Positions 1 to 64,000 of a stretch of 64,000 bases of DNA are shown here, in pieces. This stretch comes from an uncultured Bacteroidota bacterium (GTDB lineage Bacteria > Bacteroidota > Bacteroidia > AKYH767-A > OLB10). The position numbers and the translations under genes are program-made. The stretch is taken from positions 211,753 to 275,752 of the forward strand of contig CAADHD010000025.1 in NCBI GenBank assembly GCA_900696575.1, read 5' to 3'. Position 1 is the first letter of the stretch. Each line of letters opens with the position of its first letter. Below the pieces are notes generated by a model. The model ran no database searches and was not told the origin of the DNA. It saw nothing but the letters and a program-made list of their open reading frames with translations.

Positions 1-1
1 G

Positions 2-2302
2 CTTTTTTTTGATGCTGAGAAAATGGTGGTTTACCTCTATGGTGCTGCTGTGGTAAAGCATGAAAACATGGAACTGAAAGCAGATTACATTGCCGTTGAC
101 CTCGAAAACAAAACCCTGCTTGCCGCTTATGGAACTGACAGTGCCGGGAATAAAACCGGAGTACCTGAGTTCAGCCAGAACAGCGATAAATTTACAGCTG
201 AAGAGATCAAATATAATTTCCAAACAAAAAAAGGTAGAATCAGAGGAGTTTATACCGAGCAGGGAGAAGGATTTATTTATGGTGAAACAGTAAAAAAACT
301 TGATGACTTCGAATACATCAGCCGCGGTACTTACACCACCTGCAACCTTCCACATCCGCATTATGCAATTGCTGCACGCAAACTAAAAGTGATTAACAAC
401 CGGAAGATAATTACCGGCCCGGCTTATCTGACTGTAGCTGATGTTCCCTTACCGCTGGCTATTCCTTTCGGCTATTTTCCAAATCGCAGAGGCCAGTCAT
501 CAGGTGTCATTTTTCCGGCTTATGGCGAATCGGCCGAACTTGGCTTCTTTTTGAAAAATGGCGGCTACTATTTTGGCATTAACGATTACCTTGACCTTGC
601 ACTTACAGGCGATCTCTATTCAAAAGGAAGCTATGCTGCACAATCTTTTTTAAGGTACGCCTGGCGATATCATTTTAACGGAAATCTTTCTCTGAGTTAT
701 TCTAAAATTAAAACTGGTGAAAAAGAATTGCCTGACTTTTCGGAAAACCGCGATTTCTTTATCCGCTGGTCGCATACGCAAGACCCTAAAGCAAGGCCTA
801 ACAGTATCTTCAGTGCCAATGTAAATGCAGGCAGCAGCCAGTACTTCAGAAACAACATTTCTACTCCTTCAAACTTTCTGACCAATACATTTCAATCTTC
901 CATTGCATGGTCAAAATCATTTCCGGGAAAACCATTTAATTTTTCAGCTACTGCCAATCACAGCCAGAATACACAGACTCGGGATATGAGTATTACACTG
1001 CCTCAATTCACCTTCAGTGTAAACAGAATTTATCCATTTAAAAGAAAACTTACCTCCTTACAACCGAAATGGTACGAAAAAGCCGGGTTCAGCTATCAAA
1101 CCAACTTTCAAAATATCATCAGCGGAAAAGATACCTCCATTTTTAAAGGCGATTGGACTAAGCGGATGCGAAATGGCATACAACACAGCATTCCTGTCAG
1201 TACTTCGCTTCAGGTAATGAAGTATATCACTCTTACACCATCCGTCAACTATTCTGAAAAATGGTATTTGAGTACCATTGAAAAACGATATGATGCAACC
1301 ACTAACAGTTTGATAACCGATACTGTTAACGGCTTTAAAGCCGCCCGCGAGTTCAATGCAGGTGTTTCTATGAATACGCGGCTTTATGGTATGTTCCAAT
1401 TTCGCAAAACAAAACTGCAGGCCATCAGGCATGTACTAACGCCTACCCTTTCATTCTCTTATCGTCCTGATTTTGCAGACCCGTTCTGGAACTATTACAA
1501 AACGGTTCAAACTAATCCTGAAGGTGAAACAGTAAGCTACAGCATCTATGAGCAGGCGATCTTCGGTGGTCCGTCATCAGGAAAACAAGCTTTGATTGGT
1601 TTTGCCGTTGACAACAACCTGGAGATGAAAATAAAATCAAACAACGATACCGCAGAGACAATAAGCAAGATTAAAATTTTTGAAAGCCTTGCCCTTTCCG
1701 GAAACTACAACCTTGCTGCCGATTCTTTAAAACTCAGCATTGTAAGCCTTAATGCCAGAACTACTTTGTTTGATAATCTCAACCTGAACATTGCTTTGGC
1801 ATTTGATCCATACATTACAGATACCCTTAACCGTAGAAGAAATGTCTTTGAATGGAAAGAGAACAAACGGGCAGGCAGGTTAACCTCTGCCAACTTCACC
1901 ACCGGTTTCAACATTCTGCATAATCCGAAGTCATCCAATCAAAATCAGGTAACTGATTTGATTTCCTATGAAATTCCTTTTTCGCTTTATGTAAGTTATT
2001 CACTTTACTACATCAAGCCAACCGACTTCATTCAGAAGAATGTTACTCAGACCGTAAACTTCAACGGAGATATTTCACTCACTAAAAACTGGAAAATTAT
2101 TTACAGTTCGGGATATGATTTCACGTTTAAAAAATGGAGTTACACCTCGCTCAGTTTTTACCGCGACCTGCATTGCTGGGAAATGCGCTTTAACTGGGTT
2201 CCCTTAGGCGGATTTACTTACTGGAATTTTCAAATCAATGTAAAAGCATCTGTTCTTCAGGACCTGAAACTGACTAAGAAGAAAGATTATTATGATCAAT
2301 AA
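2..2302 (+). CDS. LptD/OstA-like LPS-assembly outer-membrane protein (5' partial)
   Basis: The frame is open to the left edge, so the signal peptide and the first part of the protein are missing; 766 residues are visible. The first ~45 visible residues look like an OstA-type beta-jellyroll strand pair (ELKADYIAVDLENKT). A block follows that is typical of Bacteroidota LptD relatives: the CNLPHPHY region, ITGPAYLTVADVPLPLAIPFG and FPNRRGQSSGVIFP. The remainder is rich in alternating aromatic/polar strands, as expected for a large outer-membrane barrel. By family it should insert lipopolysaccharide into the outer leaflet. It is followed after 82 bases by a DUF4340 gene on the same strand. The family call is fairly firm; activity as true LptD is inferred. 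Confidence 0.82.
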   Translation, partial: LFFDAEKMVVYLYGAAVVKHENMELKADYIAVDLENKTLLAAYGTDSAGNKTGVPEFSQNSDKFTAEEIKYNFQTKKGRIRGVYTEQGEGFIYGETVKKLDDFEYISRGTYTTCNLPHPHYAIAARKLKVINNRKIITGPAYLTVADVPLPLAIPFGYFPNRRGQSSGVIFPAYGESAELGFFLKNGGYYFGINDYLDLALTGDLYSKGSYAAQSFLRYAWRYHFNGNLSLSYSKIKTGEKELPDFSENRDFFIRWSHTQDPKARPNSIFSANVNAGSSQYFRNNISTPSNFLTNTFQSSIAWSKSFPGKPFNFSATANHSQNTQTRDMSITLPQFTFSVNRIYPFKRKLTSLQPKWYEKAGFSYQTNFQNIISGKDTSIFKGDWTKRMRNGIQHSIPVSTSLQVMKYITLTPSVNYSEKWYLSTIEKRYDATTNSLITDTVNGFKAAREFNAGVSMNTRLYGMFQFRKTKLQAIRHVLTPTLSFSYRPDFADPFWNYYKTVQTNPEGETVSYSIYEQAIFGGPSSGKQALIGFAVDNNLEMKIKSNNDTAETISKIKIFESLALSGNYNLAADSLKLSIVSLNARTTLFDNLNLNIALAFDPYITDTLNRRRNVFEWKENKRAGRLTSANFTTGFNILHNPKSSNQNQVTDLISYEIPFSLYVSYSLYYIKPTDFIQKNVTQTVNFNGDISLTKNWKIIYSSGYDFTFKKWSYTSLSFYRDLHCWEMRFNWVPLGGFTYWNFQINVKASVLQDLKLTKKKDYYDQ

Positions 2303-2384
2303 AATTACTTGTTTTCAAGTTTAACAATTTTTAAGAATAGCAGAATTTTTCACTGATTAATTTCGCCTCCTTTATTTTAAAAAT

Positions 2385-3341
2385 ATGTTAAGCAAACTGA
2401 GCAACCGGACTTTAATTATTCTGATGGCCCTGCTGGGTGCAATTGTTGGCTGGACTTATTTCAGCGAAACAAAGAAGAATGAAAGTAACTTCCGCGAAGA
2501 ATTTGTAAAAGTTGACACCGCAGCCGTTACTGAAATTTACATTTATCCGAAAGCAGCACCGGGTGAAGAAATAAAATTTTTCCGGTCGGGCAAAAACTGG
2601 AGAGTAACCAATGGAAAAGAGGAATCTCCGGTTGATGTACAAACCGTAAGCTCTCTTTTCTCAAGCTTTGCAAACCTGAAAACAAAAAGCCTTGCCGCAA
2701 CTTCCAATGAGCAATGGGAGAATTTTATGGTAGGCGATACTTCGGCCAACCGGATAAAGTTTATCACCCCTTCCGCAACTACTGATATCATGGTTGGTAA
2801 ATTTGCTTTTAACAATGAAAGCCGAAGCGCCTCTACTTACGTGCGAATAAACCATGAAAAAGAAGTTTATCTTGTTGATGGATTTCTTTCCTTCACCATT
2901 AACCAGCCATTTGATGCCTGGCGAAACCGAGCGCTGATTCGCAAAGGCGAACAACAATGGACAAAAATTACCTTCTCATATCCCGGAGATTCAAGCTTTG
3001 CTATTCTGCGCGACAGCACAACATGGCTGATTCGCGGTGATACTGCATTTAATGGTGAAAACTTTGTTAATGAAATTGCATTTCTGAATGGAACTCATAT
3101 AGCCGGTAAAACCAGCCTTCCGGCTGCTCCGCTTTACCGTATTTCAGTTGACGGAATGAATATGACCCCGGTTACCATTGATTTTTTTCCTGCAAGCAAT
3201 GACAAAAAATACTATGTAAAAAGCTCATTCAATCCTGAAACCGTGTTCAGTGATAATGACGGGGCATTGGCTGCAAAACTGTTAAGACCGATGAGCTATT
3301 TTATTTCAAAACATGAATCAAAAAAAACTGATGGAAACTAA
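2385..3341 (+). CDS. DUF4340 domain membrane-anchored protein
   Basis: A 318-residue protein with one N-terminal membrane segment (about residues 8-25) and an extracytoplasmic remainder. It resembles the DUF4340 family: repeated short beta units such as FFRSGKNWRVTNG and ILRDSTTWLIRGD, and a VDGFLSF segment after a predicted strand-rich domain. In other Bacteroidota this family often sits with Gld-type ABC transporter genes; here it follows an LptD-like gene instead. Its last 29 bases overlap the next gene. A TAATTTCG motif about 25 bases upstream of the start is one base off the -7 consensus. Function is unknown. Confidence 0.7.
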   Translation: MLSKLSNRTLIILMALLGAIVGWTYFSETKKNESNFREEFVKVDTAAVTEIYIYPKAAPGEEIKFFRSGKNWRVTNGKEESPVDVQTVSSLFSSFANLKTKSLAATSNEQWENFMVGDTSANRIKFITPSATTDIMVGKFAFNNESRSASTYVRINHEKEVYLVDGFLSFTINQPFDAWRNRALIRKGEQQWTKITFSYPGDSSFAILRDSTTWLIRGDTAFNGENFVNEIAFLNGTHIAGKTSLPAAPLYRISVDGMNMTPVTIDFFPASNDKKYYVKSSFNPETVFSDNDGALAAKLLRPMSYFISKHESKKTDGN

Positions 3342-3732
3342 ACCATTTCAAGACATTGTAAACTGTGTAAAAAAGTTTCACGAATCCTTCGGTTTGGATT
3401 GCCTTGAAAGTCATCATGAAATGCCTGACGAACAAACCATAAGGCTTCGCCACCGGTTAATGCAGGAAGAAAATGATGAATATCTGGAAGCGGCTTTGAA
3501 CAATAATACCGAATTGGTAGCCGATGCTCTTGGCGATAAACTTTACATTCTCTGCGGTACCATATTGGCACATGGACTTCAGCATAAAATTGAAGAGGTG
3601 TTTTTTGAAATTCACCGAAGCAACATGAGCAAATTAGGCGCTGACGGAAAGCCCATTTACCGTGAAGACGGAAAAGTTATGAAAGGGCCTGGTTATTTTC
3701 TTCCTGATATCAAGGCAATTCTTAAAAGCTGA
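3313..3732 (+). CDS. MazG-like nucleoside triphosphate pyrophosphohydrolase
   Basis: A 139-residue all-alpha protein of the MazG/phosphoribosyl-ATP pyrophosphohydrolase-like superfamily, which hydrolyses (d)NTPs to monophosphates and pyrophosphate. Visible metal-binding motifs are EENDEY (about residues 51-56) and the downstream ELVADALGD acidic motif, followed by the SNMSKLGADGKPI block seen in stand-alone members. It overlaps the end of the DUF4340 gene by 29 bases. An alternative ATG seven codons in (3331) would shrink the overlap to 11 bases. Overlap suggests translational coupling. Substrate cannot be told from sequence. Confidence 0.8.
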   Translation: MNQKKLMETKPFQDIVNCVKKFHESFGLDCLESHHEMPDEQTIRLRHRLMQEENDEYLEAALNNNTELVADALGDKLYILCGTILAHGLQHKIEEVFFEIHRSNMSKLGADGKPIYREDGKVMKGPGYFLPDIKAILKS

Positions 3733-3801
3733 TAATCCTGATAAAGCGTGAACTTTTAAGAGCCATTCTCGTTAAACCGGATTGTATATTTTACAACCCT
3801 C

Positions 3802-4869
3802 ATGCTTAGAAAAATTCTATTGACAGCCTGTGTTTTTGCCTGCTTTTCTTTTCGCTATGAAGAAAACAAGCACTCGGCAGAAATTGCCATTGTAGCCGAT
3901 TTAAGCGGAAGCACCAACGGCCTGCTGGATGATCTTAGAGACAATCTCTGGAATCTTATTAACTACTTTAACCGAAACAACCCTGAAACTGAGCTTAGGC
4001 TGGCTTTTGTTGGTTTTTCGCGCGGTAGTTTTGGTTTGGAGAATGCTTATGTACGTACTCTATCAGACCTTACCTCGCAGTATGATTTTATCAGCTATGA
4101 ATTATTCCGTATGGTTGGCAGTGTTGAAAAGGGTGACCAATATGTGGGGGCTGCTTTGAAAACCGCAATCACTAACCTGTCATGGTCAAATGATAAAGCC
4201 ACAAAAAAACTGATACTGCTGTTTGGAAACAGCCGGGCTGATTTAGGATATGTTAACTACAGCGATGCCGTTCAGGCTGCAATAAACAAAGGCATTATCA
4301 TTAATAGTATTTATTGTATGAAGCTTGATACTGATCATCGCATACTTAGCAAATGGCACAGCATTGCTGATGGAACCGGAGGTTCTTTATACAAATACCA
4401 GGTAACCAAAAGAAGTCCTAATAAGAATTATACTCAGGGTGCACAACGATTAATTGACCTTAACAATAGTTTGAATGACACCTACATTCCATTCAGTAAA
4501 AAAACCTCCGAAGTTTTGAATAAAATGATTTCTGCCGATGTCAATTCTCTGCAGATGAGTGAACGGTTTTTCATTAGCAGATGCTTGTACAAATGCAATG
4601 GAAGATATCAATCCTATCTGAATGAAAATGATCTGGTGGCCATTTATGCAAAACATGGCGAGTTACCTGATTATAACCGAAACTTCTTTCCGAGAGATTT
4701 GAGGAAAGTAAAAGAAGATGAATTGAAGGCGATTGTTTCTGTGCGTATAGAAAGAAGACAACGATTACTCGAAAAGCTAAATCAGGTGCTGATTGAGGCA
4801 GACTACAATAAACTTTCTGAAAACCCTATTGACAGTATCTTCGCTGAATCTATTGGTCACCATTTTTAA
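3802..4869 (+). CDS. secreted vWA-domain protein, copy 1 (uncharacterised family)
   Basis: A 355-residue protein with a short hydrophobic export signal. It contains possible lipobox-like Cys residues at 10 and 14, but lipidation is uncertain. A von Willebrand A fold follows, with the MIDAS signature D33-L-S35-G-S37 next to TNG. Other vWA-like features are a central strand ending GFSRGSFG, an EKGDQYVGAAL segment and a LILLFGNS strand. The C-terminal ~130 residues are a helical region I do not recognise. It is clearly paralogous to the protein at 21934-23007, matching from the MIDAS to the last 20 residues (both end with DS-I/V-F). It ends one base before the stop of pdxH, tail to tail. Ligand and partner are unknown. 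Confidence 0.75.
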   Translation: MLRKILLTACVFACFSFRYEENKHSAEIAIVADLSGSTNGLLDDLRDNLWNLINYFNRNNPETELRLAFVGFSRGSFGLENAYVRTLSDLTSQYDFISYELFRMVGSVEKGDQYVGAALKTAITNLSWSNDKATKKLILLFGNSRADLGYVNYSDAVQAAINKGIIINSIYCMKLDTDHRILSKWHSIADGTGGSLYKYQVTKRSPNKNYTQGAQRLIDLNNSLNDTYIPFSKKTSEVLNKMISADVNSLQMSERFFISRCLYKCNGRYQSYLNENDLVAIYAKHGELPDYNRNFFPRDLRKVKEDELKAIVSVRIERRQRLLEKLNQVLIEADYNKLSENPIDSIFAESIGHHF

Positions 4870-4870
4870 T

Positions 4871-5521
4871 TTAAGGAGACAGTCTTTGAATCTCCCAGAT
4901 TTTGTTGTTCCTTTTGTAAAAAAGCCGGTCGTGTAATCGGCTCATTCGCCCTTGCCAGAACTCAATCTGATCGGGAATCAGTAAATAACCTCCCCAATAC
5001 ACAGGACATGGAACCTTCTTCCCCTTAAACTTCTCTTTGTAAAAGGCAAACCAGTCTTCCAATTCTTCCCTGCTCTTAATCGCAGTACTTTGATGCGAAG
5101 CCCATGCCCCAATCTGGCTCAACCGCGGGCGTGAAGCAAAATACGCTGCATTTTCCTTTCTTGATAATTTCTGAACGGCTCCTTCAATGCGCACCTGTCT
5201 TGCGCATGCTTGCCAGTAAAATGTAAGAGCTGCTTTATGATTAAATTCCAGTTCTGAAGCTTTATGACTCTCATAGTTAGTGTAAAAGGTAAAACCGCCT
5301 TTTTCTATTCCTTTTAGCAAAACCATTCTTCCGCGTGGTTGCCCATCTTTACTGAAAGTTGAAAGGCACATAGCATTTGGCTCATGCTGATGATTTAAAA
5401 CAGCTTCATGCATCCATTTTCTGAATAACGCAAATGGTTCCTTAGGTACTGACTTTTCATCAAGTAGATCAGCCTTGTAATCTGTCCGCAATTTTTTCAA
5501 ATTCACGATCCTTCTTTTCAT
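4871..5521 (-). CDS. pdxH: pyridoxine/pyridoxamine 5'-phosphate oxidase
   Basis: FMN-dependent oxidase making pyridoxal 5'-phosphate from pyridoxamine or pyridoxine phosphate, the last step of vitamin B6 synthesis and salvage. The 216-residue length matches the family (about 218 in E. coli). Visible family blocks: the N-terminal LRTDYKADLLDE, the FMN-binding GRMVLLKG, FYTNYESHKASEL and RQVRIEGAVQKLS, the SRPRLSQIGAWASHQS segment, and the C-terminal RLHDR with the final RLSP. I chose the ATG at 5521; a longer frame starts with TTG at 5536. Upstream is a CCTTTGCA element. It is convergent with the vWA gene, with one base between the stops. Confidence 0.95.
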   Translation of the reverse strand: MKRRIVNLKKLRTDYKADLLDEKSVPKEPFALFRKWMHEAVLNHQHEPNAMCLSTFSKDGQPRGRMVLLKGIEKGGFTFYTNYESHKASELEFNHKAALTFYWQACARQVRIEGAVQKLSRKENAAYFASRPRLSQIGAWASHQSTAIKSREELEDWFAFYKEKFKGKKVPCPVYWGGYLLIPDQIEFWQGRMSRLHDRLFYKRNNKIWEIQRLSP

Positions 5522-5701
5522 GTCTTTTTTTTGCAAAGGTTTGATATTTAATCGAAAAGCAAATGACTTGTGTCACCATCTTTTAATCGCCAGGCATTAG
5601 TTGGCATACTTTTAGACTAAAAGTTTGTTAAGAAATTGACAAATTAATTGAACCCGGACAAATTTTGCTCGTAATAAAAGTTAGTATAAAAGCAGCTGGA
5701 T

Positions 5702-6265
5702 ATGAAAAAACAAACTACTAAGCCCACGCAAGGCGCACTACTTCTTTCTGAACCATTTCTTAATGACAGTTATTTTAAGCGTGCCGTAGTTCTCATCAGC
5801 GAGCACGATGAACAGGGTACGCTGGGATTTATTCTCAATAAGCCTACAGAAATACCCATAAACGAAGCGCTGGAAGATTTTCCTGATTTCAAAGCCAACC
5901 TTTATTTTGGAGGTCCGGTGGATACTGATTCCTTGTTTTACATTCATACGCTGGGCGATAAACTTAAAGGAGCGCGAAAAATTGCCAACGGAATTTATTG
6001 GGGAGGCGATTTCGATCAGCTCAAATTCTTAATTAATACCAATCAGGTAAAACCGGATCAGGTACGTTTTTATGCCGGATACTCAGGCTGGGAACCCCGG
6101 CAGTTAAATCTTGAAATAAAAGATAACTCGTGGATGATTGGTATGGCAAATGAAGCATTTGTTTTTACTGATGATGCCGACCATTTGTGGAGAAAAGTAT
6201 TGAAATCAATGGGAGATAAATACGCTTTGTTTGCTGAGTTTCCCGAAGACCCTTCCTGGAACTAA
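5702..6265 (+). CDS. YqgE/AlgH family protein
   Basis: A 187-residue cytoplasmic protein of the YqgE/AlgH (DUF179) family, with the near N-terminal GALLLSEPFLNDSYFKRAVVLI block, the GTLGFILNKPT motif, the FGGPV loop and the YAGYSGWEPRQL segment. The family is widespread in Gram-negative bacteria; its biochemical role is not settled, with links proposed to transcription regulation and alginate control. It stands alone, with 180 bases between it and pdxH, and ends five bases before the convergent ABC ATPase gene. The family call is firm. Confidence 0.9.
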   Translation: MKKQTTKPTQGALLLSEPFLNDSYFKRAVVLISEHDEQGTLGFILNKPTEIPINEALEDFPDFKANLYFGGPVDTDSLFYIHTLGDKLKGARKIANGIYWGGDFDQLKFLINTNQVKPDQVRFYAGYSGWEPRQLNLEIKDNSWMIGMANEAFVFTDDADHLWRKVLKSMGDKYALFAEFPEDPSWN

Positions 6266-6270
6266 TTGAT

Positions 6271-6933
6271 TTACAAAATCCTTCCATCCCTCATTTCCAG
6301 TTTTCTGTCAGCCATTTCTGCTAATTCTTCATTGTGAGTTACTATGATGAAGGTTTGCCCTGTATTCTTTCTTAAATCAAAAAATAAGTTATGAAGGCTT
6401 TTGGCATTCTCGGTATCTAAATTACCTGAAGGTTCATCAGCTAAAACCACTTCCGGATTATTGATTAAAGCTCTGGCCACAGCTACGCGCTGCTGCTCTC
6501 CGCCTGAAAGCTCAGAGGGTTTATGCTCCATTCGTGCGGAAAGTCCAAGCTTATCCAATAGCTTCTTTGCCTGTTGCCATGAATCCGTTTTGTTTAATCC
6601 TGCAATAAGTGCCGGCATCATTACATTTTCGATAGCCGTGAATTCAGGCAGTAAATGATGAAATTGAAAAATGAAACCAATTTTACGGTTTCTGAAAGCA
6701 GCTAACTGTTTTGCATTCATTTTGCCAACTTCTGAAACACCTATGAAAATACAACCGCTGTCGGGTTTATCAAGCGTTCCTATAAGTTGAAGAAGAGTTG
6801 ATTTTCCGGCACCGGAAGGACCCACTATGGAGATGATTTCTCCTTTGCTGATTTCAATAGAAATTCCATTGAGCACCTGCAATCGGCCATAGAATTTATC
6901 AAGATTTACAGTTTTAACAGCTATTTTATTCAC
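6271..6933 (-). CDS. LolD-like ABC transporter ATP-binding protein
   Basis: A single ABC ATPase domain of about 220 residues in the LolD/MacB/FtsE branch. Visible motifs: Walker [11 protein letters not shown]-loop at [18 protein letters not shown], signature LSGGEQQR, Walker [13 protein letters not shown] and the switch His in IVTHNEEL. By similarity it would energise release of lipoproteins or another MacB-type substrate at the inner membrane, but no permease gene is adjacent. I prefer the GTG start at 6933: it leaves seven residues before the conserved TVNLDKFYG block and has a TACTTTCG element just upstream. ATG at 6975 or TTG at 6978 are longer options that would almost reach the divergent gene's start. 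Confidence 0.85.
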
Positions 6934-6979
6934 AGTGGGCGAAAGTACAAATAAGCTATGCCTGAGAGCCTGCATCAAA

Positions 6980-9091
6980 ATGTTTAGGTTTGCCCTTCGC
7001 TTTTCTCGGATGCCTATTGAACTGATTACTTCAGCGCCCTTGTGGGTTCTTTTGTTTTGTCCTCTTGTCGGATGGCTGTATGCCTTTCTGCTTTATCGCA
7101 AGGAACACTCGCTGGCCCTGTCCCGTGTCCGGGTTTTTGCATTAGTTTTTTTTCGTTTTCTAACTGTTACAATTCTAAGTTTTCTGCTTTCAGGAGCCTA
7201 TATAAAATCATTAAGTCGCTCTGTTGAAAAGCCAATTATTGTTTTTGTGCAGGATAACTCCGCTTCCATCAGACTGGCGCATGACTCACTGTTTCTGAAT
7301 GAATACACTAAAAATCTGAAGCAGGCATTGAATACTTTGAGTGAAAAATTTGAAGTGAAAAATTTTACTTTCGGAAAGAATGTATCGGAGCAGAATACAT
7401 TTGATTTCACCGAGCAGGAAACCGATTTTTCAGGACTATTTGAAGAGTTGAATGTTCGTTTCAGCAATACCAATACTGGCGCTTTGATTGTGAGCAGCGA
7501 TGGTTTGTACAACCGTGGAAATAATCCTCTTTACCAGTCGAAACAATCTTCTTATCCGATTTACACCATTGCATTAGGTGATACGGTTCAAAAAAAAGAC
7601 TTGTTGATTTCTGCGGTTACATACAACCGGCAGGTATCAGCAGGCAACCGTATTCTTATGGAAGTTCATATAGAAGGTCGTGATGCGGCAGGTGCTCAAA
7701 CCGAATTTAAAGTGGAGGATGAAACAGGAGTTATTTTCAGCCGTCCGCTTCAGATAAACAACAAGCAATTCAGTACAAAAATTCCTGTGAGTTTTATCCC
7801 TACAGGAAAAGGAATAAAAAAGTATCGCCTCACAACCGGTGCTGTTGACGGAGAACTTACGAATGGAAATAATTCTCGGGATATTTATATTGAAGTGACT
7901 GACCGAAAAACAAAGATTCTGTTGTTGGCCACAGCACCTCATCCAGATATAACCGCTATAAGGCAGTGCCTTGAATCGAATCCGGATTATGAACTGACCT
8001 ATTCGCCTATCAGGGATTTCAACCAGAGTTTACGGATTTTTAACCTGATTATTTTTCATCAAAGCCCGGCTAACCAGCAGGAACTCAGTCTTGCACGGCA
8101 AGCTATAAAAGAAAAAATTCCTTGCTGGTTTATTTGTGGTTTGCAAACCTCCCCTATTCTTTTCAATCAGCTTGAAACAGGCATATCAATTCAGGATTAT
8201 AGACCTGCCATCAGTGAAATGCTTCCGGTACTTAATACAACTTTTTCTGCATTCATTTTAAATCCTGATTTGACCCCAACTTTAAACAGTTATCCTCCAC
8301 TAACAGGAAATTTTGGCTCCTACCGTGCAACCGGACCGTTGCAGACTCTCTTATTTCAGAAAATCGGAAATGTTAATACCCAACAGCCTTTGCTGGCTTT
8401 CAATTCAGTTAATGTTAAAATAGCTGTTCTTACCGGAGAAGGAATCTGGCGCTGGAAACTGGATGAATACCGTTCTTCAGAAAATCAGAAATCATTGCAT
8501 GAAATAATTTCGAAAACCGTTCAATATCTGCTCTATAATGAAGATAAAAATCCGCTGAGGGTTTATTACAAAAAGGAATACACTGCCGGAGAACCGTTAA
8601 TTTTTGAAGCCGAACTTTACAATGCATCAGGGGAGTTGAATAACGAACCCGATGTTAAAATAACAGTTACCGGGGAAGACCATAAACAATTTGACTTTGT
8701 CTTTTCAAAAACGAGAGAAAACAGCTATATGCTGAATGCAGGCCGGCTTGATAAGGGCAAATATCGTTTAAAAGCATTCTCAAAATCAGGAGAAACACCG
8801 GTTACGTATGAAGGTGAATTCAGTATTGCTCAAACCGATATTGAATCGCTCAATTCAATGGCAGATCATCAGTTACTCAATTCAATGGCTGTTCTGTCTG
8901 GCGGAAAGATGTATTACCCTGACCAATTAAGCGCTATGGCCGATGAACTTTTAAACCGGAATGACATCAAGCCGGTCTCTTATTCAGAAACGAAACTGCG
9001 TGATTTGATAGATTTGAAATGGCTTTTTGCTTTGTTGGTAATCTGGCTGTCATTAGAATGGTTTGTTAGAAAGCAAAGTGGTTCTTATTAA
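6980..9091 (+). CDS. membrane protein with vWA-like domain
   Basis: About 703 residues. Two membrane segments near the N-terminus ([18 protein letters not shown] and a second near residues 45-65) are followed by a large extracytoplasmic part and a final membrane segment ([18 protein letters not shown]) just before a basic tail. After the second segment a strand leads to a MIDAS-like D92-N-S94-A-S96, suggesting a divergent vWA domain. A later strand, [14 protein letters not shown], begins a glutamine-amidotransferase-like region. This layout resembles large membrane proteins of Bacteroidota that are often near Bat-type genes. I use ATG 6980; GTG 6935 would overlap the divergent ABC gene and ATG 7010 is also possible. 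The pabA start follows four bases after the stop. Confidence 0.65.
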
Positions 9092-9095
9092 TAAA

Positions 9096-9668
9096 ATGGC
9101 TTTCCCTCAAGTTGCGGTAATTGACAATTTTGATTCTTTCACTTTTAATCTTGTCCATTATCTTGAAATAATAACCGGAAAAACACCTCACGTTTTCAGA
9201 AATGATGTTTCACCTGAGCTGATTAAAAATTATGATGCTCTGCTTTTTTCTCCCGGCCCCGGATTACCCTCACAAGCCGGAAACATGATGGAAATGATCA
9301 GGAAATTCTCCTCCTTTAAAAAAATTTTAGGCGTTTGCCTGGGCCACCAGGCCATCGGAGAAGTATTTGGTGCTTCCATCAGCAATCTGCCGGAAGTATT
9401 GCATGGAGTAGCCTGCACAGTGCATCACAGCGGCAGCAGCAAATTATTTAATGAACTTCCTTCAGAACTAGTTACAGGCCACTATCATAGCTGGGTAATC
9501 AGCCGCAAAAATTTTCCTGACGATCTTGAAATAATTGCTGAAGATCATCAGGGTAACATAATGGCTCTCACTCACCGCAGATTTGAGGTTACTGGTATTC
9601 AGTTCCATCCTGAATCAATTTTGACCCCGTCTGGCCTTCAGTTGCTTGAAAATTGGTTATTAGCCTAA
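9096..9668 (+). CDS. anthranilate/aminodeoxychorismate synthase glutaminase subunit
   Basis: Class I glutamine amidotransferase of the TrpG/PabA type. It releases ammonia from glutamine for the chorismate-using partner (TrpE or PabB) in tryptophan or folate synthesis. The 190 residues show the IDNFDSFTFNLVHYL start, the oxyanion loop SPGPGLP, the nucleophile Cys81 in GVCLGHQ and the His/Glu pair in FHPESI. I use the ATG at 9096; a TTG at 9063 would overlap the upstream gene. No trpE or pabB lies nearby, so it may serve both enzymes in trans; I leave the symbol open between pabA and trpG. It is convergent with the response regulator gene, two bases apart. Confidence 0.9.
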   Translation: MAFPQVAVIDNFDSFTFNLVHYLEIITGKTPHVFRNDVSPELIKNYDALLFSPGPGLPSQAGNMMEMIRKFSSFKKILGVCLGHQAIGEVFGASISNLPEVLHGVACTVHHSGSSKLFNELPSELVTGHYHSWVISRKNFPDDLEIIAEDHQGNIMALTHRRFEVTGIQFHPESILTPSGLQLLENWLLA

Positions 9669-9670
9669 GC

Positions 9671-10825
9671 TTATAAAAAGTTAAGACGCTCCATAAAAGC
9701 ATCCTTGTATGATTTGCCGATGGGAATAGTTTTATCGTTAATAACGATGGTATTTTCGTCAAGCACGCTTACTTTCTCAAGAGAGATAATATAAGAACGG
9801 TGTACGCGCATAAACTTAGCTGACGGAAGCTTCATTTCAATATCCCTCATAGTGGAATGAATTACAAACTGGTCAGTATTGGTTTGTATGATTACATAAT
9901 TATCCATGGCCTGAATCCATTGAATATTGTCCAGAAATACCTTTACCAGCATAGATCCCTTTTTTACGAAAAAAGAATTCTGGATAACCAGGTTATCAAA
10001 TGGGAGATTATTATTTGCATCAGGGGCAGAAACGGTTACTCCCTTTGAAGGAAAGGCGGCCGTAATATTTGAGTCACGGATAACAAATGCATTACCCGAC
10101 AAATTGCCTTTTTCATCTTTGACCGGTGAAGAACTGAAATTACCTTTTATGCTTTTTCCTGAATGGCTAACTAAAACTTCAGCATCATTAACAGAAATAT
10201 CCTTGCCGTTAAGAATGGCTTTGGAGAAATCTTCACGCTGACTGAGGTTTACAGAAGAAGATTGAACCTTAATCATTTCGGCAAGAAACTTTCCCCCTGC
10301 AGATTCACTTCCATAGCCTAAGATGTTTTCAGCCTTTTGATTCATAAAAATAATTTTTCCTTCTACATCCGTAATGATTACTGCTTCATCAAGATGACTT
10401 AAAGCACGGGCGTATAAGTTTTTATTCGATTTTGTTTCCTTGTCTTTCTTTGACTTATACAATGCCATTTCCACAGCCGATTGCAGATCGGGCTCATTAT
10501 AGGGTTTCACCAGATAGGCATAAGGCTCTGTAACCTTGGCACGGTCAAGTGTGGCTTTGTCAACAAAAGAGGTAAGAAAAATAACGGGAATATCGTACTC
10601 GGTTTTAATGCGCTCAGCAATCTGGATTCCGTCAATATCTCCTTTAAGTTTGATATCGAGAAAAACCAAATCAGGCTTAAACTCATCCAGTTTATCAAAA
10701 GCTATATGAGCAGAAGAGGCTGTTGCAGGAACATAATAACCAAGTCGTGTTAAGGTGTTTTGAATGTCTTTTGCAACAATACTTTCATCTTCTACAACGA
10801 GAATGGTTGGTTTGTCGGTCATCAT
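9671..10825 (-). CDS. response regulator, REC-PAS-LytTR
   Basis: A 384-residue regulator. The receiver domain (about 7-125) has the acidic pair E12/D13, phosphoacceptor D57 in VFLDIKLKG, T85 and K107. A PAS domain follows (about 140-250, HLDEAVIITDVEGKIIFMNQ). The C-terminal LytTR DNA-binding domain (about 285-384) has the MDNYVII and FMRVHRSYIISLEKV blocks. LytTR proteins bind direct repeats in promoters. A PAS domain between REC and LytTR is a less common arrangement. The gene lies 89 bases downstream of the propeller histidine kinase on the same strand and is very likely its partner. Two consecutive ATG codons are possible starts. Confidence 0.92.
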   Translation of the reverse strand: MMTDKPTILVVEDESIVAKDIQNTLTRLGYYVPATASSAHIAFDKLDEFKPDLVFLDIKLKGDIDGIQIAERIKTEYDIPVIFLTSFVDKATLDRAKVTEPYAYLVKPYNEPDLQSAVEMALYKSKKDKETKSNKNLYARALSHLDEAVIITDVEGKIIFMNQKAENILGYGSESAGGKFLAEMIKVQSSSVNLSQREDFSKAILNGKDISVNDAEVLVSHSGKSIKGNFSSSPVKDEKGNLSGNAFVIRDSNITAAFPSKGVTVSAPDANNNLPFDNLVIQNSFFVKKGSMLVKVFLDNIQWIQAMDNYVIIQTNTDQFVIHSTMRDIEMKLPSAKFMRVHRSYIISLEKVSVLDENTIVINDKTIPIGKSYKDAFMERLNFL

Positions 10826-10856
10826 ATTATTGTAATTCGTCTCAGGGCGTAATTTT

Positions 10857-10864
10857 CAAAATTA
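10857..10864 (-). promoter_or_regulatory. possible -7 element of the response regulator gene
   Basis: On the minus strand the sequence reads TAATTTTG, matching the Bacteroidota -7 consensus TAnnTTTG, 31 bases before the start codon. I see no good TTG at the -33 position, so this is weak. It would let the regulator be transcribed apart from the kinase. Confidence 0.3.
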
Positions 10865-10914
10865 ATTAAACATAAAAACATGCCGTTACGCTAAAGATAT
10901 AAACATGGTCATGG

Positions 10915-13900
10915 TTAATGATTGGTAAAACGAATGGAATAAGTTACTCCGTTTATTCGGTCGAGTTTTATTTCAGCGTCAATCTGTTCGGCCAATACAC
11001 GTATAAGCTGCAATCCCAACGTTTCAGGGTTTTCAAAATCAACATTTGCATCAATACCGGTTCCGTTATCTCCGATTTGAAGCAACACCTGTTTGCCTTC
11101 CTGTTTGAAAGTAATTTCAAGGGTTCCCTTTCTTTCTCCGGGAAAAGCATGACGGATGGAGTTATTGATCACCTCGTTAATAATAAGCCCACAGGGAACT
11201 GCCTGATCAATGTCAAGAGCAATTTTTTCAGCTTTTATGACTAACGAAATTTTATCGCGGCTTACCCCTGAACTTATCAGAAGGTTATCGCAAAGTCGTT
11301 TAATGTATTCATCAAAATCAATACGAGAGGTTCCATCAGCCTGATAAAAACGATCATGAATGAGGGCAATGGATTTTATTCTGTCCTGCCCTTCACGCAA
11401 GGCGCGGTAAGCTTCTTTGTCGGTAATAAAACCGCTTTGAAGATTAAAGAGGCTGATGATGATCTGCAGATTATTCTTAACGCGGTGATGAATTTCTTTC
11501 AACAATAGACCTTTCTCATGCAAAGCATTTGTAATCTGCTCTTCCATTTTCTTACGGTAAGTTATATCCGTATCAACTACCACCACTTTATGCAATTGAT
11601 CATTATCATTAAAAATGGGATTCAGGGTTGAAGAAACCCATATTTGCTTATTCTCCTTATCCGTAAAGCTGCTTTCATAGGCAGATGATTTTCTGTTTGC
11701 AATGGCAGTGGCGGTCAGATTTTTAATATCAGGATGGGTTGAAATGTCATAGAGTGTAACCGGTTTACCGCTGTTCAATTCGCTTACGGTAAGACCTGTA
11801 ATGCGCGTAAAGGCCTTATTCGCCCATTCAAGCTCGAGATTACTGTTAAAAATGATTACGGAATTGTCGGTTTCACTGGCTACTAAAGAAAGTTTTTCCA
11901 GTTCAATATTTTTTTCATTCAGTTCGCGGGTACGGTCTTCTACTTTTTTCCGGAGAATAACCTGCGAACGCTGAAGGCTTCTCGTTCTGAGTTGAAGAAT
12001 TAAAAAAATTCCAATGGTAAGAGCCAATGCATAAAAGAAAATGAATACAGGAGTTTTCCAGATGGGGGGCTTAATCTCAAAGCTAAAAGTGACGGCAGGC
12101 GACCATTCTCTGTTGTTAACAGTAGCTCTAACTTTAAAAACAAATTTCCCGGCCGGCACATTCGAGTAATGCGCCATAGGCTGGTTGGTTACCGGGCTCC
12201 AGTCTTTATCCAATCCTTCAAGAATGAATTGGTATTTTACCTCCTCAGGTACGGCCAGATAAATTCCGGTAAAGAAAAAGCTGAGGTTATTCTGGTCAAA
12301 TGGCAAAACAAGATTATCAGGCAAGCCGGAGCGTGGATTGACATTAACTCTCCGCTTCGCCCAGTCAACATCTTTAAGAAAAAGTTGAATTTTTGTTAAC
12401 GTAAGCAAAGGAACCGTTGCTTTGGTAAGGCCTGATTTTCGATTGAATTTAACAGCTCCGTTAATTGTTCCGAACCAGATATTTCCTGAAGGGTCAGAGC
12501 AGATGGCATTGGTCTCCATTCCAAAATAACCATTGCTTTTGTCAAAGTGAGTAACGTAACTCTTCTTATTGCGAACATATTCAGCCCAATTAAGACAGTC
12601 AACACCATCAGGTGTTCCCATCCATAACAAATGATTGTTGTCTAAATAAATCCTGTTGATTCGCGAAGTGAATAAGCCTTTCTGAGTATTCAGATTATCA
12701 ACCGATACTTTATTAATAATAAAGAGGCCAAAGTCAAAAGTAGAAATAATTAATCTACCGTCAGGATCAGACAAAATCCCGGTAACCGGTGCCTGAGGGA
12801 AATTGAAATCACGGTTAGCGCTATAAACCGAATCATCCTTCAAAACAAACAGCCCCCGCAGGGTTCCTATCCATAATTTATTTTCGTGATCAAGGTGAAG
12901 GCATCGTACTTTTTCTTCGGTTAGGCCTTGTTGTATTCCAATCCTGTTTAACCGATTGCCTTCCCGTATGTATAAACCTTTGTCTGTAGCAAAATAGATT
13001 TTTCCTGAATCAGGTTGAAGTGTGAAATAAATAAACTCAGAATTCAGAAAATTTACCGGGTATTGAATTTCTCCATTAGTGATATTCAGCAATGCCGGAC
13101 CGCTTGTAGAGGAAAGCCAGAGAGTATTACCGGTTCCTGGGGCAATATGCCAGATGGATTTGCTTTTCAAGCCTTCCTTTAAACCAAAATTTCTGAACAG
13201 GTTACCATCATACATTGACAAACCATTGGTGAGGGTTCCTATCCATATTTTATCTTTACTGCCATATACACTTAAAATATGGTTACCTGCCAATCCGTCA
13301 TCTGTGGTAAAAAAGTTAAAACGATCTCCTGTAAAGCGGCTTAACCCCGCGCTTGTTCCCAACCATAGATTATTTTCCTTATCAGAAAAAGCAGAGATAA
13401 TAACATTGCTGGCCAGCCCATCTGCTGTGGTAAAGTGTTTTATAGCAGAATCTCGTAATTGAAATACGCCCTGACTATAAGTAACTGCGTAAAGTAATCC
13501 GGACCGGTCTATAAAAGAAGATTGAATTCTTTCATCAGGAATAGCGTCAGAAACGCTGCTAAACCTCTGTCCATCAAAAATACTCAACCCTCTTTGAGTA
13601 GAAAAATAGATGTTCCCGTTTTCTGCAATAAAAATATGATACACTATAGATGATTTTAACCCATCTTGGGCCAGGTAATTAGTCATGGAATCTGAATGCC
13701 AGCAACTTACCCCATTTAAGGTGGAAATCCAGATGGAGCCGTTTTTATCTTTTTTTAAATCAGTAATGTAGTTATCAGTAAGCCCGTTTCCTGTGGTCAG
13801 GTTGGTAAACTTCTCTCCATCATAGATACTGATTCCGTCTGTAGTGCCAAACCACATTTTTCCATGGTTATCCTGAACAATTGCATTGATATTATCACTA

Positions 13901-14289
13901 AGTAATCCATGTCGGGAATTAAAAAAGTTAAACTCTATCCCTGTAAAAACAGCAGCTCCTTTCCTAAGCATACCTACCCACATCCTGCCATCTTTATCCT
14001 GATAAATTGCTTTAATGGTGTTATGTGAAACCGGATTATCCTCCTGAAACTTTAAAAACTGAATGCCATTGAAACGGCAAAGCCCATAAGCTGTACCAAC
14101 CCATAAATAACCCAATTCATCCTGTGTTATACTGGTAACCTGATTATTAGGTAATCCTTGCGAAATAGTAAAATTACTGAAGTTGTACCGTTGTGCTGAA
14201 GAATTATAAACTGATAAACTACCGGTAACAAAGCTTAGAATTAAGAACCAGAGCCTTACAGCTTTGTTCAGGTATAATTTGTTACTCAT
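10915..14289 (-). CDS. two-component propeller sensor histidine kinase (HisKA_2 type)
   Basis: An 1124-residue sensor. A signal/anchor at about 12-33 precedes about 600 residues of two-component-propeller repeats, with the recurring pattern D-x-x-G-x-h-W-h-G-T-x-x-G-h (DELGYLWVGTAYGL, DNHGKMWFGTTDGI and many more). A Y_Y_Y domain follows (about 665-735), then a membrane segment (about 745-765), a PAS domain (about 795-915), a HisKA_2 dimerisation domain with EIHHRVKNNLQ (His934/His935) and an ATPase domain with N-box NEVINNSIRHAF and G-box DNGTGID. It is not a one-piece hybrid: it carries no receiver domain, and the regulator is encoded just downstream. The ligand is unknown. Confidence 0.93.
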   Translation of the reverse strand: MSNKLYLNKAVRLWFLILSFVTGSLSVYNSSAQRYNFSNFTISQGLPNNQVTSITQDELGYLWVGTAYGLCRFNGIQFLKFQEDNPVSHNTIKAIYQDKDGRMWVGMLRKGAAVFTGIEFNFFNSRHGLLSDNINAIVQDNHGKMWFGTTDGISIYDGEKFTNLTTGNGLTDNYITDLKKDKNGSIWISTLNGVSCWHSDSMTNYLAQDGLKSSIVYHIFIAENGNIYFSTQRGLSIFDGQRFSSVSDAIPDERIQSSFIDRSGLLYAVTYSQGVFQLRDSAIKHFTTADGLASNVIISAFSDKENNLWLGTSAGLSRFTGDRFNFFTTDDGLAGNHILSVYGSKDKIWIGTLTNGLSMYDGNLFRNFGLKEGLKSKSIWHIAPGTGNTLWLSSTSGPALLNITNGEIQYPVNFLNSEFIYFTLQPDSGKIYFATDKGLYIREGNRLNRIGIQQGLTEEKVRCLHLDHENKLWIGTLRGLFVLKDDSVYSANRDFNFPQAPVTGILSDPDGRLIISTFDFGLFIINKVSVDNLNTQKGLFTSRINRIYLDNNHLLWMGTPDGVDCLNWAEYVRNKKSYVTHFDKSNGYFGMETNAICSDPSGNIWFGTINGAVKFNRKSGLTKATVPLLTLTKIQLFLKDVDWAKRRVNVNPRSGLPDNLVLPFDQNNLSFFFTGIYLAVPEEVKYQFILEGLDKDWSPVTNQPMAHYSNVPAGKFVFKVRATVNNREWSPAVTFSFEIKPPIWKTPVFIFFYALALTIGIFLILQLRTRSLQRSQVILRKKVEDRTRELNEKNIELEKLSLVASETDNSVIIFNSNLELEWANKAFTRITGLTVSELNSGKPVTLYDISTHPDIKNLTATAIANRKSSAYESSFTDKENKQIWVSSTLNPIFNDNDQLHKVVVVDTDITYRKKMEEQITNALHEKGLLLKEIHHRVKNNLQIIISLFNLQSGFITDKEAYRALREGQDRIKSIALIHDRFYQADGTSRIDFDEYIKRLCDNLLISSGVSRDKISLVIKAEKIALDIDQAVPCGLIINEVINNSIRHAFPGERKGTLEITFKQEGKQVLLQIGDNGTGIDANVDFENPETLGLQLIRVLAEQIDAEIKLDRINGVTYSIRFTNH

Positions 14290-14397
14290 ACTTTTGTATT
14301 AAAGACAAAGAAAACCACCCAAATAAACGAGGTTTTTACACAATGAAACCCTGTGTCAGTCAAAATAATAAGTTTTTAAGAAGATTGTTTATTCTAA

Positions 14398-14430
14398 TTT
14401 GCATGAAATAAATTAAAAAACTTAAGTTTG
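14398..14430 (+). promoter_or_regulatory. Bacteroidota-type promoter of the T9SS cargo gene
   Basis: TTTG at 14398-14401 and TAAGTTTG at 14423-14430 are separated by 21 bases, matching the -33/-7 consensus (TTTG and TAnnTTTG) used by the primary sigma factor of Bacteroidota. The ATG at 14467 lies 36 bases downstream. Confidence 0.7.
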
Positions 14431-14466
14431 TACGCTAATATAAACTACATCGTCACAAAAAAAAAC

Positions 14467-15873
14467 ATGATTATGAAAAAATCACTTCTTCTAACAATTG
14501 CCTTAATGGCTTCAATTGCATTGCTGTCTTTCACAGCAACTGAATCCAATGGTCAAAGTGCCAACATTGTTGGACCAACCATTAACTGCCAGGGGACATC
14601 ACTTACCTTAACTGTAAATGTGAATGGATTGCAACCCCCTTACACTTATGCATGGACTAACGGAGCCACCACTGCAACCGTTACCATCAACACAACCACA
14701 TTAATTCGCGTTACGGTTACCGGCACTAATGCAGGCGGCACTCAGCAAAGTGTGAATAGCCCCTGGAGGTTATTTTTATTCCTGCCTTCTCCGAATGCAA
14801 CCATTACAGCTAATGGGCCCACCAATCTTTGTGATGGACAATCCGTTACACTTACTGCATCAGGGGGTAATATTTTCAGTACCTACACATGGAATACAGG
14901 TCAAACCGGAACGTCCATCACGGTCAACACAACCGGAAATTATACTGTAACTGTACAGAATTTAAATGGTTGTTCCTCACAGGCCTCACAGCAGGTAAAC
15001 GTTTACGGTCCTGCCAACCTGCCTAAAGTAACAGCCAATGGTCCTACTACCTTCTGTTTCCCCGGAAGCGTAACATTGACTGCAGATGCCGGCTTCCCTT
15101 CTTATTTATGGAGTACAGGCGAAACCACTCAGTCCATTACCGTTACATTGTTCGGCAGCGGTGTTGGAGTTCCATTGCTTGATACGGTTACTGTTTCTTA
15201 TGTGGTTACTATTAATTCAAGTTGTGAACTTCAGTCAGATCCTGTACTGGTGCGTTCAATCCGTAAACCCCGATTGGTGGGTGCATTTTGCCCCAATTAC
15301 AATTTGTCTTTAAGCGACAGTATCAAAACGCAGATTGTGCTTCCAATTTTCGGTGTTGCTGCTGAGTATGATTTCAATTTTGAAGAAACCACTAATCCCG
15401 GTGTTACCTGGACAGTTCATTCCGCTTCTCGCTGGTTGCGCCTTGCCGATGTAGCTCCTGCTTTAGAAGTTGGCAAATTTTACAATGTACGTATTCGCGG
15501 AGTAGTTGACGGAATTCCGTACTGCTATGGAAATCCCTGTGCTATCGGAATCACTTCTAATGTATCAGGTGGTGGTAACCTTCGTGTGATGATTGATGAA
15601 GATGGTGAACAAATCATCGTTCGCGATCCGCTTCATTTCAACATTTACCCGAACCCGAGCAACAGCACTTTCACAGCCTCTGTTTTTACAAACGATGAAA
15701 ATCCGATTACTGCCAGCATTTATGACATGACTGGTCGCCTGCTTTCTTCAGAAGTTTTAAGTGCGGAAACTCAGGAATATGTTTTTGGAAACAACCTTAA
15801 GGCCGGAATGTATTTCGTTGAGTTTATTCAAGGCGATTTGAGACAAACTTCAAAAATCATCAGAACTGAATAA
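14467..15873 (+). CDS. secreted PKD/Ig-like repeat protein with T9SS type A sorting domain
   Basis: A 468-residue exported protein. A signal peptide (KKSLLLTIALMASIALLSF, cleaved near residue 35) precedes about three Ig/PKD-like repeats. Each begins near a Cys-containing block (INCQGTSLTLTV, TNLCDGQSVTLTASGG, TFCFPGSVTLTADAG), with a Y-x-W-x-x-G-x-T strand after it, as in other gliding-bacteria adhesins. The C-terminal ~75 residues are a Por-type sorting domain (FNIYPNPSNSTF ... GMYFVEFIQG), so the protein should cross the outer membrane through the type IX system. I chose ATG 14467 over TTG 14428; ATG 14473 is also possible. It has its own promoter and a strong terminator, so it is a single-gene unit. 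Confidence 0.88.
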   Translation: MIMKKSLLLTIALMASIALLSFTATESNGQSANIVGPTINCQGTSLTLTVNVNGLQPPYTYAWTNGATTATVTINTTTLIRVTVTGTNAGGTQQSVNSPWRLFLFLPSPNATITANGPTNLCDGQSVTLTASGGNIFSTYTWNTGQTGTSITVNTTGNYTVTVQNLNGCSSQASQQVNVYGPANLPKVTANGPTTFCFPGSVTLTADAGFPSYLWSTGETTQSITVTLFGSGVGVPLLDTVTVSYVVTINSSCELQSDPVLVRSIRKPRLVGAFCPNYNLSLSDSIKTQIVLPIFGVAAEYDFNFEETTNPGVTWTVHSASRWLRLADVAPALEVGKFYNVRIRGVVDGIPYCYGNPCAIGITSNVSGGGNLRVMIDEDGEQIIVRDPLHFNIYPNPSNSTFTASVFTNDENPITASIYDMTGRLLSSEVLSAETQEYVFGNNLKAGMYFVEFIQGDLRQTSKIIRTE

Positions 15874-15893
15874 GTTTTCATTCTAATCAACAG

Positions 15894-15928
15894 AAAAATC
15901 CCGCACGTAACCTGCGGGATTTTTTTTA
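15894..15928. terminator. bidirectional intrinsic terminator
   Basis: A perfect inverted repeat (aaaaatcccgca / tgcgggattttt) around a seven-base loop, flanked by A and T runs, so it can stop transcription from both sides. It lies between the convergent T9SS cargo gene and the EamA transporter gene, whose stop codon falls in the T run. Confidence 0.9.
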
Positions 15929-16798
15929 TGCCCTTTTCTTTCTGAATACCATCCAGGTATGAAAGAGTACTGTGCCTACAATAAGCGCTGTACCTGAATA
16001 AAAACCTGCATTTAAATCTTTACCTTCATCAAAAATGATAATTGCCAGAATGATGCTGTATAACGGTTCAAGATTGACGGAAAGGTTCATAGTAAATGCA
16101 TTAATCCTTTTCAAAGCTTCAAGGCTGATGGTGAATGCCACTGTTGTACAGAGTACGCTCAATAATAAAAGCCAGAGTGTATCCATCAAATCAGGAATCA
16201 TAAATGTATTTCCGGTAAAATGAAAATAAGGCGGAAGAATCATTGTCAGAAAAATAAAACCGGCTGATAGCTCATAAAATGTTACAACTCCTGCACTGTA
16301 ATTCTGCATTAACCTTCGGTTAAGGATGGTAAACAATGATCCGAGCACAGCGCTGATTAAAGATAAAAGGATTCCAAGCGCATATCCGGTCTGAAATGAG
16401 AATATCAGGTAAATGCCGGCAATTACACCTGCTCCCAGTAAAATTTCGGAAGTATGATGGCGTGTTTTGAAAATCATCGGTTCTAACACGGCAGTAAACA
16501 AGGCAATGGATGAAAAGCAGGCAAGCGTTACGGAAACATTGGAAGCTTTGATAGCCCCGTAAAAGGTTATCCAGTGCAGTGCCACAATTACTCCGGTTAT
16601 ACCAATTACAGAAAGCGTTTTAAGGGGTACTTTAAAAGATTGATTTTTCCAAAACATGTAAACCGCCAAAGAAGCAGCACTGATGATCATTCTGTACCAA
16701 ACAATCATTCCTTCATTCATCTGAATGAGTTTTCCGAATATGCCGGTAAAACCCCAGAGGAGAATAGCGGCATGCATCAGGAAATATGCCTTCTTCAT
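15926..16798 (-). CDS. EamA/DMT-family transporter
   Basis: A 290-residue inner-membrane protein with ten predicted hydrophobic segments in two five-helix halves, the drug/metabolite transporter (EamA, formerly DUF6) layout. Typical features include the N-terminal LLWGFTGIFGKL and the second-half SLEALKRINAFTMNLSVNLEPLYSIILA stretch containing the family-typical NLEP. It starts inside the stop of maf (ATGA overlap), so the two are translationally coupled. The substrate is unknown. A second EamA protein occurs at 62495-63409 and is not closely similar. Confidence 0.88.
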   Translation of the reverse strand: MKKAYFLMHAAILLWGFTGIFGKLIQMNEGMIVWYRMIISAASLAVYMFWKNQSFKVPLKTLSVIGITGVIVALHWITFYGAIKASNVSVTLACFSSIALFTAVLEPMIFKTRHHTSEILLGAGVIAGIYLIFSFQTGYALGILLSLISAVLGSLFTILNRRLMQNYSAGVVTFYELSAGFIFLTMILPPYFHFTGNTFMIPDLMDTLWLLLLSVLCTTVAFTISLEALKRINAFTMNLSVNLEPLYSIILAIIIFDEGKDLNAGFYSGTALIVGTVLFHTWMVFRKKRA

Positions 16799-17406
16799 TT
16801 TAATAACTTGTCGCAGCAGCGGATAAGTGATTCATAAACTTCTTTAACCGGCAACCCCATGACATTAAAAAAAGAGCCGTTTATTTTTTCTACGGCTGTT
16901 AATCCAATCCAATCCTGAGCACCATAAGCGCCTGCTTTATCAAACGGCTTAAACTCTTTAATGTAATAAGTTATTTCCTCTTCACTCATTTGTTTAAACA
17001 ACACTTCAGTTTTTACAGCGAAGGATTCGGCATAAAAAGAATTGCCGATTCTAACCCCCGTGTAAACTTCGTGCACTTTACCGCTCAGTTTTCTCAGCAT
17101 TTGAAAAGCATCGTCATCATCTAAAGGTTTTCCGATAAGTTCATTGTTCAGGCTTACGATAGTATCGGCCGTAATTACCAGTTGATTTTTCAGGGCGCAC
17201 TCTTTTTTAAAACTGTTCCATTTCATTTCTGCAATGCAAACAGCGGCCTTACCTCCTTTGAGTTTTACGGGCACTGACTCATCAACCGGCCTTACTTCTA
17301 TCGCGAAATTTAATCCGAGATCAGAAAGTAACTGCGCTCTGCGCGGTGATTGTGACCCTAAAATAATTTTGAATTTCTCTAATCTTTTATAAAATGAATA
17401 GCTCAT
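16795..17406 (-). CDS. maf: Maf-family nucleotide pyrophosphatase
   Basis: A 203-residue Maf/YhdE-type house-cleaning pyrophosphatase that hydrolyses non-canonical or excess nucleoside triphosphates. Seen: ILGSQSPRRAQLLSDLG at the N-terminus (the family S-x-S-P-R-R loop), VRPVDES, the catalytic ITADTIV segment, IGKP, the TGV strand, and the KAGAYGAQDWIG block typical of the dTTP/UTP subgroup. It lies seven bases after the UbiA gene and overlaps the EamA gene by four bases. Confidence 0.93.
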   Translation of the reverse strand: MSYSFYKRLEKFKIILGSQSPRRAQLLSDLGLNFAIEVRPVDESVPVKLKGGKAAVCIAEMKWNSFKKECALKNQLVITADTIVSLNNELIGKPLDDDDAFQMLRKLSGKVHEVYTGVRIGNSFYAESFAVKTEVLFKQMSEEEITYYIKEFKPFDKAGAYGAQDWIGLTAVEKINGSFFNVMGLPVKEVYESLIRCCDKLLK

Positions 17407-17413
17407 AACCCAT

Positions 17414-18313
17414 TTACAGAATGTAATAGAAAAGCGGCATGGTAAAAACTCCAGCCAACATTACCAGACGGCATAAGCGGCTACTCCATGCATATTGAAG
17501 TGGACTGTTATCCATGAAAACCTTTACGGCAATAATCAGCAACGGCAATTGAATAAGGAAAACCACATAAAAGAAGGCCAATTTGCTTGCCCATTGCTGC
17601 TGTATAACCTGAATCCACACCAGCAGCCCTACAACCGTAAGAATGAGAAGAGCCGAAAAAACTTTGGCGATAAAAATACCGGCAATCAAGGGTAATGTTT
17701 TTCTTCCTGCTTCTTTATCTCCCATTGCATCCTGAATGTCCTTAATTGTTTCACGAGACAAGCTCATCAAAAAGGCAAACAAACTATAGCCAAGAGTAAG
17801 TTTTTTTATCTCCTCTACCTGCATGGCTGCACGGTCAGTAGTATAAACGATCAAAATTGCCAGTACGGTAAGCAGCGAAACTGCCAGAGATGCAAGCAAG
17901 GGAATCTTTTTAATTTGCGTTGAGTAATTGTAAAGGACAATAGCCGCAAAAAGCTGAATTCCCCAAGCAGTTTTCAGGTTGCCGAAAAATGAAATACAGA
18001 AACCTGTTATTACCCCTGCCAGCAATAACATGATTCCGTAAAACTTAAGTGTTGATTGCAACTCCGGCCCGGTTACTCTGGATTTATTTACTGAATCAAT
18101 GGATGCATCATCGGCATCATTAATCAGGTAGCCGCCCGCAGCAATCAACAGCGTTGAAAGCGCAAGCAGGGAAAACCAAAAATGGCTAACGGCAGTAACA
18201 TATCCATTGATTTCGAGAAAAGGAATTATGAGAGTATAACGAATGCATATCTGAGTAAGGGCAATGATTAATAAGTTACCCGGCCTGATTCTTCGAAAGA
18301 AAAGCAATAACAT
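17414..18313 (-). CDS. UbiA-family prenyltransferase
   Basis: A 299-residue membrane prenyltransferase with about eight or nine hydrophobic segments. Both aspartate-rich motifs for Mg-prenyl diphosphate binding are intact: NDADDASID (about residues 65-73, NDxxDxxxD) and DIQDAMGDKEAGRKTLP. In Bacteroidota, similar proteins are annotated as geranylgeranylglycerol-phosphate geranylgeranyltransferase; menaquinone (MenA-like) or other acceptors are alternatives I cannot exclude. It sits between the aro genes and maf, with only 69 bases to aroA. The acceptor substrate is not shown by sequence. Confidence 0.85.
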   Translation of the reverse strand: MLLLFFRRIRPGNLLIIALTQICIRYTLIIPFLEINGYVTAVSHFWFSLLALSTLLIAAGGYLINDADDASIDSVNKSRVTGPELQSTLKFYGIMLLLAGVITGFCISFFGNLKTAWGIQLFAAIVLYNYSTQIKKIPLLASLAVSLLTVLAILIVYTTDRAAMQVEEIKKLTLGYSLFAFLMSLSRETIKDIQDAMGDKEAGRKTLPLIAGIFIAKVFSALLILTVVGLLVWIQVIQQQWASKLAFFYVVFLIQLPLLIIAVKVFMDNSPLQYAWSSRLCRLVMLAGVFTMPLFYYIL

Positions 18314-18382
18314 ACAAATATCTTTGGCTGCAAATCAACAACAATTCAGGAGTCAACCTTCATATTTTAACATGTTGCTGAT

Positions 18383-19603
18383 TCAGCCAAACGGAATCAC
18401 CTGCTGAATATGATTCCAAAACTCAGGGTATGATTTTCTTACTACCAAAGGTTCTTCAATTACAATTTTCTCTTTAACGGCTACAGGCGCAAGCGCCAAT
18501 ACCATTCGGTGATCATTGTACGTTTTAAAGCGGTTATCAAGCAGGCGGAAATCGGGAAAAAGCATACACTCATTTTCATTAAACACATCCAGTCTGGCAT
18601 TAAGTTTTATCAGTTCGGTACGGATGGCTTCAATGCGGTCGGTTTCCTTAATCCTCAGATTCCTGATTCCGGTACAGTGCAAACGAATATTATTTGCTGC
18701 AGCAGTTACCAGCATTGTCTGTGCAAGGTCCGGATGATCGGTGAAGTCAATTTGCATCGGCTCTGCTGATACTCTTTCACGCTTACGAATCAAAACACCA
18801 TCATTCATATATTCGGTTTCAACGCCAAATTTTTTAAGCCATTGAGCAATCACCTTGTCGCCCTGACCGGAATCTGCTTTCAGGCCTTTTAATTTGATTT
18901 CTGCTTTGTCTGCTATGGCAGCCATTGAATACCAGCAGGCGGCAGCCGACCAGTCGCCACCAATTTTTATTTCACAGGGTTTAAATTTCTGATGAGTAAC
19001 CTTAATAAAAGAATTGAATTCGCTATAAATTATTCCTGCCTGCTTAAGCATATCGAGCGTAAGTCGGTAATAGGGCTGCGATACCTTCTCATGCGATAAT
19101 TCAATTTCCATTCCTTCGGGTAGCAAAGGTGCAATCAGGAGCAATGCAGAAATATACTGGCTGCTTTCGCTTGCATCTACATACGTTTTTTGTTTAATGA
19201 ACTGCTGTGATACAGGAACTACTTCCACAGGCGGATAATTTTCATTACGAACAAAATTTATGCGGAATCCCAGCCTTCGTAAAGCTTCAGCCAGTTTTCC
19301 CACCGGCCGATTACATAATCTTGCCGAGCCGGTTATAATCCTGTTTTTATTGGTAATGCAGAAATAGGCCAGCAAAAACCGCATGGCTGTACCGCTCTCT
19401 TTCACATCTACCTTGCGTGGTTTTTTTTCGAGAATTTTCTGCAGGACAATGACATCTTCGCAGGTTGATAATCCGCTGTAAGTTATTTTTTTTTCTGAAA
19501 GATGATGCAGCATTAAAACCCTGTTGCTTTCGCTTTTCGAAAAGGGAAGCAATATGTCTGCTTTTAGGCTGGAAGGAAGTGAAAGTTGTTGTACTGAAGC
19601 CAC
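18383..19603 (-). CDS. aroA: 3-phosphoshikimate 1-carboxyvinyltransferase (EPSP synthase)
   Basis: Sixth step of the shikimate pathway: joins shikimate 3-phosphate and PEP. The 406 residues show the substrate-binding FSKSESNRVLML, the ESGTAMRFLLAYF motif, the CNRPVGKLAEAL stretch, GGDWSAAACW, HPDLAQTM, the RIKETDRIEAI motif and the C-terminal YNDHRMVLALAP. Length is slightly short against E. coli (427) but the core is intact. The start codon is GTG at 19603, two bases after the aroB stop. It is the third gene of the aroF-aroB-aroA run. Confidence 0.95.
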   Translation of the reverse strand: MASVQQLSLPSSLKADILLPFSKSESNRVLMLHHLSEKKITYSGLSTCEDVIVLQKILEKKPRKVDVKESGTAMRFLLAYFCITNKNRIITGSARLCNRPVGKLAEALRRLGFRINFVRNENYPPVEVVPVSQQFIKQKTYVDASESSQYISALLLIAPLLPEGMEIELSHEKVSQPYYRLTLDMLKQAGIIYSEFNSFIKVTHQKFKPCEIKIGGDWSAAACWYSMAAIADKAEIKLKGLKADSGQGDKVIAQWLKKFGVETEYMNDGVLIRKRERVSAEPMQIDFTDHPDLAQTMLVTAAANNIRLHCTGIRNLRIKETDRIEAIRTELIKLNARLDVFNENECMLFPDFRLLDNRFKTYNDHRMVLALAPVAVKEKIVIEEPLVVRKSYPEFWNHIQQVIPFG

Positions 19604-19605
19604 GT

Positions 19606-20658
19606 TTATTGATTATGCTGAAAAACGAAATTGGCAAAATGTAAAGCACTGATGACTGCATCCCTGGAAGCAGTTTGTTTCAGCAGGCATGAACCAATGC
19701 CGAAGGGCAAGGAAAAAATCAACTGACCGGAATAATTTTTTTTATCAAATGACATAAAATGAATGATCTGTTCAAAAGCAGATTCAGGAAGAACCGGTAA
19801 ATTGAAATGGCGCTGTATCAGATCAGCAACAGCATTCAATTCTTTTATGGAAACAAGATTTTTCTGAAACGCAATAAACGTTTCGGCTACCATTCCGAAA
19901 GCAACAGCTTCGCCATGCAAAAGCGCTGAAACATCATTCATAAAAAAGCTTTCCATAGCATGGCCAATAGTATGTCCAAAATTCAACGACTGCCTTGCAC
20001 CCTTATCATAGGGGTCTTTGTTTACAATCTTCAATTTTAACTGAGCCGCTTTCCATGCAAAGCGTGAAAACTCATTGGGAGAGATATCAGTATCAGAAAG
20101 TTGTCTGAAAAGTTTTTTATCGGCAATGATGGCGGTTTTAATAATCTCCGCAAAACCGGAAATCAGATTTCTCGTATCAAGCGATTTTAATAAGCCAGGT
20201 TCAATAAGCACAGCGGAGGGAAAATGATAGGTGCCAATAATATTTTTAATTCCAGCTTGATTTAAAGCGGTTTTGCCGCCAAGGGCGGCATCGCACTGTG
20301 CCATAAGCGTAGTAGGAAGGTTAATAAAATCTATGCCTCTTTTAAAAACCGAAGCTGCAAAAGCTCCCGTATCGCAAAGCGTTCCTCCACCAGCATTAAT
20401 CAATACAGATTGCCGGTCGGCTCCTGAAAGCGCAGCAGCCGATACAATATTCTGAACAGCGGCTAAGCTTTTATTCTTTTCTGAAGCATTAAACGGAATG
20501 AGGACATCAGGCTTTAACTCCTCCTTAAGTTTCTTTAGGGAAGGTATTGAAAGATTAGAATCAAATAACAGCATCACGGAGGAATACTTATTCTGCCGAA
20601 TAAACTTTCTTAATTGACTCCACCTTGCGGCAGTATAAAAAAGTTCAGTGCTATTCAT
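19606..20658 (-). CDS. aroB: 3-dehydroquinate synthase
   Basis: Second step of the shikimate pathway; an NAD- and metal-dependent enzyme converting DAHP to 3-dehydroquinate. Visible: GGGTLCDTGAFAASVFKRG, the LPTTLMAQCDAALGGKTALNQ motif, the YHFP loop and the metal-binding LNFGHTIGHAME with HGEAVAFGM. At 350 residues it is of normal length. It overlaps the end of the DAHP synthase gene by eight bases and runs nearly directly into aroA, so the three are likely one transcript. Confidence 0.96.
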   Translation of the reverse strand: MNSTELFYTAARWSQLRKFIRQNKYSSVMLLFDSNLSIPSLKKLKEELKPDVLIPFNASEKNKSLAAVQNIVSAAALSGADRQSVLINAGGGTLCDTGAFAASVFKRGIDFINLPTTLMAQCDAALGGKTALNQAGIKNIIGTYHFPSAVLIEPGLLKSLDTRNLISGFAEIIKTAIIADKKLFRQLSDTDISPNEFSRFAWKAAQLKLKIVNKDPYDKGARQSLNFGHTIGHAMESFFMNDVSALLHGEAVAFGMVAETFIAFQKNLVSIKELNAVADLIQRHFNLPVLPESAFEQIIHFMSFDKKNYSGQLIFSLPFGIGSCLLKQTASRDAVISALHFANFVFQHNQ

Positions 20659-21745
20659 TATTAAGGCCTTCAGCCGGTTTCCTTTCGTTTAGAATGGCAT
20701 TCTGCAGGCGCAGGCTTTCATTATGTATCAGTTCATACAAGCGGTGAACAAAGTCACCGTCAAGACCATGATGAATGCCAAATGGTATTCTGTCTTTGAG
20801 AATTTGTTCCCAGCGTTCCAACTGGAGTACGGTAACATAGTTATCGCGCTTGTACTCCCCTATTTTATCAACAATGCTCTTGCGTGCTGCCAGGATCTGA
20901 ATCAGTTCGTAATCCACCCGGTCTATCTGTCTGCGTAAATCTTCAAGAGTACTTTTAAAAATTACATCGTTGGAATTAGGCTTTCTGATGATCAGTTCAT
21001 TCAATAGCAGGTGCAACTCAGCAGGAGTAATCTGCTGCTCCGCATCACTCAATGCCTGAGAAGGATGGATGTGAGTTTCAACCATGAGCCCCTGCATATC
21101 CAAATCAAGTGCACGCTGGGCAATTTCTTTGAGATATAAACGGTTTCCTGCAATGTGGCTAACATCACATATTACAGGAATGCCTGTCATCCTGCGTTTC
21201 AGTTCAATCACTATTTCCCAATGTGGATTATTTCTGAATTTGGAAGGGCTGTAATTGGAAAATCCCCTGTGAATGGCGATTAATTTTTCAGAACCGGCTT
21301 TTGCCATTCGTTCAATGGCACCCATCCATAATCCAACCTCAGGATTTACAGGGTTTTTAACCATGACAGGAATTCCACTTCCCATTAAAGCATTGGCAAT
21401 CTCCTGCACATAAAACGGGTTCACCGTTGTACGGGCGCCAATCCAAAGTGCATCAATGCCCGCTTTTAGGGCTGCTTCAGTGTGTCGAGCATTGGCTACT
21501 TCAACCGTGGTTTTCAATCCGGTTTCCTCACCGGCTTCCTTCAGCCATTTCAAAGCCACTTCGCCCATTCCTTCAAAAGAATCAGGTCGGGTACGAGGCT
21601 TCCAGATCCCTGCTCTCAGAAACTGAACTTTTCCTGTGGCAGCAATTCCACGTGCAGTTTGAAGCAATTGTTCAGGTGACTCAGCTCCGCAAGGTCCGGC
21701 TACTACCAGTAATCCATCCGGATTATCAGCCCATTTGTTCAGCAT
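20651..21745 (-). CDS. bifunctional DAHP synthase / chorismate mutase
   Basis: A 364-residue fusion. Residues about 1-265 are a 3-deoxy-7-phosphoheptulonate synthase of the KDO8P-synthase-like type (VVAGPCGAESPEQL, RAGIWKPRTRPDSFEG, IWIGART region, VMVKNPVNP, VICDVSHIAGNR). Residues about 270-355 are an AroQ-type chorismate mutase (LRRQIDRVDYELIQILAARKS). It commits carbon to the shikimate pathway and also turns chorismate into prephenate for Phe/Tyr; the mutase domain may provide feedback control in cis. This fusion is typical of Bacteroidota. It is the first gene of the minus-strand run through aroB and aroA. Confidence 0.95.
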   Translation of the reverse strand: MLNKWADNPDGLLVVAGPCGAESPEQLLQTARGIAATGKVQFLRAGIWKPRTRPDSFEGMGEVALKWLKEAGEETGLKTTVEVANARHTEAALKAGIDALWIGARTTVNPFYVQEIANALMGSGIPVMVKNPVNPEVGLWMGAIERMAKAGSEKLIAIHRGFSNYSPSKFRNNPHWEIVIELKRRMTGIPVICDVSHIAGNRLYLKEIAQRALDLDMQGLMVETHIHPSQALSDAEQQITPAELHLLLNELIIRKPNSNDVIFKSTLEDLRRQIDRVDYELIQILAARKSIVDKIGEYKRDNYVTVLQLERWEQILKDRIPFGIHHGLDGDFVHRLYELIHNESLRLQNAILNERKPAEGLNNE

Positions 21746-21767
21746 TTTACTTTGCTTATTGAAGGCT

Positions 21768-21775
21768 CAAATGTA
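21768..21775 (-). promoter_or_regulatory. possible -7 element of the aro operon
   Basis: Minus strand reads TACATTTG, matching TAnnTTTG, 22 bases before the DAHP synthase start codon. I find no convincing -33 TTG upstream. Confidence 0.4.
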
Positions 21776-21865
21776 AGGAAGCACAATGCAAATCAGCTTA
21801 AGAAAAACCTTTCTGAAAATGAATCGTTAATTAAAAAACTGTCTGTTAAAGAGCTTAAATCTGTT

Positions 21866-21896
21866 GACAACATCACTGAATAAATTTATTTTTGAT
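21866..21896 (+). promoter_or_regulatory. Bacteroidota-type promoter of the second vWA gene
   Basis: TTG at 21866-21868 (in TTGAC) and TATTTTTG at 21889-21896 are 20 bases apart, matching the -33/-7 consensus. The GTG start at 21934 follows 37 bases later. Confidence 0.65.
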
Positions 21897-21933
21897 CAGT
21901 ATTCCAATTCATCCCAACAACTATTTTTGAAAA

Positions 21934-23007
21934 GTGAGACTTCGTTTAGTTATAATTATTTCAACCCTATTACTGCTTTCTGCCTTTAAGCGTACAGGAA
22001 ATCAGGAGTATAAGCAGGTTGACCTCGTTTTTTGCGTTGATCTCAGCGCAAGCACCAATGGTATTTTGCATGACATCCGAACCGGCATGTGGACAATAGC
22101 CAATAAAATTAACGGAAAAAACAATACCCTAACCCGAATCGGGGTAGTTGGATATGCCCGCCCGAGTTTTGGGGCTACCAACGGATATGTGAAAATTATT
22201 TCAAACCTCACTACCGATTACGATAAGTTGGGGTATGACCTCTATCAATTGAAGGCACAAATAGAAAAGGGAGACCATTTTGTGCCCAATGCACTTTATG
22301 AAACATTGACTAAAATTTCATGGAGTTCCGGTCCGGCTACTAACCGGATAGTTTACCTTATAGGCAACGGCAGCGCCTTTACTGGGCCGCTTAACCTGGT
22401 GAATATTTGCGAAGATTTTACATCAAGAAAAATAACAGTTCACAGTGTTTATGTTGTAGCTTCACAGCAGGATGAAGTCAATGAAAAGGGATACCAAACT
22501 GTGGCAGAAATTACGGGAGGTGAATTTTTCAGGATGAAGCCTTCTCAAAAGATTTTATGGGAAGATAACCGGGAAAAAGCAGGTGTTTATTATAAAATGA
22601 ATCACGCTTTTAACAGTACCATGCTGTTTTATACTCAGGATGCTAACGATAGAAAAAAATACACATTCGAAACAGATAAATACGTACTTCAAAACAGTAC
22701 TGGTGCTTTTATGCAGCGGCTGCGTTACAAAGCATCAGACCAGTACCGGCATGCTGCCGAAAGTTATGACCTTACAAGTTATTACCTTAAAAACAGGACA
22801 CTTCCCCAAAAAATCAATCTGGAGTTTCTTGCTAAAAATGACAGAGTTACCTCTCTTGAACAGATTGAAAAAAGTGTAAGGCAGAAAGCCCTTGCCCGTA
22901 CAAAACTTTGTGAAGAAATCAATTACGTGTTCCGCGAAGCAGTAATTGAAGAACCGGCAACAGAAGATTCGGTTTTCAAACAGATAATTCTGAAAAACAT
23001 TCAATAG
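21934..23007 (+). CDS. secreted vWA-domain protein, copy 2 (uncharacterised family)
   Basis: A 357-residue exported protein with an N-terminal hydrophobic signal (about 5-18) and a vWA domain with MIDAS D36-L-S38-A-S40 followed by TNG. It is paralogous to the protein at 3802-4869. Shared segments are DLSxSTNG, hxD-hR, the SFGxxNxYV block, SxLTxxYD, EKGDxxVxxAL, SWS and a GN-ending strand. The C-terminus shares YK, DLxxYxKxxxLP and a final EAxxxxxxDS-h-F pattern. Export without a lipobox suggests a periplasmic or surface location. The start is GTG; no upstream in-frame ATG exists. The next gene begins 38 bases later on the same strand. No metal partner or ligand is evident. Confidence 0.75.
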   Translation: MRLRLVIIISTLLLLSAFKRTGNQEYKQVDLVFCVDLSASTNGILHDIRTGMWTIANKINGKNNTLTRIGVVGYARPSFGATNGYVKIISNLTTDYDKLGYDLYQLKAQIEKGDHFVPNALYETLTKISWSSGPATNRIVYLIGNGSAFTGPLNLVNICEDFTSRKITVHSVYVVASQQDEVNEKGYQTVAEITGGEFFRMKPSQKILWEDNREKAGVYYKMNHAFNSTMLFYTQDANDRKKYTFETDKYVLQNSTGAFMQRLRYKASDQYRHAAESYDLTSYYLKNRTLPQKINLEFLAKNDRVTSLEQIEKSVRQKALARTKLCEEINYVFREAVIEEPATEDSVFKQIILKNIQ

Positions 23008-23028
23008 TTCTTTTACGGTTAACAACCT

Positions 23029-23036
23029 TACCTTTG
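23029..23036 (+). promoter_or_regulatory. possible -7 element before the YvlD-like gene
   Basis: TACCTTTG matches TAnnTTTG and lies nine bases before the ATG at 23046. A transcript from it would have almost no leader. No clear -33 is present. Confidence 0.35.
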
Positions 23037-23045
23037 TTTAATTAC

Positions 23046-23393
23046 ATGAAATTTATACTTGATACCATCCTTTCCACCCTTTCCATTATGGTGGTTGCTT
23101 ACCTGATGGAACCTTATATAACAGTTGACGGATTCAGTACTTCTTTGATTTTGGCACTGGTGCTTGCTGCTCTTAACTATATCGTTAAACCTATACTTGT
23201 ATTTCTGACCTTACCGGTAACCATTCTCACTTTAGGCCTCTTTCTGCTGGCCATTAATACTTTTATTGTTCTGATGGCTTCTTCCTTAGTTAAAGGGTTT
23301 TATGTTGAAAATTTCTGGTGGGCTATGCTATTCAGCATGGTCCTTTCACTGGTTACTTCCATATTTACAACACTGGCATCAAAAAATAATTAA
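23046..23393 (+). CDS. YvlD/PF04020-family four-helix membrane protein
   Basis: A 115-residue inner-membrane protein with four predicted hydrophobic helices, matching the family labelled phage holin superfamily IV (PF04020, YvlD). Family signature: the ALVLAALNYIVKPILVFLTLPVTILTLGLFL stretch (about residues 38-68), with NxxVKPhLxhLTLPhTxLTLGhF spacing. Despite the family name there is no phage context. I use ATG 23046 rather than TTG 23034. Its stop overlaps the convergent propeller gene by four bases. Function unknown. Confidence 0.88.
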   Translation: MKFILDTILSTLSIMVVAYLMEPYITVDGFSTSLILALVLAALNYIVKPILVFLTLPVTILTLGLFLLAINTFIVLMASSLVKGFYVENFWWAMLFSMVLSLVTSIFTTLASKNN

Positions 23394-24286
23394 GGTTTAT
23401 TGCCTTGATAAGTTACCAATGCCAGCCAGTTTCCATCTTTACTTACAGCAAGGCGGTAAAAATTACCCGGTGTTTCCTTAAAGTCCGCCAGCATAATCCA
23501 CTCTGACTTTTTATGATTCCATTCATACAGATTTCCATTATACCCCATCCATACATTACCCTCAGGAGTAATGGCGAAATCATCACTGTGCTTTAAGGCA
23601 GGACACCATTCGGCCGTCATTTCATTCTGCAAATCATAACGCATGATAGTTCCGGTTGAATCGGTTGTTTTTATCATGTAACACACTTCTCCGGAAGTAA
23701 TGCTTCCGAAACACCTTCCGGCCTTTTCTGACATCAATGAAATATACTGCTGCGATGGCAAATTAAAAATCTGTAATTCCATTTTTTTATTGTTCAATAC
23801 TGCCAGAGCGACATCGTTTTTTCCTATCCAACCGTAGTAAGCAACCGAATCGTTGAAATTAACAAGCAACCCGGCATTAAAATCATTTTCCTTATTAAGA
23901 GAATAAAGCCTTTGTGCTTTATCCATATCTACCCTGACAACAGAAATTTTATCAGCTTCATACATCACGGGCGAATACTCACTTTCCCGGGTATCAGTAA
24001 TTTTTTCAATGGAAGAGTCTTGCAACGTTAAAGCATACACATCGGTTTGAAGGGTATCGGTAGAAGATACAAAGAGTAATTGTTTACTGTCGGGAGTAAA
24101 GGAAGGCTGATTATTATAGCGGTTGCCGGTGTTGATCTTTTTAGCATTTACAAACGAGTACTTGTTGGCTGATGTGTCCTTCTTTATTTTGAACAACCAG
24201 ATGTCTGTAACAGGCATTTGTGCAAAATACAGAGCAGGATTAAGGAGTAATGCAACAATAACAGGCAACGATTTAAAATTTGACAT
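23390..24286 (-). CDS. exported TolB/WD40-like beta-propeller protein
   Basis: A 298-residue protein with a signal peptide (about 1-22, cleavage near YFAQ). Repeated blades of PD40/TolB style follow (NQPSFTPDSKQLLFVSST, ESEYSPVMYEADKI, DDFAITPEGNVWMGYNG, YRLAVSKDGNWLALV). It probably acts in the periplasm as a binding scaffold; no catalytic residues are apparent. It lies two bases after the unknown membrane-protein gene (24289-24960), so they are likely co-transcribed. Specific function unknown. Confidence 0.65.
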   Translation of the reverse strand: MSNFKSLPVIVALLLNPALYFAQMPVTDIWLFKIKKDTSANKYSFVNAKKINTGNRYNNQPSFTPDSKQLLFVSSTDTLQTDVYALTLQDSSIEKITDTRESEYSPVMYEADKISVVRVDMDKAQRLYSLNKENDFNAGLLVNFNDSVAYYGWIGKNDVALAVLNNKKMELQIFNLPSQQYISLMSEKAGRCFGSITSGEVCYMIKTTDSTGTIMRYDLQNEMTAEWCPALKHSDDFAITPEGNVWMGYNGNLYEWNHKKSEWIMLADFKETPGNFYRLAVSKDGNWLALVTYQGNKP

Positions 24287-24288
24287 GG

Positions 24289-24960
24289 TTATTTTGATTT
24301 AAAAATAGTTTTTTCAGAATTCTTTATTTCAACAGTAACTTCTTTGGTTTCTAAAGAACCGGGAGGACAATGGATTAAAAAACTTATTAAAGTATCACCC
24401 GAAAGTTTAAACTCCTCAATATGCTCAGGCGGGCACTCAAGGTGTATGTGACGGGCAATGGTTTTTGTAATTCCGGCATGGCGTTTTACAATTTTATAGA
24501 GGATAACCCCTTCCATATTAGCCAGCATTGAATTATGCCTTTCAATGTAATAATACTCCATACCTGTTGCGAAAGGTTTGCCGGCTAAGTCTGCCTTCTT
24601 ATAAAAAGCAATAGCACTGATTAAGGTAGATGGGCTGTAAACAAAAACGGGAAGCGTTAACATAAAAAGTGAGAAATAAATTCTCAGCAGGATATTGGCA
24701 ACCATACGAAGCATGTAACCCGAAAGAACAACACCGGTGCATATAGAAAACAGAAAAAGAAAATGATGGTTAAAAAAAGACTGTTCATCATTTCCTGAAA
24801 GCCATACCACAAAAAATGCTGCAAAAAGCAGAAAATGAAAAATCATCAGTGTATTGATTACCCTTTTGCTAATGCGAGCACCAACCATCATCAGCACCAG
24901 CCCGGTAACAACACTGAGGATGTAAATGATTATGGCGGCAATAAAAAGGTTATAGGACAT
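24289..24960 (-). CDS. unknown membrane protein
   Basis: A 223-residue protein I do not recognise. The first half has about four hydrophobic segments (residues 5-27, 37-54, 65-84, 90-110). The second half is soluble with alternating strands and contains HIHLECPPEHIEEF and LIHCPPGSLE, two Cys-Pro-Pro motifs about 28 residues apart. It is two bases upstream of the propeller gene and nine bases downstream of uvrB on the same strand, so it may be read through from uvrB. Confidence 0.55.
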   Translation of the reverse strand: MSYNLFIAAIIIYILSVVTGLVLMMVGARISKRVINTLMIFHFLLFAAFFVVWLSGNDEQSFFNHHFLFLFSICTGVVLSGYMLRMVANILLRIYFSLFMLTLPVFVYSPSTLISAIAFYKKADLAGKPFATGMEYYYIERHNSMLANMEGVILYKIVKRHAGITKTIARHIHLECPPEHIEEFKLSGDTLISFLIHCPPGSLETKEVTVEIKNSEKTIFKSK

Positions 24961-24969
24961 GGTGCAACA

Positions 24970-26991
24970 TTACAGCGATTCAATCATTTTTTCAATTTCA
25001 AGTATCTCATCGCGCAAACGGGCTGCTTCCATAAAATCAAGTTGCCTGGCAGCTGTTTCCATTCTTGACCGTGTTTCAGCCATAAGTTTTTTTAACTGGT
25101 CGCGGTTCATGTAAGCCACTATCGGGTCGGCCGCAACACTTTTCTTGTCTGCTTCGGAATAAGAATCCGTTGCGGTTCTGCGCGAAGCCGCCACCATAGT
25201 CTGCGCTTCAATTTCTGCTCTTGATTTTACAACAGGTTTAGGAGTGATGTTATGCTGTTTGTTCCATTCCAATTGTTTCATGCGCCTACGATTGGTTTCA
25301 TCCATCATCCGCTGCATGGAGTCGGTTATTTTTTCGGCATAGAGTATAACACGTCCGTTAATATGCCGGGCAGCCCTCCCTGCTGTTTGGGTAAGCGAAC
25401 GTGAACTTCGTAAAAAACCTTCTTTATCGGCATCAAGAATGGCAACCAGTGAAACCTCAGGCAAATCAAGTCCTTCGCGCAACAGGTTGATTCCGATAAG
25501 CACATCAAAATTTCCAAGACGTAAATCACGGAGCAATTCCACCCTTTCAATGGTATCCACATCGCTGTGAATGTATTTACACTTAATGTTCAGCTTCGCC
25601 ATGTATTTTGACAGTTCCTCGGCCATGCGCTTGGTTAAGGTGGTTACCAGCACACGTTCTCCTTTGCTGATAATTTTATCAATCTCATCCAGCAAATCAT
25701 CCACTTGATTAACAGCCGGTCTTACTTCAACAAGCGGGTCAGGCAAACCGGTTGGCCTAATCACTTGCTCTACCACTACTCCTTCGCTTTTCTGAATTTC
25801 AAAATCGCCCGGTGTTGCACTTACAAATATGACCTGTCCAATGGCATTTTCAAACTCATTAAATGTAAGCGGACGGTTATCCAAGGCAGAAGGTAATCGG
25901 AATCCATATTCCACCAAATTTACTTTCCGCGAACGGTCGCCACCATACATCGCTCTGATTTGAGGAATAGTTACATGGCTTTCATCAATTACCAGCACAT
26001 AATCTTCAGGAAAATAATCAAGCAGGCAAAAGGGCCTCTCTCCCTGATTTCGCCCGTCAAAATAGCGCGAATAATTTTCTATACCCGAACAGTAGCCCAA
26101 CTCGCGAATCATCTCCAGATCATGCGTAACACGGTCTTCCAATCTTTTTGCTTCCAAATTTCTGCCTTGATCTTTAAAGTACTCGACCTGCTTTACCATA
26201 TCTTCCTGAATTTGCCAGATAGCATTCAATTGCTTTTTCTGATCGGTCATGAAAATATTGGCCGGAAAGACGGCAATATGCTCGTGGGCATCTATTTTTC
26301 TTCCTGAGGATGGATGAATAGATTGAATTTCTTCAATTTCATCACCAAAAAAAATGATGCGGTAAGCAAAATCAGCATAAGCCGGAAAAATGTCTACAGT
26401 TTCTCCGCTTACACGAAAGGTGCCTCGGTGAAACTCGGTAGAGGTGCGCGCATAAAGCGAGCTTACAAACTGATGCAGCATTTTATTACGACTAATGATC
26501 TGGCCTTTCTGCAATCGGATGATACCGTTTAAAAAATCTGCAGGGTTGCCCAAACCATAAATACACGAAACCGAAGAAACAACAATTACATCCCTCCTTC
26601 CCGAAAGCAGGGAAGAAGTAGTGCTCAGGCGAAGTTTCTCAATTTCATCATTGATGGATAAATCTTTTTCTATGTAGGTATTGGTAGAAGGAATGTAAGC
26701 CTCGGGCTGATAGTAATCATAGTAACTCACAAAATACTCAACTGCATTGTCAGGAAAAAACTGTTTAAATTCTCCATAGAGTTGAGCTGCCAAGGTTTTA
26801 TTATGACTCAAAACCAGTGCAGGTCTTCTGATACATTCAATCACATTTGCAACAGAAAAAGTTTTTCCTGAACCGGTTACGCCCATTAAAGTCTGGTACT
26901 TGTCTCCGCGCTTCAACCCGTCAACAAGCTGGCGAATGGCTTCCGGCTGATCACCGGTAGGCTTATAGTTCGAAACCAGTTTGAAATCCAT
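24970..26991 (-). CDS. uvrB: excinuclease ABC subunit B
   Basis: 673 residues, the same length as E. coli UvrB. The damage-verifying helicase of nucleotide excision repair. Seen in order: Walker A GVTGSGKTF (about residue 40), the beta-hairpin YYDYYQPEAYIP, DEIEKLR, DESHVTIPQ (helicase motif II), SATPGDFE, RPTGLPDP, the LREGLDLPEVSLVAILDADKEGF block, QTAGRAARH (motif VI) and a C-terminal UVR domain for UvrA/UvrC contact (about 635-670). It follows the polysaccharide genes on the same strand after 21 bases. Nothing unusual inside. Confidence 0.98.
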   Translation of the reverse strand: MDFKLVSNYKPTGDQPEAIRQLVDGLKRGDKYQTLMGVTGSGKTFSVANVIECIRRPALVLSHNKTLAAQLYGEFKQFFPDNAVEYFVSYYDYYQPEAYIPSTNTYIEKDLSINDEIEKLRLSTTSSLLSGRRDVIVVSSVSCIYGLGNPADFLNGIIRLQKGQIISRNKMLHQFVSSLYARTSTEFHRGTFRVSGETVDIFPAYADFAYRIIFFGDEIEEIQSIHPSSGRKIDAHEHIAVFPANIFMTDQKKQLNAIWQIQEDMVKQVEYFKDQGRNLEAKRLEDRVTHDLEMIRELGYCSGIENYSRYFDGRNQGERPFCLLDYFPEDYVLVIDESHVTIPQIRAMYGGDRSRKVNLVEYGFRLPSALDNRPLTFNEFENAIGQVIFVSATPGDFEIQKSEGVVVEQVIRPTGLPDPLVEVRPAVNQVDDLLDEIDKIISKGERVLVTTLTKRMAEELSKYMAKLNIKCKYIHSDVDTIERVELLRDLRLGNFDVLIGINLLREGLDLPEVSLVAILDADKEGFLRSSRSLTQTAGRAARHINGRVILYAEKITDSMQRMMDETNRRRMKQLEWNKQHNITPKPVVKSRAEIEAQTMVAASRRTATDSYSEADKKSVAADPIVAYMNRDQLKKLMAETRSRMETAARQLDFMEAARLRDEILEIEKMIESL

Positions 26992-27012
26992 CAGACAAAA
27001 TTAGCCAATGCA

Positions 27013-28101
27013 TTACCCGTTAGCCGTTTTATTCCATGAAATGTAAAAGAAGAAACCAAGCATCAACAAGAAATAGATGCTGAAAACGGCTGTATAAAGA
27101 TGGGTCCATCCTTCTATGTATGTGTTTATGTAGTAAATCAGACAGAGTGACACAAAGGAAATCGCTGCAAAAACTGCTGCTACTGTACGGTCATTCAAAC
27201 CAATGTAAGCCAGGCTATGGGTAGTATGGTCTTTACCTCCTACAAATGGAGATTGCCTGCGCGAGAGTCTTTTAATAACAACCACTGTTGTATCAATAAT
27301 GGGAAGGATGAAAGCAAGTAAAGCCGTGATGATTTGTTTTGACGGAATCACTTCACCCGATTGATAGGCATCATTCCAGAAATAAGTAATGCCCATGTAA
27401 GCCAGAAACACTCCGAGAAACTGGCTGCCGGTATCACCCATATACATTTTTGAAGGATGCCAGTTGTAGTATAGAAAAGCAAAGAGCGAGGAGAGTACTC
27501 CTACCAGCACAAACAAATGCATATTTTCAAAATCAGACTGTGCAGTAATCAAAACGATTGATCCCAAGGCGATGCTGATGGACACAATCGTGGTAATTGC
27601 ATCCATGTTATCAAGCATATTGATGGAATTCATAATTCCGACAACCCAAAAAAGGGTAATCAGGTAATTAAGATAAATATCATTAAACAATTCGATGTAA
27701 ACACCGGTCAGAATCATGACAATGCCGCAAAGAATCTGAACAAAAAATTTAAGAATAGGCTTTGTATCATAAGCATCATCATACAACCCGATAACAAATC
27801 CTAAAGCCATGCTGATAAGCAATCCCACAAATTTCATGTTGTAAAGCATCTGTCCCGGATTGAAGAAAAAAGAAAAAGAGGTAACTGAAATCAGGAACAT
27901 GATGTAGAAAGACAATCCGCCAATGGCGGGCTTTGACTGGGCGCCCCAACGGATGATGGTGCCGTCATCGCGGTTGCGGATACCGAGCGTATGAAAAAAA
28001 CGTAAAAACAAACTGTTAATCAAAAAAGAGAAGCTCAGCGAACAGATGAAAAAGATACTGAATATCAGTGTGTAGTAGTGCTGTTTAAAAAAATCCTGCA
28101 T
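27013..28101 (-). CDS. WecA/TagO-like polyprenyl-phosphate sugar-1-phosphate transferase
   Basis: A 362-residue integral membrane protein of the MraY/WecA family, with about ten hydrophobic segments. It transfers a sugar-1-phosphate from a UDP-sugar to undecaprenyl phosphate, starting glycan assembly. Motifs: GLYDDAYD (Mg-binding Asp pair), NSINMLDNMDAI, NWHPSKMYMGDTGSQ and the later GGKDHTTH, which is a WecA-like histidine motif. I use ATG 28101; a longer frame begins with TTG at 28122. The gene lies seven bases after rfbC in the wza-wzc-rfbC operon, so it probably starts an exopolysaccharide repeat unit. Confidence 0.88.
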   Translation of the reverse strand: MQDFFKQHYYTLIFSIFFICSLSFSFLINSLFLRFFHTLGIRNRDDGTIIRWGAQSKPAIGGLSFYIMFLISVTSFSFFFNPGQMLYNMKFVGLLISMALGFVIGLYDDAYDTKPILKFFVQILCGIVMILTGVYIELFNDIYLNYLITLFWVVGIMNSINMLDNMDAITTIVSISIALGSIVLITAQSDFENMHLFVLVGVLSSLFAFLYYNWHPSKMYMGDTGSQFLGVFLAYMGITYFWNDAYQSGEVIPSKQIITALLAFILPIIDTTVVVIKRLSRRQSPFVGGKDHTTHSLAYIGLNDRTVAAVFAAISFVSLCLIYYINTYIEGWTHLYTAVFSIYFLLMLGFFFYISWNKTANG

Positions 28102-28108
28102 AATGATA

Positions 28109-28660
28109 TTACGCGTAAACAAAAGGGGTATTCAGTTTTTTAAAGGCAGTTAATTGCAAATCCTTGTCTGAAACAATCGGATTTTCCGCCTGCCAATTAA
28201 TTTCAAGGTCTTTATCGCTCCATAAAATGCCGCCTTCCGATTCGCGATTGTAATAATTGGTGCACTTGTAATAGAAGATTGTATCGTTAGCGAGCGATAA
28301 AAACCCATGAGCAAAACCCGGTGGAATCCAAAGCATAGAATGATTGTCTTCGTTCAGCAATACCGTAAGGTGTTTACCGTAAGCCGGAGATCCCTTTCTG
28401 ATATCTACAATAACATCAAGTGCAGCGCCTTTGATAACCCTTACCAATTTGCCTTGTTCATAAGGAGGGGCCTGAAAATGAAGTCCGCGTAACACATTCT
28501 TTTTAGAAAGACTTTGATTATCCTGCACAAAAGAACAGTGAATACCGTTTTTTGCAAATAATTCCTGTTGGTAAGATTCAAAGAAGTAGCCCCGTTCATC
28601 ACTGAACTGGCGGGGTTCAATCAACAATAGACCGGGCAACTCTAGTGGTGTAAATTTCAT
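28109..28660 (-). CDS. rfbC: dTDP-4-dehydrorhamnose 3,5-epimerase
   Basis: A 183-residue RmlC/RfbC-type cupin epimerase of dTDP-L-rhamnose synthesis. The family blocks are the N-terminal GLLLIEPRQFSDERGYFFESYQ, the VQDNQSLSKKNVLRGLHFQ motif with the catalytic His, the DVIVDIRKGSPAYG strand and WIPPGFAHGF. It is seven bases after wzc. The other dTDP-rhamnose genes (rfbA, rfbB, rfbD) are not in the window, so either they lie elsewhere or the product serves a related dTDP-sugar. Confidence 0.95.
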   Translation of the reverse strand: MKFTPLELPGLLLIEPRQFSDERGYFFESYQQELFAKNGIHCSFVQDNQSLSKKNVLRGLHFQAPPYEQGKLVRVIKGAALDVIVDIRKGSPAYGKHLTVLLNEDNHSMLWIPPGFAHGFLSLANDTIFYYKCTNYYNRESEGGILWSDKDLEINWQAENPIVSDKDLQLTAFKKLNTPFVYA

Positions 28661-28667
28661 TATGGAA

Positions 28668-31115
28668 TTAATGTCTTGATTTCATACCCATTCTCGTTTT
28701 CAGTTTTTCAATAAGCGTAGGTTCTGTGTAATCTTCCTCGTAATAGCCATAGCCGTAACCGTAAGTATAACCATAGCCGTATCCATATCCATAGCCGTAA
28801 CCATAGCCGTAACCATATTTCAGCTTCTGCATTTCCACGCCATTCAGGATTACAGACAGGTTCTTGATTTTGTTTTCGTTAATAAGCTTATTGATGTTGT
28901 AAATAAACATTTTGCGGCTGTAGTTAGCACGGAAAATATACAATGGAAAATCAACCATTTGAAGTACCGGAATTCCATCACTTACTATACCCACAGGTGG
29001 AGTATCCATGATAATCACATCAAACCGGTTCTTCAGGAATTCCATGAGTTTTTGCATCTGAGGATTGATAATCAATTCTGCCGGATTTGGCGGAACCGGG
29101 CCGGCAGTAATAAACTCAAGATTCGGAAGATTACTTTTTATAAGGCATTCTTCCGGATTATCACGACCAATCAGCAAGGTACTCATGCCGTGGCTATTCT
29201 CCACATTGAATCCAAGATGAATTTTAGGTTTGCGCATGTCTAAATCGAGAATGACAACACGTTTACCTGAAAAGGCGATAACCCCTGCCAGATTAATGGC
29301 ATTAAATGTTTTTCCTTCTCCGCTGATGGTGGATGTAACGCAAATAGTTTTCGGACCCTCGGAGTTAGAAATAAACTGAAGGTTTGTTCGGATAGACCGG
29401 AATGCTTCGGCAATAACCGATTTCGGATTCTTATCAATCAGCAACTGCGATACAGGAATCTCGCGTTTATATTTCGGAATAATGCCAAGCATGATGGCAT
29501 CAGTATATAACTCAATCTCTTCAAGGCTTGTTATTTCGTTGTAAGTAAGGTATTTGAAAACAATCAATACGAATATTGATACAAACCCAAGCATCAGCCA
29601 TACGCTGATTATTAGCGGTTTGTTAGGAGAAACCGGCTTAAGTACTGCAGTTGCTTTTTCGAGCAATACGTTGCGGGTAACAAACCCTGCTGACATAATT
29701 GAAAACTCGGTTTTCTTTTCGAGAAGCAATGAATAGAATTTTTCATTGATGGAAAACACACGGGAGAGCCTGTCAAATTCTGCCTGCTTACCGGGCATAG
29801 TGCTGAAATAGCCTTCAAATTCTTTTAGTTGAGATTTTATTTTTTCAGTCTGATCTTTGAGTCTTTCTTCTTCATTAACGATTAAAGACAGGAGATAGTT
29901 CTTCTGGTTTTCAATTCGAATGGCAGCCGCTTTATAATGCTGGTTCATGGTAGTTGCCTGAAGTTTTATTTCATCTGCCTTATTTACCAATTCCTGAAGA
30001 TTCTTAAGGCCTTCAGCCAACTGTCCGTCTTTGTATTTTCCAACCAGGCTCAACACCAGAGTGCTTACTTCTTTGTTGGCCTGAACATCTTTCTTAAGGT
30101 TTTCAAAAATATTAGCTTCAATCTGCAAGTCAATCAGGTTGTTTTTTAGATCCCATATTTTAGCAGACAACTGATTCACCGTAAGCGAAGGATTCATCAA
30201 CTGATTGATTTTCCGGAAACTTTCTATCTGGCCTTCTGACTTGGATAAATCATCATCAACCGATGAGATAGTCTGATCAATAAAATTGAGAATTCTCATG
30301 GTAGCTTCCCTGTTCTTCTCGGCATCGTATTCAATATATTCAGCAGCGAATGCATTAACAATGTCGGATGCTTTAAAGGCATTTTTATCTTTAAACCGGA
30401 TCGAAATTGTACGTGCATCAGGATTATAGACACTTACATTAAGATTTGCAACAAAATTTCGTGCAACAATTTCCGGATCGTTAATGACGAAATAATATGT
30501 TTGATCGAGCAGGTCACCGTTTTTATGAAACTCCTGTGCTGCTTTGGTAAGACGTATTAAAAACGATATACCCCCGGCATTGATAGGCCCATCGGTTTGA
30601 TAAGTTTTTGATCCGAAAACATCATCATTAAAATTCTCATCCGTGCTTAATTTGAACTCCTTCAGGTTTAAAAACCTGACAAAAAACTTTTTTCCGTAGT
30701 ATTTCTCATTTGGAATCAGTACATCGGCAACAAATGGGGTATTGGTATAAAGCTCATTTTCCAGAAATCTTCCTTTAAGATTGTAGGAAATCCTGAAATG
30801 AATGGATTTAGCAACCCGTTCAGCAATTATCCTGGAGCGGATAAGCTCGATATGACCGGCTAACTGAAGATTGTTTTGCTCTGACAGGAAATCCTTATTG
30901 ACATTGGTTAACAGACTGGATGCTGTGTTTTCCGTTGCTATTTTTATTACTGATTTTGATTCATACTCAGGAATGGTATAGCGCAAAGTAAGGTAGGCAA
31001 TAAGCATAGCTGTAAGCATGAATGCCAGAAAATACGGGAACATTCTCCTTGAAATGGTAGCGAAGAGTTTAAAATCAAAATCTTCGTTTAACGGAGTGAG
31101 TTTTTTCTTTGGCAT
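28668..31115 (-). CDS. Wzc-type polysaccharide co-polymerase with BY-kinase domain
   Basis: An 815-residue inner-membrane protein. N-terminal Wzz chain-length domain with a membrane helix near residues 25-47, a long coiled periplasmic segment (about 270-480) and a second helix near 510-530. A cytoplasmic tyrosine-kinase domain follows, with Walker A STISGEGKT (K602), Walker A' VVILDLDMRKPK and Walker B VIIMDTPPVG. The C-terminus has a Tyr-rich tail in which Y767 to Y792 alternate mainly as Tyr-Gly; with Y796 it holds 15 tyrosines. By family, cyclic autophosphorylation of such a tail controls polymer export with Wza. It lies 14 bases after wza and seven before rfbC. Confidence 0.93.
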   Translation of the reverse strand: MPKKKLTPLNEDFDFKLFATISRRMFPYFLAFMLTAMLIAYLTLRYTIPEYESKSVIKIATENTASSLLTNVNKDFLSEQNNLQLAGHIELIRSRIIAERVAKSIHFRISYNLKGRFLENELYTNTPFVADVLIPNEKYYGKKFFVRFLNLKEFKLSTDENFNDDVFGSKTYQTDGPINAGGISFLIRLTKAAQEFHKNGDLLDQTYYFVINDPEIVARNFVANLNVSVYNPDARTISIRFKDKNAFKASDIVNAFAAEYIEYDAEKNREATMRILNFIDQTISSVDDDLSKSEGQIESFRKINQLMNPSLTVNQLSAKIWDLKNNLIDLQIEANIFENLKKDVQANKEVSTLVLSLVGKYKDGQLAEGLKNLQELVNKADEIKLQATTMNQHYKAAAIRIENQKNYLLSLIVNEEERLKDQTEKIKSQLKEFEGYFSTMPGKQAEFDRLSRVFSINEKFYSLLLEKKTEFSIMSAGFVTRNVLLEKATAVLKPVSPNKPLIISVWLMLGFVSIFVLIVFKYLTYNEITSLEEIELYTDAIMLGIIPKYKREIPVSQLLIDKNPKSVIAEAFRSIRTNLQFISNSEGPKTICVTSTISGEGKTFNAINLAGVIAFSGKRVVILDLDMRKPKIHLGFNVENSHGMSTLLIGRDNPEECLIKSNLPNLEFITAGPVPPNPAELIINPQMQKLMEFLKNRFDVIIMDTPPVGIVSDGIPVLQMVDFPLYIFRANYSRKMFIYNINKLINENKIKNLSVILNGVEMQKLKYGYGYGYGYGYGYGYGYTYGYGYGYYEEDYTEPTLIEKLKTRMGMKSRH
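28740..28817 (-). repeat. imperfect 12-base tandem repeat encoding the Tyr-Gly tail of Wzc
   Basis: The coding strand is built from units related to ggttacggctat (two Tyr-Gly pairs). On the plus strand the unit ccatagccgtaa recurs with variants. The run encodes Y767-Y792, interrupted by Thr784. Such short in-frame repeats can gain or lose units by slippage without breaking the frame. Confidence 0.85.
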
Positions 31116-31129
31116 TTGCCTGCCTTCAA

Positions 31130-31903
31130 TTAGTTGGTTCTGTTCTTTACTATGTCATAAATCAGCAGAAAGCTGGTTAGAATTCCTACTATCGGGGTAA
31201 TTTGTGCCAGTATCTGCTGAGACACTCTCGGAACCGGTTCTACATAAATAATGTCATTTGCCTGAAGCAACAAGTTGCTTTGCCTCATCCCTTCAATGGT
31301 ACTCAGGTCAATCATCTGCACCTGCGGATTTCTGTTATCACCTCTTATAAGTTTAATCTTGTATGCTTTTCCTGTTTCAGTAATACCGCCTGCCAATGCA
31401 AGCGCTTCAATAAGGGTGGTGTTTTCATTTGTTAAGGTAACAACTTTGCCTGCACCTCCCGAACCGGGAAATACCATCACTCTTCTGTTCAGCACATCCA
31501 CCATCACAAAAGGCTTCTGATAAAACGCTGCATATTCCTTTTCAAGAATCTCTTCGGCCTGCCTGATTGTAAGATCTTTCATCTTGGTTCGGCCTATGAT
31601 GGGAAACTTTACGTATCCATCATTATCAACAATAAATTTAATTACGCCTTGTCCCATTCCTACACTGGCAGGCGAACCAACCGATCCGGGACTGGCCGTA
31701 AAATCAATCAACTTAAATCCTTCATTGGCATAAATACTCACTCCCAATTGATCGTTCGGAGCAATTCTGTATTCCGATACGGCAACTGCCTGCTCAAAAC
31801 GGTAATCTCTTTCAGAATCTGCTTTGAACATTACACTTGGATTAATGGTACGGCAACCGGTAAAAACAGCTGCCATCATCAGAATGAGAAAAAATTTATT
31901 CAT
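31130..31903 (-). CDS. Wza-type polysaccharide export outer-membrane lipoprotein
   Basis: A 257-residue lipoprotein with lipobox VFTGC (Cys17), a polysaccharide-export (Poly_export) domain near residues 45-145 including the SEYRIAPNDQLGVSIY start, an SLBB domain after it, and a C-terminal hydrophobic helix (ITPIVGILTSFLLIYDIV), a layout common in Bacteroidota Wza relatives. It should form the outer-membrane export channel with the Wzc kinase encoded 14 bases downstream. I chose the ATG at 31903 over the longer frame beginning at 31951 because the shorter one begins with the signal peptide. Confidence 0.92.
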   Translation of the reverse strand: MNKFFLILMMAAVFTGCRTINPSVMFKADSERDYRFEQAVAVSEYRIAPNDQLGVSIYANEGFKLIDFTASPGSVGSPASVGMGQGVIKFIVDNDGYVKFPIIGRTKMKDLTIRQAEEILEKEYAAFYQKPFVMVDVLNRRVMVFPGSGGAGKVVTLTNENTTLIEALALAGGITETGKAYKIKLIRGDNRNPQVQMIDLSTIEGMRQSNLLLQANDIIYVEPVPRVSQQILAQITPIVGILTSFLLIYDIVKNRTN

Positions 31904-31923
31904 GGATTGCTTTTTTAAGTTGG

Positions 31924-31931
31924 CAAATGTA
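31924..31931 (-). promoter_or_regulatory. possible -7 element of the wza operon
   Basis: Minus strand reads TACATTTG, 20 bases before the wza start. A TTG lies 17 bases further upstream, a little closer than the usual spacing. The following bases (GCCAACT) are identical to those after the element at 37048-37055. Confidence 0.45.
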
Positions 31932-32047
31932 ACGGTAATCCTGTAAATCAAGCTCTAACGAAACTGCGACTTTCATATTTTATCATCGGTTTGTTGTTAG
32001 TTAATCCCTGCTTCTTTGTCAGTGAATACATTTGTCCCAATCTTTAT

Positions 32048-34531
32048 ATGAAATTACCTTGTCATTATCTTTTTCTGATTTCGGTTACATGTTTTCCGAT
32101 TCTTTCTGTTTCACAACCCGGTAAGCTTTATACCCCGGGCGAAATACGATTGCAGCTTGATAAATTAAAAACCTTTGGCAGTGTGCTGTATGTGGCTGCT
32201 CATCCTGACGATGAAAACACACGGTTACTGAGCTGGTTTACCAATGATAAAAATCTCAGAACAGCATACATTTCGCTAACACGGGGCGATGGAGGCCAGA
32301 ATCTTATCGGCAACGAGCAGGGCGATTTGCTCGGATTAATAAGAACCTATGAATTAATGGCTGCCCGCAGCATTGACGGGGCAGAACAATTTTTTACCAA
32401 TGCACGTGATTTCGGCTATTCCAAAACTCCCGTTGAAACCATGCAAATCTGGGATAAAGAAAAAGTATTGGAAGAATTGGTTTGGATAATCAGAGATTTT
32501 AAGCCTGATATTATTATCAACCGGTTTCCCGAATCGGGTGAAGGAGGCCACGGACATCATACAGCCTCTGCCATTCTTGCACGCGAAGCATTTTATGCGG
32601 CAGCCGACCCTGAGCGTTTTCCGCAACAACTTAAATTTATCCAAACATGGAAAGCAAATAGCCTTTGGTGGAATACTTTCAACTTCGGCAATAACAATAC
32701 TATACGCGATGACCAGTTTCATTTTGATGCAGGTACTTATCAGCCATTGCTCTCAAAATGGATGGGAGAAATTGCAAGTGAAAGCCGCTCGCAACATAAA
32801 AGTCAGGGCTTCGGTGTGGCGCGCAACCGTGGTAAGCAATTGGAATACTTCAAGCCTTTAGCAGGTGATACAGCCTGTGGAAACATTTACTGCAATCTTG
32901 ATTTCAGTACTGGCGGAATGAAAAACTCTAATCCATTTATTTTGATGATTGACAGCGCCATTAGTGTTTTCAGTACGGATAACCCGTCAGCAGTTCTGCC
33001 TTATTTGCTGAAAGCGTATGATAAGCTCGATGTGCTTGATGATCGTTGGAAAGATTACAAAAAACTTCAACTTGAAAAGCTACTGGTTTCCTGTGCAGGC
33101 TTATGGTTCGAAGCAAATGCTGCTTCTGCTTTTGCTGCGAATGGTGATTCTGTTACCATAAAATTTTCTGTTGTTACAGCACTGAATGAGAGAATTTCGG
33201 TTTCTGGTCTTTCTGTTTTCGGTTATGCTGATACCGCAGTTTCTAAAAAGTTAAAAAGCAACCAGCCTGAAATCATTTCCCTGTCATTCAAATTACAAAA
33301 TGAAAAATTATCCAATCCCTACTGGTTAGCAAAAGAAGGAAGCCACGGTATGTTTCACGTACAGGATAACTTTATGACCGGTAAACCGGTTTCAGCCCCT
33401 GCACTTACGGCATCAATGGATCTTATGATTGACACTAAAAAGTTTCGATTGACCAGGCCAGTCAATCATAAATGGACCGATCCGGTTAAAGGGGAAGTGT
33501 ACCGCGATTTTGAAGTACGGCCGGCCGTTACTGTTTTGTTTAATGAGCTACTGATGATTTTTAATCAAGGAAAAGAAAAAAAGCTGCGCCTTGTTCTTAA
33601 ATCGCATACGGATAATGTATCAGGAAAAATATCCTTTTCATCTTTGAAAAACTTCCGCCTGCTGCCTGAAACCATTTCCTTTGATTTGAAGAATAAAAAT
33701 GATAACCTGAATTTTGAAATTTCAGTTATTGGTGAATCGAAGTCACCTTCAGAAGAAATACTTACTGCTTATATTGAGTTAAACGGCCGGGAGAAAGAAC
33801 AGGCATTAACACTTACGGAAATTACACATGATCATCTGCCTCCCTTAACCTTATTGCAAAAGGCAGAAGTAAAAATAGTTTCGATGGAATTAAAAATCCT
33901 AAAAGGAAAAATAGGATTTATTGAAGGCTCGGGCGATGAAACGGTGAGGTGTTTAAAGCAGGCAGGGTTTGATGTAGATGTGCTTAGTGAAGTAATGCCA
34001 TTGAATTCTTTAAAAAAATACAGCGCCATTATTACAGGCATCAGGGCATACAACACCAATGAAAAAATGAGTGAATGGCAACCACTGCTGATGGAGTATG
34101 TAAAAGAAGGCGGAACACTCGTGGTTCAGTACAACACCAGTAATTTCATCAGTTCACTTAAAACCAGCCTTGGCCCCTACCCATTTAAGCTGACACGGGA
34201 AAGGGTTACGGATGAAAATTCGAAAGTTGATTTCCTTATTCCGGAACATCCGCTGTTAAACATTCCCCATAAAATCACTCCTTCTGATTTTGAAAACTGG
34301 ATTCAGGAGCGCGGAATTTATTTTGCCGGTGATTTTCAGAAAAATTACCGTGCGCTGATCCGGATGAATGACGGAGATGAAAAGAATGGAGACGGTAGTC
34401 TGATATTCGGCACTTACGGTAAAGGTAAATACATTTATACCGGCCTTGCATTCTTCAGGCAATTGCCGGCAGGAGTTCCGGGAGCCTACCGGCTGTTTTC
34501 CAATCTGATTGCAGGCGGAAGTGCTAATTGA
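32048..34531 (+). CDS. secreted PIG-L-family deacetylase with extra C-terminal domains
   Basis: An 827-residue exported protein (signal peptide about 1-22). The N-terminal ~250 residues are a PIG-L/LmbE zinc deacetylase: AAHPDDE at 50-56 (His52, Asp55) and HGHH at 168-171 complete the metal site. A strand-rich middle region and a C-terminal ~200-residue domain resembling a glutamine-amidotransferase/ThuA-like fold follow (KIGFIEGSGDETVRCLKQAGFDV near residue 620, GGTLVVQYNTSN, GKGKYIYTGLAFFRQLP). By family it would remove an N-acetyl group from a GlcNAc-type glycan or small molecule. It is divergent from the wza operon with 144 bases between starts. I use ATG 32048, not TTG 31991. Confidence 0.85.
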   Translation: MKLPCHYLFLISVTCFPILSVSQPGKLYTPGEIRLQLDKLKTFGSVLYVAAHPDDENTRLLSWFTNDKNLRTAYISLTRGDGGQNLIGNEQGDLLGLIRTYELMAARSIDGAEQFFTNARDFGYSKTPVETMQIWDKEKVLEELVWIIRDFKPDIIINRFPESGEGGHGHHTASAILAREAFYAAADPERFPQQLKFIQTWKANSLWWNTFNFGNNNTIRDDQFHFDAGTYQPLLSKWMGEIASESRSQHKSQGFGVARNRGKQLEYFKPLAGDTACGNIYCNLDFSTGGMKNSNPFILMIDSAISVFSTDNPSAVLPYLLKAYDKLDVLDDRWKDYKKLQLEKLLVSCAGLWFEANAASAFAANGDSVTIKFSVVTALNERISVSGLSVFGYADTAVSKKLKSNQPEIISLSFKLQNEKLSNPYWLAKEGSHGMFHVQDNFMTGKPVSAPALTASMDLMIDTKKFRLTRPVNHKWTDPVKGEVYRDFEVRPAVTVLFNELLMIFNQGKEKKLRLVLKSHTDNVSGKISFSSLKNFRLLPETISFDLKNKNDNLNFEISVIGESKSPSEEILTAYIELNGREKEQALTLTEITHDHLPPLTLLQKAEVKIVSMELKILKGKIGFIEGSGDETVRCLKQAGFDVDVLSEVMPLNSLKKYSAIITGIRAYNTNEKMSEWQPLLMEYVKEGGTLVVQYNTSNFISSLKTSLGPYPFKLTRERVTDENSKVDFLIPEHPLLNIPHKITPSDFENWIQERGIYFAGDFQKNYRALIRMNDGDEKNGDGSLIFGTYGKGKYIYTGLAFFRQLPAGVPGAYRLFSNLIAGGSAN

Positions 34532-34540
34532 AAAAGTAAA

Positions 34541-35635
34541 TCAGTAATACTTCACAAACTCGGTGAGCTTTGACCAGTCGTAAGTCTCAAGCGCTTTCAG
34601 ATACAAATGGGCATCCTTGCGCGGAATGGCAGCATCGTTGATATTCCGGATAGTGAAAGCAAATTCCCTTTCCTTAAAAGTTTCATACATGCTTTTATCG
34701 CCTGTCTGAATACCAAGCAACAGAAAATCATTAAAATCCATTCGCTGCAGGGCACTGTCGTTTACAAAAACAGTGAGATGCTTGGTTTCTATGCTAATTT
34801 GCCCACGGAAGTTTTTCCAAAATTCCGTTACCTCCAGTTTCGTTACTTTTATTTTTCCTTTTTTAATGTGATTGATAATCCGGTCTCCGCCTAAATTGAA
34901 AAAAAATTCTTCGTTGTTCTGCAAAAATGTTTCTATACCGGCAAGCAGTTGATTGGCTGCAATGGCTTTGCTGCTTTGGGCAGTTTTGGAAAATTCAATT
35001 ACGTAATCAATTTTTTTTTCGCGGCTATCCTGCAGGCTTAACGTTGGATTAAAGGAAGATTTGCCTACAAAATCGCTGATGATTTCACGCGATACTCCTC
35101 CGGCAGTAACAGTGCGGCTTCCGAACTGAAGTAGATTGAAGTTAAAATTCTTTTTAAGCAAGGCATAAGCAAATGTTGTTTCATAGTTGCCGTTGGCATT
35201 CACTTTCATTCGTATTTTCAGAAAATGATTGCGTACATCGGCAAAATCAACAAAACCATAGCTTACTTCTTCTCCTTTTTCATTCTTTCCGGCAAACTTA
35301 AACCCGATGGTTTGCGAGTTGACTCCTGCTTTGGTTTTCTCCCAGTTTTCATAAATGTAAATTACTTCCTGATTTACAAAAGAAGTACCGGATGAACTTT
35401 CGATTTGCTTAAGTGATGATGCATTGATATGAATTTCCTTTTCAGGGCCATCCCAAAGTCTTACCTGTTGATTCATCAGTAAGCCGTAAACTTCGGAAGT
35501 GATATTCTCTACGATATTAAATCCGAGGGTATCATGTTGATCTGCCGAGGCAACCCGGAGAATGACCTGAACCTGCTGGGCAAATACGCCCCAGGCAAAA
35601 CAACTTACGAATAAAGTAATTATACTTCTTTTCAT
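34541..35635 (-). CDS. secreted protein of unknown function
   Basis: A 364-residue protein with a clear signal peptide (about 1-19, ends FAQ). I do not recognise the family. The N-terminal ~160 residues are strand-rich (VQVILRVASADQHDTLGFNIVENI); the C-terminal half is mixed alpha/beta with many aromatic residues (ETYDWSKLTEFVKYY at the end). No Cys-rich, metal or catalytic motif is obvious. It is convergent with the PIG-L gene (9 bases) and separated from the DUF1015 gene upstream by 81 bases on the same strand. The 81-base gap holds no visible signal. Confidence 0.55.
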   Translation of the reverse strand: MKRSIITLFVSCFAWGVFAQQVQVILRVASADQHDTLGFNIVENITSEVYGLLMNQQVRLWDGPEKEIHINASSLKQIESSSGTSFVNQEVIYIYENWEKTKAGVNSQTIGFKFAGKNEKGEEVSYGFVDFADVRNHFLKIRMKVNANGNYETTFAYALLKKNFNFNLLQFGSRTVTAGGVSREIISDFVGKSSFNPTLSLQDSREKKIDYVIEFSKTAQSSKAIAANQLLAGIETFLQNNEEFFFNLGGDRIINHIKKGKIKVTKLEVTEFWKNFRGQISIETKHLTVFVNDSALQRMDFNDFLLLGIQTGDKSMYETFKEREFAFTIRNINDAAIPRKDAHLYLKALETYDWSKLTEFVKYY

Positions 35636-35716
35636 CCGCCCAAAAATACGTTCAGATCAAAACAACGATATGAAGGGAGCAGGAAAAATTCTGTTGTTTT
35701 GAACATACCCGATTTA

Positions 35717-37000
35717 TCAGTCCTCCAGCGAATGCAATACCAACCCGCTGCGGAGTTTTGGTTCAAACCAGGTTGTTTTCGGAGGCATGATGTTGCCTGT
35801 GTCGGCAATATCAATCAATTGTTTCATTGTTACTGGATAGAGCGCAAAAGCCACCTTCATTTCTCCTGAATCAACCCTGCGCTTTAGTTCTTCAAGTCCC
35901 CGCAATCCGCCTACAAAATCAATACGCTTGTCTTTTCTCAGGTCGGTTATGTTTAACAAAGGCGCCAGTACCCTTTCCGAAAGAATGGTAACATCCAATA
36001 CGCCAATCGGATCGCTGTCATTGTAAGTTCCATATTTAGCATTGAGGCTGTACCATCGTCCTTCCAGATACATGCTGAACTCATGTAATTTTAATGGTCT
36101 GTACGCATAGGTTCCTTTATCCGTAATTTCAAAACTTTCTTTCAATGCGGCTATGAAATCAAAAGCCGACATGCCATTCAAATCCTTAATTACGCGGTTA
36201 TAGTCCATGATGCGGAGCTGGTTATCAGGAAAATGAACAGCCAGAAAGTAATTGTATTCTTCCTTACCGGTATGATCAGGATTAGCCTCCCGCAGTTCTT
36301 TGCCTATCAGTGCGGCAGCGGCAGTTCGGTGATGCCCGTCTGCTACATAGGTGAAACGCACCTTAGAAAACTCTTTGGTTATTTCCTGAATGGTTTTATC
36401 ATCACCGATTACCCAAAAAGAATGACTGATGCCATCATCTGAAGTAAACAGATATTCGGGAGCCGACTTTACCGTGGTCTTTATTATTTCATCAAGCCTC
36501 TTTACATGCGGAAATGCAAAGAACACCGGCTCGTAATTGAGTTTTGAAACACGCACATGGTTTTTACGGTCTTCTTCCTTATCCGGCCTTGTTAATTCAT
36601 GCTTTTTTATGATGTCGTTAAAATAATCATCAATGGAAGCGCATCCGACAATACCATATTGAACATGCATACCGTCATCAGGCTGAAGGCCGGGAATCAT
36701 GGCAGCCGGCATTGACTGGGCATAGATGTAATAACATTCCTTCTCATCCTGAATAAAAGCGCCTTCTTTCACCATTCGGTTAAAATTTTCTTTTCCCTTT
36801 TTATAAATCTCAGGTGAGTAAGGATTGAAATCATCCGGAAAATCAATTTCAGGTTTGATGACATGATAAAAAGAAAGCGGGTCGCCTTTAGCTTCTGCGC
36901 GTGCCTCTGCAGCATCAAGCACATCATACGGACGGCAGGCAATGCGCTGTACTAATTCTTTTTTCGGGCGGATTCCTTTAAAAGGTTTTACTTTAGCCAT
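35717..37000 (-). CDS. DUF1015 family protein
   Basis: A 427-residue cytoplasmic protein of the DUF1015 family, recognisable from the start KVKPFKGIRPKKELV and ACRPYDVLDAAEARA. Later blocks include YVADGHHRTAAAALIG, LAVHFPDNQLRIMDYNRVIKDL and DFVGGLRGLEELKRRVDSG; the ADGHHR block is the best-conserved and most likely functional part. No enzymatic role can be read from sequence. In other genomes this family often lies near serine or B6 genes, a link not seen here. The 235 bases to the divergent TonB receptor contain likely promoters for both genes. Confidence 0.85.
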   Translation of the reverse strand: MAKVKPFKGIRPKKELVQRIACRPYDVLDAAEARAEAKGDPLSFYHVIKPEIDFPDDFNPYSPEIYKKGKENFNRMVKEGAFIQDEKECYYIYAQSMPAAMIPGLQPDDGMHVQYGIVGCASIDDYFNDIIKKHELTRPDKEEDRKNHVRVSKLNYEPVFFAFPHVKRLDEIIKTTVKSAPEYLFTSDDGISHSFWVIGDDKTIQEITKEFSKVRFTYVADGHHRTAAAALIGKELREANPDHTGKEEYNYFLAVHFPDNQLRIMDYNRVIKDLNGMSAFDFIAALKESFEITDKGTYAYRPLKLHEFSMYLEGRWYSLNAKYGTYNDSDPIGVLDVTILSERVLAPLLNITDLRKDKRIDFVGGLRGLEELKRRVDSGEMKVAFALYPVTMKQLIDIADTGNIMPPKTTWFEPKLRSGLVLHSLED

Positions 37001-37047
37001 GATAGCAGGAAGTTATTAGTTGGTAAAGAGTAAACAAATGCAGTTGG

Positions 37048-37055
37048 CAAATGTA
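37048..37055 (-). promoter_or_regulatory. possible -7 element of the DUF1015 gene
   Basis: Minus strand reads TACATTTG, followed by GCCAACT, 47 bases before the start codon. No convincing -33 TTG. Confidence 0.35.
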
Positions 37056-37205
37056 GGAAGCAGACGGAAGTATAAAACACTCTTTTGTTTTAAAGCCTGC
37101 TCAGCAAGGATGTATTCAAAAAGCAATTATAAGGAAGCGCCATCCGCATAAAAGAATTACATTTCAAATAAGAAATACTCATTATGCCTGAGTCTATTAA
37201 TCTGC

Positions 37206-37213
37206 TACATTTG
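37206..37213 (+). promoter_or_regulatory. possible -7 element of the TonB-dependent receptor gene
   Basis: TACATTTG, 22 bases before the ATG at 37236. The -33 region shows no TTG. Confidence 0.4.
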
Positions 37214-37235
37214 CTACCGCTTAACTTATCCACGT

Positions 37236-40031
37236 ATGAAAAAATTCTTTCTTTCTCTTCTGGCAACGTGCTCATTCGTTGTGGCTCAATCACAACAGAA
37301 TGATTACATACTCCGAATTAAAGATGCTGCTACCGGCCAGCCTGTTCCCAATGCTTCGGTTACGGTAAAAGGAACTCCCCGTGGTGCCGCAGCAGGCAAT
37401 GATGGTGTGGCGGTAATAGCGGCTTCTTCCGGAGAAACTTTTGAGATTTCTTCAGTTGGCTATTTAACTGAAACGGTTAAAGCAGGTGCAGAAAAAGAGA
37501 TTACTGTTAACATGATTTTTTCTTCTGTTTCGCTGCCGGATGTAGTGCTGGTAGGTACGCGCAGTGCCGGCCGCGTAAAATCAGAAACCCCTGTTCCGGT
37601 GGATGTAGTTCCTATTAAAAGCAGTGAACTCTCAACCGGAAGGAGTGATCTTACGGCTGTAATGAATTATGCAGCTCCTTCTCTCAATTATAATAAACAA
37701 AGCGGAAGCGATGGTGGCGATCATGTTGATCTGGCAACACTTCGCGGCCTGGGCCCCGACCAGACACTGGTACTCCTCAACGGCAAACGCAGGCATCAGA
37801 CTGCTTTCGTAGCCGTATTTGGCACACGCGGCAGAGGAAATTCAGGAACCGATATGAATGCTATTCCAATTTCAGCCATAGACCGTGTTGAAATTCTTCG
37901 TGATGGAGCCTCCGCTCAATATGGCTCCGATGCAATTGCCGGTGTGATTAACCTTGTGCTGAATAAAAATACCGGTGAATTCACGGCCGATGCCGGTTAC
38001 AGTTTATACAATGATAAAAAATACAATCCTGCTTTCAAGCCCGGCCTTAATCAATATGTGTTTGATAAAAAAATGGATGGCGCTGCTTATAACCTCAATG
38101 CCAACTACGGATTTAAAGCCGGCAGCAAAGGCGGATTTGTAAATCTTTCGGGAAGTTTTCTGAACCAGGAAAAAACTTTCCGTCAGTCGCTTGATACTTC
38201 TGATTTTGAAAACAACGAAAACACCTTGCCGGTAAATATCTACAGGCGTGCGCATGGCGATGGCTCGGTTACTTCGGGCAGCGGCTTTCTTAATGCTGAA
38301 TTTCCATTGAATGATAACGGAACTGCTTTCTATGCTTTTGGCGGTGTGTCGTTTAAAAAATCAGATGCCTATGCATTTACACGAAACTGGTCTGCACGCC
38401 CCGACCGCTTTCCGACCGATGCCGATGGCAACCTGATATTTGTACCTGACATTATGCAAGCTTCGGGTGAAGGAATTTATGCCGATGCCGATACGTTTTA
38501 TAATCCCCGCATTCAAACAAAAATTTCTGACTTATCGCTGGCTTCAGGTGTTAAAGGGAAGCTGGGCGAAAAATGGAATTGGGATTTAAGCAACACCATC
38601 GGTAGAAATGATTTTCATTTTTATGGCGAACAAACTTTCAATGCATCCTTAGGTGCAGGCAAAACCCATTTTGACGATGGCGGCTTTTCTTTTTTGCAAA
38701 ACACCCTTAATCTCAACTTCGATCGCAAAATTGATGGAGTAGCACAGGGCATGAACTTCGCTACCGGAGTGGAATACCGGTTTGAAAACTATAAACTCTA
38801 TGCCGGTGAACCCGATTCGTATCGAAATTACGATACCACAGGAAACAAAGCCACCGGCTCGCAGGGATTCCCCGGTTACCAGCCCTCAGATGAAGCCGAT
38901 GCAACGCGTTCGACCATTGGCGCTTATGCCGATGCCGAAATTGATGTTACGGATAAATGGCTTGTGGCAGGTGCCGTTCGCCTTGAGAACTATTCCGACT
39001 TCGGATTTACTCATAATTACAAATTTGCTACCCGCTACAAAGTGGCGGATGGATTCAACCTGCGTGCTTCGGCCAGCACCGGTTTCCGCGCTCCTTCATT
39101 GCAGCAAATCCATTTCAGCTCAACATTTACCACTGTGCAGGGAGGATTGATTGCCGAAGTAAAAATTGCTCCGAATAATAACCCCATCACCCGCGCTGCC
39201 GGAATTCCTGAATTAAAACAGGAACGCTCGCTCAACCTTAGTGGCGGCTTTTCATGGAATCCGATATCGAACCTCAGCATCACTGTAGATGGTTACAACG
39301 TAAAAATTAAAGACCGCATTGTTCTTTCCGGACAATTTGATGCCGGAGACCCTACGCTTGACCCTGTATTGACAGCTCAACTGAATGCACTTAATGTAAG
39401 CCTTGCCCAGTTCTTTGCCAATGCCGTTAATACAACCAATACAGGTGTTGATATTGTGATGGATTACAAACGCACATGGGGCAAAAACTCTGTGCGGTTT
39501 ATTGTTGCAGGAAACCTACAGAAAATGACTATTGACGAAGTAAATGTTCCCTCCAAGTTGAATGACACGGAAGAACACCGCCAGACATTTTTAAGCGACC
39601 GTGAAAAAGCTTTTATTCTTGCTTCAGCGCCCAAACAAAAAGGCTCGCTCTCGCTTGAATATGGTTTTGATAAAATAACCATCGGAACCCGTCTGTCTTA
39701 TTTTGGAGAAATAAAACTTTTAGGCTATGGCGAAGACGGACTTGGCATTAATCCACAGGTGCCAACCGATGCCGACCCGAATGTGTATGTTCCGGATGAA
39801 TACATCTACAGCGGAAAAGCCGTAACCGATCTGTATGCATCGTACCGTTTCTGCAAATGTTTCCGCTTATCGCTCGGAGTGGATAATGTATTCAATGTTC
39901 ATCCCGACTTTGGCGCAGTGAAAAATGCACGCGGATGGGCTTACAACAATGAAACAGGCGGCCCGTGGGATGCAGTGCAGATGGGCGGTAACGGAACACG
40001 GTATTTTGTAAAAGCTGCATTTAGTTTTTGA
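37236..40031 (+). CDS. TonB-dependent receptor
   Basis: A 931-residue outer-membrane receptor. The signal peptide (1-20) is followed by a CarboxypepD-reg-like domain (about 25-95, IKDAATGQPVPNASVTVKGTPRG), then a plug domain with PDQTLVLLNGKR and the IDRVEILRDGASAQYGSDAIAGVINLVL block, and a 22-strand-type barrel ending in F (NGTRYFVKAAFSF). By family it imports siderophores, vitamins or glycans using TonB energy. There is no SusD-like gene next to it, which argues against a classical SusCD glycan system. Substrate unknown. It is preceded by a possible -7 element and stands alone. Confidence 0.95.
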   Translation: MKKFFLSLLATCSFVVAQSQQNDYILRIKDAATGQPVPNASVTVKGTPRGAAAGNDGVAVIAASSGETFEISSVGYLTETVKAGAEKEITVNMIFSSVSLPDVVLVGTRSAGRVKSETPVPVDVVPIKSSELSTGRSDLTAVMNYAAPSLNYNKQSGSDGGDHVDLATLRGLGPDQTLVLLNGKRRHQTAFVAVFGTRGRGNSGTDMNAIPISAIDRVEILRDGASAQYGSDAIAGVINLVLNKNTGEFTADAGYSLYNDKKYNPAFKPGLNQYVFDKKMDGAAYNLNANYGFKAGSKGGFVNLSGSFLNQEKTFRQSLDTSDFENNENTLPVNIYRRAHGDGSVTSGSGFLNAEFPLNDNGTAFYAFGGVSFKKSDAYAFTRNWSARPDRFPTDADGNLIFVPDIMQASGEGIYADADTFYNPRIQTKISDLSLASGVKGKLGEKWNWDLSNTIGRNDFHFYGEQTFNASLGAGKTHFDDGGFSFLQNTLNLNFDRKIDGVAQGMNFATGVEYRFENYKLYAGEPDSYRNYDTTGNKATGSQGFPGYQPSDEADATRSTIGAYADAEIDVTDKWLVAGAVRLENYSDFGFTHNYKFATRYKVADGFNLRASASTGFRAPSLQQIHFSSTFTTVQGGLIAEVKIAPNNNPITRAAGIPELKQERSLNLSGGFSWNPISNLSITVDGYNVKIKDRIVLSGQFDAGDPTLDPVLTAQLNALNVSLAQFFANAVNTTNTGVDIVMDYKRTWGKNSVRFIVAGNLQKMTIDEVNVPSKLNDTEEHRQTFLSDREKAFILASAPKQKGSLSLEYGFDKITIGTRLSYFGEIKLLGYGEDGLGINPQVPTDADPNVYVPDEYIYSGKAVTDLYASYRFCKCFRLSLGVDNVFNVHPDFGAVKNARGWAYNNETGGPWDAVQMGGNGTRYFVKAAFSF

Positions 40032-40153
40032 GGTGAATCAGAAATTCATAAACCGTATTCACAGTTTCAATGTTTTCAGAGTTGAATAGGCAGGAAAATT
40101 TCAGGTCTTGTCTTTACGCTTTCATCTTACGACTTATTACTTTTTACTGAACT

Positions 40154-40639
40154 TCAAAACAATTTCCTGATTCCATGAATTATGCTATGCTCATGCTCCA
40201 GCAGCCATTGCTTGCGCCACAGGCCGCCTGCATAGCCTGTTAACGAATCGTTGCTGCCGATTACACGATGGCAGGGAATCAGTATGGGAATTTTATTCTT
40301 TCCGTTGGCATTACCTACTGCCCGTGTGGCTTTTTCATCACCGGTCATGCGTGCCACTTCAAGATAGGAGATGGTTTTGCCGAACGGAATCTCTGCTATT
40401 TTCTTCCAGACCAACTTCTGAAAATCCGTTCCGCCCTGCTCGGCATTTACGGTAAAATGTTTCCGTTTACCGGCAAAGTATTCTTCTAACTCAGTCCTGC
40501 ATTTAATCAATATTGGCGGAAGATTATCAGCCTCGGTATATTTTACCGCATCAAACCGTATGGCATGAATGGCATGTTTAGAGCCTACAATCTCCAGCAG
40601 GCCGATGGGCGTGTTAAGACAGGATTGATAAACTACCAT
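40154..40639 (-). CDS. ogt: methylated-DNA--[protein]-cysteine S-methyltransferase
   Basis: A 161-residue suicide DNA-repair protein that removes O6-alkyl groups from guanine. Active site I-P-C-H-R-V-I-G with Cys123 (or Cys130 from the longer start); the FGKTISYLEVARMTG and AVGNANGKNKIPI segments are the DNA-binding helix-turn-helix and its surroundings, and YAGGLWRKQWLLEHE follows. It lacks an Ada-type N-terminal regulatory domain, so it is the Ogt form. I prefer ATG 40639 (usual family start); ATG 40660 is possible. Confidence 0.95.
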   Translation of the reverse strand: MVVYQSCLNTPIGLLEIVGSKHAIHAIRFDAVKYTEADNLPPILIKCRTELEEYFAGKRKHFTVNAEQGGTDFQKLVWKKIAEIPFGKTISYLEVARMTGDEKATRAVGNANGKNKIPILIPCHRVIGSNDSLTGYAGGLWRKQWLLEHEHSIIHGIRKLF

Positions 40640-40749
40640 TCTTGCAAAAGTGCAAAGCATTGCTCAATTGCATGATGATGTTGTTCATAGCATTTATTTC
40701 CATTCATTTGCAATGAAACGATTAATGAGCCGTTGAATCAAAAATTTGT

Positions 40750-42114
40750 ATGGAAAACCAAAACCTTTTCGAACGCCTCAACCGGTGGGCTAAACAATCG
40801 GTAACGCTTAAACTTTTTGCCATCGGATTTCTGATACTATTGCTGATGATACCGGGCAGTATGCTGAATTCACTGATTTACGAGCGCGAACAAACACGAA
40901 ATTCCGCCATCCGGGAAGTGAGTTCAAGCTGGGGAACTTCGCAAACGATTGCCGGGCCGGTAATTTCTTTTCCATATTACAAGCAAATAAGAAATGAAAA
41001 AGGCACTCTGGAGTGGACCACGGAATTTGCTCACTTTCTTCCTGATAATCTGGAAATCACCGGCAGGCTTGTTCCAATAAAGAAGTACAGGGGCATTTAT
41101 GTAGTGGTACTGTATTCGGCAGAATTGGAAATTAAAGGCTCATTCAAAAAAATTGTTCCGTCTGCTGCGGGCATTTCGGGCAGTAATTATGATTTGAACA
41201 AAGCTGTCATCAGCCTTGGTATTTCGGATAATAAAGGCATTCGCGAAACGGTTTACCTGAATCATCCGAACAAAACCGGAGTTTTCAAACCGGGACTTTT
41301 ATCATATGATATTTTTAACTCAGGCATTTCAACTCCTTATGATACATCGGCAGAAAAGACAGAATTCAACATCAGGTTAAGTTTGAACGGAAGCTCCGAA
41401 ATATTCTTCCTGCCGTTTGGAGAAAACAATAAAGTTACACTCACCGGAAGCTGGACTAATCCATCTTTTCAGGGCGATTTTCTTCCGGCTGAAAAATCAA
41501 TAAACGACACTTCGTTTACTGCCACATGGAATGTGCTTGAATTGAACAGAAAATATCCGCAGGCAGGGACCGGCAGGTTTGTTTCCGGCTCAGCCGTTAC
41601 CGAAGATTGGAAACAATTCGAACCGCAGCAACCCGAATCGGCATTCGGTGTAAGGTTACTGCTTCCGGTGGATGAGTATCAGAAAACCATGCGCACCAGC
41701 AAGTACGGAATGATGTTCGTTATCATCACCTTCCTTGCTTTCTTTTTTATTGAAGTGCTTAACAACCGCAGGGTGCATCCCATTCAGTATTTCCTGATTG
41801 GTTGTGCTGTCATACTGTTTTATGTATTGCTTTTATCAATCAGTGAGCATCTCAGCTTCAATACAGCTTACCTTATAAGTTGCAGTGCTATCCTTCTGCT
41901 TATTTCACTCTATGCCAAAGCCATTCTCAAAAACACAAAACATGCCTTGATTATTGGCGGTATTTTAGCTGTGCTGTACGTCTTCTTTTATTCACTGTTG
42001 CAATTACAGGATTACGCACTGCTCCTTGGTAGCATAGGTTTGCTTTCTGTGCTGGCGCTTATTATGTATCTTACCCGGAACATCAACTGGTATCAATTGG
42101 GAGAAAAATCGTAA
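40750..42114 (+). CDS. creD: CreD-family inner-membrane protein
   Basis: A 454-residue protein of the CreD family (about 450 residues in E. coli). One N-terminal membrane helix (LKLFAIGFLILLLMIPGSML) is followed by a ~300-residue periplasmic domain and a C-terminal bundle of about five helices (from residue ~320). The DxxPG-like helix entry, the EREQTRNSAIREVSSSWG segment and the YGMMFVIITFLAFFFIEVLNNRRVHPIQY stretch (quoted in part) are typical. Linked in E. coli to envelope integrity and beta-lactam or colicin response. No creBC or ARTR-type regulator is adjacent. Confidence 0.92.
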   Translation: MENQNLFERLNRWAKQSVTLKLFAIGFLILLLMIPGSMLNSLIYEREQTRNSAIREVSSSWGTSQTIAGPVISFPYYKQIRNEKGTLEWTTEFAHFLPDNLEITGRLVPIKKYRGIYVVVLYSAELEIKGSFKKIVPSAAGISGSNYDLNKAVISLGISDNKGIRETVYLNHPNKTGVFKPGLLSYDIFNSGISTPYDTSAEKTEFNIRLSLNGSSEIFFLPFGENNKVTLTGSWTNPSFQGDFLPAEKSINDTSFTATWNVLELNRKYPQAGTGRFVSGSAVTEDWKQFEPQQPESAFGVRLLLPVDEYQKTMRTSKYGMMFVIITFLAFFFIEVLNNRRVHPIQYFLIGCAVILFYVLLLSISEHLSFNTAYLISCSAILLLISLYAKAILKNTKHALIIGGILAVLYVFFYSLLQLQDYALLLGSIGLLSVLALIMYLTRNINWYQLGEKS

Positions 42115-42164
42115 GAGGTTACCTGACCAACGATTAAATTCTGTTTGTTTCATTTGCCGATGAA

Positions 42165-43319
42165 GTGAGCAGACAAGAACGCAAAAAAATTCTCTGGATA
42201 GCAGGTTGGTATCCAAGCCGGCATCGTCCTGCCCTGGGTAATTTTATTCAACGGCATGCGCAGGCAGCTTCTTCATTTCATGATATTTACGTAGTTCATG
42301 CAACAGCTTCAGACCGTAATGAAATCGAAATTCAACAGGAGGGAAAGGTAACTTCCGTTGTTGTCTGTTTCAGGAAAATCAACATTCTTCCATTGAAATA
42401 CTGGCGATGGAAACAGGCATGGCGGAAGGCCTTTAAAAAAGCAGAAGAGCTGATGGGTCGTAAACCGGATGCCGTGCATCTTCATATCATTATACCGGCA
42501 GGGATAGTTGCCTCGGCCTATGCTGCTGAGACTGCCATTCCTCTTTACATTACTGAACACAGTACACGCTACCAGAAAAAGCTTTCGCTATGGGAATCTG
42601 CCATGCTGAAGAAAACCTGTAAAAACGCAGCGGTAGTTTGTCCTGTTACCAATCAGCTTGGTAATTCTTTGCAACAAGCAGGAATACAAACAGCCATGAA
42701 AGTGATTCCGAATGTGGTGAATACGGAATTATTTAAACCTGCAGCAAAATCATCAACCGGTAAAAAGAAAATTCTGCATGTTTCTACCCTTAATGAGCAG
42801 CAGAAAAACATAAGCGGAATGCTTAGAGTGATTAAGAAACTGAGTGAACAGCGGAATGATTTTGAAATGGAAATCATCAGCGAATACGATTATTCCGAAG
42901 CAGCACACTATGCAGAAACAATCGGATTGAAGAAAGAAATTATTCGTTTCAATGGATTACAGCCGATTGAAAAAGTAGCACATGCCATGCAACAGGCTTC
43001 CGTATTTGTATTATTCAGCAATAAAGAAAACCTTCCCTGCGTATTGCTTGAATCGGTTTCGTGCGGCACACCGGTTATCAGCACAAGTGTTGGCGGCATC
43101 AGCGAATGGATAAACGAATCCTGTGGAGTATTAATTGATAAAGGCGATGAAGAGGCTTTACACAAATCATTGAATGTGGTTCTTGATCAGCCGGAGAGAT
43201 TCAATGCTGAAAGGATGCATCAATATATCAAAACCCATTTCAGTCCTGAAAAGATTGCTGAACAATTTTATTCGTTGTACAGTATAGCGGAGCCGAAGAG
43301 AACACCTGCATTAGAATGA
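42165..43319 (+). CDS. glycosyltransferase family 4
   Basis: A 384-residue GT-B enzyme. The N-terminal domain starts KKILWIAGWYPSRHRPALGNFI; the C-terminal half has the GT1-type linker VIPNVVNTELFKPA and the donor-binding E-x7-E region ENLPCVLLESVSCGTPVISTSVGGI. It transfers an activated sugar to a glycan or lipid acceptor, probably in surface polysaccharide synthesis. The start is GTG at 42165. It is 50 bases after creD and overlaps the convergent outer-membrane protein gene by nine bases. Acceptor and sugar unknown. Confidence 0.9.
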   Translation: MSRQERKKILWIAGWYPSRHRPALGNFIQRHAQAASSFHDIYVVHATASDRNEIEIQQEGKVTSVVVCFRKINILPLKYWRWKQAWRKAFKKAEELMGRKPDAVHLHIIIPAGIVASAYAAETAIPLYITEHSTRYQKKLSLWESAMLKKTCKNAAVVCPVTNQLGNSLQQAGIQTAMKVIPNVVNTELFKPAAKSSTGKKKILHVSTLNEQQKNISGMLRVIKKLSEQRNDFEMEIISEYDYSEAAHYAETIGLKKEIIRFNGLQPIEKVAHAMQQASVFVLFSNKENLPCVLLESVSCGTPVISTSVGGISEWINESCGVLIDKGDEEALHKSLNVVLDQPERFNAERMHQYIKTHFSPEKIAEQFYSLYSIAEPKRTPALE

Positions 43320-45032
43320 CAAACTCGCACCTGCCATAGCATTAATACGGTAAGATGGATAATTGTACCACTGCATGTAACGTGTTGCAGTAAGGTTATT
43401 CACCTGAACCCAGAAAGACAAAATTTTAGAATAGCGGTAATCAACTCCGAGGCTGATGTCAGCATAAGCATCCAGTGTTTTGTAGCCGTCAATTGCCAAT
43501 GCTTTTCTGGTTCCGGTATAGGTCATCATAGCTTTGGCATAAATTTTTTCTCCGATGTTATAAAATGCTTCCATACCCAAAACCAATGATGGTTTGAACA
43601 GAGGCTCACGGTCGCCATTCATGCTGTAAGAATAAAAATCGGTTTTAAGTGTAAGTCCCGCTTTTTCAAAATACAGATACTGGGCTTCTGCATGAATGTT
43701 AATACGATTTACCGTATCAAATACGACAGAGTAATAGGTGATGCCTGAGGTGTTTAAAGAATTAACAAAGAAAGACTCTTCAAGCAAACGAGAGTAGCCT
43801 GCTGTGGCGAGAAACTGCAACTGCCTTTCGGGGCGTACAATCAATCCTCCTGAAACATTGATTTTGTTGTTGGTATTCAATAAAAATTTTTCACCGGCCA
43901 ATTCGCGCGGAATGATAAACGGATTGTCATCGGTCAACGATTTCAGCGTGTTCTTTTTTAAATCACCGGAAAGTTCAGCTGTTACACTCAACTGATCTTT
44001 GATGAGTGGATAATGCAGGTTGGCCACCGGGTAAAATCTCCAGAAACTTAAATCATAACTTTTTTCGAAAGCCAGATTGGCTCCGGCAGAAAACTGAATT
44101 CCGCTTTTCTCAAATTCATAACGCGGGCGAATGCGAACGATGTTTCTGCTTATGTCAACATCAGGCAATACAACCTGCGGGCAGATTTGTCCCGGAGGAC
44201 AGGGATTACCGGGAATAACCGTTTTTACCGGATTTACTGTAAGTTCTGATTTAAAAGTATGGTCATTGCTTAATTTTTTACCACCTGTAAAACCGATTTC
44301 AAAGTCTGTTTCGCTGGCATCGTAACCTGAAGCTTTAAGGTTGAAACTGCTGAATGAAATTCCGGCACGGTAGAAAAACTTATCGTCATCATTATGGGTA
44401 CTGGCGAATCCGAATTGCCCTGCAACCAAATTTCTTGTTTGCCTGGTTTCTTTCTTTGAAAAAATATCAGGCTTTTTATATCCGTAAAAGTGATTGACTT
44501 CGCGGTTAAAACTCAAAGCGCCATCAAGTGCTGCATTATCAAAAAACTTTTTTCCATGAAGTTTCAGGCCTGTATTTGCTGCACCGGGAAATCCATAATC
44601 CTTTATGTTACCTCCGCTTGATAAATGCTTCAGATGAATGCCGGCATCAAAATCTTTAGAGCGCAGTGCATTGTAAAAGGCTTCGCCATATAGGGTATTG
44701 TAATTGCCATACCCCGCTTTTACAAAACCACGATAGAGTTCTTTGATGTTTTCATCCTTAATACGAACCGGTTTTATCGGAGTAATGTTGTACGATGTGC
44801 TCTGTTTTTTCTCTTCAATGGCATAATTAAGTACTGGCGGTTCATTGTTCAGCGTATCGCGTTGCGGTGCGGAGGTGATTTTAATGGCATCGGAAAGAAC
44901 GGGCTGATAGGGTTTTACCACTTCTACTTCTTCATTACCAATGTTGCCTTTCTGAGCAAGCACCGGCATAGCAACCAGGCAGGCTGTTGTTGCCAGAATT
45001 ATTTTTTTCATAAACGATTGAACTTTTGTCAT
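43311..45032 (-). CDS. outer-membrane beta-barrel protein (TonB-receptor-like barrel)
   Basis: A 573-residue outer-membrane protein. Signal peptide MKKIILATTACLVAMPVLAQ begins at residue 8 (ATG 45011). A start at ATG 45032 has a GGAGG eight bases upstream, so either is possible. After a short proline-rich segment (VEVVKPYQPVLSDAIKI) the protein is a barrel of alternating strands, ending in an F-terminated strand (INAMAGASLSF). It lacks a TonB plug. Together with the TPR gene three bases upstream it forms a pair common in Bacteroidota. It probably lies in the outer membrane. Substrate unknown. Confidence 0.75.
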   Translation of the reverse strand: MTKVQSFMKKIILATTACLVAMPVLAQKGNIGNEEVEVVKPYQPVLSDAIKITSAPQRDTLNNEPPVLNYAIEEKKQSTSYNITPIKPVRIKDENIKELYRGFVKAGYGNYNTLYGEAFYNALRSKDFDAGIHLKHLSSGGNIKDYGFPGAANTGLKLHGKKFFDNAALDGALSFNREVNHFYGYKKPDIFSKKETRQTRNLVAGQFGFASTHNDDDKFFYRAGISFSSFNLKASGYDASETDFEIGFTGGKKLSNDHTFKSELTVNPVKTVIPGNPCPPGQICPQVVLPDVDISRNIVRIRPRYEFEKSGIQFSAGANLAFEKSYDLSFWRFYPVANLHYPLIKDQLSVTAELSGDLKKNTLKSLTDDNPFIIPRELAGEKFLLNTNNKINVSGGLIVRPERQLQFLATAGYSRLLEESFFVNSLNTSGITYYSVVFDTVNRINIHAEAQYLYFEKAGLTLKTDFYSYSMNGDREPLFKPSLVLGMEAFYNIGEKIYAKAMMTYTGTRKALAIDGYKTLDAYADISLGVDYRYSKILSFWVQVNNLTATRYMQWYNYPSYRINAMAGASLSF

Positions 45033-45035
45033 AAC

Positions 45036-48000
45036 TTATTCCTCCGTGTCTTCAATTGATTTTTCCTGTTTTTCTCTCATTTCCTGAATGGCTTTTTCGT
45101 TTTCAGTTTTCATTAAGGCATCGTATTTCTGCCGGGCAATAGAAAGAATATCTTCGGGATCATTGGCATTCATTTCATAGTTATCAATAATGCTTTTCAG
45201 GGTATGCTTGGCCTGGAAAACATCTTTCAGTGCCACGTAATTATCGCTAAGCAGGATAAAACTTTTCGCCACCCAGTAATCATAAGAAGGAACCTGGTTG
45301 ATTACTTCAAAACAACGTTTTTGTGATTCTTTATAATTAGCCTGTTGATAATACACCCAGGCAATGTAATAGCGGGCTTCGGCTCCGGTTTCGCCCGAGG
45401 CAGTTTTTACAAGCGTTTTAAATTCTTCCATAGCAGCTGCATAATCGCGTGACTCAAGAAGTGTTTTAGCATAAATCATTCTGGCTTCGTTTATCAGAGA
45501 AGCAGGGGCTTTCTCCTGAGCCATTACCTTTTGTGCGCTGATTCCGGCAGAATTGAATTTTCCGGTCAGAAAATGGCATCTCATCAGGCCGGCCTGCGCG
45601 GCAATAACATTGTCTTTAAACGCTGCCGTTTCTTCAAGCCGGCCATAGAGTTCGGCCGATTTGTCATAATTCTTTTTATCAAAATAAATTCCTGCTGCAC
45701 GCAGCAACGAACGTTCTGAGAAATTTCCCTTTGGTGCAGCCAGTACACTTTCATAGCCAGTTAATGCCTCATCAAAACGTTTCAGACGGAAATCGCTGTC
45801 GGCTTTGTAAAAAGCAGCGGCAACAGCGTTTGCACCATCAGGATAACGTTTAAGGTAATTGTCAAAATCGCGTGAAGCCTTTTCAAAATCGCCTTTTAGA
45901 TAAACCTGCTCCGCTGCATCATAAATAATTTTTTCCTGCTCAGTAATACTCACATCGGCAAAAGGAACGGATTTTACATAGTCAAAATAACCCTCGGCAT
46001 TCCCCTGGCTTACATAGATATTTTTAATGCTTACTAAAGCAGAGGCAGCTTCGGCCGTGCCGGGGTGTTCAGTAACTACTTTTTTATAAGCTGTCATTGC
46101 CTGATCGTCTTTATTCTCATTAAAGAGAATAAGGGCTAGATTGAGTTTTGCTTTAGGAACATAAACGCTTTGCGTATAGGAAGTCAAAATCTGTCTGAAC
46201 TGCGTTTCTGCATTCCTGTTTTCGCCAAGAGTAAGAAAAGCGGTGCCGCGCTCAAATACGGCATCATCGGCATAAGCCGATTTGCTGTACTTCGACAGGA
46301 GTGTTTGCATGGTTGAAGCCTTAGCATTCAGATTGCCTTGTATGCCCTGAATCATCGCTTTTTGAAAAAGAGCATAATCAGCGCCTGAAGCACTGGCATT
46401 GATAGCCTCATCATAAAAGGAAATGGCACTGAGGTATTCTTTCTGCATAAATAAACCATCAGCAATACGGACCAATGCATCATGGTAACGGGCTTTATCA
46501 GTTTCATTTTTGTTTCGGATATACTTGCGAAACCAGTCGGAAGATTCGCGGTAATTCTCTGTTTTAAAATGGGCATAACCTAAGCCATAATTGGCAGTAT
46601 TGTAAACGGGAGTATTGACAGAAGGCGGATTGAAAATAAAAATGCGGTATTGCTTAACGGCATCTTCGTAACGTCCTAATGCATAAAACGATTCGGCCTT
46701 CCAGTACATCGCCAGTGCACGGAGGCTTTCATCATGATTGGAAACAATGGCTTTGGTAAACAAGTCTGTCGCTTTCTGATAATCCCTGTCATTAAAAAAC
46801 TCCACTCCACGATAGTAGGCTACCTTCTGGTAAGCTTTGGCAACACGCAGACTTTTATTAGGGATATTCTCAAGGGCAGTAAGTGCATCTTTGTAGTTGC
46901 GCGTATTCAAATAAACCTGAGCCAGCAGTTCGTTGGCTTCATCTGTTTTCTTTGTTCCGGGATATTGCTTCACATAATCTTTCAGCGCATTTACGGCTAC
47001 TGACTGGAAATTCAATTCATAAGAAAGTTTAGCATAATTAAATAAGGCATCTTCCTTCACCGATTTATCAAAATCCATCTGCGAAGCAAACTGAAAAGCA
47101 TTGCGTGCACTTTGTTTATTTTTTAAGATGATGAAACATCCGCCCAGGTGATAATAAGCATTCTGAGCTATGGCATCTTTCACATTGACTACCTTTTCGA
47201 AATAAGAAACCGCTTTCTCACAATTACTGGTTTTGTAATGGCAGTAGCCTAACTGATAAAAATCTTCACGTGAGGGTTGCGGAAATCCGGCACGGTACTC
47301 TTCAAGATACTTCAGGGCTTCTTTCCAGTTTCCTTTCCGGTAATACGATTCGGCTACGATCCTTTTAATATCAACTGCATTTTTCAGATTGTTATCGGAA
47401 AGTTTAGGAACGGCATAGCTGATAACATCATCATATTTCTGCTGCTCAAAATAAATCTGAACGATGTAATAAGGAATAACCGGCCCGAAGGTTTCCGAAT
47501 TTTTCAGTTTTTCAAATGAACTCAGAGCAGTACTGTAATTGTTGTTGGCGTATGCTACATGAGCATAGTAATAATTTGCGGCAGTTTTATACTTTGATTC
47601 AGAATTGAGAATTTCACGGAAAGACTTACTGGCCTTATCCATATCCCCTTTCTGGAAATACGCATAGCCCAACTTGAAATAATACTCGGCTATTTCTTCA
47701 TTGGTTAAAAAAGAAATATCGGTTTTTTCAAACCAATCAATCACCCTGCTGTATTTTTTTGATTTGTAGTAAATGCGTCCTAACTGAAAACCGGCAGCTT
47801 TGGCATAAATGTTTTCGGGATGCTGCTCCGTAAATTCCACTAATCTTTTTTCGGCATCGGGATGAAACAATTCGGCAGCACATACTCCTGAATAATACCG
47901 GGCATTGATAAGGTTCAGTTGCGAACCTTTTCCTTCAGCAATAAACTGATTGAACTGATCGAGTGCAGCGCTGTATTTTTCTTTGGTATAAAGTTCCATG

Positions 48001-48107
48001 GCCAGCCTGTACCCGCGGTCGCCATCAGTATAAACTGCAGTCTGTTGACCGCTTGAAGAAAAATAAAAAACGAGTGCAAGCAGAAAAAAAAGAGTGTGTT
48101 TTCTCAT
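45036..48107 (-). CDS. large tetratricopeptide-repeat protein, exported
   Basis: A 1023-residue protein with a signal peptide (about 1-20) and more than 20 TPR-like helical hairpins over nearly its whole length (for example AGFQLGRIYYKSKKYSRVIDW, YFKLGYAYFQKGDMDKA, YQLGYCHYKTSNCEKAV). The tail is Glu/Lys-rich. It probably acts as a periplasmic scaffold. It is encoded three bases before the outer-membrane barrel gene on the same strand and likely works with it. There is no catalytic domain. Confidence 0.88.
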   Translation of the reverse strand: MRKHTLFFLLALVFYFSSSGQQTAVYTDGDRGYRLAMELYTKEKYSAALDQFNQFIAEGKGSQLNLINARYYSGVCAAELFHPDAEKRLVEFTEQHPENIYAKAAGFQLGRIYYKSKKYSRVIDWFEKTDISFLTNEEIAEYYFKLGYAYFQKGDMDKASKSFREILNSESKYKTAANYYYAHVAYANNNYSTALSSFEKLKNSETFGPVIPYYIVQIYFEQQKYDDVISYAVPKLSDNNLKNAVDIKRIVAESYYRKGNWKEALKYLEEYRAGFPQPSREDFYQLGYCHYKTSNCEKAVSYFEKVVNVKDAIAQNAYYHLGGCFIILKNKQSARNAFQFASQMDFDKSVKEDALFNYAKLSYELNFQSVAVNALKDYVKQYPGTKKTDEANELLAQVYLNTRNYKDALTALENIPNKSLRVAKAYQKVAYYRGVEFFNDRDYQKATDLFTKAIVSNHDESLRALAMYWKAESFYALGRYEDAVKQYRIFIFNPPSVNTPVYNTANYGLGYAHFKTENYRESSDWFRKYIRNKNETDKARYHDALVRIADGLFMQKEYLSAISFYDEAINASASGADYALFQKAMIQGIQGNLNAKASTMQTLLSKYSKSAYADDAVFERGTAFLTLGENRNAETQFRQILTSYTQSVYVPKAKLNLALILFNENKDDQAMTAYKKVVTEHPGTAEAASALVSIKNIYVSQGNAEGYFDYVKSVPFADVSITEQEKIIYDAAEQVYLKGDFEKASRDFDNYLKRYPDGANAVAAAFYKADSDFRLKRFDEALTGYESVLAAPKGNFSERSLLRAAGIYFDKKNYDKSAELYGRLEETAAFKDNVIAAQAGLMRCHFLTGKFNSAGISAQKVMAQEKAPASLINEARMIYAKTLLESRDYAAAMEEFKTLVKTASGETGAEARYYIAWVYYQQANYKESQKRCFEVINQVPSYDYWVAKSFILLSDNYVALKDVFQAKHTLKSIIDNYEMNANDPEDILSIARQKYDALMKTENEKAIQEMREKQEKSIEDTEE

Positions 48108-48329
48108 GTATGCTGTTTAAATATGCGAATGAATAAAGTGCGAAATTACTTGTGCAAAACGCCAATAGCATAAAGCATATTGAAGAATGACGTTATTTTA
48201 TGAACATGAAAATGCGAAAAAAAACAGGAGCCTCATCAACATGAACTCTTGCTGAACACCAAATAACTTTCTGAGATTTGATTAAACCAAAACATTTCTC
48301 AATGTATCATAGCGGGTAAATAAAGAATT

Positions 48330-49205
48330 ATGAAAACAACATCTTTAGTAATTGCAGTATTCAGCATGGCAGTTGCCATCAGCGCTTGTAAAAAAGACAA
48401 AAACGAAACACTTGATCTGGCCGAAGATGCACGGATTGCTTATGACAATTCCGTTGCCGAGGCTTCCTTTGACAATGTATCCTCCGTTGCCGATGAAGGT
48501 TACCGCTTAAAAGAAAATACATCCGGAGCTTCTGCCAGTTTCATTGCCGGTTCTGTTACAAATTGTTTGACAATTACACTTGACACTGTTTCCAATCCGC
48601 ATGTGTTAACTCTTGATTTCGGCAATACGGATTGTTTGTGTAAAGACGGTAATTACCGGAGAGGCAAAATCATTGTTTCCTACACTGGCCATTACCGCGA
48701 TTCAGGTCACCAGCACACCATCTCCTTTGATAATTATTTTATTAACTTCAATAAGATTGAAGGAACCAAAACCGTAGTAAACAACGGACACAACAGCAGT
48801 GGTAACCTCTGGTTCAGTATTACCGTTAGCGGCTCGGTTACCATTGATCCGCAGTATAGCTTTAATCAAACCGGAGGTACCATTAATTACACTTCGAGCC
48901 GCACACGTGAATGGATTGCAGGTGAAAGTACTTTTGCCTGGAACGATGATGTTTATCTGATTAGCGGATCAGCTTCAGGAACCACAACAACCGGCAATGC
49001 TTATTCATTATCCATCCAAGCCGGACAACCGCTGAGGCTCGAAATCGGGTTCCCGCATTTTGTAAGCGGCATTCTTGAAATCACCCCGCAGGGTAAATCA
49101 ACCCGGTACATTGATTACTCTTATCTAAATAACCAGCGCGACAACCTTGCATTGCTTACCGTTAACGGACAAACAAGAATTATAACCTTAGGAAGAAGAA
49201 ATTAA
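48330..49205 (+). CDS. lipoprotein of unknown function
   Basis: A 291-residue lipoprotein with lipobox AISAC (Cys20) followed by KKDKNE, typical of Bacteroidota surface or periplasmic lipoproteins. The mature part is strand-rich, with NCLTITLDT, LTLDFGNTDCLCKDGNYRRGKI and a Cys pair (CLC) that may form a disulfide. I do not recognise the domain. The gene is a single unit: a 222-base gap precedes it with no visible signal, and a strong terminator follows 20 bases after the stop. Confidence 0.75.
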   Translation: MKTTSLVIAVFSMAVAISACKKDKNETLDLAEDARIAYDNSVAEASFDNVSSVADEGYRLKENTSGASASFIAGSVTNCLTITLDTVSNPHVLTLDFGNTDCLCKDGNYRRGKIIVSYTGHYRDSGHQHTISFDNYFINFNKIEGTKTVVNNGHNSSGNLWFSITVSGSVTIDPQYSFNQTGGTINYTSSRTREWIAGESTFAWNDDVYLISGSASGTTTTGNAYSLSIQAGQPLRLEIGFPHFVSGILEITPQGKSTRYIDYSYLNNQRDNLALLTVNGQTRIITLGRRN

Positions 49206-49225
49206 ACTGAAAAACCATGATTCAG

Positions 49226-49260
49226 GAGAGCTGTCTTTTGCATGACGGCTCTCTTTTTTT
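49226..49260 (+). terminator. intrinsic terminator of the lipoprotein gene
   Basis: A ten-pair stem (gagagctgtc / gacggctctc, one G-U) with an eight-base loop, followed by seven T. It lies 20 bases after the stop codon. Confidence 0.9.
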
Positions 49261-49305
49261 GTATAAGCGAATTGATATACCTTAGCCACCTGTTAACCTG
49301 ATGGT

Positions 49306-50082
49306 ATGATCAATACTTACGGAATGAATGGCAATCATTCAAAACCTTTGATTGATGTTTGCTTCACTCCTGCCTTGTTTCATTTGTATGACCCCAAAGA
49401 CAGCATTGTAGTAGTAATTGATGTACTGCGTGCCACTTCTTCTATTTGCATAGCTTTTCATCACGGAGTAAACAGCATCATACCGGTATCAGAAGTGGAA
49501 GAAGCTTATGAATACAAGCAGAAGGGTTACCTTGTTGCGGTTGAACGTCAGGGAAGCAAGGTTGAAGGTTTTGATTTCGGCAACTCGCCTTATGATTTCA
49601 TGAATCCTCAATTGAAGGGAAAAGATGTTGTCTTAACCACTACCAATGGAACTCATGCGATACAGACGGCAAAAAATTCTTTTAAGGTGGTGATAGGCTC
49701 GTTTCTCAATCTTGACATGCTTTGCCGGTGGCTTAGCTTACAAAATAGAAATGTAATAGCCCTTTGTGCCGGATGGAAAAACTCCTTCAATCTTGAAGAT
49801 ACCTTACTGGCCGGAGCATTAGTTTTCCGGCTTCGCGAACACTTTGCCTTCAGTTATGGCCGTGATACCTGTATCGCTGCCGAATACCTTTACCTGCTGG
49901 CGCGGAAAGACATGTATCAGTTTTTAAAAGAATCTTCTCACCGTATGAGACTGGAAAAACTCGGGATTGAAAAAGATATTGAATTCTGTCTTATACCGGA
50001 TACTGCGCCTGTGATTCCTGTTCTTCACGGTATTTCACTTGTTAATGATGTAGTTGGCATTAACGCTTTATCCACCTCATGA
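49306..50082 (+). CDS. comB: ComB-like 2-phosphosulfolactate phosphatase
   Basis: A 258-residue ComB-family protein. ComB removes phosphate from 2-phosphosulfolactate to give sulfolactate, a step towards coenzyme M in methanogens. Seen: the N-terminal IDVCFTPALF, IDVLRATSSICIAFHHG, GFDFGNSPYDF, LTTTNGTHAI, CAGWKNSFNLEDTLLAGAL and the C-terminal IPVLHG stretch, all typical of the family. comA and comC are not in the window and bacteria generally lack coenzyme M, so the substrate here is uncertain. An ATG at 49324 is an alternative start. The stop overlaps the next start by four bases (ATGA). Confidence 0.9.
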   Translation: MINTYGMNGNHSKPLIDVCFTPALFHLYDPKDSIVVVIDVLRATSSICIAFHHGVNSIIPVSEVEEAYEYKQKGYLVAVERQGSKVEGFDFGNSPYDFMNPQLKGKDVVLTTTNGTHAIQTAKNSFKVVIGSFLNLDMLCRWLSLQNRNVIALCAGWKNSFNLEDTLLAGALVFRLREHFAFSYGRDTCIAAEYLYLLARKDMYQFLKESSHRMRLEKLGIEKDIEFCLIPDTAPVIPVLHGISLVNDVVGINALSTS

Positions 50083-51053
50083 AACGACCCATTGCTGTTG
50101 TTTTCTTGATACTTCTACCCTCATCATGGCTGATTTTTGCCTGGGGATTTTTTGCGCATAAAAAAATCAATCATTTAGCTGTTTTCACTTTGCCGCCCGG
50201 TATGTTTGGTTTTTACAAAGAGCATATTGTTTTCTTATCAGAACATGCCGTTGATCCTGATAAACGCAGGTATGCCATTGCCGATGAAGCCGCACGCCAT
50301 TACATTGACCTTGATCATTATGGTGAAAATCCGTTTGAGGTTTTTCCATTGACCTGGAAGCAGGCCGTTGAAAAATTTTCGGAAGACACATTAATGTCTT
50401 ACGGCATTGTTCCCTGGTGGGTACTGGTGATGCATGGCCGGCTAACCGATGCTTTCAAAGCGCGAAATGCCAATGCCATACTCCGGTTGAGCGCAGACAT
50501 TGGACATTATATTGCCGATGCCCATGTGCCATTGCATTGCACCAAAAATTACAACGGACAATTAACCAACCAGCATGGTATTCATGCGTTTTGGGAATCG
50601 CGGTTGCCGGAGCTCTTTAATCAGGATTATGATTTTTTTACCGGTAAAGCACAGATTCTTGAAAATCCTTATCGTGAAATCTGGCGGGTAGTTTATCAAA
50701 GCTATATGGCAAAAGACTCTGTTCTTTCTTTTGAAGCTGAACTCAATAATCAGCTCTCTGCAGACAGAAAATATGTTTACGAACAGCGCGGGGCTTCCAC
50801 TTTGCGTACCTATTCACGCGAATATTCCGAAGCCTATCATAACCTCTTAGCCGGCCAAGTGGAAAGACGAATGCGTGAAGCCATAATGTGCATCGGAAGT
50901 TTCTGGCTTACTGCATGGCATGCAGCCGGCCAGCCCGACTTAAGCAACCTGAAACTTAATCTGACTGAGGAAGAAAAAAAACAACTTGAAGAAGAAGACC
51001 GGATGTGGCGCACCGGTAAAGTAAAAAATGACAAAGGACATTCCGATCATTGA
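50079..51053 (+). CDS. S1/P1-nuclease/zinc phospholipase C-like exported enzyme
   Basis: A 324-residue exported protein. The signal peptide probably ends before Trp22, giving a mature W-G-x-x-x-H start. In the S1/P1 nuclease and zinc phospholipase C superfamily the N-terminal Trp and this His bind zinc. Further ligands appear in order: ARHYIDLDHY, GHYIADAHVPLH, and HGIHAFWES, so the tri-zinc site looks complete. Nuclease versus phospholipase activity cannot be decided from the sequence. The C-terminus is charged. Overlap with comB indicates translational coupling. Confidence 0.82.
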   Translation: MKRPIAVVFLILLPSSWLIFAWGFFAHKKINHLAVFTLPPGMFGFYKEHIVFLSEHAVDPDKRRYAIADEAARHYIDLDHYGENPFEVFPLTWKQAVEKFSEDTLMSYGIVPWWVLVMHGRLTDAFKARNANAILRLSADIGHYIADAHVPLHCTKNYNGQLTNQHGIHAFWESRLPELFNQDYDFFTGKAQILENPYREIWRVVYQSYMAKDSVLSFEAELNNQLSADRKYVYEQRGASTLRTYSREYSEAYHNLLAGQVERRMREAIMCIGSFWLTAWHAAGQPDLSNLKLNLTEEEKKQLEEEDRMWRTGKVKNDKGHSDH

Positions 51054-51124
51054 ATATTTTTTCAGCGTTAATTGCGTTGCTAAAAATTAAATCATCCCGT
51101 CATCATTCCTTCAAATCACCATTT

Positions 51125-51132
51125 TACTTTTG
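51125..51132 (+). promoter_or_regulatory. possible -7 element before the AsnB-like gene
   Basis: TACTTTTG, four bases before the ATG at 51137. A start from it would be leaderless, and no -33 is seen, so this is doubtful. The gene is probably transcribed mainly from the comB promoter. Confidence 0.2.
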
Positions 51133-51136
51133 TTGC

Positions 51137-52399
51137 ATGAATAAAATTTTTCTGACCATCATTTTACTGATTTCATTCAGCCTGAAATCACAATCAGCTT
51201 ACCTCCTGATACCAATGGATGAAACGCAAAAGAATCATCTGAAATCGTACGGAATTGCTTTCTGGTCATTGCAAAGAGAAGTAACCGTTGAATGGTTGCT
51301 CAATTACCGTGGAGGAAGTTTTATGATTATTCAGAATTCTGCCATTGAAAAGGAATGCATGATCCGCGGAGTTTCTTATACCGTAATTGCCAACAGTCAG
51401 GCCGATGCCATCCGCCTGGAGATAAGCGATCCGCAGGTGAACATGGAAGTGATGAAACTGGAGAAGGCTCCCAAAATAGCCGTGTATTCTCCTAAGGATA
51501 AACGGCCGTGGGATGATGCCGTTACCTTAGCGCTTACTTATGCCGAAATTCCTTACGATGTAGTGTATGACGAGGAAATCATTATTGGCAAACTACCGCT
51601 GTACGATTGGCTGCATCTGCATCATGAAGACTTTACAGGCCAATATGGTAAGTTTTACCGGATGTATAACCAGGCGCCCTGGTATCAGGAACAGGTACGA
51701 AGCAGTGAAGCAATGGCCAGAAGGTTAGGCTTCAATAAAGTTTCTCAGTTGAAATTAGGCGTTGCGCAGAAGATAAAAGAATTTACAGCCGGTGGCGGTT
51801 ATCTGTTTACCATGTGCAGCGGTACCGATTCGTATGATATTGCCCTCTCAGCCGAAGGCCTTGACATTTGCGAACACATGTATGATGGTGATGGAACTAC
51901 TCCCAATTACAACAGCAAACTTGATTTTGCCAAAACTTTCGCATTCGAAAATTACTCGCTGATTACTGATCCGCTCGAATATGAATTTTCGAACATTGAT
52001 ATTTATCCTCAGCAGCGGGGCATCAGAAGGGAAGAAGATGTGTTTACATTATTTGAATTTTCTGCCAAATGGGATCCTGTTCCCAGTATGTTATGCCAGA
52101 ATCATGAGCAGGTAATCAAAGGCTTTATGGGGCAGACAACAGGATTTGACAGCCGGTTTGTTAAAAAGGATGTCATTGTGATGGGAGAAAACAAAGCCGG
52201 CAATTTTGCCAAGTACATTCATGGCGATTATGGAAAAGGCACATGGACGTTTTACGGAGGCCACGATCCGGAAGATTATCAGCACATGGTGGGCGATCCA
52301 CCAACCGATTTGAATTTACATCCAAACTCTCCGGGTTACAGGTTAATTCTTAACAATGTGCTTTTTCCGGCTGCAAAAAAAATAAAACAGAAAACCTGA
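51137..52399 (+). CDS. secreted protein of a family often labelled 'asparagine synthetase B'
   Basis: A 420-residue protein with signal peptide (about 1-20). The mature N-terminus (LLIPMDETQKNHLKSYGIAFW, WLLNYRGGSF) matches a Bacteroidota family that automated pipelines often call asparagine synthetase B. I see neither an N-terminal-Cys glutaminase nor an ATP-binding synthetase motif, so that name looks wrong. The middle has KIAVYSPKDKRPWDD, HHEDFTGQYG and GGGYLFTMCSGTDSYDIAL, which suggests a class I glutamine-amidotransferase-like fold. The C-terminus has GHDPEDYQHMVGDPP. ATG 51137 is chosen over a TTG at 51050. It follows the S1/P1 gene by 83 bases and may share its function. Confidence 0.6.
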   Translation: MNKIFLTIILLISFSLKSQSAYLLIPMDETQKNHLKSYGIAFWSLQREVTVEWLLNYRGGSFMIIQNSAIEKECMIRGVSYTVIANSQADAIRLEISDPQVNMEVMKLEKAPKIAVYSPKDKRPWDDAVTLALTYAEIPYDVVYDEEIIIGKLPLYDWLHLHHEDFTGQYGKFYRMYNQAPWYQEQVRSSEAMARRLGFNKVSQLKLGVAQKIKEFTAGGGYLFTMCSGTDSYDIALSAEGLDICEHMYDGDGTTPNYNSKLDFAKTFAFENYSLITDPLEYEFSNIDIYPQQRGIRREEDVFTLFEFSAKWDPVPSMLCQNHEQVIKGFMGQTTGFDSRFVKKDVIVMGENKAGNFAKYIHGDYGKGTWTFYGGHDPEDYQHMVGDPPTDLNLHPNSPGYRLILNNVLFPAAKKIKQKT

Positions 52400-52414
52400 G
52401 CTGTTGCTTAGTCA

Positions 52415-55400
52415 TTACTGAATTACCGTTTTGGCAACAGCAATTTCATTGTTGCAACGAACCGTAGCAGTATAAAAACCCGCTGCGAATTCATCAGTGA
52501 TTATTACGCTGTTAATTCCGGCTTGCAATTCCATTTTTTCCCATTTAACCTTTTTACCGGTTGCATCCGCTATTTCAATAGTTGCGTTTCCTGAAGTTTC
52601 AGAATTAATATGCAGGCTTAACGAGCTTGATGAGATTACCTGCTGAATTGAAAGCACCGGTTTTGAATTACAAGCTGCTGATTGAACCTCTCCTACACGC
52701 GATGGCTGGCCGTTGAAATCTGTTTGCGAAAGACGGTAGATGGCAGATTTACCTTTTACTGTTTCGTCATCTACAAAAGAATAATAAGATGTTGCTGATG
52801 TTGTTCCTGCTCCTTTAACTTTAGCCAGTTCATTGAAAATTCTGCCATCAGTGGATTTTTCAATAAAGAAATAATCATTGTTCAGCTCTGATTGAGTAAC
52901 CCATTGAAGTGAAACTTTGCGATCGATGCAAACAGTTTTTATATATGCAAGCTGAACCGGCAAAGGAGAGGTGCTGCTGGATAATGTCCACCAGGTTCCA
53001 AGCCCGCTGATGCCGCTGGCCAACGTGGAGGTGGAAGTAGGATTAGACTGCACACCCTGAGCAGGTTCCCAACCATTGTTGGCAGGCGTCCACCGCTGAG
53101 CGCGAGGGTTTGTAATGGTACCCGATTCGGCACTCGTAGCTTCAAAGGTAATATCGGCAACAGCGGTACCGGAAACATCAACCCGCCAGAAACGGTCAAC
53201 TGTATTTGCGCTGTTATCGGCACCCGTTAAATCATTTACATGCAGAACACCGGCAGGATAAACCACATTGCTTGGCAGTGTATGATATGTTGCTACGCTC
53301 AGAGTGCCGGTAATGCCTGAAGTAGGCGAAAAGGTAAACGGTATGTAGTTAGAAGAATTATATCCGAAAGGAATAATATGGGTTCCGCCTGCAAAAGGAA
53401 TATTCCAGCGGAGTAATCCGCTTCCGTCTTCTGTTTCGCTGCGGATATAACCTGTGTTTCTGCTGACGTTTGCATAATCTTCAATAATGACCGGTCTTCC
53501 GCCTCCGTTGGATGGATTGTGATCGGTGTCTAAATTCAACTCCCCTCTTTCAAGTTGAAGCGTAGTTCTAACATAAACTTCGTTGGCTGCTTCCGGAGAA
53601 ACCCAGGAAGCATCTAATGTACCCTGGTGATTAATTTCTAAAATGCCGTATTTATGATTGTTGGTAGCGGCAATGCCATTCGGAATTCCGGTTACGGTCT
53701 GATTGGCTGTTCCGCAGTATTCAACAATGCTCAATGGATCAAGGTAATAATCCATCCGGTTCAATCCTGAAATCATAGAGTTAATGCAGGATGCAGTGGC
53801 TGTACCAGAATACAAACCTCCGGTATGGGCAGTCCTCAGCCTGGAATCCTGATTAAGCTGAATACAGGCATAATAATTTGCCTGCTGACGTGCCAAAATC
53901 TGCCTTGTTCCAAGGCTTAAGATACCATCCATTTCAAAAGTTGTATGGGTGTTTCGGTCAGAAGAAGCATGAGACGCGATTTGAAGTGGCTGAGTTGAAA
54001 ATTCGGCATCCAGTACACACTCACCGGATACAAAAATCTTTACTTGCCTTATATCATGGTTAGTTGAAGAGCGGTTATAGGTCGTGGTTCCTGTACGGTT
54101 AAACCAGATATTACCGAATTTGGTATATGTGGTAAGATGATTGGCATGACTGATTATGCCGGTACCCCCGACAGAGAAAGTGGTTCCGTAAATGTACAAG
54201 TAGTTTTCCGGATTCTCTTCACCCTGATAAGCATCGAAGCTTATGGTTCCACCGGTCTGATTGAAGTTACCCATTAAGGTTACCTGCACTGAGTCTGCTG
54301 TAACTGCATTTCTGGCGTGGAAATTAAAAGTACCTCCTGATTGTGTGTAGTTGCCGCTGATAATAAAATCGGTTTTACCGGTATTCCATTTTGCATTAAC
54401 AGTACCACCGGTTATGGAAACATTTCCGTTAACTGATACGGCAGCATTGCCTCCAACTGTTGAGCAATACAGATTACCTGCTGTAACAGTAAGATTATTC
54501 ATGATGCTGAGTGTAACATCATGATTATTGCCATAAGGTGTTGTTGTACCTGCAATAAAAACATCGGAGGCAGCCAAAGTCATGCTGCCGGATATTCCGA
54601 TAAACTCATTGCCCGAAGAAGCACTGCTAAGAAAATAAGCCGTAGTGTTAGAGCCCGATGTCATAAAATTACCTCCTATGGTAAGCATAAGGCCGGCATT
54701 ATTGATTCCCGCCTGGTTTATTAAAACAACCCTGTTAACACTAGAAGTAAACCTGATATCAAAATCGCCAAGGCAATTAATCACCACATTTCTGCCATCG
54801 GTAACATTACTATTATGAAAATAAAAACTGCCACCATTGTAATTAAATGAGCCAATAGTGCAAACGGCTGTTCCGTAATTGCCGGAAGTGGTGTTGTTGG
54901 TGCCGTAAAAAGTGCCATTGTTCATGGCCATAGATTGGGCAACATTCAAGGAAATACTTCCTAAACCGGCTGTCTGATAAAACAACCCTGAGCTAATGGT
55001 AAAATTTCTTCCTGCTGAAAGATTTACATCAGCACTTGAAGTGGTGTTATACTGTCCGTAAACAATTGAACTTGTAGAACTGATCAGTATATCTCTTCCA
55101 ACGGAGATGTTTGCAAGTCCGCTACTGTTAACCATGCGGAACGAGCCGCGAACAACAGTAAGATCATTGGTAACATTCAATTGCAATGTTCCTGTGCTTG
55201 AAGGGCTGTTGATAAAATAAAACACACTGCCAATTCCGTTCATGTAAAAGTTTCCGTTAATATTCACCACAACACTTCCTGTCGGATTAGCACCACCATT
55301 GATCTCATTACGGGCGCCACCGGTAACGTTCAAATTCGTAGTAGAGAAAGAAACACTGCCCGAACCGGTCTCATTAAGACGGAAATAATTCGGGTTTCCT

Positions 55401-56731
55401 GAGATGTTGGTATTGCCGGTTACCGTAAGAGATACAGGCCCGTCCATTACACGGTTAAACCCAATCCTGCCACCGCTTACATTCAGATCGCCATTCACCT
55501 GAATGATGCTGGAGCCGGTTTCGGCACCTGTAGTTCCAATCTGAGCATTAAAATCATGAGACAAATTAAGGTTCCCATTAACCGTCCAGTTCAATACTCC
55601 ATGGGAACGAAACATAATGGTGGTTGCAGTGGTTGAAACGCTGTTATCCGTAAAGTTTCCGGTTACAAGAGTCAGGTTTCTGTTTGCCCCGCGCTGAAAA
55701 ACAATACTGCCGGTACCATTTATAATCACATCATTCAAAGTAAGACTTGTGGTCATTCCCGTACCATTATCCATATTGACTGAACCGGATGAAACCGTAA
55801 AAGTTCCCTTAATTCGTGCTGGAGAAAACAATCCGTTTTGATTCCAGTTAGCTAAGGATGCATTGATAGTGATATTCCCAAAATCGCTGCTGACTCCCGT
55901 AGCCAGAGGTGAATTGCTGTTGAACCAGTTATTCACAATAATATTGGAGGCGGCATTAAAATTTTCAGTGCCGGCAAAAATGGTTGTCGAAGCAGCGCTA
56001 AGATTTGCATGTGTATAAGTGGAACCTGAGTTCATTAGGAAAGTTCCGGTAACGGTAACCGGGTTGGAAGCGATCAGATTTCCGGTTGAATTGATAGTGA
56101 GGTTGTTTGCATAACCTGAAACATCGGCTGTAACAGTATGATTAATGACAATGTCTGAAGCACAGGAAGGAGGCACAACACCGCCTGACCAGGTTGCTGC
56201 CGATGACCAGTTTCCGTTGGCAATAGAAGTAAAGGTTACTCCTCCTGCATCAGAAGTTAATGTTCCGTGATTAACTCCTGCTCCGGGATCATTGCCTGCA
56301 ATTACTGCTGTTCCGCCAGCCAAGGTTCTCAGCAACTGGCCGGAAGCCATGGTGGTAAGTCCCCGCATCTGAAGATTGCTGATATAAAGATTATCCAGAC
56401 GGTTTGTTCCGCTAACTGATAGCGTTACCGTTACCGTAGTGGAAGTTACAGCTACAGAAGCAAAGGTGATATTTCTTCCGGCAGTGTAGCTCACAGTACC
56501 CACACCCGGATTAAATTCAAAGTTTACCGGTGCAGTAAGTATCAAGGTAACATTGGTTTGGGGAGAGGCAAAGTCTGTCATGGCACTTTCGGCAACAGTA
56601 ATTGTTCCGATGTTGCTGAAAGCTCCGGGGGAGACCTGAAGGCAGGTTCCGTTCGCTGCCGGTGTAACAGTAACATTTGCTGCTGAAATACCGGGTAACA
56701 ATGGGAGAAACCATAAGAAGAACTTTTTCAT
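52415..56731 (-). CDS. large T9SS-secreted beta-repeat (adhesin-like) protein
   Basis: A 1438-residue exported protein. The signal peptide ends about residue 18. Roughly 900 residues of irregular beta-strand repeats follow, rich in Asn, Gly, Ser and Thr (NGNFYMNGIGSVFYF, GNFTQTGGTISF-like units), typical of right-handed beta-helix adhesins. Near the C-terminus is a segment with a PVQLAYIKTVCIDRKVSLQWVTQSELNNDYF-type block (about 1290-1340, quoted in part) found in Bacteroidota surface proteins, then a T9SS type A sorting domain (ISNSV-like strands ending GFYTATVRCNNEIAVAKTVIQ). I chose ATG 56731; the longer frame from 56791 lacks a signal peptide at its start. Probably a cell-surface adhesin. 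Confidence 0.85.
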   Translation of the reverse strand: MKKFFLWFLPLLPGISAANVTVTPAANGTCLQVSPGAFSNIGTITVAESAMTDFASPQTNVTLILTAPVNFEFNPGVGTVSYTAGRNITFASVAVTSTTVTVTLSVSGTNRLDNLYISNLQMRGLTTMASGQLLRTLAGGTAVIAGNDPGAGVNHGTLTSDAGGVTFTSIANGNWSSAATWSGGVVPPSCASDIVINHTVTADVSGYANNLTINSTGNLIASNPVTVTGTFLMNSGSTYTHANLSAASTTIFAGTENFNAASNIIVNNWFNSNSPLATGVSSDFGNITINASLANWNQNGLFSPARIKGTFTVSSGSVNMDNGTGMTTSLTLNDVIINGTGSIVFQRGANRNLTLVTGNFTDNSVSTTATTIMFRSHGVLNWTVNGNLNLSHDFNAQIGTTGAETGSSIIQVNGDLNVSGGRIGFNRVMDGPVSLTVTGNTNISGNPNYFRLNETGSGSVSFSTTNLNVTGGARNEINGGANPTGSVVVNINGNFYMNGIGSVFYFINSPSSTGTLQLNVTNDLTVVRGSFRMVNSSGLANISVGRDILISSTSSIVYGQYNTTSSADVNLSAGRNFTISSGLFYQTAGLGSISLNVAQSMAMNNGTFYGTNNTTSGNYGTAVCTIGSFNYNGGSFYFHNSNVTDGRNVVINCLGDFDIRFTSSVNRVVLINQAGINNAGLMLTIGGNFMTSGSNTTAYFLSSASSGNEFIGISGSMTLAASDVFIAGTTTPYGNNHDVTLSIMNNLTVTAGNLYCSTVGGNAAVSVNGNVSITGGTVNAKWNTGKTDFIISGNYTQSGGTFNFHARNAVTADSVQVTLMGNFNQTGGTISFDAYQGEENPENYLYIYGTTFSVGGTGIISHANHLTTYTKFGNIWFNRTGTTTYNRSSTNHDIRQVKIFVSGECVLDAEFSTQPLQIASHASSDRNTHTTFEMDGILSLGTRQILARQQANYYACIQLNQDSRLRTAHTGGLYSGTATASCINSMISGLNRMDYYLDPLSIVEYCGTANQTVTGIPNGIAATNNHKYGILEINHQGTLDASWVSPEAANEVYVRTTLQLERGELNLDTDHNPSNGGGRPVIIEDYANVSRNTGYIRSETEDGSGLLRWNIPFAGGTHIIPFGYNSSNYIPFTFSPTSGITGTLSVATYHTLPSNVVYPAGVLHVNDLTGADNSANTVDRFWRVDVSGTAVADITFEATSAESGTITNPRAQRWTPANNGWEPAQGVQSNPTSTSTLASGISGLGTWWTLSSSTSPLPVQLAYIKTVCIDRKVSLQWVTQSELNNDYFFIEKSTDGRIFNELAKVKGAGTTSATSYYSFVDDETVKGKSAIYRLSQTDFNGQPSRVGEVQSAACNSKPVLSIQQVISSSSLSLHINSETSGNATIEIADATGKKVKWEKMELQAGINSVIITDEFAAGFYTATVRCNNEIAVAKTVIQ

Positions 56732-56902
56732 AACAGTGGTTATATTGTTTTTAAAAACTGAATGTTTTGCAACAGGTAGTTGTGGCTCCATAGCAGATTA
56801 TTTGTTTGTGAAGATTGAAACGATCAATAATCCGTAAGGCTGCATGGCTTGACCATTTACCTTGCTTCTGTAAGATTCAGGAAGTTCTGTTAAGAAAACG
56901 CT

Positions 56903-58615
56903 TCAGTGCATAACGCCTGTGAACCAATGTTGAAATGCAGTTTCCTGATCAGGAGATGGCTCAGGTTTTCTGATGATCATTGCTTTATCAAAATAACGGT
57001 TTGACGAACTCAGTGCAATCTGAACTTCTTTTTTTCGTTTGAATCGCAGAACAGAGAGAATCAGCTTATCCTGTTCTTCGCGAATTTCAACCACCTCATC
57101 ACCGTGCATCAACCCTGAATGGTCTGCAGGAGCACCGGGATAAATACTGCTGATACGGGGATAGGGTGCAGATTGATCTGTTCTGAATCCCGCTCTTCTT
57201 TCATGTACCAGTGAATTAGCTTCAAGCTTTACATCCAATGCAAGATTTTCGAACAATTCCTTCAAAACAGCAAGATAAGAGCTTCTAAACGTCAACATCT
57301 GCTCAAAAAATGCATGTTCACCATCCCCTGTAACCTCTTTTAACAAATCAATCAATTGTTCCTGCCTGTAGCCGACTTTGGCTTTTCCGAAACGAACATA
57401 CAACAATCGCACAAAATCATCTAACGACTTGTGTGGATTATTCTTCCTGATGTACAAATCAAACATTAAAGCTATTAAAGAGCCTTCATCATAAATGGAG
57501 GTTTTACGTCCGGGAACACCGGGTTCATAACCATCAAGCCATGTATCAAAAGAAGATTCAAGCACACTGTAATTATCCTTGCCCGGATTATCTAAATGCT
57601 TCTGAAGCCTTGCTGTAATTTCGGCAAGGTATTCATCAACAGAAAAAAATCCGGAACGGGCAAGAAATAAATCTCCGTAATATGTTGTAATGCCTTCGTA
57701 CACCCATCCTGAGGTTGAATAGTTCTCATGGTGGTAGTTATAAGGCATCATTTCAGCCGGACGAATAGTCTTTACATTCCACACATGAAACAATTCATGC
57801 GATGCTACTCCTATAAGTTCAGGATATAAATTCTCTGTCATTAATTCATCGGCAGGGCCCAAAGCAAGAACAGTGCTTTTCAAATGCTCTACGCCATGAT
57901 AAAAACGAAAAGGCAACACAAGAATAAGAAAATGATATTCGCTTACAGGAAAGTCGCCCATGGTATTCAGCTGAACTCTGGTAAATGCGCTGAAATCGGA
58001 AATCACTTTTTTCCGATTAATTTTCTGAACCCCATAAAACCAGAGATGAAAAGTTAAATCGTTTACGGCATAGCTTTCGTGCAGCAAGGATGAAGAAGCA
58101 AGAATAGGCGAATCAACCAATTCATCGTAATCGGCCGCTGTGAATTCATGGCAGTTTATCCATCTCAGAGAAGTTGCTGTTTTGAATTCTGCAGGAAGGT
58201 CAAGAATGATTCTGCAGGGCAACTGCTCCATTCCTTTAATGCCAATACAACAATGAACTGGGTTCACATAAAAAATATCTTCATCAAGCCAGCAACTACC
58301 GGCATCAGGTCTTACAGCGAAGTATTCGTATGAAATAACAACTTCAGAATTTTCTTCCGTCTTGATTTTCCACTGGTTTTTGGAAATTTTGTTAAATGAC
58401 AATTCCATTCCTGAAGATGAGGTAACCTTAAAATGACGGACATTTTTAGAAAAATTTCCTAACTCATATCTTCCGGGTCGCCACGAGGAAAGAAAGATAT
58501 CAAGCTCTGCAGCCTTCACCTCACTAACCGTAACGCTGACTTTAACAAACTGGCCAAAGCTGCCATAGCTAAGCCTGTAAACCAGTTTTTCTGACACACT
58601 TGATGAATTCTTCAT
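56903..58615 (-). CDS. M61-family metallopeptidase with PDZ domain
   Basis: A 570-residue member of the M61 glycyl-aminopeptidase family. The beta-rich N-terminal domain includes WRPGRYELGNFSKNVRHF. The catalytic region has the gluzincin motif H273-E-L-F-H277 followed by VWNVKTIRP, and the downstream GWVYEGITTYYGDLFL holds the third zinc ligand Glu. The C-terminal ~90 residues form a PDZ domain (PGAPADHSGLMHGDEVVEI). No signal peptide is evident, so it may be cytoplasmic. It lies 25 bases after pyrF on the same strand. Confidence 0.92.
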   Translation of the reverse strand: MKNSSSVSEKLVYRLSYGSFGQFVKVSVTVSEVKAAELDIFLSSWRPGRYELGNFSKNVRHFKVTSSSGMELSFNKISKNQWKIKTEENSEVVISYEYFAVRPDAGSCWLDEDIFYVNPVHCCIGIKGMEQLPCRIILDLPAEFKTATSLRWINCHEFTAADYDELVDSPILASSSLLHESYAVNDLTFHLWFYGVQKINRKKVISDFSAFTRVQLNTMGDFPVSEYHFLILVLPFRFYHGVEHLKSTVLALGPADELMTENLYPELIGVASHELFHVWNVKTIRPAEMMPYNYHHENYSTSGWVYEGITTYYGDLFLARSGFFSVDEYLAEITARLQKHLDNPGKDNYSVLESSFDTWLDGYEPGVPGRKTSIYDEGSLIALMFDLYIRKNNPHKSLDDFVRLLYVRFGKAKVGYRQEQLIDLLKEVTGDGEHAFFEQMLTFRSSYLAVLKELFENLALDVKLEANSLVHERRAGFRTDQSAPYPRISSIYPGAPADHSGLMHGDEVVEIREEQDKLILSVLRFKRKKEVQIALSSSNRYFDKAMIIRKPEPSPDQETAFQHWFTGVMH

Positions 58616-58640
58616 GCTGAAATTTCAACCGCTACATCAT

Positions 58641-59447
58641 TCAGGTTTGAAAAAACGGTTTCATTTCTTCCACTAATTTCAAGGCTTCCTCTCGAGCACG
58701 CAAGGCAAAATCTTTTCCTGAAGATGCATACAAAATGCTTCGTGAAGCATTAATCAATAGACCAAAATCTTTATTCATTCCATAACGACAAACTTCTGCA
58801 ACAGTGCCTCCCTGTGCCCCCACACCGGGAACAAGCAGAAAGTGATCAGGAATGATCTTGCGAATATCGTTAAGCATGGATGCTTTTGTAGCTCCGATTA
58901 CATACATAAGGTTTCCTGATGATTTCCATTCGATAGATTTTCTGATGACATGTTCAAATAAACTCTGACCGGCTGAATCAAGAAATTGAAAATCGGCAGA
59001 GCCGGGATTGGAGGTCAATGCGAGCAAAATAGTCCATTTATTTTCATAACGGAGAAATGGTTCAACAGAATCAAATCCCATGTATGGCGCCACGGTTACA
59101 GCATCAAAATCATAAATTTCAAAAAAAGTTTTGGCATACATAGCAGATGTGTTTCCTATATCTCCGCGTTTGGCATCAGCAATGGTAAAAATAGTATCAG
59201 GAATTATTTTCATCGTTTTACTGAGCGAATTCCAGCCGGAAATTCCGAGGCACTCATAAAAAGCAATGTTGGGTTTAACAGCTACACATAAGTCATGGGT
59301 TGCCTCAATGATTTGTTTGTTGAATTCAAATACCGGGTCATCATAATCAAGCAGGTGCTTCGGAATTTTCTGAACATCGGTATCCAGCCCGATACAAAGT
59401 ATGGATTTTTTATTCCTGATATTTTCAATGAGCCGGTGTCGAGTCAT
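58641..59447 (-). CDS. pyrF: orotidine 5'-phosphate decarboxylase
   Basis: A 268-residue OMP decarboxylase of the family-2 (longer) type, the last step of de novo UMP synthesis. Visible: [16 protein letters not shown] at the N-terminus, [13 protein letters not shown]-like strand, the catalytic [13 protein letters not shown] motif, the [16 protein letters not shown] block and [11 protein letters not shown] at the C-terminus. Length and motifs fit. It is seven bases after prfA, on the same strand, with the M61 gene 25 bases further on. Confidence 0.96.
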
Positions 59448-59454
59448 GGATGTT

Positions 59455-60534
59455 TTAAATCATGCTGGCTTCTTTCATTTTCTCGGTATTCTCGGCCAAT
59501 TGAAGGGCATCAATAAACTCCTGAATGTCGCCATTCATGAAACCGGTAAGGTTATAACTGGTTAAACCTATTCGGTGATCTGTAACACGGTTCTGCGGAT
59601 AATTGTAAGTTCTGATTTTGGCGGAGCGATCACCGGTAGAAACCATCGTTTTTCTTTTTCTTGAAATTTCATCCAGATGTTTCTGCAATTCTGCCTCGTA
59701 TAATCGTGTGCGAAGCATCTGCAACGCCAATGCACGGTTGCCATGCTGCGAGCGTTCAATCTGGCAGGTAACTACAATGCCGGAAGGTTTATGGGTAAGC
59801 TGAACTTTGGTTTCCACTTTATTGACATTCTGCCCACCTGCCCCGCTTGAGCGTGCTGTTTGCCATTCAAGATCGGCCGGATTAATCTGTACATCCACTT
59901 CTTCGGCTTCAGGCAATACTGCCACTGTAGCGGCAGAAGTATGAACTCTTCCCATTGTTTCCGTTTCAGGAACGCGCTGTACACGATGCACACCCGATTC
60001 ATATTTCAACTGGCCGTAAACATTATCCCCTTTTACTGATAAAATAATTTCCTTGTAACCGCCTGCGGTGCCCGCATTACTGTCAATTACTTCACATTTC
60101 CAGCCGCGTTTTTCGCAGTAACGGGAATACATTCGATATAAATCACCGGCAAAAATAGAAGCCTCATCTCCGCCTGTTCCTGCCCGAATTTCAATCTGAA
60201 CATCTTTTTCATCCTCCGGATCTTTCGGTATCAATTGCCATCGAATCTGCTCTTCCAGTTTTACTATTTCTGCTTCAAGATGGCTAACTTCGTCTTTGGC
60301 CATACTTCTGAATTCTTCATCCTTTTCAGTCATCATGACATGCCGCGCCTGAGCAAGATTATCAAGAATGTTTTTGTAAGTGGCATATAGTTCTACTACA
60401 GGTTGCAGCTCGCGATACGACTTATTCAAGGCAGTAAAACGTTTCATATCATTAACCACCTCCGGACTTCCGAGTTGCATTTCAATATCCAGAAAACGCT
60501 GGCGAAGCGATTCTAATTTTTCCGTCAAATCCAT
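59455..60534 (-). CDS. prfA: peptide chain release factor 1
   Basis: A 359-residue class I release factor. The GGQ motif is at G233-G234-Q235, the same position as in E. coli RF1, and PxT (P-E-T, in [13 protein letters not shown]) is the RF1-type UAG/UAA-reading tripeptide, so this is RF1, not RF2. The C-terminus has [22 protein letters not shown] (partly quoted). No programmed frameshift is present. Acts at the ribosomal A site. It is the first gene of a likely prfA-pyrF unit. Confidence 0.97.
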
Positions 60535-60567
60535 GTGGCGAAGTTACATTGTTGATTCCTAATTAAA

Positions 60568-61101
60568 TCAATCGTTTTCATTCAGTAAGGCGAACTGATG
60601 CAGGTCAATCCACCTGTTTGATTTCCATTCGCATTCATGCTGGGTTCCTTCAATGCGGAAACCGAGCTTTGAAAGGGTTTTAATGCTTGAGGTGTTTTCA
60701 GTTTCAACGGTAGCTTCAATGCGATGCATTTTCAATTGATTAAAGGTAAAATTGATAACTGCTCCTGCTGCCTCATGGATATATCCTTTTCCCCAAAATC
60801 CCTTTTGAAGCCAGAAGCCCATTTCGCATTTACGGTGAATCATATTGATATTGTAAATACCTACCGTACCCATCAACCGTGTACTGCCTGCCATACATAC
60901 AGCCCACCATTTTCCTGTTTTGCTCTTTTCAATTTGCTCGTACCATTTCATTTGCTCACGTGTATCTTCAAAACTGCGGTACGAAATTCCGTAAAAACGC
61001 ACAACGTCTGCATCGGATAATCCATTAAAAATATCCTGTTGATCGCCCGGCAGGATGGAACGAAGCCAGAGACGTGCAGAATGTAAATCAGGAAAACTCA
61101 T
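60568..61101 (-). CDS. GNAT-family N-acetyltransferase (RimJ/RimL type)
   Basis: A 177-residue GNAT acetyltransferase. Family blocks: the N-terminal SARLWLRSILPGDQQDIFNGL, MGTVGIYNINMIHRKCEMGFWLQKGFWGKGYIHEA (partly quoted; acetyl-CoA-binding Q/R-x-x-G-x-G/A equivalent KGFWGKGY) and the late FTFNQLKMHRIEATVETENTSSIKTLSKLGF with RIEA and NxxSxxxxxKLGF. It resembles RimJ/RimL or aminoglycoside-acetyltransferase-like proteins; the substrate is unknown. Stands apart, 33 bases from prfA on the same strand. Confidence 0.88.
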   Translation of the reverse strand: MSFPDLHSARLWLRSILPGDQQDIFNGLSDADVVRFYGISYRSFEDTREQMKWYEQIEKSKTGKWWAVCMAGSTRLMGTVGIYNINMIHRKCEMGFWLQKGFWGKGYIHEAAGAVINFTFNQLKMHRIEATVETENTSSIKTLSKLGFRIEGTQHECEWKSNRWIDLHQFALLNEND

Positions 61102-61169
61102 TTTACTTTAAAAACGTCCAAAGGTGCAAAACTCCATAAAATGGCTTAAGCCTGCATATTTTCGCAGCG

Positions 61170-62459
61170 ATGACCACTGCTAATACCGCCTTTTCTCAAT
61201 TCGGTTTTAATAAACAGATTATTACTGCCATTAAAGAGTGCGGTTATGAAACTCCTACTCCGGTGCAACAACAGGCTATTCCGAAAATTTTAGCTGGCAA
61301 ACAAGTTATAGCCATTGCTCATACGGGTACAGGCAAAACGGCTTCCTATTTACTTCCGTTGTTGAAAATTCTTGGTTACCCTCAAAGCAATGAACCCCGA
61401 TGCCTGATTGTTGTTCCTGTTCATGAACTCTGCATACAGGTTCAAAATGCCGCGGCTTCCCTTGCACTTCATACCGGATTGCGCATCATTTCCGTTTACG
61501 GAGGCGGTAGTATAAAAACACAACGGGAACAGCTTCAGGCTGGCTGCGATTTTGTTATTGGCACCCCGGGGCGGTTACTTGAACTGTATAAAGAAGGCTC
61601 GCTGGTATTTAAAAAAGTAAAACATCTTGTAATTGATGAGGCCGATAAATTGCTTGATATGGGTTTTATGCCCCAGCTTAACAAATTGTTTGAAGTGCTG
61701 CCTGTTAAAAGACAAAATTTGTTGTTTTCTGCAACGATGAATGACAAAGTGAAAAGGTTGGCCGAAAACTTCATTGCGTTTCCCGAATACCTCGAAATTC
61801 AACAGGAACAAAAAACAGCTCCGGGTGTAGCGCAGAAGATTTATGCTATTCCCAATTTTTCTTCAAAAGCAAAATTTCTGATCCGCTTTTTGAATGATGA
61901 AAATCAAGCAATGAATAAAGTAATTGTTTTCTGCCGGACTAAAGCCATTGCCAAACGCCTGAGTGATGAATTGAAGTTATCGTTTGGCACAAGCGCAGTA
62001 CGAAGGATTGATGGCAACATGCAGCAGCAAGCGCGCATCAATGCAGTGCAGGCTTTGAATGAAGGCGCAGTGAGAATTCTGGTTGCTACCGATATAGCCG
62101 CCCGCGGACTTGACATCAGAAATGTTACTCATGTCATCAATTTTGATGTACCCTTGATTTATGATGATTACATACATCGTATCGGAAGGACCGGACGTGT
62201 TTTTACCAAAGGAGAGAGCATAACCTATTGCACCGAAGCAGATTTATGGCACTGGAAAAAAATTGAAAAACTCACCGGAAAAAAAATACCCTTTACACCT
62301 TTGCCCGGTGATTTTGAAACAGAAAAAACACCTTATGAAGAGCAACAGTTCATGAACCGTGAACTGGATAAGCAGCGCAGGAAAGACGATCCGGAGTATC
62401 AGGGTGCATTTCATGAAAAGAAATCATCGAATAAGCACAAAAGAATACTAAGGCGTTAA
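61170..62459 (+). CDS. DEAD-box RNA helicase
   Basis: A 429-residue ATP-dependent RNA helicase with the full motif set: Q motif (ECGYETPTPVQQQAIP), Walker A AHTGTGKT, GTPGR, DEAD (VIDEADKLLDMGF), SAT, the C-terminal ATDIAARGLDI and HRIGRTGR. The short, basic C-terminus (KKSSNKHKRILRR) is typical of RhlE-like enzymes. It unwinds RNA duplexes, often in ribosome assembly or cold adaptation. It is divergent from the GNAT gene with 68 bases between starts. Confidence 0.95.
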   Translation: MTTANTAFSQFGFNKQIITAIKECGYETPTPVQQQAIPKILAGKQVIAIAHTGTGKTASYLLPLLKILGYPQSNEPRCLIVVPVHELCIQVQNAAASLALHTGLRIISVYGGGSIKTQREQLQAGCDFVIGTPGRLLELYKEGSLVFKKVKHLVIDEADKLLDMGFMPQLNKLFEVLPVKRQNLLFSATMNDKVKRLAENFIAFPEYLEIQQEQKTAPGVAQKIYAIPNFSSKAKFLIRFLNDENQAMNKVIVFCRTKAIAKRLSDELKLSFGTSAVRRIDGNMQQQARINAVQALNEGAVRILVATDIAARGLDIRNVTHVINFDVPLIYDDYIHRIGRTGRVFTKGESITYCTEADLWHWKKIEKLTGKKIPFTPLPGDFETEKTPYEEQQFMNRELDKQRRKDDPEYQGAFHEKKSSNKHKRILRR

Positions 62460-62494
62460 GTTACTTTTGACCGCAGATTTTTACATCGCTTTTC

Positions 62495-63409
62495 GTGAAA
62501 GAGGAAGACAAGTTTACACGATGGATTTACCTTGCTGTGCTGGCAGTCATTTGGGGTAGTTCATTCATCCTGATGAAGGTTGGGCTAAAATCATTTGACC
62601 CCGGTCAGGTTGCTTCCTTGCGGTTATTTGTTTCCTGGTGTGCGTTGTTTCCTTTAGTGATTCACCGGTTTAAAGAAGTTAAGAAGGAAAAGTTCAGGTA
62701 TATTCTTGCTACAGGGTTGCTGGGAAACGGAATCCCTGCATTTCTGTTTGCCATTGCTCAAACCAATATATCCAGCTCGCTGGCAGGAATGCTTAATTCA
62801 CTTACGCCTGTATTTGTTGTATTGATAGGCTACTTCCTTTTCAAATCTGTATTCAAAGCCTCTCAGATTATTGGAGTAATTACCGGTATTACCGGAGCAT
62901 TCGCCTTGATTTTAATAAGCCAAAAAGCCAATGTGTTTTCAGGCAATGCCTGGTTCGGATTACTGATTGTACTGGCCACTATTTGCTATGCATTCAGTGT
63001 TACTATCATCAGAAATTATCTGCACCATGTTGATTCGGTACTTATTACAGGCTTTGCTCTGTTTATTGCCGGAATACCCAGTGGCATTTACCTGTTCACT
63101 ACCGACTTTATTCCGCGGTTTTCGGTTTATGACGATGCCTGGCTGAGTTTTATTAGTGTTGTTGCATTAGGTCTGCTGAGTACGGCATTTTCTACTGTCC
63201 TTTTCAACAAACTCATAAAAATTTCGAATGCCTTATATGCCTCTTCCGTTACTTACCTTATTCCGATTGTAGCCATTTTGTGGGGAGTGTTGGATGGCGA
63301 AGTCATCCACTGGAAACACATCCTGGCCATGCTCGCCATTCTGACAGGAATCTATCTGATAAATTTTGAAAGTATCAGGGAGATGAAAAAGCAAAAATTG
63401 AAAAACTGA
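62495..63409 (+). CDS. EamA/DMT-family transporter
   Basis: A 304-residue protein with ten hydrophobic segments and two EamA repeats. Features include WIYLAVLAVIWGSSFILMKVGLKSF at the start (WGSSF/FxxxKxxL, quoted in part), LLGNGIPAFLFAIAQTNISSSLAGMLNSLTPVF and the second repeat with LFNKLIKISNALYASSVTYLIPI. The start is GTG at 62495, 35 bases after the helicase stop; both may be in one transcript. The substrate is unknown. It is not a close copy of the transporter at 15926-16798. Confidence 0.88.
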   Translation: MKEEDKFTRWIYLAVLAVIWGSSFILMKVGLKSFDPGQVASLRLFVSWCALFPLVIHRFKEVKKEKFRYILATGLLGNGIPAFLFAIAQTNISSSLAGMLNSLTPVFVVLIGYFLFKSVFKASQIIGVITGITGAFALILISQKANVFSGNAWFGLLIVLATICYAFSVTIIRNYLHHVDSVLITGFALFIAGIPSGIYLFTTDFIPRFSVYDDAWLSFISVVALGLLSTAFSTVLFNKLIKISNALYASSVTYLIPIVAILWGVLDGEVIHWKHILAMLAILTGIYLINFESIREMKKQKLKN

Positions 63410-63427
63410 TTTTAATTTGCGCTGCTT

Positions 63428-63500
63428 GCCTTCTTAGCTCAGCTGGTAGAGCAGTTCATTCGTAATGAACGGGTCGCAGGTTCGAGTCCTGTAGAAGGCT
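63428..63500 (+). tRNA. tRNA-Thr (anticodon CGT)
   Basis: A 73-base cloverleaf can be drawn. The acceptor stem GCCTTCT pairs with AGAAGGC, the D arm is GCTC/GAGC, the anticodon stem GTTCA/TGAAC with loop TTCGTAA gives anticodon CGT (reads ACG), and the T arm is GCAGG TTCGAGT CCTGT with one G-U pair. The 3' CCA is not encoded. It is followed by a possible terminator. Confidence 0.96.
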
Positions 63501-63537
63501 CTGAAAACTAAACTAACTTGAATAACAAATGATTATT

Positions 63538-63577
63538 TAAGGAATGCAGGTATAGACCTGTAAACACTCCTTATTTT
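63538..63577 (+). terminator. possible terminator after tRNA-Thr
   Basis: A two-part stem (aagga...caggt / acctg...tcctt) with an internal bulge, followed by ttattttt. It is imperfect. It would end transcription of tRNA-Thr before the convergent small gene. Confidence 0.35.
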
Positions 63578-63771
63578 TAGGCTTTCTCCTTCGGGCTGTC
63601 TGCCATAAAATTATGACCGCCCTTTTTCACATGAACGGTGTACCATAACCAGAAGAATGTTCCTATAAAACCGATGATGATAAAAAGTATGTCAACTGAC
63701 ATACCAATGGGTTCTGCAAGTTTGAAGATATACTCAAAAAAGTTGGCAATGCCGTACCAGATTGCATCCAT
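63577..63771 (-). CDS. small single-helix membrane protein (DUF6341-like?)
   Basis: A 64-residue protein with an amphipathic N-terminus (DAIWYGIANFFEYIFKLAEP), one hydrophobic helix (about 27-46, LFIIIGFIGTFFWLWYTV) and a Lys-rich tail. It resembles small Bacteroidota proteins annotated DUF6341, which lie near the DUF6427 membrane-protein gene; the beginning of a similar gene is seen to the right. A TACGTTTG element lies 19 bases before the start. Function unknown; the family assignment is tentative. Confidence 0.6.
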   Translation of the reverse strand: MDAIWYGIANFFEYIFKLAEPIGMSVDILFIIIGFIGTFFWLWYTVHVKKGGHNFMADSPKEKA

Positions 63772-63790
63772 AACATATTGTATTAGGCTG

Positions 63791-63819
63791 CAAACGTAAT
63801 TGTTTTTCTTAAATACAAA
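63791..63819 (-). promoter_or_regulatory. possible promoter of the small membrane-protein gene
   Basis: Minus strand: TTTG at 63819-63816 and TACGTTTG at 63798-63791, with 17 bases between, a little short of the usual 19-21. Confidence 0.4.
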
Positions 63820-63894
63820 AAGTTAACAAGTAATGCTTATAAATTTAGTTGCTGACTTATTAAAAGAGTTTTCTTTACGCATTCAAAACATGTG

Positions 63895-64000
63895 ATGATT
63901 GTATCACTCTTCAAAACAAGACAGCCGGGTTACTATGTGTTCTTATCGCTGTTAAGTATTGTTGTTTACATATCGGTCGTAAGATCGGCAATGCTTGTAA
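63895..64000 (+). CDS. start of a membrane protein (DUF6427-like?), 3' partial
   Basis: An ATG at 63895 opens a frame that runs to the right edge (35 codons). The translation begins MIVSLFKTRQPGYYVFLSLL and continues with a hydrophobic segment. This start (short charged N-terminus, then helix) resembles the DUF6427 membrane proteins of Bacteroidota. Most of the gene is outside the window, so it remains tentative. Confidence 0.5.
   Translation, partial: MIVSLFKTRQPGYYVFLSLLSIVVYISVVRSAMLV

Follow-up and report, generated by a model that had tools for sequence, protein, structure and literature searches.

Two paralogous vWA proteins of an uncultured Bacteroidota bacterium with a modified MIDAS and a helical module that appears to lie within the fold

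Two paralogous genes (A and B) of an uncultured Bacteroidota bacterium (OLB10; assembly GCA_900696575.1) encode members of a genuine protein family that is under-annotated and has a slightly unusual structure. Few protein-binding modules are as common as vWA domains, in which, by the textbook view, ligand binding is read out through movement of helix alpha7. As a tentative proposal that may well fail, A and B are read here as representatives of a widespread bacterial family whose vWA domain has a non-canonical metal site (DxSxS, Gln/Glu and an invariant Asn) and takes up an unrecognised helical domain between beta6 and alpha7. One domain within another would form a switch coupled to the allosteric helix of I domains, and the family would have undergone duplications in particular lineages. 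If this is true, the module on alpha7 and the rebuilt metal site would offer a compact system for testing vWA switch evolution, and a testable model for proteins annotated merely as 'vWA domain-containing'. Unless stated otherwise, coordinates refer to the window, the whole stretch of 64,000 nt that was analysed (contig CAADHD010000025.1, positions 211,753-275,752 of the forward strand). The genes are located as follows:

3802..4869, + strand: protein A, whole gene, 355 aa (ORF check and genome search)
21934..23007, + strand: protein B, whole gene, 357 aa, GTG start (ORF check and genome search)

The two genes lie 17 kb apart in the window. Their products were aligned by BLASTP over nearly the full length (100/355 residues identical, 28%; 52% similar; 160 bits; E 1e-50), and identity was higher across the vWA part (33%) than across the helical one (20%). 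As a control, A was compared with the BatA/B-like vWA proteins of its own genome, which scored 29 bits or less in matches confined to part of the vWA region. The full-length alignment, set against this control, bears out the preliminary description, in which A and B were taken to be paralogues, and the blocks that they share go beyond those of two arbitrary vWA domains. The motifs DLS[GA]STNG, SFGxxNxYV, EKGDxxVxxAL and YK, quoted in the same description, were all found in A and B; the spacing of two others was off and was corrected to DLxxxYxKxxxLP and EA-x(8-10)-DS[IV]F. A and B are distantly related copies within an old family without a name.

Structural models were obtained with AlphaFold2, using a 35-sequence alignment (A: pLDDT 91.4, pTM 0.87; B: pLDDT 86.7, pTM 0.84). 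In the model of A, the vWA part starts with beta1 (residues 24-33), a helix (41-59), two beta strands (63-72 and 84-91) and helices, and continues with a strand (135-142), a helix (153-162), a strand (165-172), a helix (179-191) and a strand (196-199). The C-terminal helices follow at residues 212-225, 233-252, 254-265, 267-273, 278-285, 305-332, 335-340 and 342-354. vWA domains were found with Foldseek, and both models matched vWA/I domains with VIA-align (Z 17.8-19.5, rmsd 2.2-3.4, 162-182 residues aligned; best VIA-align Z 19.5 for A and 19.3 for B), so that the vWA domain first proposed from the sequence is clear as a fold in A and in B, at Z of about 19. The models were divided as follows:

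3868..4410, + strand: A, vWA fold from beta1 to beta6, residues 23-203 (model, Foldseek and VIA-align)
4411..4824, + strand: A, helical insert, residues 204-341 (model, VIA-align and insert profile)
4825..4866, + strand: A, C-terminal helix, residues 342-355, taken as vWA alpha7 (listed alignments reach residue 354-355)
22009..22548, + strand: B, vWA fold from beta1 to beta6, residues 26-205 (model and VIA-align)
22549..22968, + strand: B, helical insert, residues 206-345 (model, VIA-align and insert alignment)
22969..23004, + strand: B, C-terminal helix, residues 346-357, taken as vWA alpha7 (listed alignments reach residue 356-357)

Among the VIA-align matches listed, the aligned range ran from about residue 23 to the last residues of the protein, yet only the 162-182 residues mentioned above were aligned; many of the targets were compact I/vWA domains of about 190 residues. 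Because the alignments match the helix at the very C-terminus to the final helix of the vWA fold, the helical module of about 140 residues appears to be an insert between beta6 and alpha7, a placement read from the alignment ranges and not from a residue-level superposition. The module had been described as an appended C-terminal domain; in the models it appears instead to sit within the vWA fold.

The top structural matches to A and B were integrin I domains and TFIIH p44-type vWA domains (Z 18-19.5), which are eukaryotic and share 9-19% identity with them. In I domains alpha7 comes closely after beta6, whereas about 140 residues lie between the two in A and B. Solved Bat structures (3ibs, BatB of B. 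thetaiotaomicron; 4jdu, B. fragilis) aligned to A with Z of 19.4 and 19.3 over 173 and 170 residues, respectively, and BatA/BatB have the vWA fold and the DxSxS motif in common with A and B. However, the Bat proteins of the window genome carry a full MIDAS (GTAIG, TDG) and hydrophobic membrane segments, both of which A and B lack, and the helical insert sets A and B apart from the Bat proteins (best A-Bat sequence score, 29 bits). Assignment to the Bat proteins also failed on the profile and on the operon: with NF047508, the NCBIfam model for BatA of Leptospira, B scored 19.6 bits where the cut-off is 380, and A and B have housekeeping genes as neighbours, the Bat pair of this genome being located elsewhere (C25:111692-113088).

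Conservation of the insert was assessed in a 14-member alignment, which contained seven invariant columns, and in a 69-member family alignment (45 near-branch and 24 distant-branch rows), in which D246, R260, K264, D277 and R319 were conserved in both branches. The preliminary description had left this second region without a known domain, and the profile searches agree: no Pfam, NCBIfam or PDB sequence match was found. For Pfam, nothing significant was returned with the insert (single-member matches only, E 0.013 or worse), and there was no significant match among PDB sequences for A, for the family profile or for the insert profile. A BAG domain, the best PDB match of the insert profile (E 0.1), was judged to be a chance match and was rejected as a relative. 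When 198 genomes were searched with the insert profile, every match fell in an ORF of 358-496 aa, the size of a vWA domain plus insert; the insert was not seen outside ORFs of this size in those genomes.

Both proteins look exported, as first described: each has a signal-peptide-like hydrophobic start, modelled as one helix, and no further hydrophobic segment was present in the models of A and B. They are most likely soluble exported proteins, presumably of the periplasm. The N-termini are located as follows:

3802..3855, + strand: A, N-terminal stretch resembling a signal peptide, residues 1 to roughly 18 (sequence; hydrophobic helix 2-15 in the model)
21934..21990, + strand: B, N-terminal stretch resembling a signal peptide, residues 1 to roughly 19 (sequence; helix 2-17 in the model)

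The elements of the putative metal site were assigned from motifs and alignments, as follows:

3898..3921, + strand: A, MIDAS motif 1 DLSGSTNG, residues 33-40 (motif and alignment)
4126..4158, + strand: A, EKGDQYVGAAL, residues 109-119, with Gln113 at the canonical MIDAS Thr position (register against BatA/B GTAIG)
4225..4233, + strand: A, GNS, residues 142-144, with Asn143 at the position of the Asp in canonical TDG (Asn in 69/69)
22039..22062, + strand: B, MIDAS motif 1 DLSASTNG, residues 36-43 (motif)
22264..22296, + strand: B, EKGDHFVPNAL, residues 111-121, with His115 at the MIDAS Thr position (motif and alignment)
22363..22371, + strand: B, GNG, residues 144-146, with Asn145 at the MIDAS Asp position (alignment)

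The motif reported initially implied a standard MIDAS, of which DxSxS alone is intact; the Thr and Asp positions are substituted family-wide. In the 69-member alignment, D33 and S35 were kept in all rows having a residue there, S37 was Ser and once Thr, and G142, N143 and W128 were each present in 69/69. N143 lies in the context GN[GSRE], an invariant Asn where a canonical vWA domain has the Asp of TDG. The canonical Thr position was occupied by Gln in 38/45 near-branch rows and by Glu (position 113) in 24/24 distant-branch rows, and position 109 by Glu (43/45) and Asn (22/24), respectively; the distant-branch MIDAS reads DTSxSMDG...GG-x-EYCG...GNE. The acidic residue thus appears to have changed position between the branches. 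A complete MIDAS (DxSxS...T...D), which the fold does not need, is absent from A and B, where the DxSxS part is the only one present.

The best explanation, which comes near to an even chance but falls short of it, is that A and B are exported vWA binding proteins whose modified MIDAS engages an envelope partner and whose helical module is attached to the switch helix. Either a divalent cation or direct hydrogen bonds would still be present at the modified site, which would bind an acidic residue of the envelope partner. In classical integrin I domains, alpha7 shifts on ligand binding; because the module would be tethered to alpha7, the I-domain switch helix, ligand binding might re-orient the module, or the module might hold the vWA domain in one state. 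A and B could then be subfunctionalised copies for two partners, a division that the preliminary description also thought possible; the long stems of A and B in the family tree and their 28% identity would be compatible with it. Against this explanation, a MIDAS that lacks its Thr and Asp may no longer bind metal.

The substitution of these two residues across the family would also suit a metal-free scaffold, in which DxSxS and Asn143 would play a structural part through hydrogen bonds and the partner would bind to a conserved surface of the insert; the insert does have conserved residues of its own in both branches (D246, R260, K264, D277 and R319). Such a scaffold is the main rival and somewhat less probable than the best explanation; against it, DxSxS is kept together with a nearby acid (E109 in the near branch, E113 in the distant branch) and the relocation of this acid between branches looks like retention of a charged site.

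In the databases, A had no match above the curated cut-offs of Pfam and NCBIfam. For Pfam VWA (PF00092, cut-off 23.8 bits) A gave none and B fell just short (23.2 bits); some distant-branch members pass (28-34 bits), and of 27 family members 21 matched at E <=0.01. Weaker matches were obtained with two other models. The TssR vWA domain (PF20782), of the T6SS membrane complex of Bacteroidota, was matched by 2/27 members (best E 9.4e-4); there was no PF20782 match in the window genome, the control genomes were likewise silent, and no T6SS context was seen. DUF1194 (PF06707) was matched weakly by 9/27. According to the part of the source that treats them, DUF1194 proteins recall A and B in being secreted, vWA-like, of unknown function and often paralogous, the paralogues sharing a locus; for Proteobacteria, they have been proposed as cargo of type 11 secretion or as its partners (PMC12282271). 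That the A/B family is a member or close analogue of DUF1194 is nevertheless improbable: A scored 16.2 bits and the other score seen was 17.2, both below the cut-off of 27 bits, and that same part of the source gives the DUF1194 proteins analysed a single globular fold and a MIDAS motif and mentions no inserted module (PMC12282271).

Within the window genome (2.87 Mb, 35 contigs), A and B are the sole two copies of the family, and three further Pfam-VWA matches, including the Bat-like pair, were found. The family was present in 24/24 sampled genomes of the taxonomic family and, by profile search, in 36/42 genomes of the order, a few matches of the latter being partial; across the phylum 50/296 genomes passed E 1e-6, about 35 with full-length matches and the rest with short partial vWA matches. 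A distant branch of similar length is scattered through the phylum. A single-sequence pattern search of genome contigs with A returned nothing, and an alignment-based search of genome contigs returned 37 loci; the named loci belong to uncultured Bacteroidota (e.g. OLB10, UBA6661, 2013_40CM_41_45). Distant-branch homologues were also found on plasmids of the Alphaproteobacteria Paracoccus aminophilus and Ochrobactrum quorumnocens (96-97% coverage, 25-29% identity); the Paracoccus pAMI4 'vWA domain-containing protein' (WP_020952186.1) is such a homologue and is uncharacterised. An origin from mobile elements was considered and rejected (no plasmid match for A, no phage match for one distant-branch homologue).

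A tree was built from the 69 rows (45 in the branch centred on the order; 24 in the distant branch, drawn from further families within the class and the phylum). A formed a clade with its sister-species orthologue (63%) and with one of another genus (52%), and B with its own sister-species orthologue (54%), both with support of 100/100; long stems (0.93 and 1.37 substitutions per site) lead to A and B. Since fragments of a B-like copy are present in a genome (G013) of the same other genus that has the A orthologue, the A/B duplication looks older than the split from that genus. Two copies were found in 4/4 sampled genomes of genus g10. In two Flavobacteriales-like MAGs (L096, L097) the family copies are in tandem, 4 bp apart, and one of each pair reads DLS[SY]STKG, with Lys replacing the Asn of STNG. 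Copies with an in-frame stop or a broken frame (G011:C187, G034:C15, G030:C1) are pseudogenes or assembly errors.

In much of the order, a family member adjoins a 120-aa protein and peptidyl-prolyl isomerase-like and pheS-like genes (both names read from sequence). The 120-aa protein, which is conserved (L064:9504-9875, - strand, plus 26 related ORFs in most of the order, some of them duplicate loci) had no Pfam match. In the window genome this locus is intact on contig 18 (139843-142327; L154) without a vWA gene; therefore A and B both sit away from the usual location of the order. An ORF of about 1060 aa adjoins the vWA-less locus. A is surrounded by genes for a DUF4340 protein, a PRA-PH-like protein, a pyridoxamine-phosphate oxidase and an AlgH-like protein, and the gene order downstream of it is kept in the sister species. 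Conserved neighbours were rejected as a clue to function, being mostly housekeeping synteny within clades. Several distant-branch loci (L121, L127, L143, L144 and L110, L111, L114) lie near DUF4139/DUF4140 or VIT-vWA proteins, which suggests a recurrent envelope context for those members; no tie to A or B was found, and these neighbourhoods were discarded as a clue for the pair.

A gene for a TerB+DnaJ protein follows the family member on the same strand (overlapping to 65 bp downstream) in about 10 distinct genomes of the order, and usually one for a CvpA-like protein comes next. This arrangement would accord with an envelope stress component tied to TerB-like/DnaJ-like proteins, loosely resembling the tellurite-resistance (Ter) vWA proteins. 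Such a role is very doubtful for A and B: the TerB-DnaJ protein was not found in the window genome, where only other DnaJ domains were matched, A and B sit elsewhere, the neighbours in other clades are unrelated, and the vWA proteins of Ter systems are intracellular, whereas A and B look exported. Exposure outside the cell as surface adhesins, the role given to bacterial vWA proteins such as CglB in a passage of PMC12282271, is hardly to be expected either, since no T9SS C-terminal sorting domain was matched in a Pfam scan of A and B at E 0.01, the C-terminus is taken up by the fold itself, and no clear lipobox was read in either sequence.

B is followed by a gene for a Phage_holin_4_2-like membrane protein (23034-23393, + strand; about 26 bp to a TTG, 41 bp to an ATG). 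The pair is also found in the sister species, and the two genes are possibly co-transcribed.

Upstream of B, the site at 21864-21894 (+ strand) reads TTG-N20-TATTTTTG and resembles the Bacteroidota promoter consensus (TTG..TAnnTTTG).
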